Assembly: GCA_011390635.1 (NCBI GenBank)
Contig: JAABSA010000034.1
Location: forward strand, 1-39,004
Origin: Desulfotignum sp.
GTDB lineage: Bacteria; Desulfobacterota; Desulfobacteria; Desulfobacterales; Desulfobacteraceae
Direction: 5' to 3'
Length of the DNA: 39,004 nt
The number at the start of each line of letters is the position of its first letter. The first letter of the stretch is position 1. Below are positions 1 to 39,004 of this stretch, piece by piece. A program made the position numbers and the translations under genes. The notes beneath the pieces are model-generated. The model was not told where the DNA came from. It ran no database searches and saw only the letters and a list, made by a program, of their open reading frames with translations.

Positions 1-943
1 AATATCGGCCACACCCATCCCGATCTTTTAAGCAGGGCTGCTGCCTTTCTGTTGCTTAAGGACTCAAAAGCCTCTTACACAATTGAAGGGGAAACGCCTC
101 CTCATAAAAGGATAGAGAGATGGGGAAGGGCTATAGGTGAGGCAGGACAGCGAAAACTCAGCATTTCAGAACTGGCTTATCTGCAGCAAATCGTTATTGA
201 AGATAATCGGTTTATAAAAGCAGGGTTACGCAAAGAAGGCGGTTTTGTAGGAGAACATGACCGCAGCACGGGAATGCCAATGCCTGTTCATATTTCTGCG
301 TACGGAAGATCTGAATATTCTGCTTTCTGGGTTTATGGAGACGTACAATCTGCTTTGTGAGGATGACTTTGATGCTGTTTTGCTGGCCACTGTGCTTGGC
401 TTTGGTTTTGTGTTTATTCACCCTTTTGAGGACGGTAACGGCCGGATTCACCGTTATTTGTTTCATCACATTCTTGCTGAAAAAGGCTTTGTTCCAAAAG
501 GATTGATTTTTCCAGTATCAGCAGTCATTTTGGAGAGGATCGAAGAATATAAAAAAATATTGGCGCATTATTCAAAACCGCGGCTTGATTTGATCGAATG
601 GAGACCTACTGAAAAGAATAATGTTGAGGTGCTGAACCAAACCATAGACTTGTATCGCTATTTTGATGCAACAAAACAGGCTGAATTTTTCTTTGAATGT
701 GTTGAGGAAACAGTGAATAAAACACTGCCTGAGGAGGTTGAATATTTAAAAAAGTACGATCTTCTCAACAACTTCATCAAAAATTATATTGATATGCCGG
801 ATAAACTTGTGGATCTGCTGATACGGTTTCTTGTCCAAAATGGTGGTGCGCTTTCAAAACGTGCACGGGAAAGAGAATTTGAAAAGTTGACTGACCGTGA
901 AATTCAGGCAATCGAGCATAAATATGCCGAAATTTTTGCCTGA
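1..943 (+). pseudogene. Fic family protein (AMP-transferase-like), frameshifted and 5'-truncated by the window edge
   Basis: Fic enzymes usually transfer AMP to a protein side chain. The first reading frame (open from base 1) carries an inhibitory-helix motif of the (S/T)xxxE(G/N) type, SYTIEG, near bases 73-90, and then GGFVGEHDRSTG and HISA, as in class II Fic proteins. After HISA (289-300) the homology moves to another frame (TEDLNILLSGF from base 302), and the first frame stops at 360. The second frame holds the complete catalytic motif HPFEDGNGRIHR (about 419-454) and a C-terminal helical region to a stop at 943. One base inserted or two lost near 300 explains this. What is seen is a frameshift inside a conserved segment; the gene is either inactivated or the read has an error. 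The family call is firm. Confidence 0.85.
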
Positions 944-1033
944 TCCGGCTCTGAAAGCCGCATAAAATAAACCGTTCAAAATTGGGGTCAGGTCTTGAAA
1001 TATAAGGTTTACTTTGGTATATAAGCCTTATCA

Positions 1034-1436
1034 TGGCCTGTCCCTTGAGAATAGAATATCCCGGTGCAGTCTACCACATTACTTCCCGTGGGAATGCCAG
1101 GCAATCCATTTTCCTGCAGGACAAGGACTGAGAAAAATTTCTGGAAATACTGTCCGATACAAAAGCAAGATATAACTGGCTGTGCCATGGATTCTGTTTG
1201 ATGGACAACATCCAGGGGACTGTATATGGAGCAGCTATTGTGCGACTGCATTTGGAAATCAGCCGCCTGACTGGTTGACGACGGATTGGATACCGGGGCA
1301 GTTTTCAACAAAAAGGCCGGCTGCACAGGAAAGGTATCGCAGTTTTGTTGAAGATGGTCTTTCCGGGGGCGAGTCTCCCTGGAGCAGACTGAAGGGGTAG
1401 ATATTTTTCGGAAGCCCGGAGTTTATTGCTTTCAAA
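1034..1436 (+). pseudogene. Remnant of a REP-associated tyrosine transposase (RAYT, Y1_Tnp)
   Basis: From ATG 1034 the translation begins MACPLRIEYPGAVYHITSRG and continues with GNARQSIFLQDKD, typical of the N-terminus of RAYT/IS200-like transposases. A stop codon follows directly (about 1129). The frame then resumes with FLEILSDTKARYNWLCHGFCLMDN. The central HUH/catalytic part is missing. Another frame gives the family C-terminus: WLTTDWIPGQFS, then YRSFVEDGLSGGESPW and, after a stop, IFFGSPEFI. The element therefore has an internal deletion, at least one frameshift and two stops. The text TTGGGGTCAGGTCTTGAAAT at 981-1000 resembles sequence often found in front of such genes (from memory). 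It is non-functional. Confidence 0.8.
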
Positions 1437-1646
1437 CCGCTTATCTACCTGCTCGAACCGCTTTTCCATCATGGCAAAGCCCTGCTGCATCAGTTCCCGC
1501 TGGTGTCTGAGTTCTTCTTCCACTTTGCGCATGCGGGTGCGCAGTTCCAGATCATAAACCCCGGGTTTCTGTTCCGGCAGCATTTCCGTCAGCCAGGCTT
1601 CAAACTGGGCTTTGATGAAATCCATGTCTTCCCGGGCTATGGGCAT
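1305..1646 (-). CDS. Short coiled-coil protein, 3' end replaced by transposase-remnant DNA
   Basis: The 113-aa product starts MPIAREDMDF. The start at 1646 is preferred over an upstream ATG at 1670 because a good AAGGAG (complement of 1656-1661) lies nine bases before it. Residues about 30-75 are strongly charged and helical (RMRKVEEELRHQRELMQQGF, then MMEKRFEQVDKRFES), a likely coiled coil like those of small hypothetical proteins with DKRFEQ repeats. About the last 40 residues are encoded antisense to the RAYT remnant, so the original C-terminus was probably lost when that element arrived (junction about 1420-1436). Function unknown. It may be a decaying gene. Confidence 0.5.
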   Translation of the reverse strand: MPIAREDMDFIKAQFEAWLTEMLPEQKPGVYDLELRTRMRKVEEELRHQRELMQQGFAMMEKRFEQVDKRFESNKLRASEKYLPLQSAPGRLAPGKTIFNKTAIPFLCSRPFC

Positions 1647-1768
1647 TGTTACTGTCTCCTTGAATGGCATGCTTACTAATCAATATAATCGGTATGGCAT
1701 GTTTTTTCAAGACATTATACTATCGCCGACCCATGATTGAATGCATTTGACATTGATTGACAGCATTC

Positions 1769-1797
1769 TTGACAATTTGCATACAGCCCATTACACT
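1769..1797 (+). promoter_or_regulatory. Sigma-70 type promoter for the ExeA-like gene
   Basis: TTGACA at 1769-1774 and TACACT at 1792-1797 are separated by exactly 17 bases. The -10 ends 37 bases before the GTG start at 1835. Two further TGACA-containing segments lie just upstream (1747-1763), so the region is AT-rich and promoter-like. Confidence 0.6.
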
Positions 1798-1834
1798 GAT
1801 GTAAAAACAGAAAAGCAGAGGTCGGAACGCTACT

Positions 1835-3646
1835 GTGTATACATCATTTTACAACCTGGATAAAAAACCATTTCAGATCAGTTCAGATCCGGCTTTCATG
1901 TGGTTTGGCGAGAAACACAAAGAAGCTCTGGCAACACTGGAATATGGGATTTTGGACAACAAGGGGTTTTTGCTGCTCACCGGTGATGTGGGTACCGGCA
2001 AAACCACATTGATCAATACATTGCTGCAGCGCCTGGGCCAGGATGTTATCTGTACCACTGTTCCTGATCCCGGACTGGGAAAAATGGATTTTTTCAATTT
2101 TATTGCCGCAGGCTTTGGTATTGACAGGGAATTTCAGACCAAAGGGGTGTTTCTGGCCTATTTTAAAAGATTCCTGCTCCAGGCCAGTGAAGCCGGCAAA
2201 AAGGTGCTGCTGATCATTGATGAGGCCCAGCTGTTAACCCAGGAAATGCTTGAAGAAATCCGGCTGCTGTCCAATATCGAAAAAAGCGATGCCAAACTGA
2301 TCAATATCTTTTTTGTGGGGCAGAATGAGTTCAATGAAATTCTGAACCGGGAGCAGAACCGGGCTGTCAGGCAGAGATTGACACTCAATTATAATATTGA
2401 TCCTCTGACGCCGGATGAAACCGCTGATTATATAACATACCGGCTGCAGGTGGCTGGCGCCGGCCATACGATTTTTGAGGATGCGGCAACCAGAGAGATT
2501 TTTATTTTTTCCGGGGGATTTCCCAGACGAATCAATGTGCTGTGCGACCACTGCCTGCTGTCCGGGTATGTCAAGGAACAAAAAATCATAGACAGTGCGA
2601 TTGTAAGAGAATGTGCAAAAGAATTGAAAATTCCAGCGTATATCAGGCACCGGGACATTGATGACTTTACAGGTTCATTAGAAGGAGAAAAGCCTGCTGT
2701 AAAAGCCAAGACCCATCCTCTGCCCGGAAAACAACCTGAGAAAAAAAAGGGTTTGACCGGGATCAGCATCATTGTTTTTCTGCTGGTGCTTTTCGGGGCG
2801 GGATTTTATGTGTTTCCTGATGCATACGGAGGAGCGGCAGATTTTGTCACCAGACAGTTTGCAGCCCTGAAACACCGCACGATGGAATTGATGCCGGACC
2901 GGGATGCCGCATTACTTTCCGATGGGGAAAACGCTTTGGCACCACCGGAAAAAAATGGACAGAACGCCCGCAATCAAAATGCGCCTACGTTTGAGATTCC
3001 AAAAAATAATGACGTTTCACAATCACTGCCCACGGGTCAGGCAGATGCAATCGCCCGGTCAGATGTTCCAGCACAGCAGGCGGCTGCATCCCAGAAAAAG
3101 AAAGCATCTCAACCAGCGGGAACAGATGCATGGTTCATGGCCGAAACAGTGGCGCCGTGGGAACCGGCACCAGCACCTGGAAAAAGAGAGTTGCACCAGG
3201 CAGCGCTGAAGACAAATGTCAATACACAAGCCCCTGAAGCCACTAAAATCCCTGAAGCCACTAACCCCCGTGAAAAGATACCGCCGCTGCCCGATGACAA
3301 GCTGGTGATCCGGTTTAAATACAACTCCAATGATTTTACACAAACAGGATATGACGAGCTGTTTGCATATGCCGATATCCTGGCCATGCACCCGGATCTG
3401 GAAATTGTGGTGTCAGGCTACACAGATTCAGAAGGCAACACATCATACAACCAGAAACTGTCAGAGTTTCGGGCCAACATTGTGGGCAGCTTTCTGCTGG
3501 GAAAAGGGATTGGGCCGCACCAGATGGAGATCAGGGGGATGGGCAGTGAAAATCCCATTGAAAGCAATGACACTTCCTGGGGCCGAATGATGAACCGGCG
3601 GGTGGAGATAGAAATCAAAAATACAGCCGGGGATAGATCGCAGTGA
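1835..3646 (+). CDS. ExeA/GspA-type AAA ATPase with transmembrane segment and C-terminal OmpA-like domain
   Basis: The 603-aa protein begins at GTG with YTSFYNLDKKPFQISSDP, a signature of ExeA/GspA-like ATPases. A Walker A (GDVGTGKTT, residues 50-58) and a Walker B (VLLIIDEAQ, about 124-132) are intact. A single hydrophobic segment (about 309-328) would span the inner membrane. A Pro/Ala/Gln-rich linker of about 150 residues follows. Residues about 485-600 form an OmpA-like peptidoglycan-binding domain (VSGYTDSEGN, NQKLSEFRA, GSENPIESN, MNRRVEIEI). ExeA uses a peptidoglycan-binding domain to help assemble the type II secretin. Here that domain appears to be replaced by an OmpA type, so a role linking ATP-driven assembly to the cell wall is inferred. 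No secretion genes are adjacent. A weak AGAGG lies at 1816-1820. Confidence 0.85.
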   Translation: MYTSFYNLDKKPFQISSDPAFMWFGEKHKEALATLEYGILDNKGFLLLTGDVGTGKTTLINTLLQRLGQDVICTTVPDPGLGKMDFFNFIAAGFGIDREFQTKGVFLAYFKRFLLQASEAGKKVLLIIDEAQLLTQEMLEEIRLLSNIEKSDAKLINIFFVGQNEFNEILNREQNRAVRQRLTLNYNIDPLTPDETADYITYRLQVAGAGHTIFEDAATREIFIFSGGFPRRINVLCDHCLLSGYVKEQKIIDSAIVRECAKELKIPAYIRHRDIDDFTGSLEGEKPAVKAKTHPLPGKQPEKKKGLTGISIIVFLLVLFGAGFYVFPDAYGGAADFVTRQFAALKHRTMELMPDRDAALLSDGENALAPPEKNGQNARNQNAPTFEIPKNNDVSQSLPTGQADAIARSDVPAQQAAASQKKKASQPAGTDAWFMAETVAPWEPAPAPGKRELHQAALKTNVNTQAPEATKIPEATNPREKIPPLPDDKLVIRFKYNSNDFTQTGYDELFAYADILAMHPDLEIVVSGYTDSEGNTSYNQKLSEFRANIVGSFLLGKGIGPHQMEIRGMGSENPIESNDTSWGRMMNRRVEIEIKNTAGDRSQ

Positions 3647-3655
3647 TGTAAAAAA

Positions 3656-3686
3656 TTGTTGCATTTTATAAACAAAAGTGCAACAA
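3656..3686. promoter_or_regulatory. Inverted repeat in front of the S24 repressor (candidate operator)
   Basis: TTGTTGCA (3656-3663) is repeated in inverted form as TGCAACAA (3679-3686) around a 15-base AT-rich centre containing TATAAACAAA. It lies 50 bases before the repressor start, the usual place for autoregulation. A related segment (TAAACAAA, then TGCAATAAC) occurs after the gene at 4448-4475. Operator function is inferred. Confidence 0.4.
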
Positions 3687-3735
3687 CAGCATATGAGCAA
3701 TTCTGCAGCACAACATGATTCACAGGGAAAGATCC

Positions 3736-4389
3736 ATGGCTGACAATAAAGTGGACGATCTGATTGCGCGCATCGCGCATGTCACGGGCATCGGCTCCCA
3801 GTCCGACCTGGCCAGGGAGCTGGGCATCAACCGTTCGGGCATCACCCATGCCAGAAACAAGAACCAGATACCGGAAAAATGGGTGGTAAAGCTGTACCGG
3901 CGGTTCGGCCTGAATCCCGGGTGGATAGATTCCGGAACCGGCAAGGTGTTTTTGCATGCAGACCGTGCCGATGATGACGGGTTCAGGCATGTGCCCAAGG
4001 TGGCGGCCCGGCTGTCTGCCGGTACCGGGTCTTTTGAAGTTGATGCGGCGGTGTCTGAATACCTGGCTTTTCCTGCTGCCTGGCTGGCTGAAAAAGGATC
4101 TTACCGGAGCATGGTGGCCATGGAGGTGTTCGGCCATTCCATGGAACCGGTTATCCAGGAAGGAGACACCGTGCTCATCGACCAGTCCCGGACACAGATT
4201 CTGGCCGGTGCCATCTATGCGGTGGGAGTGGATGACACCATCCTTGTGAAGCGCCTGGAAAAGCATCCGGACAAACTGGTGCTGTGCAGTGACAATACAG
4301 ATTTTGCCCCCATCTATCTGCTGAAAGATGACTGCGAAAAAGTCCGTATCCTGGGCAAGGTGATCTGGAGCTGCCGGGAATACCGATAG
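3736..4389 (+). CDS. Phage CI-like / LexA-type transcriptional repressor with S24 peptidase domain
   Basis: The 217-aa protein has an N-terminal helix-turn-helix (about residues 18-40, GIGSQSDLARELGINRSGIT) and a linker with the possible self-cleavage pair Ala95-Gly96 (RLSAGTGS). A C-terminal S24 peptidase fold follows, with catalytic Ser135 (GHSMEP) and Lys172 (ILVKRLE). Such proteins repress DNA-damage or prophage genes and cleave themselves when RecA is activated. ATG 3736 is preferred to the in-frame ATG at 3715 because AGGGA sits seven bases before it. The gene stands alone between candidate operators at 3656-3686 and 4435-4454, and a small membrane-protein gene follows. No other phage gene is nearby, so it may be a domesticated regulator. 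Confidence 0.88.
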   Translation: MADNKVDDLIARIAHVTGIGSQSDLARELGINRSGITHARNKNQIPEKWVVKLYRRFGLNPGWIDSGTGKVFLHADRADDDGFRHVPKVAARLSAGTGSFEVDAAVSEYLAFPAAWLAEKGSYRSMVAMEVFGHSMEPVIQEGDTVLIDQSRTQILAGAIYAVGVDDTILVKRLEKHPDKLVLCSDNTDFAPIYLLKDDCEKVRILGKVIWSCREYR

Positions 4390-4399
4390 ACGGTTTCAG

Positions 4400-4427
4400 G
4401 CCCGGGGCATTGCCCGGGCTTTTTTTT
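4400..4427 (+). terminator. Intrinsic terminator after the S24 repressor
   Basis: GCCCGGG (4400-4406) pairs with CCCGGGC (4413-4419) around a six-base loop and is followed by eight T (4420-4427). Confidence 0.9.
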
Positions 4428-4434
4428 GCCGGCG

Positions 4435-4454
4435 TTGTTTAGTTTTTTAAACAA
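4435..4454. promoter_or_regulatory. Inverted repeat before the small membrane-protein gene (candidate operator)
   Basis: TTGTTTA (4435-4441) and TAAACAA (4448-4454) form a perfect inverted repeat with a six-base centre. The downstream text (TAAACAAA, then TGCAATAAC) resembles the site in front of the repressor gene, so the repressor may control this gene as well. Confidence 0.35.
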
Positions 4455-4497
4455 ATGATGAAAAAATGCAATAACATTCAGGAAAGGAGATGCACCA

Positions 4498-4971
4498 ATG
4501 CAACGGATTCATAAAATTTCCTCGATTTCACCGACAGGCATTCGGCCATCCGGGAAAATGCAACGAACTGTACACATGCAATCTACTGTACACATGCAGC
4601 GAACTGTATATAAGCAGGCTGCTGCAGACCGGAAAAGAGCTACGCCGATGCAGCGATCTGCAGGCACCTGGAAATCCGCCGGCAGACAGCCACCCATGGG
4701 AATTGCGTTTGTGCCGGTGGTGTGCGTCTGGGTGGCGGGTCTGCTCCTTGCCGGCTCTGACGGCCCTTTCATGCCCTGGGTCAATGGGCTGGGAGCCCTT
4801 GTTTTTGCAGGTGCCAGCCTGGTGCTGGCCAGATTGTCGGCCCGGCTGGATGCGGCAGATCAAACAGGGTGCCCTTCACAATATTGCCGGCCAAAGCCCA
4901 TGGCCGAAAGGGCTATGGCGCAGAAAAAAGAATGTCCGAAGATCGGCCGGCCCTATGCCGTGGGGTTTTAG
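4498..4971 (+). CDS. Small membrane protein with N-terminal hexapeptide repeats, unknown function
   Basis: The 157-aa product has a strong ribosome binding site (AAAGGAG, eight bases before ATG 4498). The first 45 residues are basic and contain a tandem hexapeptide MQRTVH / MQSTVH / MQRTVY / KQAAAD. Two hydrophobic segments follow, about residues 67-86 (GIAFVPVVCVWVAGLLLAG) and 95-113 (NGLGALVFAGASLVLARL), then a basic tail. I recognise no family. Its position behind the S24 repressor and a candidate operator suggests a repressor-controlled gene. A competing frame over 4490-5005 exists, but it lacks the ribosome binding site and membrane-like segments. Confidence 0.5.
   Translation: MQRIHKISSISPTGIRPSGKMQRTVHMQSTVHMQRTVYKQAAADRKRATPMQRSAGTWKSAGRQPPMGIAFVPVVCVWVAGLLLAGSDGPFMPWVNGLGALVFAGASLVLARLSARLDAADQTGCPSQYCRPKPMAERAMAQKKECPKIGRPYAVGF
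4558..4629 (+). repeat. Four tandem 18-nt repeats inside the small membrane-protein gene
   Basis: Units at 4558-4575, 4576-4593, 4594-4611 and 4612-4629. The first three read ATGCARYSWACTGTAYAY and the fourth has diverged. The unit length is a multiple of three, so the frame is kept. ACTGTACA recurs in units 1 and 2. Confidence 0.75.
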
Positions 4972-4975
4972 CATG

Positions 4976-5019
4976 TCAGGGTCGCATTTTTGCAAATTTT
5001 TGTAAAAATGCGACCCTGA
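4976..5019. repeat. 44-nt near-perfect inverted repeat
   Basis: TCAGGGTCGCATTTTT (4976-4991) is perfectly complementary to AAAAATGCGACCCTGA (5004-5019). The 12 bases between them (GCAAATTTTTGT) extend the pairing by five with one G-T, leaving almost no loop. There is no T-run, so it does not look like a terminator. The GGGTCGCATTTT ends resemble text associated with RAYT elements (from memory), so it may be a RAYT-mobilised palindrome. Confidence 0.7.
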
Positions 5020-5099
5020 AAATTGAAATCGTTCCAGATTTTTTGCTTGTGCATTTGTCCCAAAAGCCGTATACACCTTTGTAAAAGCATGGATGCATG

Positions 5100-5117
5100 A
5101 CTGAATGTCAATTCAGT
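5100..5117. promoter_or_regulatory. Palindrome upstream of the sigma-54 promoter candidate
   Basis: ACTGAAT (5100-5106), GTCA, ATTCAGT (5111-5117) is a perfect 7-bp inverted repeat eight bases upstream of the -24 element. It could bind a regulator. Apart from this, the promoter and the 44-nt palindrome, the stretch 4972-5249 holds nothing I can name. Confidence 0.4.
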
Positions 5118-5124
5118 TGAATTG

Positions 5125-5140
5125 TGGCATGATTTCTGCT
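5125..5140 (+). promoter_or_regulatory. Sigma-54 (RpoN) promoter candidate for the metF/hdrA cluster
   Basis: TGGCATGATTTCTGCT matches the consensus TGGCACG-N4-TTGCW at all positions but two, with the invariant GG and GC correctly spaced. It ends 109 bases before the first gene of the cluster. No sigma-54 activator gene occurs in the window. Confidence 0.6.
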
Positions 5141-5249
5141 ACTATGCTTTCCCGTGTCTGGTGCAGCGATATTGCGCAGCGCTTGCACAGGCGATGGCAA
5201 GGTGTTGATGCAACTAACTTTTTGATGACTATATTATAAGGATGTGTAT

Positions 5250-6122
5250 ATGAGTTTTCAGGCAAAACTGACCTCCGGGGAGTTTGTGGTTCTTGCTGAA
5301 ATGGATACCCCCAAGGGCGTTGATATATCCGATCTGGTTACCAATGTAAGATATCTGAAATCACGGGTGGATGCCGTGGTGATTCCGGACCTGGACAACG
5401 GGGTGATGCACCTGGGTGCGCTGGCAGGCGGCTCCATCATGCGCCAGCAGGGTATGGAACCTCTGATTCATGTGTGCGGCCGTGATAAAAACCGCATGGC
5501 CCTGCAGGGGGATCTGCTGGCCGCCCATGTCCTGGGCATTCACAATATCATGGTGGTCAAGGCTGAAGAGATGATCAACGGTGATCACCCGGATGCAAAA
5601 ACCGTGGATGATCTGGATGACACAGGCATTCTCAACATGATCCGGTCGCTGACCTCCGGCACGGACATGGCCGGATTTGAGCTGCGGGGCAAACCTGTGC
5701 TTACACCGGGTATTGCCATTCCCCCCATTGCCGATACTGAGCAGCTCAAAGTGCAGGCGGCTGCGGCCGGCGAAAAAGTGGCTGCCGGTGCCCGTTATAT
5801 TGTGCTCCAGCCGGTGTTCGACCTGACCTTTTATACGCAGATTATTGAAGCGTTTACCTCCCTGAATGTGCCGGTCATTCCGTCTGTTTTTCTGCTGAAG
5901 AACGTGGGTATGGCCCGGTATATTTCCATAAATGACCCTTGCTCCCGTCTTTCCGAGGACCTGATCAGGCGGATCCGCAAAGCCAGGGACCGTGACACCG
6001 AGTGCATTGCCATAGCAGGTGAAATGATCCGTGCCCTCAAGGGTATTTCCCGGGGAATAAAGATTTCCGCCCTGGGCTGGGAAGACCGGCTGCCGGCTAT
6101 CCTGGACAGTGCAGGCCTGTAG
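5250..6122 (+). CDS. Methylenetetrahydrofolate reductase-family protein (MetF paralogue 1)
   Basis: The 290-aa protein has the MetF TIM-barrel pattern: VLAEMDTPKG at the N-terminus, HVCGRDKNRMALQGDLL (about residues 80-96), a DHP segment (about 114) and C-terminal KISALGWEDRLP. MetF reduces methylene-THF to methyl-THF, or runs in reverse in acetate oxidisers, using FAD. ATG 5250 is chosen over GTG 5244 because AAGGA lies seven bases before it. It is a paralogue of the metF at 10405, and the pair bracket hdrA-mvhD-metV. It differs from the second copy where MetF usually reads NVTDN: here VVIPDLDNG. It also reads VVKAEE where the second copy reads CLSGDH, so it may have a changed substrate or a structural role. 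Confidence 0.75.
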   Translation: MSFQAKLTSGEFVVLAEMDTPKGVDISDLVTNVRYLKSRVDAVVIPDLDNGVMHLGALAGGSIMRQQGMEPLIHVCGRDKNRMALQGDLLAAHVLGIHNIMVVKAEEMINGDHPDAKTVDDLDDTGILNMIRSLTSGTDMAGFELRGKPVLTPGIAIPPIADTEQLKVQAAAAGEKVAAGARYIVLQPVFDLTFYTQIIEAFTSLNVPVIPSVFLLKNVGMARYISINDPCSRLSEDLIRRIRKARDRDTECIAIAGEMIRALKGISRGIKISALGWEDRLPAILDSAGL

Positions 6123-6221
6123 AAAGCAAACTTAACCCGCGAAGATCCGTCCTGCATGTATGGGTCTGTTTGTGCCGGGCCTGATGTCTGACGGATATCC
6201 GTAAATAAAAATAGGTACCTC

Positions 6222-9200
6222 ATGCAAAACAATAATAGTTCAGAAAATACGCTGTCCCCTGACAGGCGTGTGCTGGTTATCGGGGGCGGTGTCGGCGGAA
6301 TCCGGGCGGCCCTGGATCTGGCGGAATCCCGGCGTGATGTCCTGCTCATCGACAAAGCCTATGCCATCGGCGGATTGATGACGCAGCTGGACAGAACCTT
6401 TCCCACCAACAACTGTGATCTGTGTACGGTATCGCCCTACCTGTCCCAGGGGGCCAGGGAACGCCACCTGGAAATCAAACCCATGACCACGCTCACCAGA
6501 CTGGAAGGTGAAGCCGGGGCATTCACCGCCACCCTGGTTACCGAACCCCGGTATATCGATACAGACAAATGCACGGCCTGCGGTGAATGTGCCAAACTGT
6601 TTCCGGACGCTGTGCGGGTCACCCCGGGACTCGATCCCCGGGCCCCCACCTGTATGCGCTATCCCCAGGCAACCCCTTTTGCCTTTTCTATTGACATCAC
6701 AAAAGTTGCTGACATGGCAGCCCTTAAAAAAGTGTGCCGGGCAGATGCCATTCGTGATGACGATACACGGCGTGAAAGCGTCGTGGATGTGGCATCCGTG
6801 GTGCTGAGTGTGGGGGCGGACCTGTTTGACCCGGCTGTGCTGGACAATTTTGGCGGCGGCAAATTTGACAATGTGGTCACAGGCCTTGAATATGAGCGGA
6901 TCATGTCAGCCTCCGGTCCTTTCCAGGGCAATCTTGTGCGGAAATCGGACGGCAGACGGCCCAAGAAAGTGGCATGGATCCAGTGTGTGGGCTCCCGGGG
7001 CATCAACAAAGGGGATGTACCCTATTGTTCCGGGGTGTGCTGCATGTATGCCCTCAAAGAAGCCATGGTCACAAGGGAACGGTTTGGCGATGATATAGAC
7101 ACCACCATCTTTTTCATGGACATGCGCACCTATGGCAAGGATTATGAGCTGTATTTCAACCGGGCCCGAGACGAGTACAAGATCAGGATGATCCGAAGCC
7201 GGCCCCATTCTGTTGTGGAAAACAGCGCCACACAAAACCTGTCCATCACCTATGCCCTGGAGGACAAGCCGGTCCAGGAAACAGAAGAATTCGACATGGT
7301 GGTGTTGTCCACAGGGTTCCGGGTGGGAGAGGATGCAAAGAACCTGGCCGGTGTTTTAGGCATTGACTGCAACCAGTATGATTTTGCAGCCACCCATCCC
7401 TTCAACCCGGTACTGACCTCAAAACCCGGGGTGTATGTGTGCGGTGTTTCAGAAAGTCCCAAAGATATTCCCGAAACCATGGTCCAGGCATCTGCTGCCG
7501 CAGCCATGGCAGTCACCGACCTGCCGGTTGTTCCCGTTGACCTGCAGACAGAGGATTTGTTTGCCCCGGAAAGAGATGTGCGGGGCCAGGATCCCAGAAT
7601 CGGTGTGTTTGTCTGTGACTGCGGATTTGAAATCGGCGGGATTGTCAAGGTGGACAAGCTGCTTGCGGATGTTTGCGCCAACACGGATGTGGCTGTGGCC
7701 AAAGCCGTGGGATACGGGTGTTCCTCTGAATCCATGGCAGCCATCGAAACCATGATACAGGAGAACCATCTGAACAGGGTGGTCATCGGCGGGTGTTCTC
7801 CCAGGACCCATGAGACCAAATTCCAGGACCTGCTTCGGCGGGTGGGACTCAACAAATACCTGGTGGAGATCGTCAATTTACGGGACCAGACCACCTGGAC
7901 CCACATGAATGAGCCGGAAAAGGCACAGGCCAAGGCTGCCAGACTGCTTCAGGCGGGCATTGCCGGGGTCCGCAAAAACCGTCCCCTCATCGACCATACC
8001 CTGCCCATGAGCCAGAACGCCCTGGTGGTGGGCGGCGGTGTCACCGGCATGACATCCGCCCTTACACTGGCGGATCAGGGCATTAAAACCTATATCGTGG
8101 AACGGGCACCTGCCCTGGGGGGTCTGGCCCGGTCCCTGCGCAAAACCATTGAAGGCGAAGATGTGGGGGCTTTTGTCCAGGACCTGGTGCAGCAGGTTAC
8201 GGCCCATGGCAACATCCAGGTGCTGACCCGGTCCATTATCGTGGATCACTCCGGCATGCCGGGATTGTTTACCACCGGTATCCAGACCGGGGTGCGCATG
8301 AATTATATGCAGATTGACCACGGGGTGACGATTCTGGCCACCGGGGCCCTGGCCGGCCGGCCGGCCCAATACGGCCTGGGCACCCATACCAATATCATGA
8401 CCCAGCTGGAGATGGACTCCATGCTGGAAGATGAAGCAGATAAGATCCAGGCCATGGAACAGGTGGTGATGATCCAGTGTGTGGGCTCCAGGGAAAAGGA
8501 AAACCCCAACTGCTCGCGGATCTGCTGCCAGGCAGCCATGAAGAATGCGCTGCGCATCAAAGAGATCAGTCCGGACACCCAGATTTTTGTATTGTACCGG
8601 GATATGCGCACCTATGGGTTCCAGGAGGAGTATTACCGCAAGGCCCGGGATCTCGGGGTGAAATTCATTCGGTTTTCCCTGGACCAAAGGCCCGAAGTGG
8701 TGGAAGCCGACGGCAGCCTGTCCGTTACCACACATGATTTCATTCTGGGATGCGACATTGAGATTGCAGCAGACTGCGTGGTTCTGAGCACCGGTCTTAT
8801 TGCCGATGATGAAACCACCGAAGACCTGGCCCTGCTGTTTCATCTTCCCAGGACCATTGATCATTATTTTCTGGAAGACCATGTGAAACTGCGGCCCGTG
8901 GACATGGCCCAGAGGGGATTTTTTCTGGCCGGTACGGCCCATTCCCCCAGGACCATCAGAGAAAGTATCACCCAGGCCCGTGCCGCGGCCGGCCGTGCCC
9001 AGACCATGCTGGCCAAAAAAGAGATCAATCTGGGGGCGTGCGTGGCCAAAGTGGATGACAAAAAATGTGCCTCCTGCCTGATATGTGTGCGGGCCTGCCC
9101 CTTTGATGTGCCGTTTATCAATGCAGAAGGCGTTTCCCAGATCGATGCGGACAAATGCCATGGATGCGGTGTGTGTGCAGGAGAGTGCCCGGCCAAGGCC

Positions 9201-9266
9201 ATCCAGCTGCTGGCCTATGAAGATGATCAGATTCTGGCGAAATTAGACGGCTTATTTGAGAGGTAA
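6222..9266 (+). CDS. hdrA: HdrA-like flavin/Fe-S protein, tandem double-HdrA fusion (1014 aa)
   Basis: HdrA binds FAD and splits or routes electrons between Fe-S partners in heterodisulfide reductase-type complexes. This chain holds two HdrA units. Unit 1 has GGGVGG (residues 21-26), the QLDRTFPTNNCDLCT segment, and a ferredoxin-like insert that has lost ligands. C117, C120 and C123 remain but Phe127 replaces the fourth. In the second site Val162, Met165 and Leu168 replace three cysteines and only C172 remains. Unit 2 starts about residue 460 with the HdrA signature VFVCDCGFEIGG, has GGGVTG (604-609), and ends with two complete 4Fe-4S motifs (from C949 and C979). A usual HdrA is about 650 aa. 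The next gene, mvhD, starts seven bases after the stop. It is likely the electron hub for MetFV in the cytoplasm. Confidence 0.9.
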   Translation: MQNNNSSENTLSPDRRVLVIGGGVGGIRAALDLAESRRDVLLIDKAYAIGGLMTQLDRTFPTNNCDLCTVSPYLSQGARERHLEIKPMTTLTRLEGEAGAFTATLVTEPRYIDTDKCTACGECAKLFPDAVRVTPGLDPRAPTCMRYPQATPFAFSIDITKVADMAALKKVCRADAIRDDDTRRESVVDVASVVLSVGADLFDPAVLDNFGGGKFDNVVTGLEYERIMSASGPFQGNLVRKSDGRRPKKVAWIQCVGSRGINKGDVPYCSGVCCMYALKEAMVTRERFGDDIDTTIFFMDMRTYGKDYELYFNRARDEYKIRMIRSRPHSVVENSATQNLSITYALEDKPVQETEEFDMVVLSTGFRVGEDAKNLAGVLGIDCNQYDFAATHPFNPVLTSKPGVYVCGVSESPKDIPETMVQASAAAAMAVTDLPVVPVDLQTEDLFAPERDVRGQDPRIGVFVCDCGFEIGGIVKVDKLLADVCANTDVAVAKAVGYGCSSESMAAIETMIQENHLNRVVIGGCSPRTHETKFQDLLRRVGLNKYLVEIVNLRDQTTWTHMNEPEKAQAKAARLLQAGIAGVRKNRPLIDHTLPMSQNALVVGGGVTGMTSALTLADQGIKTYIVERAPALGGLARSLRKTIEGEDVGAFVQDLVQQVTAHGNIQVLTRSIIVDHSGMPGLFTTGIQTGVRMNYMQIDHGVTILATGALAGRPAQYGLGTHTNIMTQLEMDSMLEDEADKIQAMEQVVMIQCVGSREKENPNCSRICCQAAMKNALRIKEISPDTQIFVLYRDMRTYGFQEEYYRKARDLGVKFIRFSLDQRPEVVEADGSLSVTTHDFILGCDIEIAADCVVLSTGLIADDETTEDLALLFHLPRTIDHYFLEDHVKLRPVDMAQRGFFLAGTAHSPRTIRESITQARAAAGRAQTMLAKKEINLGACVAKVDDKKCASCLICVRACPFDVPFINAEGVSQIDADKCHGCGVCAGECPAKAIQLLAYEDDQILAKLDGLFER

Positions 9267-9273
9267 AATACGT

Positions 9274-9711
9274 ATGGAAAATTTTGAACCTGAAATTGTC
9301 GCATTCTGCTGCCATTACTGTGCATACACTGCTGCAGACATGGCCGGCAGCAAACGCATATCCTATCCTTCCAACGTCAAGATCATCCGGGTTCCCTGCA
9401 CCGGCAAGGTGGATGCCATTCACCTGATGAAAGCCCTTGAAAAAGGTGCTGACGGGGTGTATGTGGCCGGATGCCTGGCAGGGGACTGCCATTTTAAGAA
9501 CGGCAATGTCCGGGCGGAAGCACGGGTGAATCGTGTGAAAAAAATACTAACGGAACTGGGCTGGGAACCGGAACGGGTGGCCATGGTCAATATGTCCGCC
9601 GGAATGGGCGAATACTTTGCCCAGACCGCCCGGGAATTTACTGAAACCATAAGAAAACTGGGCCCCGGCCCCGGGAAATTCGCCGGGACCAATGACAAGG
9701 CTGCCAGTTGA
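9274..9711 (+). CDS. mvhD: MvhD/FlpD-like 2Fe-2S protein (electron transfer partner of HdrA)
   Basis: The 145-aa protein shows the MvhD pattern: FCCHYCAYTAAD near the N-terminus, VPCTGKVD, and GCLAGDCHFKNGN. These carry the conserved cysteines for a 2Fe-2S cluster. In methanogens MvhD links hydrogenase or formate dehydrogenase to HdrA. Here no hydrogenase is adjacent, so it probably bridges HdrA to MetV/MetF or to another donor. ATG 9274 is used; an in-frame TTG at 9256 would overlap hdrA. The C-terminal tail after about residue 128 is Gly/Pro-rich. Confidence 0.9.
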   Translation: MENFEPEIVAFCCHYCAYTAADMAGSKRISYPSNVKIIRVPCTGKVDAIHLMKALEKGADGVYVAGCLAGDCHFKNGNVRAEARVNRVKKILTELGWEPERVAMVNMSAGMGEYFAQTAREFTETIRKLGPGPGKFAGTNDKAAS

Positions 9712-9739
9712 TTTTTACATATTTCTTCGGAGAAAATAC

Positions 9740-10405
9740 ATGATTACAGCAGAACAAAAACCCATACCCGAAATCATTCAATATATTGCACCCTATGGCA
9801 AAATCCTTCTGGTGGGCTGCAATGAATGTGTGACTGTCTGTGCAGCAGGCGGCAGAAAAGAAGTCGGCCTGCTGGCATCCGCGCTTCACCTGAACAGCAT
9901 GAAACAGGGTAAAACCATCGATATCAAGGAAATCACCCTGGAACGTCAATGTGATCCTGAATATGTGGAAGAGCTGACCCCTTACATCGACGGGGTGGAT
10001 GCCGTTGTCTCCATGGCCTGCGGCTGCGGTGTTCAGACCATTGCCGGCCGGTACAAAAAAACCCCTGTGTTTCCGGCGGTGAATACCCGGTTCATGGGGG
10101 CATCTTTGGGCCAGGGTGTATGGGCGGAGCGGTGCAAAGGCTGCGGTGACTGTGTGCTGGGCATCACCGGCGGGATCTGTCCTGTGGCCAGATGTTCCAA
10201 GCACCTGTTCAACGGACCCTGCGGCGGTACCTCCAACGGCCAGTGTGAAATCGATCCTGATGTAGACTGCGCCTGGCGCCTGATCTGGGAACGCTTAAAA
10301 GAACTGGGAATGGAAGACCGGTACGAAGATTTGATGAATGCAAAGGACTGGAGACCTGGTGGCGCCGGCGGACCCGGGAAAATAATCAGGGAGGATTTGG
10401 CATAA
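9740..10405 (+). CDS. metV: MetV-like Fe-S subunit of methylenetetrahydrofolate reductase
   Basis: The 221-aa protein resembles MetV, the zinc/Fe-S partner of MetF in acetogens. It has many conserved cysteines: GCNECVTVCAAGG near the N-terminus, SMACGCGVQT in the middle, RCKGCGDCVLG and CPVARCSK, then GPCGGTSNGQCEID. It is thought to pass electrons between MetF and HdrA/MvhD. The start at ATG 9740 has CGGAG in front. Its stop overlaps the next metF by one base (TAATG), which implies translational coupling and equal stoichiometry. Confidence 0.88.
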   Translation: MITAEQKPIPEIIQYIAPYGKILLVGCNECVTVCAAGGRKEVGLLASALHLNSMKQGKTIDIKEITLERQCDPEYVEELTPYIDGVDAVVSMACGCGVQTIAGRYKKTPVFPAVNTRFMGASLGQGVWAERCKGCGDCVLGITGGICPVARCSKHLFNGPCGGTSNGQCEIDPDVDCAWRLIWERLKELGMEDRYEDLMNAKDWRPGGAGGPGKIIREDLA

Positions 10406-11328
10406 TGAACACAGAAAGCAGACTTGAGAAAATATTGGCATCCGGTGAACTGGCAGTAACCTCCGAGTGTGGTCCGCCCCGGGGTGCCCGGCCGGAAAAG
10501 GTCAGGGAAAAAGCCGCCCTGCTCAAGGACCATGTGGACGGCATCAATGTTACCGACAACCAGACCGCCATGGTCAGGATGTCTTCTTTTGCGGCCGGTG
10601 TCATCATCAAGCAGATGGGGCTGGATCCCATCATACAGATGGTGGCCAGGGACAGAAACCGGCTGGCCATGCAGAGCGATATCATCGGTGCCTATGCCTT
10701 TGGCATCAATACCATGCTGTGCCTGTCCGGTGACCATGCCAAGTTCGGTGACCACCCCATGGCCCAGGGCGTGTTTGACATCGACTCGGTGCAGATGATC
10801 AACATGGTCAGACGGATGCGCGACGAGGAAGTGTTCCAGGGCGGTGCCAAGATTGACGGGGCACCCAAAATGTTCATCGGTGCGGCTGCCAACCCCTTTG
10901 CCGATCCCTTTGAGCTGCGGGTCATGCGCCTGGCCAAAAAAGTAAAAGCAGGTGTTGACTTTATCCAGACGCAGTGTATTTTTAACCTTGATAAATTTGA
11001 ACAATGGATGAAAGGGGTGACAGACCGGGGACTGGATGAAAAAGTGCATATCCTGGCCGGCATCACCCCCATGAAATCGGTTGGCATGGCCAGGTATATG
11101 AAAAACAAGGTGCCGGGAATGGATATTCCTGATGCGGTTATCAAACGGCTGGAAGGTGTATCAAAAGAACAGCAGCCCGAAGAAGGTATCAAGATGGCCA
11201 TTGAATCCATTGAACGCATAAAACAGATCAAAGGGGTTCACGGGTTTCATATCATGGCCATTGAATGGGAAGAAAAAGTGCCGCAGATTGTGGAGCAGGC
11301 GGGTCTGTATCCCAGGCCGAAGGTATAG
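10405..11328 (+). CDS. metF: Methylenetetrahydrofolate reductase (MetF paralogue 2)
   Basis: The 307-aa protein matches MetF well: TSECGPPRGARPEKV, VDGINVTDNQTAMVRMSS, ARDRNRLAMQSDIIGA, CLSGDH, GAAANPF, DFIQTQCIFNLDKFEQW and AGITPMKSVGMARYM. It interconverts methylene-THF and methyl-THF in the cytoplasm. It is coupled to metV by a one-base overlap, so the MetFV pair is most likely this copy. Sixty-two bases separate it from the next gene, with only a weak hairpin, so the response regulator may be co-transcribed. Confidence 0.93.
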   Translation: MNTESRLEKILASGELAVTSECGPPRGARPEKVREKAALLKDHVDGINVTDNQTAMVRMSSFAAGVIIKQMGLDPIIQMVARDRNRLAMQSDIIGAYAFGINTMLCLSGDHAKFGDHPMAQGVFDIDSVQMINMVRRMRDEEVFQGGAKIDGAPKMFIGAAANPFADPFELRVMRLAKKVKAGVDFIQTQCIFNLDKFEQWMKGVTDRGLDEKVHILAGITPMKSVGMARYMKNKVPGMDIPDAVIKRLEGVSKEQQPEEGIKMAIESIERIKQIKGVHGFHIMAIEWEEKVPQIVEQAGLYPRPKV

Positions 11329-11390
11329 ACAACTTACCGACAGATGAAAAGCAGGTCTTGTCAGGACAAAAATTTTAAGGAGATCGTAAC

Positions 11391-11777
11391 ATGAGCGAAC
11401 AAAAACTCATTCTGGTTGTAGATGATGATCCGGATCTGGTGGAGGCTGTTTCCATGAAGCTGGAAACCAAAAATTTCAGGGTGGCCAAAGCCTATGATGG
11501 TGTGGAAGCCATGGATCGTATCAAAGAAGAAAAACCGGCCCTGGTGATACTGGATGTCATGATGCCCCGGAAAAACGGATGGGATGTGTGTGAAGAAATC
11601 AAAAATGATGCCGGTCTCAAGGATATTGCCGTGGTATTGCTCACAGCAGTGGCTGATTCGGTGAAAACCACCAGCTACACCCACCATGACGGCAAAACCA
11701 CCCTGGCAGACGATTATATTCCCAAACCCATCGATTTGGATGAACTGATGGAGATCGTGACTGATCATTGCAGCTAG
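11391..11777 (+). CDS. Single-domain response regulator (CheY-like)
   Basis: The 128-aa protein is a stand-alone receiver domain: acidic pocket D11-D13, phosphoacceptor D55 (VILDVMMP), Thr85 and Lys112 (PKPID). It has no output domain, so it must act by binding a partner or as a phosphorelay step. It has an excellent ribosome binding site (AAGGAG) and follows metF by 62 bases. The segment after Thr85 (TAVADSVKTTSYTHHDGKTT) is longer than usual before the conserved Lys. Confidence 0.92.
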   Translation: MSEQKLILVVDDDPDLVEAVSMKLETKNFRVAKAYDGVEAMDRIKEEKPALVILDVMMPRKNGWDVCEEIKNDAGLKDIAVVLLTAVADSVKTTSYTHHDGKTTLADDYIPKPIDLDELMEIVTDHCS

Positions 11778-11819
11778 GCTGCATGTTCTGTACATTATCC
11801 CTGTACAACGATAGCTGTG

Positions 11820-11868
11820 GCCATGGCGGGAGGACACATCGGTTTTCCCGCCATGGCACCTGTTTTTT
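11820..11868 (+). terminator. Hairpin plus T-run directly before the ACT gene (terminator or attenuator)
   Basis: GCCATGGCGGGA (11820-11831) pairs perfectly with TCCCGCCATGGC (11846-11857), a 12-bp stem with a 14-base loop. ACCTG and then six T (11863-11868) follow. It ends seven bases before the start codon of the next gene, leaving no room for a ribosome binding site downstream of it. Confidence 0.7.
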
Positions 11869-11874
11869 CATAAT

Positions 11875-12987
11875 ATGGTGCACCTGACCATGAAGCAGAT
11901 ATCCATCAACGGCATCCGTCTGGGCAGAAAAATGGTCCGGGTGGACCAGGCCCCGGCACCGGGACAAGCGGCTGTCCCTGTTTATGAGACATTCTCCCGT
12001 CACCGGATCAACATGGTCTGCGCGGGACTGCATCATTGCGGCGCAACCTCTTTTTTTTCCTGCTGCCTGGAAGCAAAGCACAAAGACCATGCGGCACAGA
12101 TTCTGGGGTGTTCAGCAGATCTGCCCGGCGTATGCATGGTGTCAATCTATCCCCATCATGGCAACATCCAGGTGCCGGGGCTTTTGATGCAGCTGCTGGG
12201 ACGGGCCGGGATCCGGTTTTTTCATCTTGTGTCATCCCATGCCGTTGTGTGTGTGGTTGTTGAAACCAATGACCAGGATGCGGTGATTTCCCTTCTTGAA
12301 TCCGCTTTTGACCTGCCGCCATCCCATACCCCCTACTGCCAGGAGATTGATGAAGATATCAGCCGGTTTCTGCAAAAATATCCGGAAACCCGTGCTTTTT
12401 ATGTGGAAGAAAAAATCAAGACCTATGGTATCCAGGTGCGCGCGGGCCTGGAACTGTACCAGACAACCTTTACACAGGCTGCAGCGGCGGATGCAGGAGA
12501 ACAGATGTTTCATACGGCCCGGTCGGACAAAAAATTTCATCTTGTGTCGGCCATGCCCGGACCCGAACAGGGGTATGATCTGTTTGTGGTGACCGATCCC
12601 GGAGCGGGTACCCCGGATATGGATGCCGGCCGCAGGGATATGGACCCAGGCCGCAAGGATATGGAGTCGGGCCGTACGGATATGGACCCAGGCCGTATGG
12701 GTATGGATGCCGGCCGGATGGCTTTTGGCCGGGCAGATATGGACCCCGGCGGCCGGGAGTCGGTTTTTGACCGCACACCTTTCAGAACTGTCGATTTGAT
12801 CAGTTTTCACGGTCCCCATTTCGGGGACCGGTATAAAATTTTCTGGACCGCCATGGATTGTTTGACAGAGGACCATGTGCCGGTCCTTGTGGCAGGCTGT
12901 ACCGGTGCGAGCATCAGTCTGGCGGTGCCTGATGGGCAGGGCCGGGCCGCCCGGAACGCCCTTGCCCGAGGATTTGAAGCCCCATGA
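11875..12987 (+). CDS. Triple-ACT-domain-like protein with internal heptapeptide repeat, unknown function
   Basis: The 370-aa protein has three segments with the ACT pattern of aspartokinase-type ligand sensors. They lie at about residues 30-70 (SRHRINMVCAG), 80-140 (MVSIYPHHGNIQVPGLLMQL, then GIRFFHLVSSHAVVCVVVE) and 302-368 (VDLISFHGPHFGDRYKIF, then DHVPVLVAGCTGASISLAV). No catalytic domain is visible. Between the second and third lies a hydrophilic insert built of DMDxGRx heptads. It probably senses a small molecule, perhaps an amino acid, and passes this to the kinase whose start overlaps its stop (ATGA, 12984-12987). The start is uncertain: ATG 11875 or 11890, and neither has a clear ribosome binding site. 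An alternative view is a diverged regulatory fragment of aspartate kinase. Confidence 0.65.
   Translation: MVHLTMKQISINGIRLGRKMVRVDQAPAPGQAAVPVYETFSRHRINMVCAGLHHCGATSFFSCCLEAKHKDHAAQILGCSADLPGVCMVSIYPHHGNIQVPGLLMQLLGRAGIRFFHLVSSHAVVCVVVETNDQDAVISLLESAFDLPPSHTPYCQEIDEDISRFLQKYPETRAFYVEEKIKTYGIQVRAGLELYQTTFTQAAAADAGEQMFHTARSDKKFHLVSAMPGPEQGYDLFVVTDPGAGTPDMDAGRRDMDPGRKDMESGRTDMDPGRMGMDAGRMAFGRADMDPGGRESVFDRTPFRTVDLISFHGPHFGDRYKIFWTAMDCLTEDHVPVLVAGCTGASISLAVPDGQGRAARNALARGFEAP
12616..12756 (+). repeat. 21-nt tandem repeats coding DMDxGRx heptads
   Basis: Five in-phase 21-nt units run from 12616 to 12720 (DMDAGRR, DMDPGRK, DMESGRT, DMDPGRM, GMDAGRM). A 15-nt degenerate stretch and one more unit (DMDPGGR, 12736-12756) follow. 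The third codon positions vary little, which indicates recent or ongoing repeat expansion. Confidence 0.85.
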
Positions 12988-14510
12988 CCCCTGACGCAGA
13001 TTTCAGCCCTGACGAAGCGTTCTGGCGGACCCGGATTTTTGATTCTCTGTCCTATCCGTCTGTCATTGTTACACCGGAAAAATCCGTGGTAGGGGCCAAC
13101 AATAAATTTTATGATACATACGACCTGACCCCTGAAGACATCATCGGTAAAAAATGTTTTCATTCTTTCTTGTACAGGGATACGCCCTGCAACTCAGATG
13201 ATTGTCCCATCTCCCGGGTGATAAAAAACAGAGAAGTCCACACCTATACCCTCAAGCGCCAGTACAAATGGGAAGAACGGGTATTTTCCCCTATTTTTGA
13301 TGATAACGGGGAGGTGGCGTTCGTGCTTGCCAGCATCAGGGATATCACCCGTACCAAATCCCTGGAAAACCAGCTCATCGGGGTCAAGGAATTTATCACA
13401 CGGGTGATCTATGCCTCTGCCAGTGCCATTGTGGCGGCGGACAGATCCGGCAAAATCGAATTGATGAATTCGGTTGCAAAGGAGTTGTTCGGGGCCTATA
13501 ACGGGGGTGAAGGCACCATCACCCATACGGAGCAGCTGTATCCCCCGGGAAAGGCCAAGGAAATCATGAAAATGCTGCGGGATGAAAAAATCGGGGGCAA
13601 AGGCAAACTGATCATTCCCCGGACCACCATTGTCAATGCAAAGGGTGAAGAGATCGAAGTGGAGATGTCCGCCGCCATTATCTATGATGAACATGGCAAT
13701 GAATCGGCCACCATGGCCATTTATAATGATCTCAAGGACAAAATCAAGGTTGAGAAGGAATTAAAGCTGACCCAGAAGCAGCTGGCCCAGTCTGAAAAAA
13801 TGGCATCCCTGGGACAGCTGGCCGCCGGGGTGGCCCATGAAATTAACAACCCGTTGACCGGGGTATTGTTTTATGCCAGCCTCCTGCTGGAGCGGCCTGA
13901 TCTGGATGAAAATGCCAAAGATGATTTGCACTATATTGTGGAAGATGCCAACCGGTGCAAAAATATTGTCAAAAGCCTTCTGGTCTACAGCAGAAGCACC
14001 GATTCCAACAAGCGCATTGTCCAGATCAATGAAATTGTGGAACAGAGCCTCAAACTGATCCGGGACCAGAAAAAATTTCGCAACATCCAGGTTCGGCGGT
14101 ACCTTTCCCAGGAAATGATGCTTATCAATGCCGATACCAGCAAACTGAACCAGGTGATCATCAATCTGGTCATCAATGCGGCGGATGCCATGCAGGGTAA
14201 CGGTAAGATAACCCTTCACACCTACAAGGACAAACCCCATAAAAAGGTATTTTTGGAAATCAAGGATACCGGAGAGGGAATTCCCAGGGAAAACCTGTCC
14301 AAAATTTTCGACCCGTTTTTCACCACCAAGGAGGTGGGAAAAAGCACGGGTCTGGGTTTGAGTATTGTGTACGGGATTATTGAAGAGCACGGTGGCAGCA
14401 TCTCAGTCAAGGAAACCGGGTCCAAGGGAACCACATTTATCATTGAATTTCCCTTATACGTGCCTGCGGAAAACGGACCCCATTTTTGTAATCCCGAAGG
14501 GATTGAATAA
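12984..14510 (+). CDS. PAS-domain sensor histidine kinase
   Basis: The 508-aa protein has no obvious membrane segment and is probably cytoplasmic. Two PAS domains (about residues 20-120 and 130-250) precede a HisKA domain with His285 (GVAHEINNPLTGV) and an ATPase domain (NLVINAADAM, DTGEGIP, FDPFFTTK, STGLGLS). PAS 1 carries a cysteine set, GKKCFHSFLYRDTPC then NSDDCP. This pattern is common in deltaproteobacterial PAS domains and could bind metal or heme, or sense redox. It overlaps the ACT gene by four bases and lies beside two receiver proteins, so it likely phosphorylates the regulator at 11391 or the receiver at 14580. Confidence 0.93.
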   Translation: MTPDADFSPDEAFWRTRIFDSLSYPSVIVTPEKSVVGANNKFYDTYDLTPEDIIGKKCFHSFLYRDTPCNSDDCPISRVIKNREVHTYTLKRQYKWEERVFSPIFDDNGEVAFVLASIRDITRTKSLENQLIGVKEFITRVIYASASAIVAADRSGKIELMNSVAKELFGAYNGGEGTITHTEQLYPPGKAKEIMKMLRDEKIGGKGKLIIPRTTIVNAKGEEIEVEMSAAIIYDEHGNESATMAIYNDLKDKIKVEKELKLTQKQLAQSEKMASLGQLAAGVAHEINNPLTGVLFYASLLLERPDLDENAKDDLHYIVEDANRCKNIVKSLLVYSRSTDSNKRIVQINEIVEQSLKLIRDQKKFRNIQVRRYLSQEMMLINADTSKLNQVIINLVINAADAMQGNGKITLHTYKDKPHKKVFLEIKDTGEGIPRENLSKIFDPFFTTKEVGKSTGLGLSIVYGIIEEHGGSISVKETGSKGTTFIIEFPLYVPAENGPHFCNPEGIE

Positions 14511-14579
14511 AAAACAGCACCCCCTGAAGGGGTTGTACCATAATGCATATAATATAAATAATGCAGGAAGAATGCCGAT

Positions 14580-16109
14580 ATGTCTGATGTAGAAAACAAT
14601 GAAAAAAAGGTATCTGCCTCTGAATCCGCGTTGCAGCAGACCGTGAAAGATGTATTTTTCAAGCCCAGGGTACTGGTGGTTGATGATGAAGAACGGATAC
14701 AAAAGGCCTGCCAGCGTCTGCTTTCCCAGGAAGGGTGCGATGTGGCTGTGGCAGATAACGGCATCAAGGGACTCAAGATGATTGATGATACCCATTTTGA
14801 TATCGTGCTGCTGGATCTGATGATGCCGGGCATGTCCGGCATGGATGTGCTCACCGGAATCAAGGCCCGGCATCCGGATACGGTGATCATTGTCATCACC
14901 GGATATGCCACGCTGGAGCATTCCATCGAAACCATGAAAAAAGGGGCGTTTGATTTTTTATCCAAACCCTTTTCTCCCCAGGAACTGCGGCTGGTGATAT
15001 CCAAAGCCATTGAATTTATCCGGACACTGCAGGATATTTCCAGTGAAAAATCACGCATGCGGGTCATGGTAAATACCCTGAGAGAAGGGGTGTTGACCAC
15101 GGATCACCAGAAGCACATTGTCCTGGCAAACCCGGCCTTTTTGAAAATGATCGGTTCAGCCAGCCGCTCGGTCATCGGCCGGCATGTAAACGAGATTGTC
15201 GATGACCTTCAGATACTGGAAATGATAGACCAGGCAATTGTCCAGCCCCCGGACAGGTTTTCTGAAATCACCGATGAGATCAGTGTGGCCGCAAAAGAGG
15301 GCACAGAAGAACGGATCATCGGTGTACGCTGCATTCCCTTCCGGGACCGGCTCAACCGGAACCTGGGGGCGGTGACGGTTTTCCATGATATCACGGCCGT
15401 AAAAAAAATGGACCAGCTCAAATCGGATTTTGTGTCCATGGTGGCCCATGAAATAAAAAGCCCGCTCAATTCCATTCTCATGCAGCTCAAAGTGGTCCTG
15501 GACGGCCTGGCAGGGGATCTGACCGAAAAGCAGACGCAAATGCTCTCCAGGGCTGCGGATAAGATCACTTCCCTTGCAGAACTGGCATCTGAACTGCTGG
15601 ATCTGTCCAAGATTGAATCAGGGCTCATCAACCAGGAGCGTGAAGAACTCAACCTGACGCGATTGATACATGACCAGGTGCAGTTTTACCGGGACCAGGC
15701 AGATGCCAAATCCCTGCAACTGGGTACAAAACCCTGTCCGGAAGAACTTTTTGTCATGGGCAACCGCAACAATATAGATGAAGTACTGGCAAACCTGATC
15801 TCCAATGCCATCCGGTATACCCCTGCCAACGGTAAAATAACCGTGTGGTGCGATGCAGATGATGACTGTGTCAATATCCATGTGGCAGATACCGGACTCG
15901 GCATCCCCGAAGAATACAGGGACCATATCTTTGACCGGTTTTTCCGGGTGAAAAATGAAAAAACACGGTATATCAATGGTACCGGTTTAGGGCTTGCCAT
16001 CGTCAAAAGCATTGTGGAATCGCACCACGGCACCATCCGTGTGGAATCACAAGAGGGCAGTGGCAGCCATTTCACGGTCTGCCTGCCCAGATCCCAGTAC
16101 AAAGTCTGA
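14580..16109 (+). CDS. Receiver-PAS-histidine kinase (REC-first hybrid kinase)
   Basis: The 509-aa protein starts with a receiver domain (about residues 30-145; VVDDEE, phosphoacceptor D79 in LLDLMMPG, TGYATLE, Lys in SKPF). A PAS domain (about 160-275) follows, then HisKA with His290 (MVAHEIKSPLNSI) and an ATPase domain (NLISNAIRYTP, DTGLGIPEE, FDRFFRVKNE, GTGLGLAI). Receiver-first kinases take phosphate from an upstream kinase and alter their own activity, so it may be the second tier behind the kinase at 12984. The 69-base gap before it holds a small hairpin (CCCC-TGAA-GGGG) without a T-run. It has a GGAAG nine bases before the ATG. Confidence 0.93.
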   Translation: MSDVENNEKKVSASESALQQTVKDVFFKPRVLVVDDEERIQKACQRLLSQEGCDVAVADNGIKGLKMIDDTHFDIVLLDLMMPGMSGMDVLTGIKARHPDTVIIVITGYATLEHSIETMKKGAFDFLSKPFSPQELRLVISKAIEFIRTLQDISSEKSRMRVMVNTLREGVLTTDHQKHIVLANPAFLKMIGSASRSVIGRHVNEIVDDLQILEMIDQAIVQPPDRFSEITDEISVAAKEGTEERIIGVRCIPFRDRLNRNLGAVTVFHDITAVKKMDQLKSDFVSMVAHEIKSPLNSILMQLKVVLDGLAGDLTEKQTQMLSRAADKITSLAELASELLDLSKIESGLINQEREELNLTRLIHDQVQFYRDQADAKSLQLGTKPCPEELFVMGNRNNIDEVLANLISNAIRYTPANGKITVWCDADDDCVNIHVADTGLGIPEEYRDHIFDRFFRVKNEKTRYINGTGLGLAIVKSIVESHHGTIRVESQEGSGSHFTVCLPRSQYKV

Positions 16110-16187
16110 TGCACCTGCGGCAGGGCTGCTGCACCGGAATCCCCCGGGGCAGGGTATCACAGAACCTGTTTACCTGCTGGTGGTTTG

Positions 16188-17399
16188 TCAATGGTCCAGG
16201 TCAAACAGGGAAATCGCCTGGTCCCGCAGGTATCGGCCTATGGGAATGGCGGATGTGGCAGCAGGCGAGGGGGCATTGCATACATGCAGGGACCGTGGTG
16301 TGCGGGCAAACAGAAAATCATGGACCAGGCTGCCGTCCCCCATGACCGCCTGGGCACGGATTCCGGCGGGAAAGGGCAGCAGGTCTTTTGCCGTCAGCGA
16401 AGGGCAGTATTTGCGGACGCGTGCCAGATACCCCGGTTTCCACAACGAATCCATCTGTTCTTTGATACCGGATCCCAGGTGCCGGGCCATCACTTTCCAG
16501 AAACCGCTGAATCCAGCCATTGCCGCTATATCGGCAAAATCCAGGTTCACCCGGCCATAGCCTTCCCGCTTGAATCCCAGGACCGCGTTGGGACCCACTG
16601 TGATGCTGTTGTCAATCATGGGGGTCAGATGCACCCCCAAAAAGGGCAGGTCCGGGTCCGGGACGGGATAGATAAGATGGGAAACAATGCCTGATCTGTG
16701 CCCGGGCAGACGGTAATATTCTCCCCGGAACGGGATGATGGAAAAATCGATATCAATGTGCATCATTTTTGCCAGGCGGTCCGCCATCAGTCCGCCGCAC
16801 ACCACAAGATACCGGGTGGAAAAAGAGTGGTTTTGGGTATGCAGAACCACCTGGTCCCGGGTTTCTGTCAGATTGGTGACCGCAGATCCGGTTTGGATGT
16901 CACCTCCCGAAGACCGGAACAGGGCCGCCATTTTTTGGGTGATTTTTACAAAATCACAGATGCCGGTGGCCGGTACCAGAAGGGCGCCAATCCCCTGGAT
17001 GTGGGGTTCCATCCTGATCAGTTCCCGGCGGTCTATCTGATGCACTGCAATGTTGTTTTGCATGCAGCGCTGTTCCAAGGCCTGCATGCGTTCATATTCC
17101 ACAGCAGTGGCGGCCACCAGGAGTTTACCGCATTGTCTGAAGGGCAGGTTGTGTTCTTTGCAAAAATCTATGGTGGCCAGGGATCCCTTCCGGCAGAAAT
17201 CGGCCTTGAGGCTGCCGGGCTGGTAATATACCCCGGCATGGATCACCCCGGAATTGTGGCCGGTCTGGTGGGCGGCAAACCGGTCTTCTTTTTCCACCAG
17301 CAGTATGGCGGCGTTGCAAAATTTTTGTTTGAGGGCCAGGGCGGTTGAAACGCCCACGATGCCGCCGCCGATAACCGCCATGTCATAGTGTGTCACCAT
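16188..17399 (-). CDS. lhgO: L-2-hydroxyglutarate oxidase/dehydrogenase-like FAD protein
   Basis: The 403-aa protein belongs to the DAO family. It has GGGIVG (residues 11-16) and the LhgO-type segments HQTGHNSGVIHAGVYY and GSLKADFCRKG near the N-terminus, and IPFRGEYYRL, FLGVHLTP and GPNAVLGFKREGY later. LhgO oxidises L-2-hydroxyglutarate to 2-oxoglutarate and feeds electrons to quinone. A related alternative is another 2-hydroxyacid or glycerol-3-phosphate oxidase. The start could be ATG 17399 or GTG 17396; AGGGAG upstream fits the GTG slightly better. It is convergent with the kinase at 14580 and has no operon partner. Degenerate tetranucleotide repeats lie upstream. Confidence 0.85.
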   Translation of the reverse strand: MVTHYDMAVIGGGIVGVSTALALKQKFCNAAILLVEKEDRFAAHQTGHNSGVIHAGVYYQPGSLKADFCRKGSLATIDFCKEHNLPFRQCGKLLVAATAVEYERMQALEQRCMQNNIAVHQIDRRELIRMEPHIQGIGALLVPATGICDFVKITQKMAALFRSSGGDIQTGSAVTNLTETRDQVVLHTQNHSFSTRYLVVCGGLMADRLAKMMHIDIDFSIIPFRGEYYRLPGHRSGIVSHLIYPVPDPDLPFLGVHLTPMIDNSITVGPNAVLGFKREGYGRVNLDFADIAAMAGFSGFWKVMARHLGSGIKEQMDSLWKPGYLARVRKYCPSLTAKDLLPFPAGIRAQAVMGDGSLVHDFLFARTPRSLHVCNAPSPAATSAIPIGRYLRDQAISLFDLDH

Positions 17400-17422
17400 A
17401 TTCTCCCTGTGCTGCGGATGCC

Positions 17423-17515
17423 TGGTTGGCTTGCTTGGTTCTTGTCCGTCTATCTATCTATCTGCCTTCCTGTCTGCTTGATTGCCTGCCTGTCTGTCAG
17501 TCCGGATGTATGTCT
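17423..17515. repeat. Degenerate tetranucleotide repeat tract upstream of lhgO
   Basis: On the minus strand the tract reads as about 16-20 four-base units of the type AGRY (AGAC, AGGC, AGAT, AGAT, AGAT, AGAC, GGAC). On the plus strand it reads CTAT, CTGC, CTGT and so on. Three perfect CTAT units lie at about 17450-17462. It begins about 25 bases upstream of the lhgO start, in the leader or promoter. Confidence 0.65.
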
Positions 17516-17613
17516 GGTCATGATAGTATCGGGGGTGGGGAAAATCAAGGCATGTTTGCGGTAATTACAGGGCAGTCGCATGGGAGAAAATTTTGTTCGG
17601 TTTATCGAAGCCC

Positions 17614-17686
17614 GCCCCCTGCGGGTGCCTTGTGACCGGCCCGAGATGGAATCTGACGGTCCTGTCACAAGGCACCCGCAGGGGGC
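17614..17686 (+). repeat. Inverted-repeat element, copy A (short form)
   Basis: Arms of 23 nt (17614-17636 and 17664-17686) pair perfectly. The 27-base centre begins CGGCCCGAGAT and ends TCTGACGGTCCT, the same core as in copies B and C but without their roughly 85-base middle. AGAT and ATCT in the centre extend the hairpin. Variable arm segment: CGGGTGCCTTG. No T-run follows. See copies at 17978 and 29619. Confidence 0.8.
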
Positions 17687-17902
17687 TTGGTCAATTTATC
17701 CGGGAGGTTTATCATCGTGCGATTGCCTTGTTCGGGAAGCGAAGGGCCTGCAGATTATGAATAGCCCTTCCGGCACGTATCCACCTGGGGAGAAATCCTG
17801 TGCCTGGCCTTTTGGCTATACGACGGTCCGTTAATTCTCTCCTTTAGAGATTTTTGAATATTTGCTATAATTGATTGTGTATTATAGATCATAGCAGGTA
17901 AA

Positions 17903-17939
17903 TGATACCCTTATACCCTTAATTATTAAGGTGGTATCA
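17903..17939. promoter_or_regulatory. Nested inverted repeat in the lhgO-tmc intergenic region
   Basis: TGATACC (17903-17909) pairs with GGTATCA (17933-17939). Inside it CCTTAAT (17917-17923) pairs with ATTAAGG (17925-17931). This is either a protein-binding palindrome or a hairpin. It lies outside the three-copy element family. The rest of 17690-17977 shows no gene. Confidence 0.4.
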
Positions 17940-17977
17940 AGTCATCTGAGAAGAACTATAGCAGTTCCTCGGCAGGA

Positions 17978-18139
17978 GCCCCTGGATGTATGCTGTGACC
18001 GGACCGTCAGAGCCGGAGGGGGCCTGGTAAAATATGCCGGGATAGATTTCAGCCAGAAGGCGGGTCGATGAACTTTATTGTTTTCATGCAACCGGGCCCA
18101 CGCAGGATCTCGGGCCGGGCGCAGCATACATCCAGGGGC
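17978..18139 (-). repeat. Inverted-repeat element, copy B (162 nt, minus orientation)
   Basis: Arms of 18 nt (17978-17995 and 18122-18139) pair perfectly. Read on the minus strand it begins CCGCCCCTG, then variable segment GATGTATGCTG, then CCGGCCCGAGATCC. After about 85 bases it ends with CCGGCTCTGACGGTCCGGT, the complementary arm and CAGGGGCT. Its length is identical to copy C. In the middle, ATGAA and TTCAT form a hairpin where copy C has TGATA and TATCA, and ATCCCGGCATAT matches ATCCTGGCATAT of copy C. No convincing ORF explains it. Confidence 0.8.
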
Positions 18140-18220
18140 GGCCCCGGCACCAGGACACTGCATGGGATGATGCAAAAACTGTTGCGCTTATGACAAATAT
18201 CCAGAGTAGCTTCAGGGTAC

Positions 18221-18249
18221 TTGACCCTCGGACGGCATGGGTATATAAA
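18221..18249 (+). promoter_or_regulatory. Sigma-70 type promoter of the iscU-like/tmc operon
   Basis: TTGACC (18221-18226), a 17-base spacer and TATAAA (18244-18249), 28 bases before the ATG at 18277. The position supports that start over in-frame ATG 18190. Confidence 0.65.
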
Positions 18250-18276
18250 GCGTGGAAGATAAGAAGGAATATCAGA

Positions 18277-18702
18277 ATGGAGAATAATAAAGAAATGAAC
18301 GATACTGATTTTTGGAACTGCCATTCCGTTGAATATCTGGAGATGGCGTTTGAATCCGGGCACAAAGAGGTGCTTCATCATCCGGACGGATATGGAAAAA
18401 GAACCGGGGATTGCGGAGATACGGTGGAATTTTATATCAGGGTAAGGGCGGGCAGGCTTGATCAGGTGTCTTTTACCACCCATGGATGTTTGAATACCAC
18501 TGCCTGCTGTAACACGGTGGTGAAGCTGACCCGGGGCAAAACCATTGACCAGGCCTGGGAGATCACACCCGATGATGTGGTGAACTATCTTCAGACCCTG
18601 CCCAAAGACCACGAACATTGTGCCCAGCTGGCTGTGGGAGGGCTTTATCTGGCGTTGTCGGATTTCCAGGCAGGTGCACACAAACAAGGAAAAACAGCAT
18701 GA
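18277..18702 (+). CDS. IscU/NifU-like Fe-S cluster scaffold protein
   Basis: The 141-aa protein has the three scaffold cysteine positions of the IscU/NifU N-terminal family: C46 (GDCGDTVEF, with the conserved Asp two residues on), C71 (THGCLNTTACC) and C115 (HEHCAQLAV). Extra cysteines occur at 77 and 78. IscU-type proteins build Fe-S clusters for transfer to apo-proteins in the cytoplasm. ATG 18277 has AAGGA in front and follows a promoter. Its stop overlaps tmcD (ATGA, 18699-18702). No cysteine desulfurase or other isc/nif gene is near, so a dedicated role in maturing the cluster-rich TmcB is inferred. Confidence 0.85.
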   Translation: MENNKEMNDTDFWNCHSVEYLEMAFESGHKEVLHHPDGYGKRTGDCGDTVEFYIRVRAGRLDQVSFTTHGCLNTTACCNTVVKLTRGKTIDQAWEITPDDVVNYLQTLPKDHEHCAQLAVGGLYLALSDFQAGAHKQGKTA

Positions 18703-19952
18703 ACCGGAAAATGGAAGAAAAAAGATCATGGGACTGGCATACGGAACTTACAGAAATTGCGTTTGAAGAGTGGAAAACCCGGTTTAACTGGGTCCAGGCC
18801 CCCCGGGTGAGTATGGACGGAGAACGCATTGCAGCTGTGGTGAATCTGGATGAGATGGCCTTTACTGTCTGTGTGAACGGGGATGTCTGGGAAGGTGAAT
18901 ATGAAAAGGTCTGGAGTCTGACCCCTGTTTCAGAGAACGGTTTTGCCGCATTTGCTGCCAGGGATGAAGAGTGGACAATGAATGTAAATGGAACCGAATG
19001 GTCCAACTGGTGTGATTTTATCTGGAACATGATGGTCAGCCCTGACGGCACCCGCCTGGGAGCGGCATTTCAAACCGATTCTGAATATGGGGTGATCGTT
19101 GATGATGTGCCATGGGAAGACCGGTATGAAAATATGACCGGTGCGGTAATGGCACCTGACGGCACCTCTGCGGCCGTGGTTCAGGTGGAGTCAATGGCTG
19201 CGGCAGATGTGGATGCATTCAAAAAAGGGGTTTTTTGTGTGGCCCGCAACGGCAAAGCCATGGACCGGCGGTTTTTGAATATCTGGGATATCAGTTTTGA
19301 TGCCGATGCCCGCAATATTGCCTGTGGCGTGCGCACGGACCGGGAGACCTACGGCATTGTCCAGAACAACAGCGTCTGGGACAACCGGTTTGAATCGGTA
19401 TGGAAACCAGCGTTTCTGGATGCCGATACCCTGCTGGCACCGGTGCGGTCCGGCGGCAAATGGCACCTGTATAAAAACGATGCCCCTTTCTGGGCCAATG
19501 CATATGATCAGCTGTGGCATCTGACAATATCCCCGGACGGCAGCCAGGTGGCTGCCATTGTATCCAGCCCTTTCGGGCGCTGGACCGTGGCAGTGAATGA
19601 CCGGGTGTGGCAGCAGTCCTGGGATACCATGGTTGCGGATATTCATTTTTCCGCAGACGGATCGTGTCTGGCAGCTGTTTATAAGCACAAGGAATTCTGG
19701 GACCTGGCAGTCGATGAAACTCCCTGGCACATGGCGGCGGACATGGTTTTTGTTCCCCGGATCAGCAAGGACGGCAGCGTGGTGGCCGTGGTGGTGGAAA
19801 AACAGGGGCAGTATCAACTGGTGGTCAACAAACGGGTGGTGGCGTCTGGTTACCGTTTCATGGCAGAGCCTGTGATCAGTCCCGACGGCACAAAGGTGAT
19901 GCTCAAGGGCATTGAAAACGGCATTTACAAACGCAAAATTATTGGTCTGTAA
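18699..19952 (+). CDS. tmcD: TmcD-like tryptophan-rich beta-propeller protein of the Tmc complex
   Basis: The 417-aa protein consists of about eight repeats of the kind SPDGTRLGA, VNGxxW and WDxRF, so it should fold as a WD40/PD40-like propeller. It is very rich in Trp. No signal peptide is visible, which suggests the cytoplasmic face. TmcD is the Trp-rich cytoplasmic subunit of the transmembrane complex of sulfate reducers; its exact role is not known. The start at 18699 overlaps the iscU-like stop. tmcC starts 43 bases downstream after an AAAGGAG. Confidence 0.85.
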   Translation: MNRKMEEKRSWDWHTELTEIAFEEWKTRFNWVQAPRVSMDGERIAAVVNLDEMAFTVCVNGDVWEGEYEKVWSLTPVSENGFAAFAARDEEWTMNVNGTEWSNWCDFIWNMMVSPDGTRLGAAFQTDSEYGVIVDDVPWEDRYENMTGAVMAPDGTSAAVVQVESMAAADVDAFKKGVFCVARNGKAMDRRFLNIWDISFDADARNIACGVRTDRETYGIVQNNSVWDNRFESVWKPAFLDADTLLAPVRSGGKWHLYKNDAPFWANAYDQLWHLTISPDGSQVAAIVSSPFGRWTVAVNDRVWQQSWDTMVADIHFSADGSCLAAVYKHKEFWDLAVDETPWHMAADMVFVPRISKDGSVVAVVVEKQGQYQLVVNKRVVASGYRFMAEPVISPDGTKVMLKGIENGIYKRKIIGL

Positions 19953-19995
19953 CCACCCTTGCACAAAAGAAAAAAAAATTGCAAAGGAGCGTGAA

Positions 19996-20655
19996 ATGAA
20001 CAGCTTTATCGCCTTTATCATGGGGCCCATGGTCTGGATATCGGCCATTATCTTCCTGGGGGGCCTGTTATTCAAATTCATTGGCATCATCCAGTCGGTG
20101 CGCAGCAAAGAACCCTATGTTTTTTCCTATTTGACCGTCAAACACAGCCTGCGGTCCATCGGGGCATGGCTGATTCCGTTTTTTCCCAAAAGCACCCGGC
20201 TAAGTCCCGTGTATTATGGTATTTCCTATGTGTTTCACATTTTTTTGTTTGTGATCCCTTTGTTTCTGGCATCCCATATCGTGCTGTTCAATGAGGCGTT
20301 TCAGATTTCCTGGCCGGCACTGAATGACGGTGTGGCAGACTGGCTGAGTCTGGCTGTCATTGCAGCCCTGGTCTTTTTTGCCATCCGCAGGCAGATGGTT
20401 CCCGAGGTCAAATACCTGACGTCGGGCAGCGATTATCTGCTGATTTTTCTGGTGGCCCTGCCCTTTATCACGGGGTATCTGGCCTATCACCAGTGGTTTG
20501 CCTACCGGTGGATGGTGGTGGCACATGTGCTGTCCGGGGAGCTGATGCTCATCATGATTCCGTTTTCCCGGTTTTCCCATATGCTCACCGCACCTTTGAC
20601 CCGGGCCTACATGGGATCGGAATTCGGCAATGTCAGACATGCCCGGGACTGGTAG
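19996..20655 (+). CDS. tmcC: TmcC-like integral membrane cytochrome b
   Basis: The 219-aa protein has five hydrophobic segments (about residues 6-30, 70-97, 112-130, 140-165 and 172-195). Candidate heme ligands are histidines in YVFHIFLF, ASHIVLF, AYHQW and VAHVLSG. This NarI/DsrM-like fold binds b hemes and moves electrons between periplasmic cytochrome c and the cytoplasmic Fe-S subunit, possibly with the quinone pool. It sits between tmcD and tmcB, with tmcB 12 bases away. Confidence 0.88.
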   Translation: MNSFIAFIMGPMVWISAIIFLGGLLFKFIGIIQSVRSKEPYVFSYLTVKHSLRSIGAWLIPFFPKSTRLSPVYYGISYVFHIFLFVIPLFLASHIVLFNEAFQISWPALNDGVADWLSLAVIAALVFFAIRRQMVPEVKYLTSGSDYLLIFLVALPFITGYLAYHQWFAYRWMVVAHVLSGELMLIMIPFSRFSHMLTAPLTRAYMGSEFGNVRHARDW

Positions 20656-20667
20656 GAGGAGAATGTA

Positions 20668-22047
20668 ATGCAATCACAGGACAACACCATGACAGACCCA
20701 TCCAACGAAACAAAACAAGCGGAAAAAGCAAAACAAAAAGCCACAGACCCGGCCATTGAAGCAGGCCTGGAAAGGCTTACCCCGGAACGGATAAAAAAAA
20801 CCATCAACCAGGTGCTGGAAAAAGAAACCGGTCCCAGGTTCAAGGCCTATGTGGAGACCTGCATGCGCTGCGGCCTGTGTGCGGAAGCGTGCAGCTATTT
20901 TTTATCCAATGACCGGGATCCCCGGTTCATGCCGGCAGCCAAGGTGAAAAACACCATCTGGGAGATGCTGGTGAAAAAAGGGGAAGTATCCAGAGATTTT
21001 CTGCGGGAGGCGGTGCGGATTTCCCATCTGGAATGCAATGTGTGCAAGCGGTGCGCCATGTACTGCCCATTCGGCATTGACATTGCCTATATGATGCTGC
21101 TGGTGCGGCGCATTTGTCACAAACTGGAGATTACCCCCCAGTATATCCAGGACACGGTGAATTCCCATTCCGTCACCTTGAACCAGATGTGGGTAAAAGA
21201 TGATGAATGGATCGACACCCTGCAATGGCAGGAAGAAGATGCCAGAGAAGAGTTTGAAGACCTGCAGATACCTCTGGACAAGATGGGGGCGGATATCATG
21301 TATTCGGTGATTGCACCGGAACCAAAATTCCAGGCAGGTCTGATTTATCAGACCGCCGCTATGATGCATGCCGCCGGCATAGACTGGACCATGCCGTCCA
21401 CACCCGGCTGGGACAACAGCAACATGGCCATGTACACAGGGGACAATGAAATTTCCGGCCGCATTGCCAAAGCTTTTTTTGAAACTGCGGCAAAACTGCG
21501 GGTCAAGCGCATTGTCATGGGAGAGTGCGGCCATGCGTTCCGGTCTGTCTATGACATGGGCAACCGCTGGAACTCCTGGGTCATGCCGCCCTTTGAGGTG
21601 GTCCATGCCCTGGCGTTTTACCATGAACTGCTCACCGAAGGCAGAATCACCATTGCAGAAAAATACAAGAAAAAAGTCACCCTGCATGACCCCTGCAATG
21701 TGTCCAGGGGCAGGGGCCTGCATGACAAGGCCAGAGAAGTGGTGAACATGGTGTGTGAAGACTTTGTGGACATGGTTCCCAACCGGGAGCACAATTTTTG
21801 CTGCGGTGCCGGTGGTGGTGTCATCAACTGCGGTCCTCCCTATAAAGGGGAACGTATGGTGAACAACAGGAATAAGGCGGAGCAGCTGGCAGCCACAGGC
21901 GCTGAAGTGCTCATCGCCCCCTGCCACAACTGCCACAGCGGACTGGAGGATATTATCCAGCACTATGACCTGAAAATGGAGATCAAGTTCCTGGGGGATC
22001 TGATGTATGAAACCATGGAAAAAAAAATATATAAGCCGGGAGCGTAA
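20668..22047 (+). CDS. tmcB: TmcB-like HdrD-type Fe-S protein
   Basis: The 459-aa protein has two 4Fe-4S motifs (C65, C68, C71, C75 and C123, C126, C129, C133). They are followed by CCG-type cysteine domains, of which the C-terminal one is clear (HDPCNVSRG, FCCGAGGG, APCHNCHSG). This is the HdrD/DsrK pattern, whose CCG domain carries a special catalytic 4Fe-4S cluster. It lies on the cytoplasmic side and takes or gives electrons to an unknown partner. It has a strong GGAGGAG ribosome binding site and ends one base before tmcA. Confidence 0.92.
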   Translation: MQSQDNTMTDPSNETKQAEKAKQKATDPAIEAGLERLTPERIKKTINQVLEKETGPRFKAYVETCMRCGLCAEACSYFLSNDRDPRFMPAAKVKNTIWEMLVKKGEVSRDFLREAVRISHLECNVCKRCAMYCPFGIDIAYMMLLVRRICHKLEITPQYIQDTVNSHSVTLNQMWVKDDEWIDTLQWQEEDAREEFEDLQIPLDKMGADIMYSVIAPEPKFQAGLIYQTAAMMHAAGIDWTMPSTPGWDNSNMAMYTGDNEISGRIAKAFFETAAKLRVKRIVMGECGHAFRSVYDMGNRWNSWVMPPFEVVHALAFYHELLTEGRITIAEKYKKKVTLHDPCNVSRGRGLHDKAREVVNMVCEDFVDMVPNREHNFCCGAGGGVINCGPPYKGERMVNNRNKAEQLAATGAEVLIAPCHNCHSGLEDIIQHYDLKMEIKFLGDLMYETMEKKIYKPGA

Positions 22048-22048
22048 C

Positions 22049-22438
22049 ATGAGAAAATCTTTCATAACCGGGATTGCCCTGGTGCTTGTCCTTGCTGCGG
22101 GATGGACGGCTTTTTCCGGCCAGGACAGCCAGTATCTGGAACGGCTGGACAACTGGGCTTTTGAATCACCCAGAAGGCCGGGGGCGGTGTTCAGTCATGA
22201 TGATCATATCATGGATCTGGATGATGACTGCAGCATCTGCCACCATGTATATGAAGACGGCAAACTGGTGCCGGGTGAAAGCAGTGAGGACTATTACTGT
22301 TCCGACTGCCACGGCCTGAAGCCTGCGCCTGATAACAGCATGCCCCTGGAGGCGGCCTATCATAAATTGTGCAGGGACTGCCATTTTGACGAAGGCCAGG
22401 GTCCGGTTCTGTGTGGTGAATGCCATATAAAAGAATAA
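22049..22438 (+). CDS. tmcA: TmcA, type II tetraheme cytochrome c3
   Basis: The 129-aa precursor has a signal peptide (MRKSFITGIALVLVLAAGW, cleaved near residue 24) and four CxxCH heme sites (C61, C84, C108, C122). Further histidines (50, 53, 66, 105) can be axial ligands. TmcA is the periplasmic subunit that exchanges electrons with the type I cytochrome c3/hydrogenase pool. ATG 22049 is one base after the tmcB stop. Length and heme spacing fit type II c3. Confidence 0.92.
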   Translation: MRKSFITGIALVLVLAAGWTAFSGQDSQYLERLDNWAFESPRRPGAVFSHDDHIMDLDDDCSICHHVYEDGKLVPGESSEDYYCSDCHGLKPAPDNSMPLEAAYHKLCRDCHFDEGQGPVLCGECHIKE

Positions 22439-22447
22439 GGAGGGACC

Positions 22448-22798
22448 ATGACAAAAAAAATTATGATCGTGGATGATGATCCTGCCATTACCCGTTATCT
22501 GGATGCCCTTTTCACTGACAACGGTTATGACACCTGTATTGCTGATGATGGAAAGCAGGCCATGGATGTATTTCTGGCACAGAAACCGGACCTGATCACC
22601 CTGGATCTGGAAATGCCCGAAGAATGGGGACCCCGGTTTTTCAGGAAAATTTCAAAAAAAGGATATACCACTCCGGTGATAGTCATATCCGGTCTGTCCG
22701 GCCGCAAGCATTCCATACCCAAAGCCGAAGGGTTTTTTGCCAAGCCCTTTGATGCAAATGCGGTGCTGGAAAAGGTCAAAGAGGTGTTACACACTTAG
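22448..22798 (+). CDS. Single-domain response regulator in the tmc operon
   Basis: The 116-aa receiver domain has acidic residues D9-D11, phosphoacceptor D53 (TLDLEMP), Ser81 and Lys99 (AKPF). It has no output domain. It starts nine bases after tmcA with a good AAGGAGG, so it is the last gene of the operon. Regulator genes also lie near tmc in Desulfovibrio (recalled, not checked). The loop GLSGRKHSIPKAEG is unusually short of acidic residues. Confidence 0.92.
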   Translation: MTKKIMIVDDDPAITRYLDALFTDNGYDTCIADDGKQAMDVFLAQKPDLITLDLEMPEEWGPRFFRKISKKGYTTPVIVISGLSGRKHSIPKAEGFFAKPFDANAVLEKVKEVLHT

Positions 22799-22869
22799 TC
22801 AGCCAGGGCATGCAGGATACACCCCATTCCATGTCTGCATGCGTGGTGCTTTGCTCATCCTGTCCTGTG

Positions 22870-22928
22870 GCCTGTGTGAACCCTTGCGGCGAATTGCGGC
22901 AGCTGAAAGCCGTAAGGGGCCGGCAGGC
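22870..22928 (+). other. Possible structured RNA or terminator after the tmc operon
   Basis: GCCTG (22870-22874) can pair with CAGGC (22924-22928). Inside it CCCTTGCGGC (22881-22890) pairs with GCCGTAAGGG (22909-22918) with one G-T, and a second GCGGC (22896-22900) offers an alternative pairing. ATTTTCTCC follows, a weak T-run. The remainder of 22799-23070 holds no clear gene. Confidence 0.4.
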
Positions 22929-23070
22929 ATTTTCTCCAAAAAAAACAACTGACATTTGACACAAAACGTTTTATTCTTATGATTATTGAAAAATTGATCA
23001 ATTGTTTCTGACCATTGGTGGTTGCACTACAACTTCACTGATGGGCGCTTTTTTACGGAAGGGGGTTTTG

Positions 23071-23472
23071 ATGGCACAATGGATGACAATTACTGATGCC
23101 GTGGACGCGTTCGACCTCTATGACCTTTTCAGTGAAATCGTTGATTCATACAGTCTGGAAATGGATGATCCGGATTCCATTGCATCTGAATTGATTGAAC
23201 TGCTGGAAGAGCATGAAGAAGAATATGAATTCGTTGCAGACCCGGACGGTGATTATGCAGAAAGTTTTGAACGCAATCTGCGGGATGCGGTGGGATTCAT
23301 TTTTGAAGAATACAACTTGGGTGATCTGCCCGAAGAGGACTTTGATGAATCGGCCGTGGATGAAGATGATCTCACCGATATCTATGAAGACAAATTCGAT
23401 GACGGCATAAAACAGAGCAGGGTGGATCTGGAATCGTTTGATGACGACCCGGAGGAGGATGATGCAGATTAA
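23071..23472 (+). CDS. Small, highly acidic protein of unknown function
   Basis: The 133-aa protein is dominated by Asp and Glu, increasingly so towards the C-terminus (DDDPEEDDAD), and has almost no Lys or Arg before residue 80. No family is recognised and no membrane segment is seen. ATG 23071 has GGAAGGGGG in front; an in-frame ATG at 23002 lacks a site. Its end overlaps the next gene by 11 bases, so they are co-translated. Strong acidity could mean a nucleic-acid mimic, a metal binder or a soluble chaperone-like factor, but nothing here decides. Confidence 0.75.
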   Translation: MAQWMTITDAVDAFDLYDLFSEIVDSYSLEMDDPDSIASELIELLEEHEEEYEFVADPDGDYAESFERNLRDAVGFIFEEYNLGDLPEEDFDESAVDEDDLTDIYEDKFDDGIKQSRVDLESFDDDPEEDDAD

Positions 23473-24160
23473 GCAGTTCCGATATGGTGCAGACAACCTG
23501 GGATACCTTGTGTTTGACGAAACCCGTGCCATCGCCATTGATGCCGGTGCGGTTGCAGACATGACAGACTTTGCCGAAAAACACAAAGTAACAATAGCCT
23601 GTGTGACCAATACCCATCTTCACCCGGATCATACCGGCAGCAATGCCCGCATGCTGGAAAAAACCGGGGCTGCTTTTCTGGACTGCACAACCTTTGCGCA
23701 AGATCAGCAGATCCTTCTGGACAAGGAGGCCCTTAGGGTAATTCTTACCCCGGGCCACACCCGTGACAGCGTGTGCTTTGCAGGGGATGATTTTCTGGTG
23801 ACAGGAGATACCCTGTTCAACGGCACTGTGGGAAATTGTTTTTCAGGGGACCTGGAGGCATTTTTTCATTCCATAAAAAAACTGGTGGGGTTTCCCGGCC
23901 ACACCCGGATTTTTGCCGGTCATGATTATGTCAGAGAATCATTGGAAATCGCTGCGGCCCTTGATCCTGACAATCCGGATATTGCCGGTTATCTTGAAAA
24001 GTATGATCCTTTGCTTGTGGTGTCCACCCTTGCCGATGAACTGCTGGTAAACCCATTTCTGCGCTACAATTCCCAAGCAATGACTGCAAAACTTACCCAG
24101 CGGAATTTTCCCTGCACCACTGAAAAAGAACGGTTCATATCACTGATGGAAGCGTTTTAA
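23462..24160 (+). CDS. Metallo-beta-lactamase fold hydrolase, glyoxalase II-like
   Basis: The 232-aa protein has the metal-binding set THLHPDH (His52, His54, Asp56, His57), His99 (TPGHTRDS), Asp116 (VTGDTLFNG) and His154 (AGHDY). This fits hydroxyacylglutathione hydrolase (GloB-like), which hydrolyses S-lactoylglutathione or similar thioesters. Similar proteins may act on other thiols in anaerobes. The start could be ATG 23459 or 23462; the latter has GGAGG six bases before it. It overlaps the acidic-protein gene and is one base from the GNAT gene. Confidence 0.88.
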   Translation: MQIKQFRYGADNLGYLVFDETRAIAIDAGAVADMTDFAEKHKVTIACVTNTHLHPDHTGSNARMLEKTGAAFLDCTTFAQDQQILLDKEALRVILTPGHTRDSVCFAGDDFLVTGDTLFNGTVGNCFSGDLEAFFHSIKKLVGFPGHTRIFAGHDYVRESLEIAAALDPDNPDIAGYLEKYDPLLVVSTLADELLVNPFLRYNSQAMTAKLTQRNFPCTTEKERFISLMEAF

Positions 24161-24161
24161 C

Positions 24162-24587
24162 ATGGATGATCCTGATTTGCCGGTTCTTTTTAGTTTCGTG
24201 CACACCGCCAGAACAAATGATTTGATGGCACTTTACAGGGATGCCGGGTGGTGGGACAAAGCATGTGAGCAGCATCCTGAGTTTTTGTCTCATGTGGTGC
24301 AAAATTCCGCCCTGTTTGCAGGGGCATTTTTGGGAAAAAAGATGATCGGCATGGGAAGGGCCCTTTCGGATCTGGTAAGTGATGCTTATATTCAGGATGT
24401 TACTGTTTTAAAACAATACCGGGGCAAAGGCATCGGCAAAAAGATTATTGAAAAACTGATCATGGGTCTTCAGGACCGCGGTGTTGACTGGATCGGACTG
24501 ATAGCGGAACCCGGCACCGGAAGTTTTTATGAAAACATGGGATTTACCAGGTTGACAGGCCATATCCCATACAGATTAAAGGATTAA
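24162..24587 (+). CDS. GNAT-family N-acetyltransferase
   Basis: The 141-aa protein has the acetyl-CoA-binding motif QYRGKGIGKKI (about residues 85-95) and the GNAT C-terminal pattern FYENMGFTRL. The substrate cannot be told. One base separates it from the MBL gene and three from the DUF2156 gene, so the three are one operon. Confidence 0.9.
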   Translation: MDDPDLPVLFSFVHTARTNDLMALYRDAGWWDKACEQHPEFLSHVVQNSALFAGAFLGKKMIGMGRALSDLVSDAYIQDVTVLKQYRGKGIGKKIIEKLIMGLQDRGVDWIGLIAEPGTGSFYENMGFTRLTGHIPYRLKD

Positions 24588-24590
24588 TAT

Positions 24591-25526
24591 ATGTATACCA
24601 GGTGTGACACCTATCCTCTGGACCTCAACCAGACCATCAGCTTTCCCACGGCCGGCATGTTTGCACTGTCGGATCGGCGGATGGTGCAGATCTATATTGA
24701 TAAATATGCCCCTGGGTCATGTGAATATAATTTTGCCAATCTTTTCTGCTGGCAGGAGGCATACCAGTATTCCTGGCGCCTGTACAAAGGACGTCTGGTG
24801 ATCTATGACGGGGTGAACCAGTGCGCGTTCATGCCCCTGGGAGAACCGCTGCCTCCGGATGAACTTGCCGGCCTGTGCAGAGAGCTTCTGGGCAATGGCC
24901 TGGAACCCTGTATCGGACTTGTGCCCGACACTTATCTGGAGGCCTTTCCCCAGTGTGAACGGTATTTTTCCATCGCATCCGAGCGCGATTATGCGGAATA
25001 TATCTATTGTGTGGAAAGTCTTTCCCTGTTGAACAGTGCAAAGCTTCACAAGAAAAAAAATCTGGTTTCACAGTTTGAACGGCGCTATCCCGACTATGAG
25101 ATCAAGGTCCTTTCCCCAGAAATTCAGACTGTTGCACGACATTTTTCCCGGGAACTTTTGTACGGCCAGGGTGGATTGTCTCCTACCCTTGAGGCGGAAT
25201 TCATGGCCATGGAAAAGGCCTTTGATCATTTTGAAGAGTTGGGGCTTGAGGGACTGGCCCTCATGGTGGGCAGCCGGATGGCGGCTTTTTCCGTTTTCAG
25301 CCCCTTGAACCATGACACCTATAATGTGCAGTTTGAAAAATCCGATTTTACCTACAAAGGTGCAGCCCAGGTTATCAACCAGCAGACCGCCCTGTTTTTA
25401 CAGGACAGGTGCCGCTATATCAACCGGGAACAGGACCTGGGAATCAAGGGGCTGCGACAGGCCAAAATGTCCTATGAACCTGAAAAGCTGCTGATTCCCC
25501 ACACCCTTGCGTTTAAACGGGAGTAA
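24591..25526 (+). CDS. DUF2156 family protein (phosphatidylglycerol lysyltransferase C-terminal-like, GNAT fold)
   Basis: The 311-aa protein shows the DUF2156 pattern: YNFANLFCWQ near the N-terminus, KLHKKKNLVSQFER in the middle, MVGSRMAAFSVF and, at the C-terminus, YINREQDLGIKGLRQAKMSY. Relatives are the aminoacyl-transfer domain of MprF, but stand-alone bacterial forms have no proven reaction. No membrane segments are present. AAGGAT precedes the ATG. Confidence 0.88.
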   Translation: MYTRCDTYPLDLNQTISFPTAGMFALSDRRMVQIYIDKYAPGSCEYNFANLFCWQEAYQYSWRLYKGRLVIYDGVNQCAFMPLGEPLPPDELAGLCRELLGNGLEPCIGLVPDTYLEAFPQCERYFSIASERDYAEYIYCVESLSLLNSAKLHKKKNLVSQFERRYPDYEIKVLSPEIQTVARHFSRELLYGQGGLSPTLEAEFMAMEKAFDHFEELGLEGLALMVGSRMAAFSVFSPLNHDTYNVQFEKSDFTYKGAAQVINQQTALFLQDRCRYINREQDLGIKGLRQAKMSYEPEKLLIPHTLAFKRE

Positions 25527-25577
25527 ACCATCCGGCTCCGGCAATCCGGCAGGCCGGACACATGCAGGCGGGGGATC

Positions 25578-25598
25578 GGGACCGGCTCTGCCGGTCCC
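25578..25598. terminator. Hairpin between the convergent DUF2156 and potD genes
   Basis: GGGACCGG (25578-25585) pairs with CCGGTCCC (25591-25598) around CTCTG. Only a weak T-rich stretch (TGTTATTATGG) follows. It may end transcripts from both sides. Confidence 0.55.
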
Positions 25599-25630
25599 TG
25601 TTATTATGGTCTGTTATGGTGCCAATGTTT

Positions 25631-26662
25631 TTATAACCCGGTTTTAAGACGCTCCCAATACCGTTCATATACCAGGATGGCCTCTCCCACATCGGTCTGG
25701 AACTCTCCTTTTGTTACATCTGTTGGGTCTGGAAAAATGGTGGGATTATTTTTGAGTTCTTCGGGCATCATCTCAATTGCCGTGCGATTGGCAGGGGCAT
25801 AGCCGATGTATTCACACACCAGCAGGGCATTTTCAGGTTCCAGTATGAAATCAATGAATGCAAGGGCTTCTTTTTTGTTCTCCGCACCTTTGGGAATCAC
25901 CATGGAATCCACCCAGAAAATAGCCCCTTCTTCGGGATAGACATATTTTATGGCATCAAATTCCCGGGCCGCCATATAGGCTTCCCCGTTCCACACCATA
26001 CCGGCCCAGGCTTCCAGGTTCAGCAGGGGCTGCTTGGGAGAATCTCCTGAAAATACCCGGATGTTTGGCATCAGCGCCTGGATGGATTCATATGCCATCC
26101 TGATGTGGTCGGGATCAGTGTCGTTTACGGAAAATCCATTGATGATCAGGCCGATCCCCAGCACTTCCCGCACATCATCATTCATCACCAGGCGGTTTTT
26201 GAATTCAGGCCGCCACAGATCTTTCCATGAGGTCATGTTTTTCGGGTCTACCTGGTCGCTGTTATAGGCCAGGGCGGTTGATCCCCACACATAGGGAATG
26301 GAGTATGTGTTTTTTGGATCATAGGGCTTGTCCAAAAGTATGGGGTCCAGGTGCCTGAAATTGGAAAGGCCGGCGTGGTCAATGGGGCTGAGCAGCCCTT
26401 CTTTGCGCATTTTGTGTACAAAGTAGGTGGAGGGAAATACCACATCATAACCTTTGCCCCGGGTGAGCTTTACCTTTGCATACATGGATTCATTGCTGTC
26501 ATAGGTGGAATAGATCACCTTGATGCCGGTTTTTTCCTGGAAAGCGGTCAGCACCTCGTCGGGCATATATTCGGTCCAGTTGTATACAAAAAGGGTTTTG
26601 TCCCCGGCACATACCAGGGCCGGAGCCAGGAGCAGACATAAAATGATGGTCCATTTTTTCAT
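25631..26662 (-). CDS. potD: Spermidine/putrescine-binding periplasmic protein PotD
   Basis: The 343-aa precursor has a signal peptide (MKKWTIILCLLLAPALVCAG) followed by FVYNWTEYMPDEVLTAFQEK, the standard N-terminus of PotD/PotF. YDVVFPSTYFVHKM, WGSTALAYN and IPKGAENKKEALAFIDFIL also match. It captures polyamines in the periplasm for PotABC. The start at 26662 has AAGGAG in front and overlaps the potC stop by four bases; a longer ORF to 26734 is not needed. Other polyamine-family ligands are possible. Confidence 0.92.
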   Translation of the reverse strand: MKKWTIILCLLLAPALVCAGDKTLFVYNWTEYMPDEVLTAFQEKTGIKVIYSTYDSNESMYAKVKLTRGKGYDVVFPSTYFVHKMRKEGLLSPIDHAGLSNFRHLDPILLDKPYDPKNTYSIPYVWGSTALAYNSDQVDPKNMTSWKDLWRPEFKNRLVMNDDVREVLGIGLIINGFSVNDTDPDHIRMAYESIQALMPNIRVFSGDSPKQPLLNLEAWAGMVWNGEAYMAAREFDAIKYVYPEEGAIFWVDSMVIPKGAENKKEALAFIDFILEPENALLVCEYIGYAPANRTAIEMMPEELKNNPTIFPDPTDVTKGEFQTDVGEAILVYERYWERLKTGL

Positions 26663-27429
26663 TTTTTTTTCTCCTTTATCAGAAAATGGGCAGTCATAAC
26701 TGCTGCCAGGGTTAGTAAAAACAAAATAGTACACAGGGCATTTACCTCGGGTGTTACCCCCAGTTTTACCATGGAATAGATCTTCAAGGGAAGGATTTCA
26801 AACCCGGGGCCTGTGACAAAAAAACTGATGATGACATCATCCAGTGACAAGGTAAAGCTCAGCAGCCATCCCGCCAGCACTGCCGGCAGGATCATGGGCA
26901 GGATGATTTTGAAAAACACATCATACTCCTTTGCGCCCAGGTCCCGGGCCGCATCCACAACAGAGGGGTCAAATCCGGAAATCCGGGCATGGACCAGCAC
27001 GATGACAAAGGGCAGACAAAAGGTGATATGGGCCGTGAGCAGGGTTAAAAATCCGGGGTGGATGCCTGCCAGCACAAAGAGCATGAGCAGGCTGATGCCC
27101 ATGACAATGTCCGGGCTCATCATCACGGAATACACCAGGCCGAAAAAAATTTTTCTGCCGGCAAACCGGTACCAGGAGACGGCAAATGCGCCCAAAGTGC
27201 CCATGGCGGTGGCCGCAAGGCTGGAAACAAATGCCACAATCAAAGAATTGACAAAGGCATCCAGCAGGTGCTGGTTTTCAAAAAGACTGGTATACCATGT
27301 AAAGGAAAATCCCTGCCAGGCAGTGGTGTATCTGGCCTGGTTAAAGGAAAATACCATCAGCACCAGCAGGGGGCCGTAAAGAAAGGCAAACACCAGTGAT
27401 ACCCAGGATATGCCCATCCAGCGTTTCAT
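26659..27429 (-). CDS. potC: Spermidine/putrescine ABC transporter permease PotC
   Basis: The 256-aa inner-membrane protein has about six hydrophobic segments. It carries the ABC permease EAA-type loop (DAARDLGAKEYDVFFKIILP) and ends with FTLSLDDVIISFFVTGPGFE, a strong PotC signature. It overlaps potB (ATGA) and potD by four bases each. Confidence 0.94.
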   Translation of the reverse strand: MKRWMGISWVSLVFAFLYGPLLVLMVFSFNQARYTTAWQGFSFTWYTSLFENQHLLDAFVNSLIVAFVSSLAATAMGTLGAFAVSWYRFAGRKIFFGLVYSVMMSPDIVMGISLLMLFVLAGIHPGFLTLLTAHITFCLPFVIVLVHARISGFDPSVVDAARDLGAKEYDVFFKIILPMILPAVLAGWLLSFTLSLDDVIISFFVTGPGFEILPLKIYSMVKLGVTPEVNALCTILFLLTLAAVMTAHFLIKEKKK

Positions 27430-28280
27430 AAGGTCTGGTTCCTGTTAAACCGGTTGGACAGCAGAAAATAGATGCCCAGCATCAAAACCATGAGCAACAG
27501 TAAAAACACACTGGCAGCAGATCCAAAAGGCCAGTTGCTGGTGGTGAGAAACTGATTCTTGATAAAATTGCCCACCAGCATGGTTTTGGCCCCCCCCAGA
27601 AGATCCGGGATATAGAACAATCCCATGGCCGGTAAAAATACCATGATGCAGCCGGCCATTATCCCGGGCAAAGACAGGGGCAGTACCACATGGACAAAAA
27701 CCTGGAGCCCGTTGGCACCCAGATCACGTGCCGCCTCCACCAGCCTGAGGTCCATTTTTTCCAGCACCGCATACAAGGGCAGAATCATGAACGGCAAAAG
27801 AGAATACACCAGTCCCACATACACCGCAACATCGGTGTACAGCATGGAAACCGGTTCCGACACGATGCCCGAACCCATGAGTACGGCGTTGATAATGCCG
27901 TTGGCTTTCAGTAAGATCACCAGGGCATAGGTTCGGATCAAAGAAGATGTCCAAAAGGGGATGATCACCATCATGAGCAGCAAAGGCCGCCGGTATGCAG
28001 GGGCACGGGACAGGAACCAGGCAAAGGGATATCCGATTCCCAGGCACAAAAGGGTGGTATTCAGAGAATAGACCAGGGAATTGCCCAGCACTTTTGCATA
28101 CACCGGGTCCACAAGTTCTTTGTAATGCACCAGGGTGGGGGGCCATGCGAAAAAAGAACCCATATCCCGGGTCAGAAAACTGATCCCCACCACCATGAGA
28201 CCGGGAACCAGCACAAAGAGGGCAAACCAGGCCATATTTATAAAAACGGCGAAAAATTTGAATCCCTGTCGTTCATTCAT
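27426..28280 (-). CDS. potB: Spermidine/putrescine ABC transporter permease PotB
   Basis: The 284-aa inner-membrane protein has about six hydrophobic segments, the permease loop EAARDLGANGLQVFVHVVLP and the PotB-type ending GLFYIPDLLGGAKTMLVGNFI. It pairs with PotC to form the channel. It overlaps potA by eight bases and potC by four. Confidence 0.94.
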   Translation of the reverse strand: MNERQGFKFFAVFINMAWFALFVLVPGLMVVGISFLTRDMGSFFAWPPTLVHYKELVDPVYAKVLGNSLVYSLNTTLLCLGIGYPFAWFLSRAPAYRRPLLLMMVIIPFWTSSLIRTYALVILLKANGIINAVLMGSGIVSEPVSMLYTDVAVYVGLVYSLLPFMILPLYAVLEKMDLRLVEAARDLGANGLQVFVHVVLPLSLPGIMAGCIMVFLPAMGLFYIPDLLGGAKTMLVGNFIKNQFLTTSNWPFGSAASVFLLLLMVLMLGIYFLLSNRFNRNQTL

Positions 28281-29355
28281 GGGGCAGGGTTACCTCCCAC
28301 CCCTTGATCCAGGATACACACACCCTTTCATTGACATCATAGAAGATATCCTGGTCATCTTCATTGAAAAATTCGGTTGCAAAAATGTCATGGCCGCTGT
28401 CCAGGCGGATGAGCAGGTCCACGGTGGTACCCTTGTAGATCATCTCTTTTACCTGGCCCGGTAAAAATCCCGGGGGACACTGGTGCCGGGTACGTTCCAC
28501 TGTCATGTCTTCGGGCCGCAGCAGTATTTTGACCGTCTGGCCTTTTGTGAAATTACGTCGGTTCTGTACCATTTTGGTGATGCCCTGGATCTGGATTTCC
28601 ATGTCTTTGTCCAGGGTCCGGGTTACCTGTGCGTCGAATATATTGCTTTCTCCCACAAAATCAGCCACAAACAGGTTCACCGGTGTTTCATAAATGTCTT
28701 TGGGGGTGCCTGTCTGCTGGATGCATCCGTTGTGCATCACCACCACCCGGTCGGAAAGTGTCAGCGCCTCTTCCTGGTCATGGGTCACAAACACAAAGGT
28801 GATGCCCAGCTTTCTGTGGAGATGGCGCAGGTCCAGACGCATCTGTTTGCGCAGTTTGTAATCCAGGGCACTCAAGGGTTCGTCCAGCAGGAGAATCAGG
28901 GGACGGTTGACAATGGCCCTGGCAATGGCCACCCGCTGCTGCTGGCCTCCGGACAACTGGTGGATGGGGCGGGTTTCCAGCCCCTCCAGTTTTACCAGTT
29001 CCAGGGCTTCTTTGACCCGGTCACGAATCCGGGTTCCGGCAATTTTTTTGAGCTTTAATCCAAAGGCAATATTGTCAAACACATTCATGTGGGGAAATAA
29101 TGCATAGCTTTGGAAAACGGTATTCACATCCCGGTCGCAGGCAGGCATCCGGGTCTGGTCACGGCCGTTGATGAGGATGGTGCCGGAGTCACAGGTTTCA
29201 AGTCCGGCAATCAGGCGCAAAACAGTGGTTTTGCCGCATCCTGACGGGCCCAGCAGGGTCAAAAATTCCCCTTTGACAATATCCAGGCACAGGTTGTTGA
29301 TCACCATCTGGCGGTCAAATGATTTTGAAATATTTTGCAGACGTACCACCGCCAT
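28273..29355 (-). CDS. potA: Spermidine/putrescine ABC transporter ATPase PotA
   Basis: The 360-aa protein has Walker [10 protein letters not shown], signature LSGGQQQR, Walker B LILLLDEP, the switch His in [10 protein letters not shown] and a C-terminal TOBE-type domain. It powers polyamine uptake. GTG/ATG choices exist upstream (29418), but ATG 29355 follows GGAGGAATTGAGG and starts with the usual [10 protein letters not shown]. It is the first gene of the potABCD operon. Confidence 0.93.
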
Positions 29356-29389
29356 GACCTCAATTCCTCCACATGAAAATAAGAGGCAT

Positions 29390-29418
29390 AACCTACCTGA
29401 AACACATGGAAAAATCAA
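29390..29418 (-). promoter_or_regulatory. Possible promoter of potABCD
   Basis: On the minus strand TTGATT (29413-29418) and TAGGTT (29390-29395) are 17 bases apart, about 35 bases before the potA start. The -10 is weak. A phased repeat array lies 63 bases upstream. Confidence 0.35.
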
Positions 29419-29480
29419 GGAAATTTATGCCTGATGCCGGCGCTGGTGCATGCAGCAGGGCCATTGATCACAAAGGGATG

Positions 29481-29579
29481 AATCAACGGCGGATTAAGGA
29501 TGAATCAAAGATAGATCAATAGCGGATCAGGAAGAGATCAAGGGCGGATCAGGAAGAGATCAAGGGCGGATCAAGGTCC
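29481..29579. repeat. Nine phased 11-bp repeats with ATCA core
   Basis: ATCA (once ATTA) recurs at 29482, 29493, 29504, 29515, 29526, 29537, 29548, 29559 and 29570, always exactly 11 bases apart. The last six units begin GATCA. The units alternate GATCAGGAAGA and GATCAAGGGCG, so part of the array is also a 22-nt repeat. It lies between potA (minus) and copy C of the hairpin element. One-turn spacing suits a protein binding one face of the helix, or DNA bending. Confidence 0.85.
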
Positions 29580-29618
29580 GGATATGCCGGGCAGTATTGA
29601 ATGGTCAGGTCCGGACCC

Positions 29619-29780
29619 GCCCCTGGTGGTGTCCTGTGCCCGGCCCGAGATCCTCCGGGGCTGTTTGCCATGATAATTTTAGGGAAAAGAACCTATCAGT
29701 CTGGTACGCATCTGACATCCTGGCATATCTGCCCGGCCCCTCCGGCTCTGACGGTCCGGTCACAGGACACCACCAGGGGC
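29619..29780 (+). repeat. Inverted-repeat element, copy C (162 nt)
   Basis: Arms of 20 nt (29619-29638 and 29761-29780) pair perfectly. The variable arm segment is GTGGTGTCCTG against GATGTATGCTG in copy B and CGGGTGCCTTG in copy A. The core is CCGGCCCGAGATCC on the left and CCGGCTCTGACGGTCCGGT on the right. The middle contains TGATA and TATCA that can pair, and GGCATATCTG. A reading frame runs across it (29601-29966), but its similarity to copy B appears only in the shared core, so I treat it as non-coding. Confidence 0.8.
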
Positions 29781-29845
29781 TACCGCTGTTTACTGCCAGT
29801 CGATAGCGTTGTTGATCACCAGGAGGGGCTGCTGTTCACCGCCAG
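29771..29845 (+). repeat. Degenerate 29-nt direct repeat, two copies 46 bases apart
   Basis: 29771-29799 and 29817-29845 both start CACCAGG and end GCCAG with CTGTT inside, and match at 22 of 29 positions. The first copy overlaps the right arm of element C. The rest of 29846-29995 shows no gene. Confidence 0.55.
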
Positions 29846-29995
29846 CGGTTCTTGCGGGTCAACGTATCTTGTTCCGGTGCAGGTAACGTCGGGTGTGAGG
29901 ATTGGACCAGGGATACCACATCAAGGAGTTGAATTTCAGGGACAATGGGGTATAGTGCTTGAATGAAAAATTCAGCAAAGGGGGAGAAAAAAAGA

Positions 29996-31081
29996 ATGGA
30001 TCAGGCAAAGCAGGATGCGTTTGGCAGCAGATTAACTGATATTCTCAATCACGGGGCGTTGAACCTGGCGCTGGCTTTGGGGTATCAACTGAAAATTTTT
30101 GATGTGATGGCAGATATGGACAAGCCGTTATCCTGTAAGGATCTGGCCAGGGCTGCCGGGCTTCATCCGCGGTATGTTCAGGAATGGCTGGGCATCATGT
30201 GCACCGGACACATTATTGAAATCCATGGGGACACCTCGGAAGCGAGTACCTATTTTCTGCCGCCGGAGCATGCGGCCCTGCTGATCCGAAAAGCCGGCAG
30301 TGGTAACATGGGAGTGTATACCCAGGAGATTCCTTTGCTCACACAGACTGTCATGGCCAGGGTGGCAGCAGATTTCTTCAAAGGGGAAGGCATACCCTAT
30401 AAAGCCTATCCCAGGTTCCAGGAATTTATGGCACAGCTTTCCCATGCCAAACACAGACAGGTGCTGATCCCGCATTTTCTGCCCGGGGTGGATGAGGGAC
30501 GTCTCATGGCCCGTCTGGAAAAGGGGATTCGGGTCTGTGACATTGGGTGCGGCCAGGGGATTGCCCTTCACCTGATGGCTGAAACGTTTCCAGCCTCATC
30601 ATTTACCGGTATTGACAATGACGAACCAGCCATTGCGGAAGCCAGGAGCGGGGCAGCAGAACGGGGGCTGAAAAATATCACATTCCTGGCAAAAGATGCT
30701 GCATCGGTTCAGGATGATCCGGATTTTTTCCAGGCATATGACTATATCACTGCATTTGACGCCATCCACGACCAGAGCCGGCCCCTGGATGCCCTGAAAG
30801 CCGTCCGCCATATGATGGCCCCGGGCGGCATGTTCTCCATGATCGACATCGATGCCGCCAGCAATCCGGCTGAAAATCTGAACCATCCCATGGGTCCTTT
30901 TTTATATACGGTCAGTCTCATGCACTGCATGCCTGTGGGCCTGTTCGATAAGGGCAGGGGACTTGGCATGATGTGGGGAAGAGATCAGGCAGTATCCCTG
31001 CTCACCCAAGCAGGGTTCAGACACATCCAGGTCCTTGAGATGGACCATGATCCCTTTAATGTCCATTATCAATGCCGCTAA
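29996..31081 (+). CDS. Class I SAM-dependent methyltransferase with N-terminal winged-helix domain
   Basis: The 361-aa protein has an N-terminal helical/winged-helix region (LNLALALGYQLKIFDVMAD, then KDLARAAGLHPRYVQEWLG) and a Rossmann methyltransferase domain. Motif I is near residue 182 (VCDIGCGQGIALHLM). An acidic residue in FTGIDNDEPAIAEA and the segment ITAFDAIHDQSRP follow. This architecture resembles the Rv2258c-like family, whose substrate is not known to me. ATG 29996 has GGGGGAG in front; an upstream in-frame ATG at 29963 lacks one. It stands alone, convergent with a MaoC-like gene it overlaps by 26 bases. Confidence 0.88.
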   Translation: MDQAKQDAFGSRLTDILNHGALNLALALGYQLKIFDVMADMDKPLSCKDLARAAGLHPRYVQEWLGIMCTGHIIEIHGDTSEASTYFLPPEHAALLIRKAGSGNMGVYTQEIPLLTQTVMARVAADFFKGEGIPYKAYPRFQEFMAQLSHAKHRQVLIPHFLPGVDEGRLMARLEKGIRVCDIGCGQGIALHLMAETFPASSFTGIDNDEPAIAEARSGAAERGLKNITFLAKDAASVQDDPDFFQAYDYITAFDAIHDQSRPLDALKAVRHMMAPGGMFSMIDIDAASNPAENLNHPMGPFLYTVSLMHCMPVGLFDKGRGLGMMWGRDQAVSLLTQAGFRHIQVLEMDHDPFNVHYQCR

Positions 31082-31439
31082 TCGGAATTATCCAGAGGTT
31101 TTTGGGGAGTTGACGGTTCGTAAGGACAGGCACCATAAAAAAAGGGGCTTTCAGCTCTTTTTCAGGATCTATTGCAATGATTTCAAACCAGGCCACAAGT
31201 GTATCCCCTATAAAAACTGGACGTAAAAATTCTAAGGTCTGTGATTTATAGATGGCCCCGATGCCAGGAATATGCATACCTACCAGAGTTGAAAACAATG
31301 ATGCTGACAACATGTCATGGGCAATTCTTTGACCAAAAAAAGTTTGTTCGGCAAATGATGCATCTACATGAAGCGGATTTTCATCCCCGGTAATTGCAAT
31401 AAAGTTGGACAAATCTTCTTCGGATATTTTTTTCTGCAA
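31056..31439 (-). CDS. MaoC-like (R)-specific enoyl-CoA hydratase-type protein, possibly decayed
   Basis: Residues 1-90 match the hydratase 2/MaoC hot-dog fold: EEDLSNFIAITGDENPLHVD with the catalytic pair Asp19 and His24, then AHDMLSASLFSTLVG, GIGAIYKSQTLEFLRPV and IGDTLVAW. The last 35 residues (KAPFFMVPVLTNRQ onwards) fit the family poorly, as if a frameshift or deletion changed the end. The only start is TTG 31439, without a clear ribosome binding site. It may be a degenerating gene. If active it hydrates trans-2-enoyl-CoA. Confidence 0.6.
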   Translation of the reverse strand: MQKKISEEDLSNFIAITGDENPLHVDASFAEQTFFGQRIAHDMLSASLFSTLVGMHIPGIGAIYKSQTLEFLRPVFIGDTLVAWFEIIAIDPEKELKAPFFMVPVLTNRQLPKNLWIIPISGIDNGH

Positions 31440-32129
31440 TGGTTGAGTTATGAAAGAATTAATGATATCGAGACTATTATTGAGGTTTTAGAAAGCCAAG
31501 TTTGATTGCAAGATGGTTGAGATTTGAAAAAAGTAGCCTATGCATCAAAAATTAGAGGTTTTTACCTATTGACAATCCGTTCCACCCTTAGTATCTGAAA
31601 TAAAAATAGAAACCTGCTGAGAGACAGGAACAGAATGCCGCGGGTCATTATGATATCCTGATTGCTAATAGGGTGATCTGATTTTTATTAAAAAGGATTA
31701 ATTTTCGCCAATAAAATTTGTTTTATTTGTGAAAAAACTTTTCAATAGCTCACCCGCCGGGGCATTGCCCGGCACCAAGCCTACATGCAACTCAAATGAG
31801 TTACTTAGAAGTGAAACTGATAAAAAAAAACTCCAAGACTTTCCAAAACATCTTCAGGTTCTATTTTTCTGCTCTTGAAAAACATTCTACATCTATTGTT
31901 CTTGTATGGTATTGAGCCTGGTGCAGATAAAGTGCTTTTCGTTTAAATAATATTTCAGGAGGTATAAAAGGCAAAACATAGCAATAAACGAACCTGCCAA
32001 AGGGGGCAAGCTTGGCGACATGATAGACTTATTATTTTTTTATACGTTTCCAAGACCGTACTTCAGGTCTCAATGAGAGCTTTGGGTCCAGCAGTTATCC
32101 AAACATTGAGTTCATTTATTGAGGTTTTT
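31440..32129. other. 690-base AT-rich gap between the MaoC-like and FadL-like genes
   Basis: No convincing gene is seen. It holds a good promoter-like pair on the plus strand, TTGACA (31569-31574) and TATCTG (31592-31597) at 17 bases. A hairpin GCCGGG-N6-CCCGGC lies near 31757-31774, followed by the palindrome AACTCAAATGAGTT. A purine-rich leader (31962-32030, GGAGGT, then CCTGCCAAAGGGGGCAAG and CTTGGCGAC) could fold but matches no riboswitch I know. Base composition is more AT-rich than in the first 30 kb. Confidence 0.5.
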
Positions 32130-33386
32130 ATGTTGAAGCTTACAGTAAACAATAAAGTCCTGTGTTATACAAGTTGTATCATATGCCTTTTATATTGTTT
32201 GCCTGCTTTGTCTACCGCAGGGGGCCAAATTCATGGCGCAAAATCGGCAGCTATGGGAACTGCCTTTACTGCAGTTGCGGATGATCCCTCAGCGATTACG
32301 AACAATCCTGCTGGTATCGTCACCCTGAAAGGTAAAAACATTTACGGCGGAGTGACTGCGATCATTCCTTTCACTGAGTACACCAACCCTTCAGGTGAAT
32401 CGGAAGACACAAAAGATCAAGTTTTTTTTCCTCCCCACCTTTATATGACCTCAGATTTCGGTTTTGATAATTTGGGGTTTGGCTTGGGCATTTTTTCCCC
32501 CCTCGGGATTGGTGGCACGAAATGGGATAACCAAGGATTAACGAGATACGCCTCCACTGAGAGTCTCTTATCGACAATCGCCGTAAGTCCGGCAATAGGT
32601 TGGCGGATTTTTCCCTGGTTATCTATCGGGGCTGCAGTAAGACACACCTTTTCTTCAATTACAGAAGAAAAAAAAATCAGTCAGGCAGCTTTTGGCGCAT
32701 CAGATGCCAGCCTTAAAATTGATGGGAATGGCAGAGGATGGGGATATGGCATGGGATTTCTTTTTTTTCCTGATGAAAAACTAAGCTTTGGCGTGAATTA
32801 TGCCAGTGGATCAAACATCGATCAAGATCTGAATCTGTCATTAGAGGATATCGCCCCTGCCATCCAGGCTTTTATTGGGGATAAAAATTTCGAAACTGAT
32901 GCATCCGGAACCTTCAGCTCCCCTCCATGCGTGAGTTTTGGTGTGGCCTACAGGCCAAATAATTCTTGGACATTTACCTGCGACATTGAATGGATCGGCT
33001 GGTCAACATATGACAAAATGTATCTTGATTTATACAGGGAAGTCCCAATAGCAGGCTTAACGGATTCAATCCTGCATTTTGATTTTAGGGATACCTGGTC
33101 ATATAAAATTGGAATGGACTACAAGATATTCGAAGCCTTCTCACTGAGAACCGGATACAATTACAGTCAAAATCCTGTGCCTGAGTTTAGGTTAGGACCT
33201 GGAAATCCAGATTCCAACCAACACAAGATAAGCATTGGATTTGGATTTCGGCATGGTAAACTGGTTTTGGACGTATTCTACGTTGCTGTAATATACGAGA
33301 ACAGAACTGTGCACAATGAGATTCTAAGCGGGGAGTATGAAGGGTATGCACACATGAGCGGGATTAGCTTTGGATACGCATTCTAA
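32130..33386 (+). CDS. FadL/TodX-family outer-membrane transport protein
   Basis: The 418-aa precursor starts with a signal peptide (about residues 1-31, ending ALSTAGG). Next comes the FadL pattern GAKSAAMGTAFTAVADDPSAI with NNPAGI, and later GFGLGIFSPLG and a beta-strand-rich barrel ending in an aromatic residue (SGISFGYAF). FadL proteins pass long-chain fatty acids or hydrocarbons through the outer membrane. ATG 32130 is chosen over 32073 because the signal peptide begins there. A perfect palindrome (TTTCCATT, G, AATGGAAA at 33392-33408) follows the stop. Confidence 0.88.
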   Translation: MLKLTVNNKVLCYTSCIICLLYCLPALSTAGGQIHGAKSAAMGTAFTAVADDPSAITNNPAGIVTLKGKNIYGGVTAIIPFTEYTNPSGESEDTKDQVFFPPHLYMTSDFGFDNLGFGLGIFSPLGIGGTKWDNQGLTRYASTESLLSTIAVSPAIGWRIFPWLSIGAAVRHTFSSITEEKKISQAAFGASDASLKIDGNGRGWGYGMGFLFFPDEKLSFGVNYASGSNIDQDLNLSLEDIAPAIQAFIGDKNFETDASGTFSSPPCVSFGVAYRPNNSWTFTCDIEWIGWSTYDKMYLDLYREVPIAGLTDSILHFDFRDTWSYKIGMDYKIFEAFSLRTGYNYSQNPVPEFRLGPGNPDSNQHKISIGFGFRHGKLVLDVFYVAVIYENRTVHNEILSGEYEGYAHMSGISFGYAF

Positions 33387-33498
33387 AGTATTTTCCATTG
33401 AATGGAAACCACCCTATAAGTCATATGTAAATCAAAACACAAATTTTGATCAAAACACCTGATATGTCACAATCAGCTGAGTATCGGAAAGATATTAC

Positions 33499-36400
33499 AT
33501 GAAATGCTTGAAATGCAAATTTCAAAATCCGGAAGGAACCAATTTCTGCGGTGCATGCGGTACCCACCTGCAGGAGCATCAAAATGAAACCAAAAGTGAA
33601 AGAAAGTATGTTACCATAATTTTCACGGATCTTTCAGGATACACAAAAATGACCGAAATACTGGACCCGGAGGATGTCCGCTCGGTTTTAGAAAGTGTTT
33701 TTAAAAAGATTGCCCGTATCATCATGGATTTTGACGGTTTTATTGAACGGTATATCGGCGACAGCGTGATGGCGGTTTTTGGCATTCCCAATACCCATGA
33801 AGATGACCCGGTAAGGGCGATCCTTGCCTCCATGCAGATTCATGCTGCCGTTAACCGGATGAATGAATGGATCAGGCAGAGAACCGGGTGTGCCGTATGC
33901 ATGCATACCGGCATCAATACCGGCCTTGTTTTAACAGGAAAAGTCAATCGAGAAAATGGGTCCCACGGCCTGACCGGACTAGATCTTAATATTGCGGCAC
34001 GGCTGGAGGGCATTGCCAGGGATGATGAAATAATTGTGGGTCTTTCGACATATGAGCTGACCAGGCACCTGTTTGAATTTGAGGAATATAAGCCTGTTAA
34101 GGTAAAAGGCAGATCTGAGCTTCTGCGGATATTTAAAGTGTTGTCCAAAAAACCGATTGCGCCGGTTTCTAGAGAACCTTGCTTGACAGAGCCTGTATTT
34201 GTGGGAAGAGAGGAGCAGATGCAGCAGTTGTTGACTGCATTGAATAACCTTGTAAAAAAAGGGACCGGCCAGGTTATCGCTATCACCGGGGAGCCGGGTA
34301 TCGGTAAATCCAGAATCGTTTTGGAATACAAAAAACATTGTCAGGACCTGGATCTGTTATGGATCTCAAGCCAGTCCAGCATATTCGGTCAGAAGACCGG
34401 TTATGGTACATTTCTGGATCTGTTGAAAAATTTTGCCGGAATCAGAGAAACCGATGATGATGTGAAAAGCTGGGAAAAACTGGAGGCCAGATTACACCAG
34501 TTGATGCCGGAAGAGTTGGCCAACACGCTGCCGTATCTTGCCACGTTGTTGTCCATCCAGGTCCAAAGAGGCCTTGATCACAAGGTGGAATTTTTGGATG
34601 CTGAAGCATTGAAAAGCCAGATCTTCAGGGCATTTTATCTGCTGGTAAACACCCTTATAAAAAAAAGACCCCTGGTTCTTGAATTTGAAGATTTTCACTG
34701 GACAGATGAATCTACGGTTGCGCTTCTCATTCATTTGCTGCCCCTGATTGAACAGGCACCATTGTTATTTATTTTTGTCAGTCGGCAAACAAAAGAAAGT
34801 CCCATATATCATCTGAAAAACATGTTCAATGAAACCTTCAGCAGATGCTATCTGCATATAGCGCTGCAACCCCTTTCCAAAAAAAACGTGCTTGATTTTA
34901 CAAGGCAGCAGTTGAACCATGAATCGGTATCTTCACAGTTAATAGGTTTGATCCACAGGAAAAGCGAAGGCAATCCATTATATATGGAAGAACTGCTCCG
35001 AACCCTTATCAGTCAAGACCTGTTGGAAAAAAATCCCGTCACCGGACAGTACACCTTGAAACCAGTATCCGGAAAAATACAGATCCCGGATACCCTGAGG
35101 GGGTTGGTTACATCCAGTGTTGACAAACTGGATAAGCAGATTGTAGAAGTGTTGAAAAAAGCCTCTATCATCGGCAGAAGTTTTTTTTACCGGCTGCTCA
35201 AAAGCATTGAAAATCAAAGTGATGTGCTGGACAGTCACCTTTCTGTACTAATCAATGAAAATTTGATCAAAGAAAAAACGGCGAATCCGGAACTTGAGTA
35301 TTATTTTTACCATGATCTGATCAAGGATGCAGTGTATGATACCATTCTGCTCAAAGAGCGCAAAGAGCTGCACAAAAAGGTGGCTGAGGCCATAGAGACG
35401 CTTTTCAAAGACCAGATTGAAAAATTTTACAGCCTGCTTTCCTATCATTTTGCAAAGGCATCAGAATGGAACAGTGCGCGCAGGTATTTTGCTCTGGCTG
35501 GAGACCAGGCCAATAAAATAGCCGGGGATTCCGAGGCCCTGGCCCACTATAAAAAAGCGCTTTCTGCACATGAAGAAATTTTTGGTGATCAGATCAATGA
35601 TTTTGATAAGGCCGTGTATTCACGCAAACTGGGGGAGATCTATTTTCGGCGGGGGGAACATGACAAGGCCCTGGAGGCATTTAAAAAAGCGTTCAGCCTG
35701 CTGGGCATTGCATATCCTTTCACCCGCTGGAAGACACGGGCGGTTATTCTAAGACAGGTCTGCCGGCAATGCTTTCACAGGATGGCGTTTTTTTTCTATA
35801 AAAATCAAGCAGTATCGACTAAATCAAGTGATTTTGACAGAGAAATTGCCAGAATATTTGAATCCATGGCCTGGATAGATTTATTCATTAATCAGGAACG
35901 GATGGCACTGGATATCATATTCGCGCTGAACTTTGCGGAAAAAATTCATAATACTGATAAAATGATCCAGACTTATGCCGGGTTAGGATTTTTGCTGGAT
36001 ACGCTTGGGTTGTTTTCCATTGCCGGATATTATCTCAACTTATCTGACCGGTTCATCACGCCTGATACAGAAGACCATACCCTGGCTTATGCCAACCTTT
36101 GTATGGCCGCACATCTGGACTATACAGGACATTGGGACCAGGCCATGATACTTTATAAAAAAGCGGCAGCCCTGTTTGAAAATATCGGTCATATAAAAAA
36201 ATGGGGAAGCCCTGTTTCATTGATGGTTTTTATTCATAACCACCGCGGAGAGTTTGAAAAGATCAGAGAGTATGCCCAGGAACTGGAAAAAATCGGTGTG
36301 GAATCAGGAGACCGCCAACTGCAGGGATGGGGATTGGGTGCGAAAGCAATTCTTGAGATACGAACGGGAAAATTTGAAGAAGCAGCCAGAGATTTGGAGC

Positions 36401-36984
36401 AGTCAAGAATTCTTCTTGAATCCATTCCTGACTATTATGCTTTGATTGCCAATCACGTGGATCTAATGGTTTCTTATCTGCATATGGGAAATTACACCAG
36501 AGCCCATGAGGCGATCAAAATTGCCGAAAATATTATTAGAAAAAAACACCTAAAAGGATTTATTTTGAGCATTTTTTTCAATGGGGCCTGCGAGTTTTTT
36601 TTAACGGTGTTTGAAAGATCCATCCAGATAGAAAAAAAAGTTACATTGCGAAAAATTAAAAAATATGCTGACCGGGCCATGCGCCATGGCCATCGTTTCA
36701 AATGCGGGCTGCCAAAAGCCTGCCGCCTGAACGGCTGGTATTACAGTCTTGCTGGAAAACCCAGAAAAGCAGAAAAATTCTGGCAGCAGAGTATATCGGT
36801 TGCCCAAAATTTGGGCGCAAATTTTGAAGAAGGCCTTACCTGCTTTGAAATGGGCAGATTTTTAAATGACATCACCCATCTGCAAAAGGCCAAAGCAATC
36901 TTTCAGACAATCCATGCAAAGGCCGAATTATCACGATTAGAGCTACAAATTAAGAGGATAGAAAGACAGGTGTCATCAGATTGA
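33499..36984 (+). CDS. Class III nucleotide cyclase domain fused to AAA/STAND ATPase and TPR repeats, with N-terminal zinc ribbon
   Basis: The 1161-aa protein starts with a zinc ribbon (CLKCKFQNPEG, then FCGACG). A class III adenylate/guanylate cyclase domain follows (about residues 36-215). Both metal aspartates are present (Asp44 in TDLSGYT, Asp88 in GDSVMAVFG), as are the transition-state pair Asn164 and Arg168 (LNIAARLEG). The usual substrate-selecting Lys before the second motif is Arg84. A STAND-type ATPase follows, with Walker A GEPGIGKS (264-271), Walker B-like LVLEFEDFHWTDES, and a winged-helix part. About 500 residues of TPR-like helical repeats end the chain. Such proteins are thought to make cAMP or cGMP in response to bound partners. 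It is alone in its unit. Confidence 0.92.
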   Translation: MKCLKCKFQNPEGTNFCGACGTHLQEHQNETKSERKYVTIIFTDLSGYTKMTEILDPEDVRSVLESVFKKIARIIMDFDGFIERYIGDSVMAVFGIPNTHEDDPVRAILASMQIHAAVNRMNEWIRQRTGCAVCMHTGINTGLVLTGKVNRENGSHGLTGLDLNIAARLEGIARDDEIIVGLSTYELTRHLFEFEEYKPVKVKGRSELLRIFKVLSKKPIAPVSREPCLTEPVFVGREEQMQQLLTALNNLVKKGTGQVIAITGEPGIGKSRIVLEYKKHCQDLDLLWISSQSSIFGQKTGYGTFLDLLKNFAGIRETDDDVKSWEKLEARLHQLMPEELANTLPYLATLLSIQVQRGLDHKVEFLDAEALKSQIFRAFYLLVNTLIKKRPLVLEFEDFHWTDESTVALLIHLLPLIEQAPLLFIFVSRQTKESPIYHLKNMFNETFSRCYLHIALQPLSKKNVLDFTRQQLNHESVSSQLIGLIHRKSEGNPLYMEELLRTLISQDLLEKNPVTGQYTLKPVSGKIQIPDTLRGLVTSSVDKLDKQIVEVLKKASIIGRSFFYRLLKSIENQSDVLDSHLSVLINENLIKEKTANPELEYYFYHDLIKDAVYDTILLKERKELHKKVAEAIETLFKDQIEKFYSLLSYHFAKASEWNSARRYFALAGDQANKIAGDSEALAHYKKALSAHEEIFGDQINDFDKAVYSRKLGEIYFRRGEHDKALEAFKKAFSLLGIAYPFTRWKTRAVILRQVCRQCFHRMAFFFYKNQAVSTKSSDFDREIARIFESMAWIDLFINQERMALDIIFALNFAEKIHNTDKMIQTYAGLGFLLDTLGLFSIAGYYLNLSDRFITPDTEDHTLAYANLCMAAHLDYTGHWDQAMILYKKAAALFENIGHIKKWGSPVSLMVFIHNHRGEFEKIREYAQELEKIGVESGDRQLQGWGLGAKAILEIRTGKFEEAARDLEQSRILLESIPDYYALIANHVDLMVSYLHMGNYTRAHEAIKIAENIIRKKHLKGFILSIFFNGACEFFLTVFERSIQIEKKVTLRKIKKYADRAMRHGHRFKCGLPKACRLNGWYYSLAGKPRKAEKFWQQSISVAQNLGANFEEGLTCFEMGRFLNDITHLQKAKAIFQTIHAKAELSRLELQIKRIERQVSSD

Positions 36985-37150
36985 CTGGATCAACGGTAGC
37001 GAGTTAAGAAGTCGGAGCAATCAAATTCGACGGATGCACACACTGACATAAGGCTGGTGATAAATTCTCATATAAATTTCAACAATAATTATCAGAAAGG
37101 TAAGTATTCAAGGCACTGTAAAATCCTAAACTTTAAATTTTTTAGCTCCT

Positions 37151-37199
37151 CAATTAGGTATTTTTTCTAATTGACATAAAGATATTTCGTTGATATGGC
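37151..37199 (+). promoter_or_regulatory. Promoter with overlapping palindrome for the PAS sensor gene
   Basis: TTGACA (37171-37176) and TATGGC (37194-37199) are 17 bases apart. CAATTAG (37151-37157) and CTAATTG (37167-37173) form a perfect inverted repeat overlapping the -35, a likely operator. The remaining 36985-37305 shows no gene. Confidence 0.5.
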
Positions 37200-37305
37200 T
37201 TTCATGATTCGGTAAATGCTGGATTGAACTCTAAGCAGTTTTCTCAACCAGAAATATCAGGCACATCAAAAAATGCATCTATTAGACATTTAAAAAAGGC
37301 CTAAT

Positions 37306-39004
37306 ATGATTGAAAAACATTCCTATGAGGACTTGAAAAAACAAATTGAGCAGCTGAAAAAAAAAGAGGCTGAATTCAGGGAAAAAGAAGTCCATCTCCG
37401 AGAGAGCGAACATAAATACCAGAAACTCTCAGGCATGTTACGCCTGATGTGCGACAATGTGCCGGACATGATCTGGGCAAAAGATCTGGAAAAAAGGTAC
37501 ACTTTTGCCAACAAGGCCATTTGCAGACATCTGTTGAATGCAGCCGATACCCATGAACCCATTGGAAAAACAGACCTGTTCTTTGCGGAACGTGAGCGCA
37601 GCCGTTTTCTGGACAATCCTGACTGGCACACCTTTGGAGAGATCTGCCGGGATTCGGACCAGATTACCATGGACGCCGGCATACCGATGCAGTTTGATGA
37701 ATTCGGGAATGTTCAAGGTCAGTTTCTTTTTTTGGATGTTCACAAAGCGCCGTTCATCGATGACAATGGAAAAATGATCGGAATTGTTGGTTCAGCCCGA
37801 AACATCACAGAACACAAAAAGGCAGAAAAAAACCTCCAGGAGAGTGAAGAACAGTATCGCATTCTGTTTGAGCATACCAACGAAGCCTTGTTTGTTGCGC
37901 AAAACGGCAACATTATTTTTCCTAACCCCAGAACCACGGAATTATCGGGTTACTCTGTCGAAGAATTGCAATCCAAGCCGTTTGTCAATTTCATTCATGA
38001 GGATGACCGGCGAAAGGTCATGGATCGTCACATCCGCCGGATCAGGGGTGAGACTCCGCCGGAGCGTTATTCGTTTCGCATTATCCACAGCAGCGGAACC
38101 ATCCTGTGGGTCCAACTCAACGCTGTGGTGATCCAGTGGAACGGAAAGCCTGCCACTTTGAATTTTATGTCAGATATTACCAAACGGAAAAAAGCGGAGG
38201 ATCAGCTAAAGGAAAGAGAGGAAAAATACCGCCTGCTTTTTAATATGGGTGTGAATGCCATGTTTTTGGTAGACAACAATACCACCCAGATTTTGGAGTG
38301 TAATAATAAAGCTTCCCAGTTATTCGGTTATTCATCCCAAGAACTGTTATCCATGAAAATGACTGATCTGTCCACAACACCTGAAGCGACCCGCCGGGCG
38401 TGTCAGGAAAATGTATCAAAAAATGAACGAGTTTACCGGAAAAAAGATGGGGGTTTGATATCAGTAGATATCACCTCTGAACATTTCTATCTTGCCGACA
38501 GGGCGGTTCACATTTCAGCCATCCGGGATATCACTGATAAAAAGCTTGCGGAAAAGGTACTGGAATCAAATTATGCGCTGCTTCAGATTGCCGGTGAAAC
38601 GGCCAGGTTTGGCGGTTGGAGCGTCGATTTGGAAAAGAATATCTGTACCTGGTCGGATGCTGTGGCAGATATTCATGATATGCCCCACGGTTATTCACCG
38701 CCTGTGCAGGAAGCCATAAACTTCTATGCTCCGGAATGGCAGGGAAAGATCACACAGATTTTCAGTGCCTGTGCCGAAGAAGGCATTTCCTACGATGAAG
38801 AAATGGAAATCATCACCCAAAAAGGAAAACGTGTCTGGGTGAGAGCAACCGGTAAGGCAGTGAAAAATGAAAAAGACAAGATCATCAAAGTGCAGGGCTC
38901 TTTTCAGGACATCACCGAGCGCAAGTGTATGGAAGAAACACTTAAAAAAAGTGAAGAACGACTAAAGCTGGCTCTTGATTCGGTTTCAGATGCAATATGG
39001 GATT
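37306..39004 (+). CDS. Multi-PAS sensor protein, 3' end outside the window (probable histidine kinase or cyclase)
   Basis: From ATG 37306 the frame stays open for 566 codons to the window edge. A short coiled coil (EDLKKQIEQLKKKEAEFREK) leads into at least four PAS/PAC units (about residues 45-170, 185-300, 305-415 and 420-540). Each is followed by a typical PAC ending (ARNITEHKKAE, MSDITKRKKAE, IRDITDKKLAE, FQDITERKCME). A fifth PAS begins LKLALDSVSDAIW. No membrane segment is seen. The output domain lies beyond the window. It probably follows its own promoter at 37171-37199. Confidence 0.9.
   Translation, partial: MIEKHSYEDLKKQIEQLKKKEAEFREKEVHLRESEHKYQKLSGMLRLMCDNVPDMIWAKDLEKRYTFANKAICRHLLNAADTHEPIGKTDLFFAERERSRFLDNPDWHTFGEICRDSDQITMDAGIPMQFDEFGNVQGQFLFLDVHKAPFIDDNGKMIGIVGSARNITEHKKAEKNLQESEEQYRILFEHTNEALFVAQNGNIIFPNPRTTELSGYSVEELQSKPFVNFIHEDDRRKVMDRHIRRIRGETPPERYSFRIIHSSGTILWVQLNAVVIQWNGKPATLNFMSDITKRKKAEDQLKEREEKYRLLFNMGVNAMFLVDNNTTQILECNNKASQLFGYSSQELLSMKMTDLSTTPEATRRACQENVSKNERVYRKKDGGLISVDITSEHFYLADRAVHISAIRDITDKKLAEKVLESNYALLQIAGETARFGGWSVDLEKNICTWSDAVADIHDMPHGYSPPVQEAINFYAPEWQGKITQIFSACAEEGISYDEEMEIITQKGKRVWVRATGKAVKNEKDKIIKVQGSFQDITERKCMEETLKKSEERLKLALDSVSDAIWD

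Follow-up and report, generated by a model that had tools for sequence, protein, structure and literature searches.

A stretch of 39,004 nucleotides from Desulfotignum sp. (GCA_011390635.1, contig JAABSA010000034.1), referred to as the window throughout, harbors segments in which conserved sequence blocks are enclosed by stems that change from copy to copy while they keep pairing. This raises the question whether the element encodes a structured RNA, serves as a hairpin of single-stranded DNA or is a mobile repeat whose arms are kept alike by templated repair. The initial annotation, made from the letters of the window, had placed two long copies (B and C) and one short copy (A) in a family with covarying stems around a shared core. 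Both core blocks were found exactly in B and in C, and the variable 11-nt closing arms, read directly, paired perfectly in A, B and C. The long hairpins and their core blocks are located as follows; R1 is the covariance model described below.

29618..29781, minus strand (proposed folding strand, complement of the strand as read initially): copy C, long hairpin, R1 match of 158.9 bits on the plus strand
29640..29653, plus strand (as read): 5' conserved core block of copy C, exact match
29742..29760, plus strand (as read): 3' conserved core block of copy C, exact match
17977..18140, plus strand (proposed folding strand): copy B, long hairpin, R1 match of 170.5 bits on the minus strand
18105-18118 and 17998-18016, both minus strand: core blocks of copy B, exact matches

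When the 19-nt block was searched in the window with at most three mismatches, three matches were obtained where 0.01 were expected. Two of these are the copies; the third, a near-match at 4751, lies inside an ORF and matches neither covariance model. Tandem GATCAAGGGCGGATCAGGAAGA-type repeats are located immediately upstream of copy C (window 29480-29575).

In the genome to which the window belongs (4.09 Mb, 98 contigs), the same block was found with at most three mismatches at 34 places. Of these, 29 were judged to be real, two of them as a right half only, and the 27 full-length copies were aligned (A1) and used to build R1. Searched against this genome, R1 returned the same 27 long copies with a hairpin of ~162 nt and, in addition, 20 short copies (74-81 nt, ~77), together with wrong-strand echoes and a few weak matches. 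As R1 matches span 160-173 nt, the length of exactly 162 nt common to B and C is not a trait of the family. The element is built as one long hairpin, in which a variable outer stem of 19-22 bp is followed by a conserved core and then by an inner part. As read, the core is CGG-C-CCG-AGA / UCU-GA-CGG-U-CCG; on the complement strand it shows conserved A.G mismatches and a 2-nt UC bulge. Inward of the core, the long class has a variable inner domain and the short classes have a small loop. An inner helix had been described as well (ATGAA/TTCAT in B, TGATA/TATCA in C), and it is present in both copies, but RNAalifold gave no inner consensus pair over the 27 copies.

In the 27-copy alignment, 95.2% of the cells pair and two-sided changes occur at 16 pairs (59 cells). 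None of 500 shuffles reached any of the measures, and slid versions gave 3-8 two-sided cells compared to the 59 observed. The covariation thus lies above the shuffled and slid controls, which are controls without a phylogenetic null, and the copies, orthologous ones included, are not independent of each other. Before counting in the further alignments, two wrong-strand rows and duplicates were removed from A2/A3, and wrong-strand rows and duplicates from A5. The alignment and its controls uphold a repeated family with covarying stems around a conserved core, and the covariance-model search that had been suggested yielded more homologues, with compensated stem changes. The initial annotation recognised no named family, in agreement with the absence of any Rfam match at gathering score in the window; sub-threshold matches were to miRNA hairpin models and were dismissed as generic long stems. 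Searches of the full-text literature returned nothing for Desulfotignum together with 'inverted repeat', nor for Desulfobacteraceae together with MITE.

All 13 Desulfotignum genomes matched R1 or R2, the model of the short class, both of which were run with strict filters in the genome searches. R1 had matches in 12 of the 13 genomes of the genus, the own genome included (2 to 46 each, both strands counted); G012, which R1 missed, has an R2 match, and G004 has R1 matches only. Beyond the genus, R1 gave one doubtful match in one of 23 other genomes of the family and none in 23 genomes from other families of the order, and the 11 of 389 genomes of the order that were matched by R2 all belong to Desulfotignum. 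An exact 23-nt core pattern was detected in 42 stretches among 84,980 species genomes, all of them from Desulfotignum sp. or 'Desulfobacteraceae bacterium MAG35' MAGs, and it had no match in viral contigs. A locus of another genus (L074, G028) carries a long hairpin with similar ends, lacks the conserved core and was not counted as a member. Judged by these sequence searches, the family looks restricted to a single genus, Desulfotignum.

The surroundings of the long hairpin were compared in 124 distinct copies, the top of the matches listed, from nine genomes (G000 to G007 and G010), with most copies coming from G000, G003, G006 and G007. Terminal inverted repeats of 16 bp (CTGRATATTTGCYATA) are located ~65 nt before and 35-50 nt after the hairpin, the left one reading most often GCCATAAG. 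Among these listed copies, 64 of 124 carry both repeats (at least 13 of 16 positions), 33 are intermediate and 27 have neither; the unit spans 261-288 bp in 63 of the 64 listed two-repeat copies and 327 bp in one. The repeat pattern had 47 matches in the own genome, compared to 0 for the reversed control. In the listed two-repeat copies, the identity of the 8-bp flanks was 0.53 versus 0.26 for shuffled partners and reached at least 7 of 8 positions in 17 of 64. Scored at the best length, a target duplication of 7-9 bp was detected in 36 of the 64, whereas 300 shuffles of the flanks gave 1.3 on average and at most 6. Sister strains were searched for empty sites, the check that had been asked for initially, by using the joined flanks as 64 queries against the loci fetched. 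Two filled/empty pairs were found, the only ones in this search, in which the sister site is without the segment between the repeats to within ~20 nt:

G003:C80, filled, and G000:C7, empty
G007:C262, filled, and S25.Bin111 contig, empty

At L034 the G003 site carries a different remnant and was not accepted as a clean empty site. A 48-bp perfect palindrome consisting of the repeat ends alone bears the duplication TTCCCACC, which suggests that the ends may be sufficient for movement. Two of the 124 listed long copies lie inside a predicted ORF, the others being intergenic, and the long-class unit, judged by its length only, would have no coding capacity. The long class is almost certainly a MITE. 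A match to a known mobile repeat family had been named initially as an outcome that would speak against a structured element; that the 162 nt form the middle of a larger unit with repeats and duplications agrees with it in part, but no family can be named for this unit. The parts of unit B are:

17854..18204, plus strand: whole mobile unit B, repeat to repeat, with terminal repeat matches in the own genome
17854..17869, plus strand: right terminal inverted repeat of B, TTGAATATTTGCTATA, one mismatch to the consensus
18189..18204, minus strand: left terminal inverted repeat of B, CTGGATATTTGTCATA, one mismatch

With 351 bp, unit B exceeds the usual length because extra sequence sits in its right linker. 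A target duplication was searched at its flanks and none was clear; the flanks adjoining copy C contain no terminal inverted repeat. Several further arrangements were seen around long units. Within the extra linker sequence of unit B (window 17870-17960) a small palindrome occurs (GATACCACCTTAATAATTAAGGGTATAAGGGTATC, minus strand). One long element is nested inside the left arm of another (L003/L057, G000:C39:32617-32850), and the long copies L078, L156, L160, L202, L220, L226, L229, L065 and L052 are bordered on their right by another repeat, roughly 90-260 bp in size.

Copy A is located close to copy B and represents a short class, S1:

17613..17687, minus strand (proposed folding strand): copy A, short hairpin, class S1, R2 match of 94.4 bits on the plus strand
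17570..17582, plus strand: left outer arm of unit A, GGGCAGTCGCATG, arm pattern
17716..17728, minus strand: right outer arm of unit A, CGTGCGATTGCCT as read on the plus strand, arm pattern

Unit A is 159 bp long and its hairpin has a predicted folding energy of -64 kcal/mol (z -8.9). The outer arms of S1 are of the GGGCAATCGCATGTA type, unlike the long-class ends, and are present at both ends in 11 of 32 copies; no target duplication was detected in these 32. The long and short classes have the hairpin core in common and differ in their ends, a pattern that suggests a genus-wide hairpin module acquired by two or more element backbones. A single intergenic region (window 17570-18204) holds both A and B, and in the matching region of G007 (contig C139) the corresponding hairpins are separated by a gene that encodes a DDE transposase of 482 aa. 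In G003, an S1 unit has a long unit as its immediate neighbor. In the typA/aminotransferase region (L136-L145), a short hairpin is found between convergent genes in seven genomes and is decayed in three; all that remains of it in G004 is the outer stem, which forms a tiny hairpin, and a different hairpin occupies this place in G000 and G007. L043 and L058 have different hairpins and agree completely in the ~60 nt visible to the right of them, which suggests an exchange of modules or a nested repeat.

The deviations from Watson-Crick pairing point to the strand that folds. In the outer stem of the 124 listed long copies, 2256 cells are Watson-Crick pairs, and the exceptions as read are 64 A.C, 11 G.U, 8 C.U, 5 A.G and 6 other. 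Since an A.C as read is a G.U on the complement, the complement is probably the folding strand. By columns of the outer stem, 14 have an excess of A.C and one an excess of G.U (sign test, p 0.001). Over all 37 long-class pairs, 70 C.U cells were counted versus 14 A.G, i.e. A.G mismatches on the complement, and one-sided changes between orthologues comprise 25 A.C versus 6 G.U. Six copies termed S2' (G008, G009, G011 and G012; two are orthologous) have GGAA opposite TCCGA in the core, which is A.C as read and G.U on the complement. Of two G001 copies, L327 has a G.U as read in the core where L317 has a full pair, and this counts against the strand assignment. By columns, the asymmetry was not significant in the short class (15 to 9, p 0.31), nor did it reach significance when all 37 pairs of the long class were taken (20 to 9, p 0.06). 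The predicted RNA folding energy of the long copies was on average 6.6 kcal/mol lower for the complement, which was the more stable strand in 104 of the 124 listed long copies; among the short copies this held for 33 of 54. Copy B is predicted to fold on the plus strand with -88.4 kcal/mol (z -6.0). Among the 124 listed long copies, 20 are not more stable on the complement, and copy C belongs to these (-88.1 kcal/mol on the minus strand, -91.6 on the plus strand). With DNA parameters the same strand preference was obtained in 121 of the 124 listed long copies; as both parameter sets agree on the strand, RNA and single-stranded DNA are not separated by it.

We consider it quite probable, from the base-pair statistics and the folding models, that the element folds on the complement of the strand read initially, with copy C itself to the contrary. 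The bias of A.C over G.U could be due to selection for folding or to transcription-linked deamination of the non-template strand, and either cause would make the complement the RNA-like strand. That the folded species is RNA rather than DNA is somewhat favored.

Over the right repeat of B, a promoter-like site reads into the hairpin:

17843..17871, plus strand: promoter-like site, TTTAGA, 17 nt, TG-C-TATAAT

It matches 10 of 12 consensus bases, with a TG before the second hexamer, and is a consensus match only; it is the best of six promoter-like sites in 17500-18300, with 1.0 expected in shuffles. TGNTATA(A/G)T occurs in 28 of the 64 right repeats of the listed two-repeat copies, and 36 of the 64 are without the full box. 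No terminator-like site was found near B.

Orthologous sites were compared in 19 of 27 pairs that passed a divergence filter, which dropped eight. Substitution amounted to 6.5% in the outer stem and 2.8% in the core, compared to 11.7% in the inner part, 13.3% in the linkers and 12.5% outside. In 30 orthologue comparisons, six of which have only one matching flank and some of which share a member, 26 two-sided and 40 one-sided changes were counted, and the two-sided ones appear to exceed what independent changes would give. Over all copies, 99 two-sided changes are transversion-type and 54 transition-type. This is close to the 2:1 ratio from one-step arm-to-arm copying, so that the covariation is no clean sign of selection on RNA. 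Adjacent double changes were found between orthologues (L044/L168, L172/L218), and at one site with matching flanks the elements of two genomes are only 67% identical (L039/L167). Given the transversion-rich and adjacent changes and the different elements at one site, templated copying and conversion among copies probably act, and arm-to-arm templated copying probably contributes to the covariation.

To the explanation that combines these features we give an even chance: a MITE that encodes a strand-specific hairpin, probably as RNA, with its pairing kept by constraint and templated copying together. The foremost alternative is that the copies are plain relics of a MITE, passive palindromes without function whose arms are matched by template switching and gene conversion. 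The mutation pattern described above, the nested and chimeric copies and a gene context without clear bias all fit such relics, but the 64:11 strand asymmetry, the lower divergence of stem and core between orthologues and the good hairpins of copies that have no terminal repeats would be left unexplained, and we regard this alternative as somewhat unlikely. Among the listed long copies, the mean number of non-Watson-Crick pairs in 19 was 0.67 in copies with neither repeat versus 0.88 in the others. Good hairpins in the 27 of 124 listed copies that have neither repeat fit a separate module, but do not fit a hairpin whose sole use is in transposition. It seems unlikely that the hairpin represents a stand-alone small structured RNA, genus-wide and multi-copy, which is older than its carriers, was captured by at least two unrelated backbones and also persists without them; if true, mobile elements would share RNA domains as they do protein domains.

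A candidate for the mobilizing partner was found on contig C73, in the same genome as the elements, where an exact terminal repeat lies 265 bp past the stop codon of a gene for a 562-aa DDE_Tnp_1 transposase (PF01609, 2.8e-16; best NCBIfam score 33.1, cut-off 115). The left end of this element is off the contig, and only the 16-bp repeat is clearly common with the MITE end. In a survey of PF01609, 30 of 31 matches were fetched (7 of 13 genomes), one locus of which has the exact terminal repeat; a complete autonomous element was not found among the 30 loci, and a remnant in G007 is located ~1.6 kb from an element fragment. On these sequence features an IS4-type transposase is tentatively named as the partner. 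Behind the candidate transposase gene, CCTGTGAACGGCCCCCGTCAG (L340:1891-1925) resembles the hairpin core on the complement, which may be chance.

In attC hairpins, extrahelical bases mark the strand, and in REPs mismatches may do so. In a similar manner, the complement could act as a hairpin of single-stranded DNA for a transposase, relaxase or replication protein, with the mismatches and the bulge marking the strand. The conserved core mismatches and bulge and the strand preference that persists with DNA parameters are in line with this, as is the foot of the hairpin on the complement, which is GGAG in 82 and GTAG in 5 of the 124 listed long copies and resembles the GTAG tag of REPs. The foot led to a check for a REP/RAYT system, which was rejected: with R1 and R2 run at E 1 on flanks of up to 1.5 kb, neither hairpin was found at any of the 30 Y1/REP-transposase loci fetched (of 43 listed). 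Moreover, pairing with the opposite foot is possible for the AG of GGAG, which is thus not clearly an unpaired tag, and the long-class repeats with duplications of ~8 bp would fit DDE transposition, not single-strand transposition. According to PMC3733652, REPs have stems of 5-13 bp and an unpaired GTAG or CGTC tag, and their subfamilies show complementary stem changes, in which G.T pairs are read as an indication that the RNA has a function. The Desulfotignum family likewise consists of hairpins with complementary stem changes among subfamilies; it differs in its far longer outer stem, in the terminal repeats and duplications of the long unit, and in that the fetched Y1 loci are not flanked by it. 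Single-stranded DNA as the substrate appears distinctly improbable.

A cis-acting RNA of the neighboring genes, such as a leader riboswitch, an attenuator or a terminator, would suit the intergenic position, the divergent neighbors of 44 of 77 listed long copies with both neighbors predicted and the short copies between convergent genes at typA and in L071, but it is highly improbable, as background gaps are similarly divergent (20 of 43 at 100-500 nt, 28 of 78 at 100 nt or more) so that enrichment is not clear and not claimed, the orientation in tandem contexts shows no evident strand preference (14 to 9), the short copies of the own genome are spread over 4 divergent, 4 convergent and 9 tandem contexts (17 with both neighbors; 19 of 20 tallied), and the B region has no terminator-like site.

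The nearest known systems are Correia/NEMIS and ERIC-type repeats (PMC2649163, PMC2229807), which the family resembles in outline. Correia/NEMIS elements (CREE) of Neisseria have inverted repeats, target duplications, several length classes and promoters made by their ends, and hairpins in their transcripts are bound or cut by RNase III (PMC2649163, PMC2229807). The long units of Desulfotignum are likewise short, with inverted repeats, target duplication and length classes. In the CREE the end repeats themselves form the RNase III stem-loop, whereas Desulfotignum has a separate inner hairpin with an asymmetric core and a covarying stem; host and, by eye, sequence are also different. ERIC/RU-1 and YPAL/RU-2 are repeats of roughly 100-200 bp, the transcripts of which form long stable stem-loops (PMC2229807), and the family differs from them by two unit types with one hairpin core, by duplications of ~8 bp and by its occurrence in one genus in our searches.

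The MITE with a strand-specific hairpin would then work as follows. The long copies are non-autonomous MITEs with duplications of ~8 bp and would be moved by a transposase from elsewhere, for which the IS4-type DDE enzyme is the candidate. Inside the unit, the hairpin would fold on the complement of the strand read initially, and the right terminal repeat, with its promoter-like extended -10 box, might drive transcription of this folding strand. By analogy to Correia/NEMIS and ERIC, each insertion may bring a gene for a small hairpin RNA, or a processing site, into an intergenic region. Pairing would be maintained jointly by constraint on the strand that folds and by templated copying from arm to arm.

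Provided that the strand has been assigned correctly, the more than 100 related copies in a few genomes amount to a natural mutational scan of a mobile hairpin, which would reveal the pairs at which wobble is tolerated and the strand on which this is so. This would also provide a cheap test for other bacterial MITEs, to distinguish a palindrome that acts as RNA or single-stranded DNA from a relic. One hairpin in two unit types would bear on the origin of non-coding RNA genes from mobile elements.
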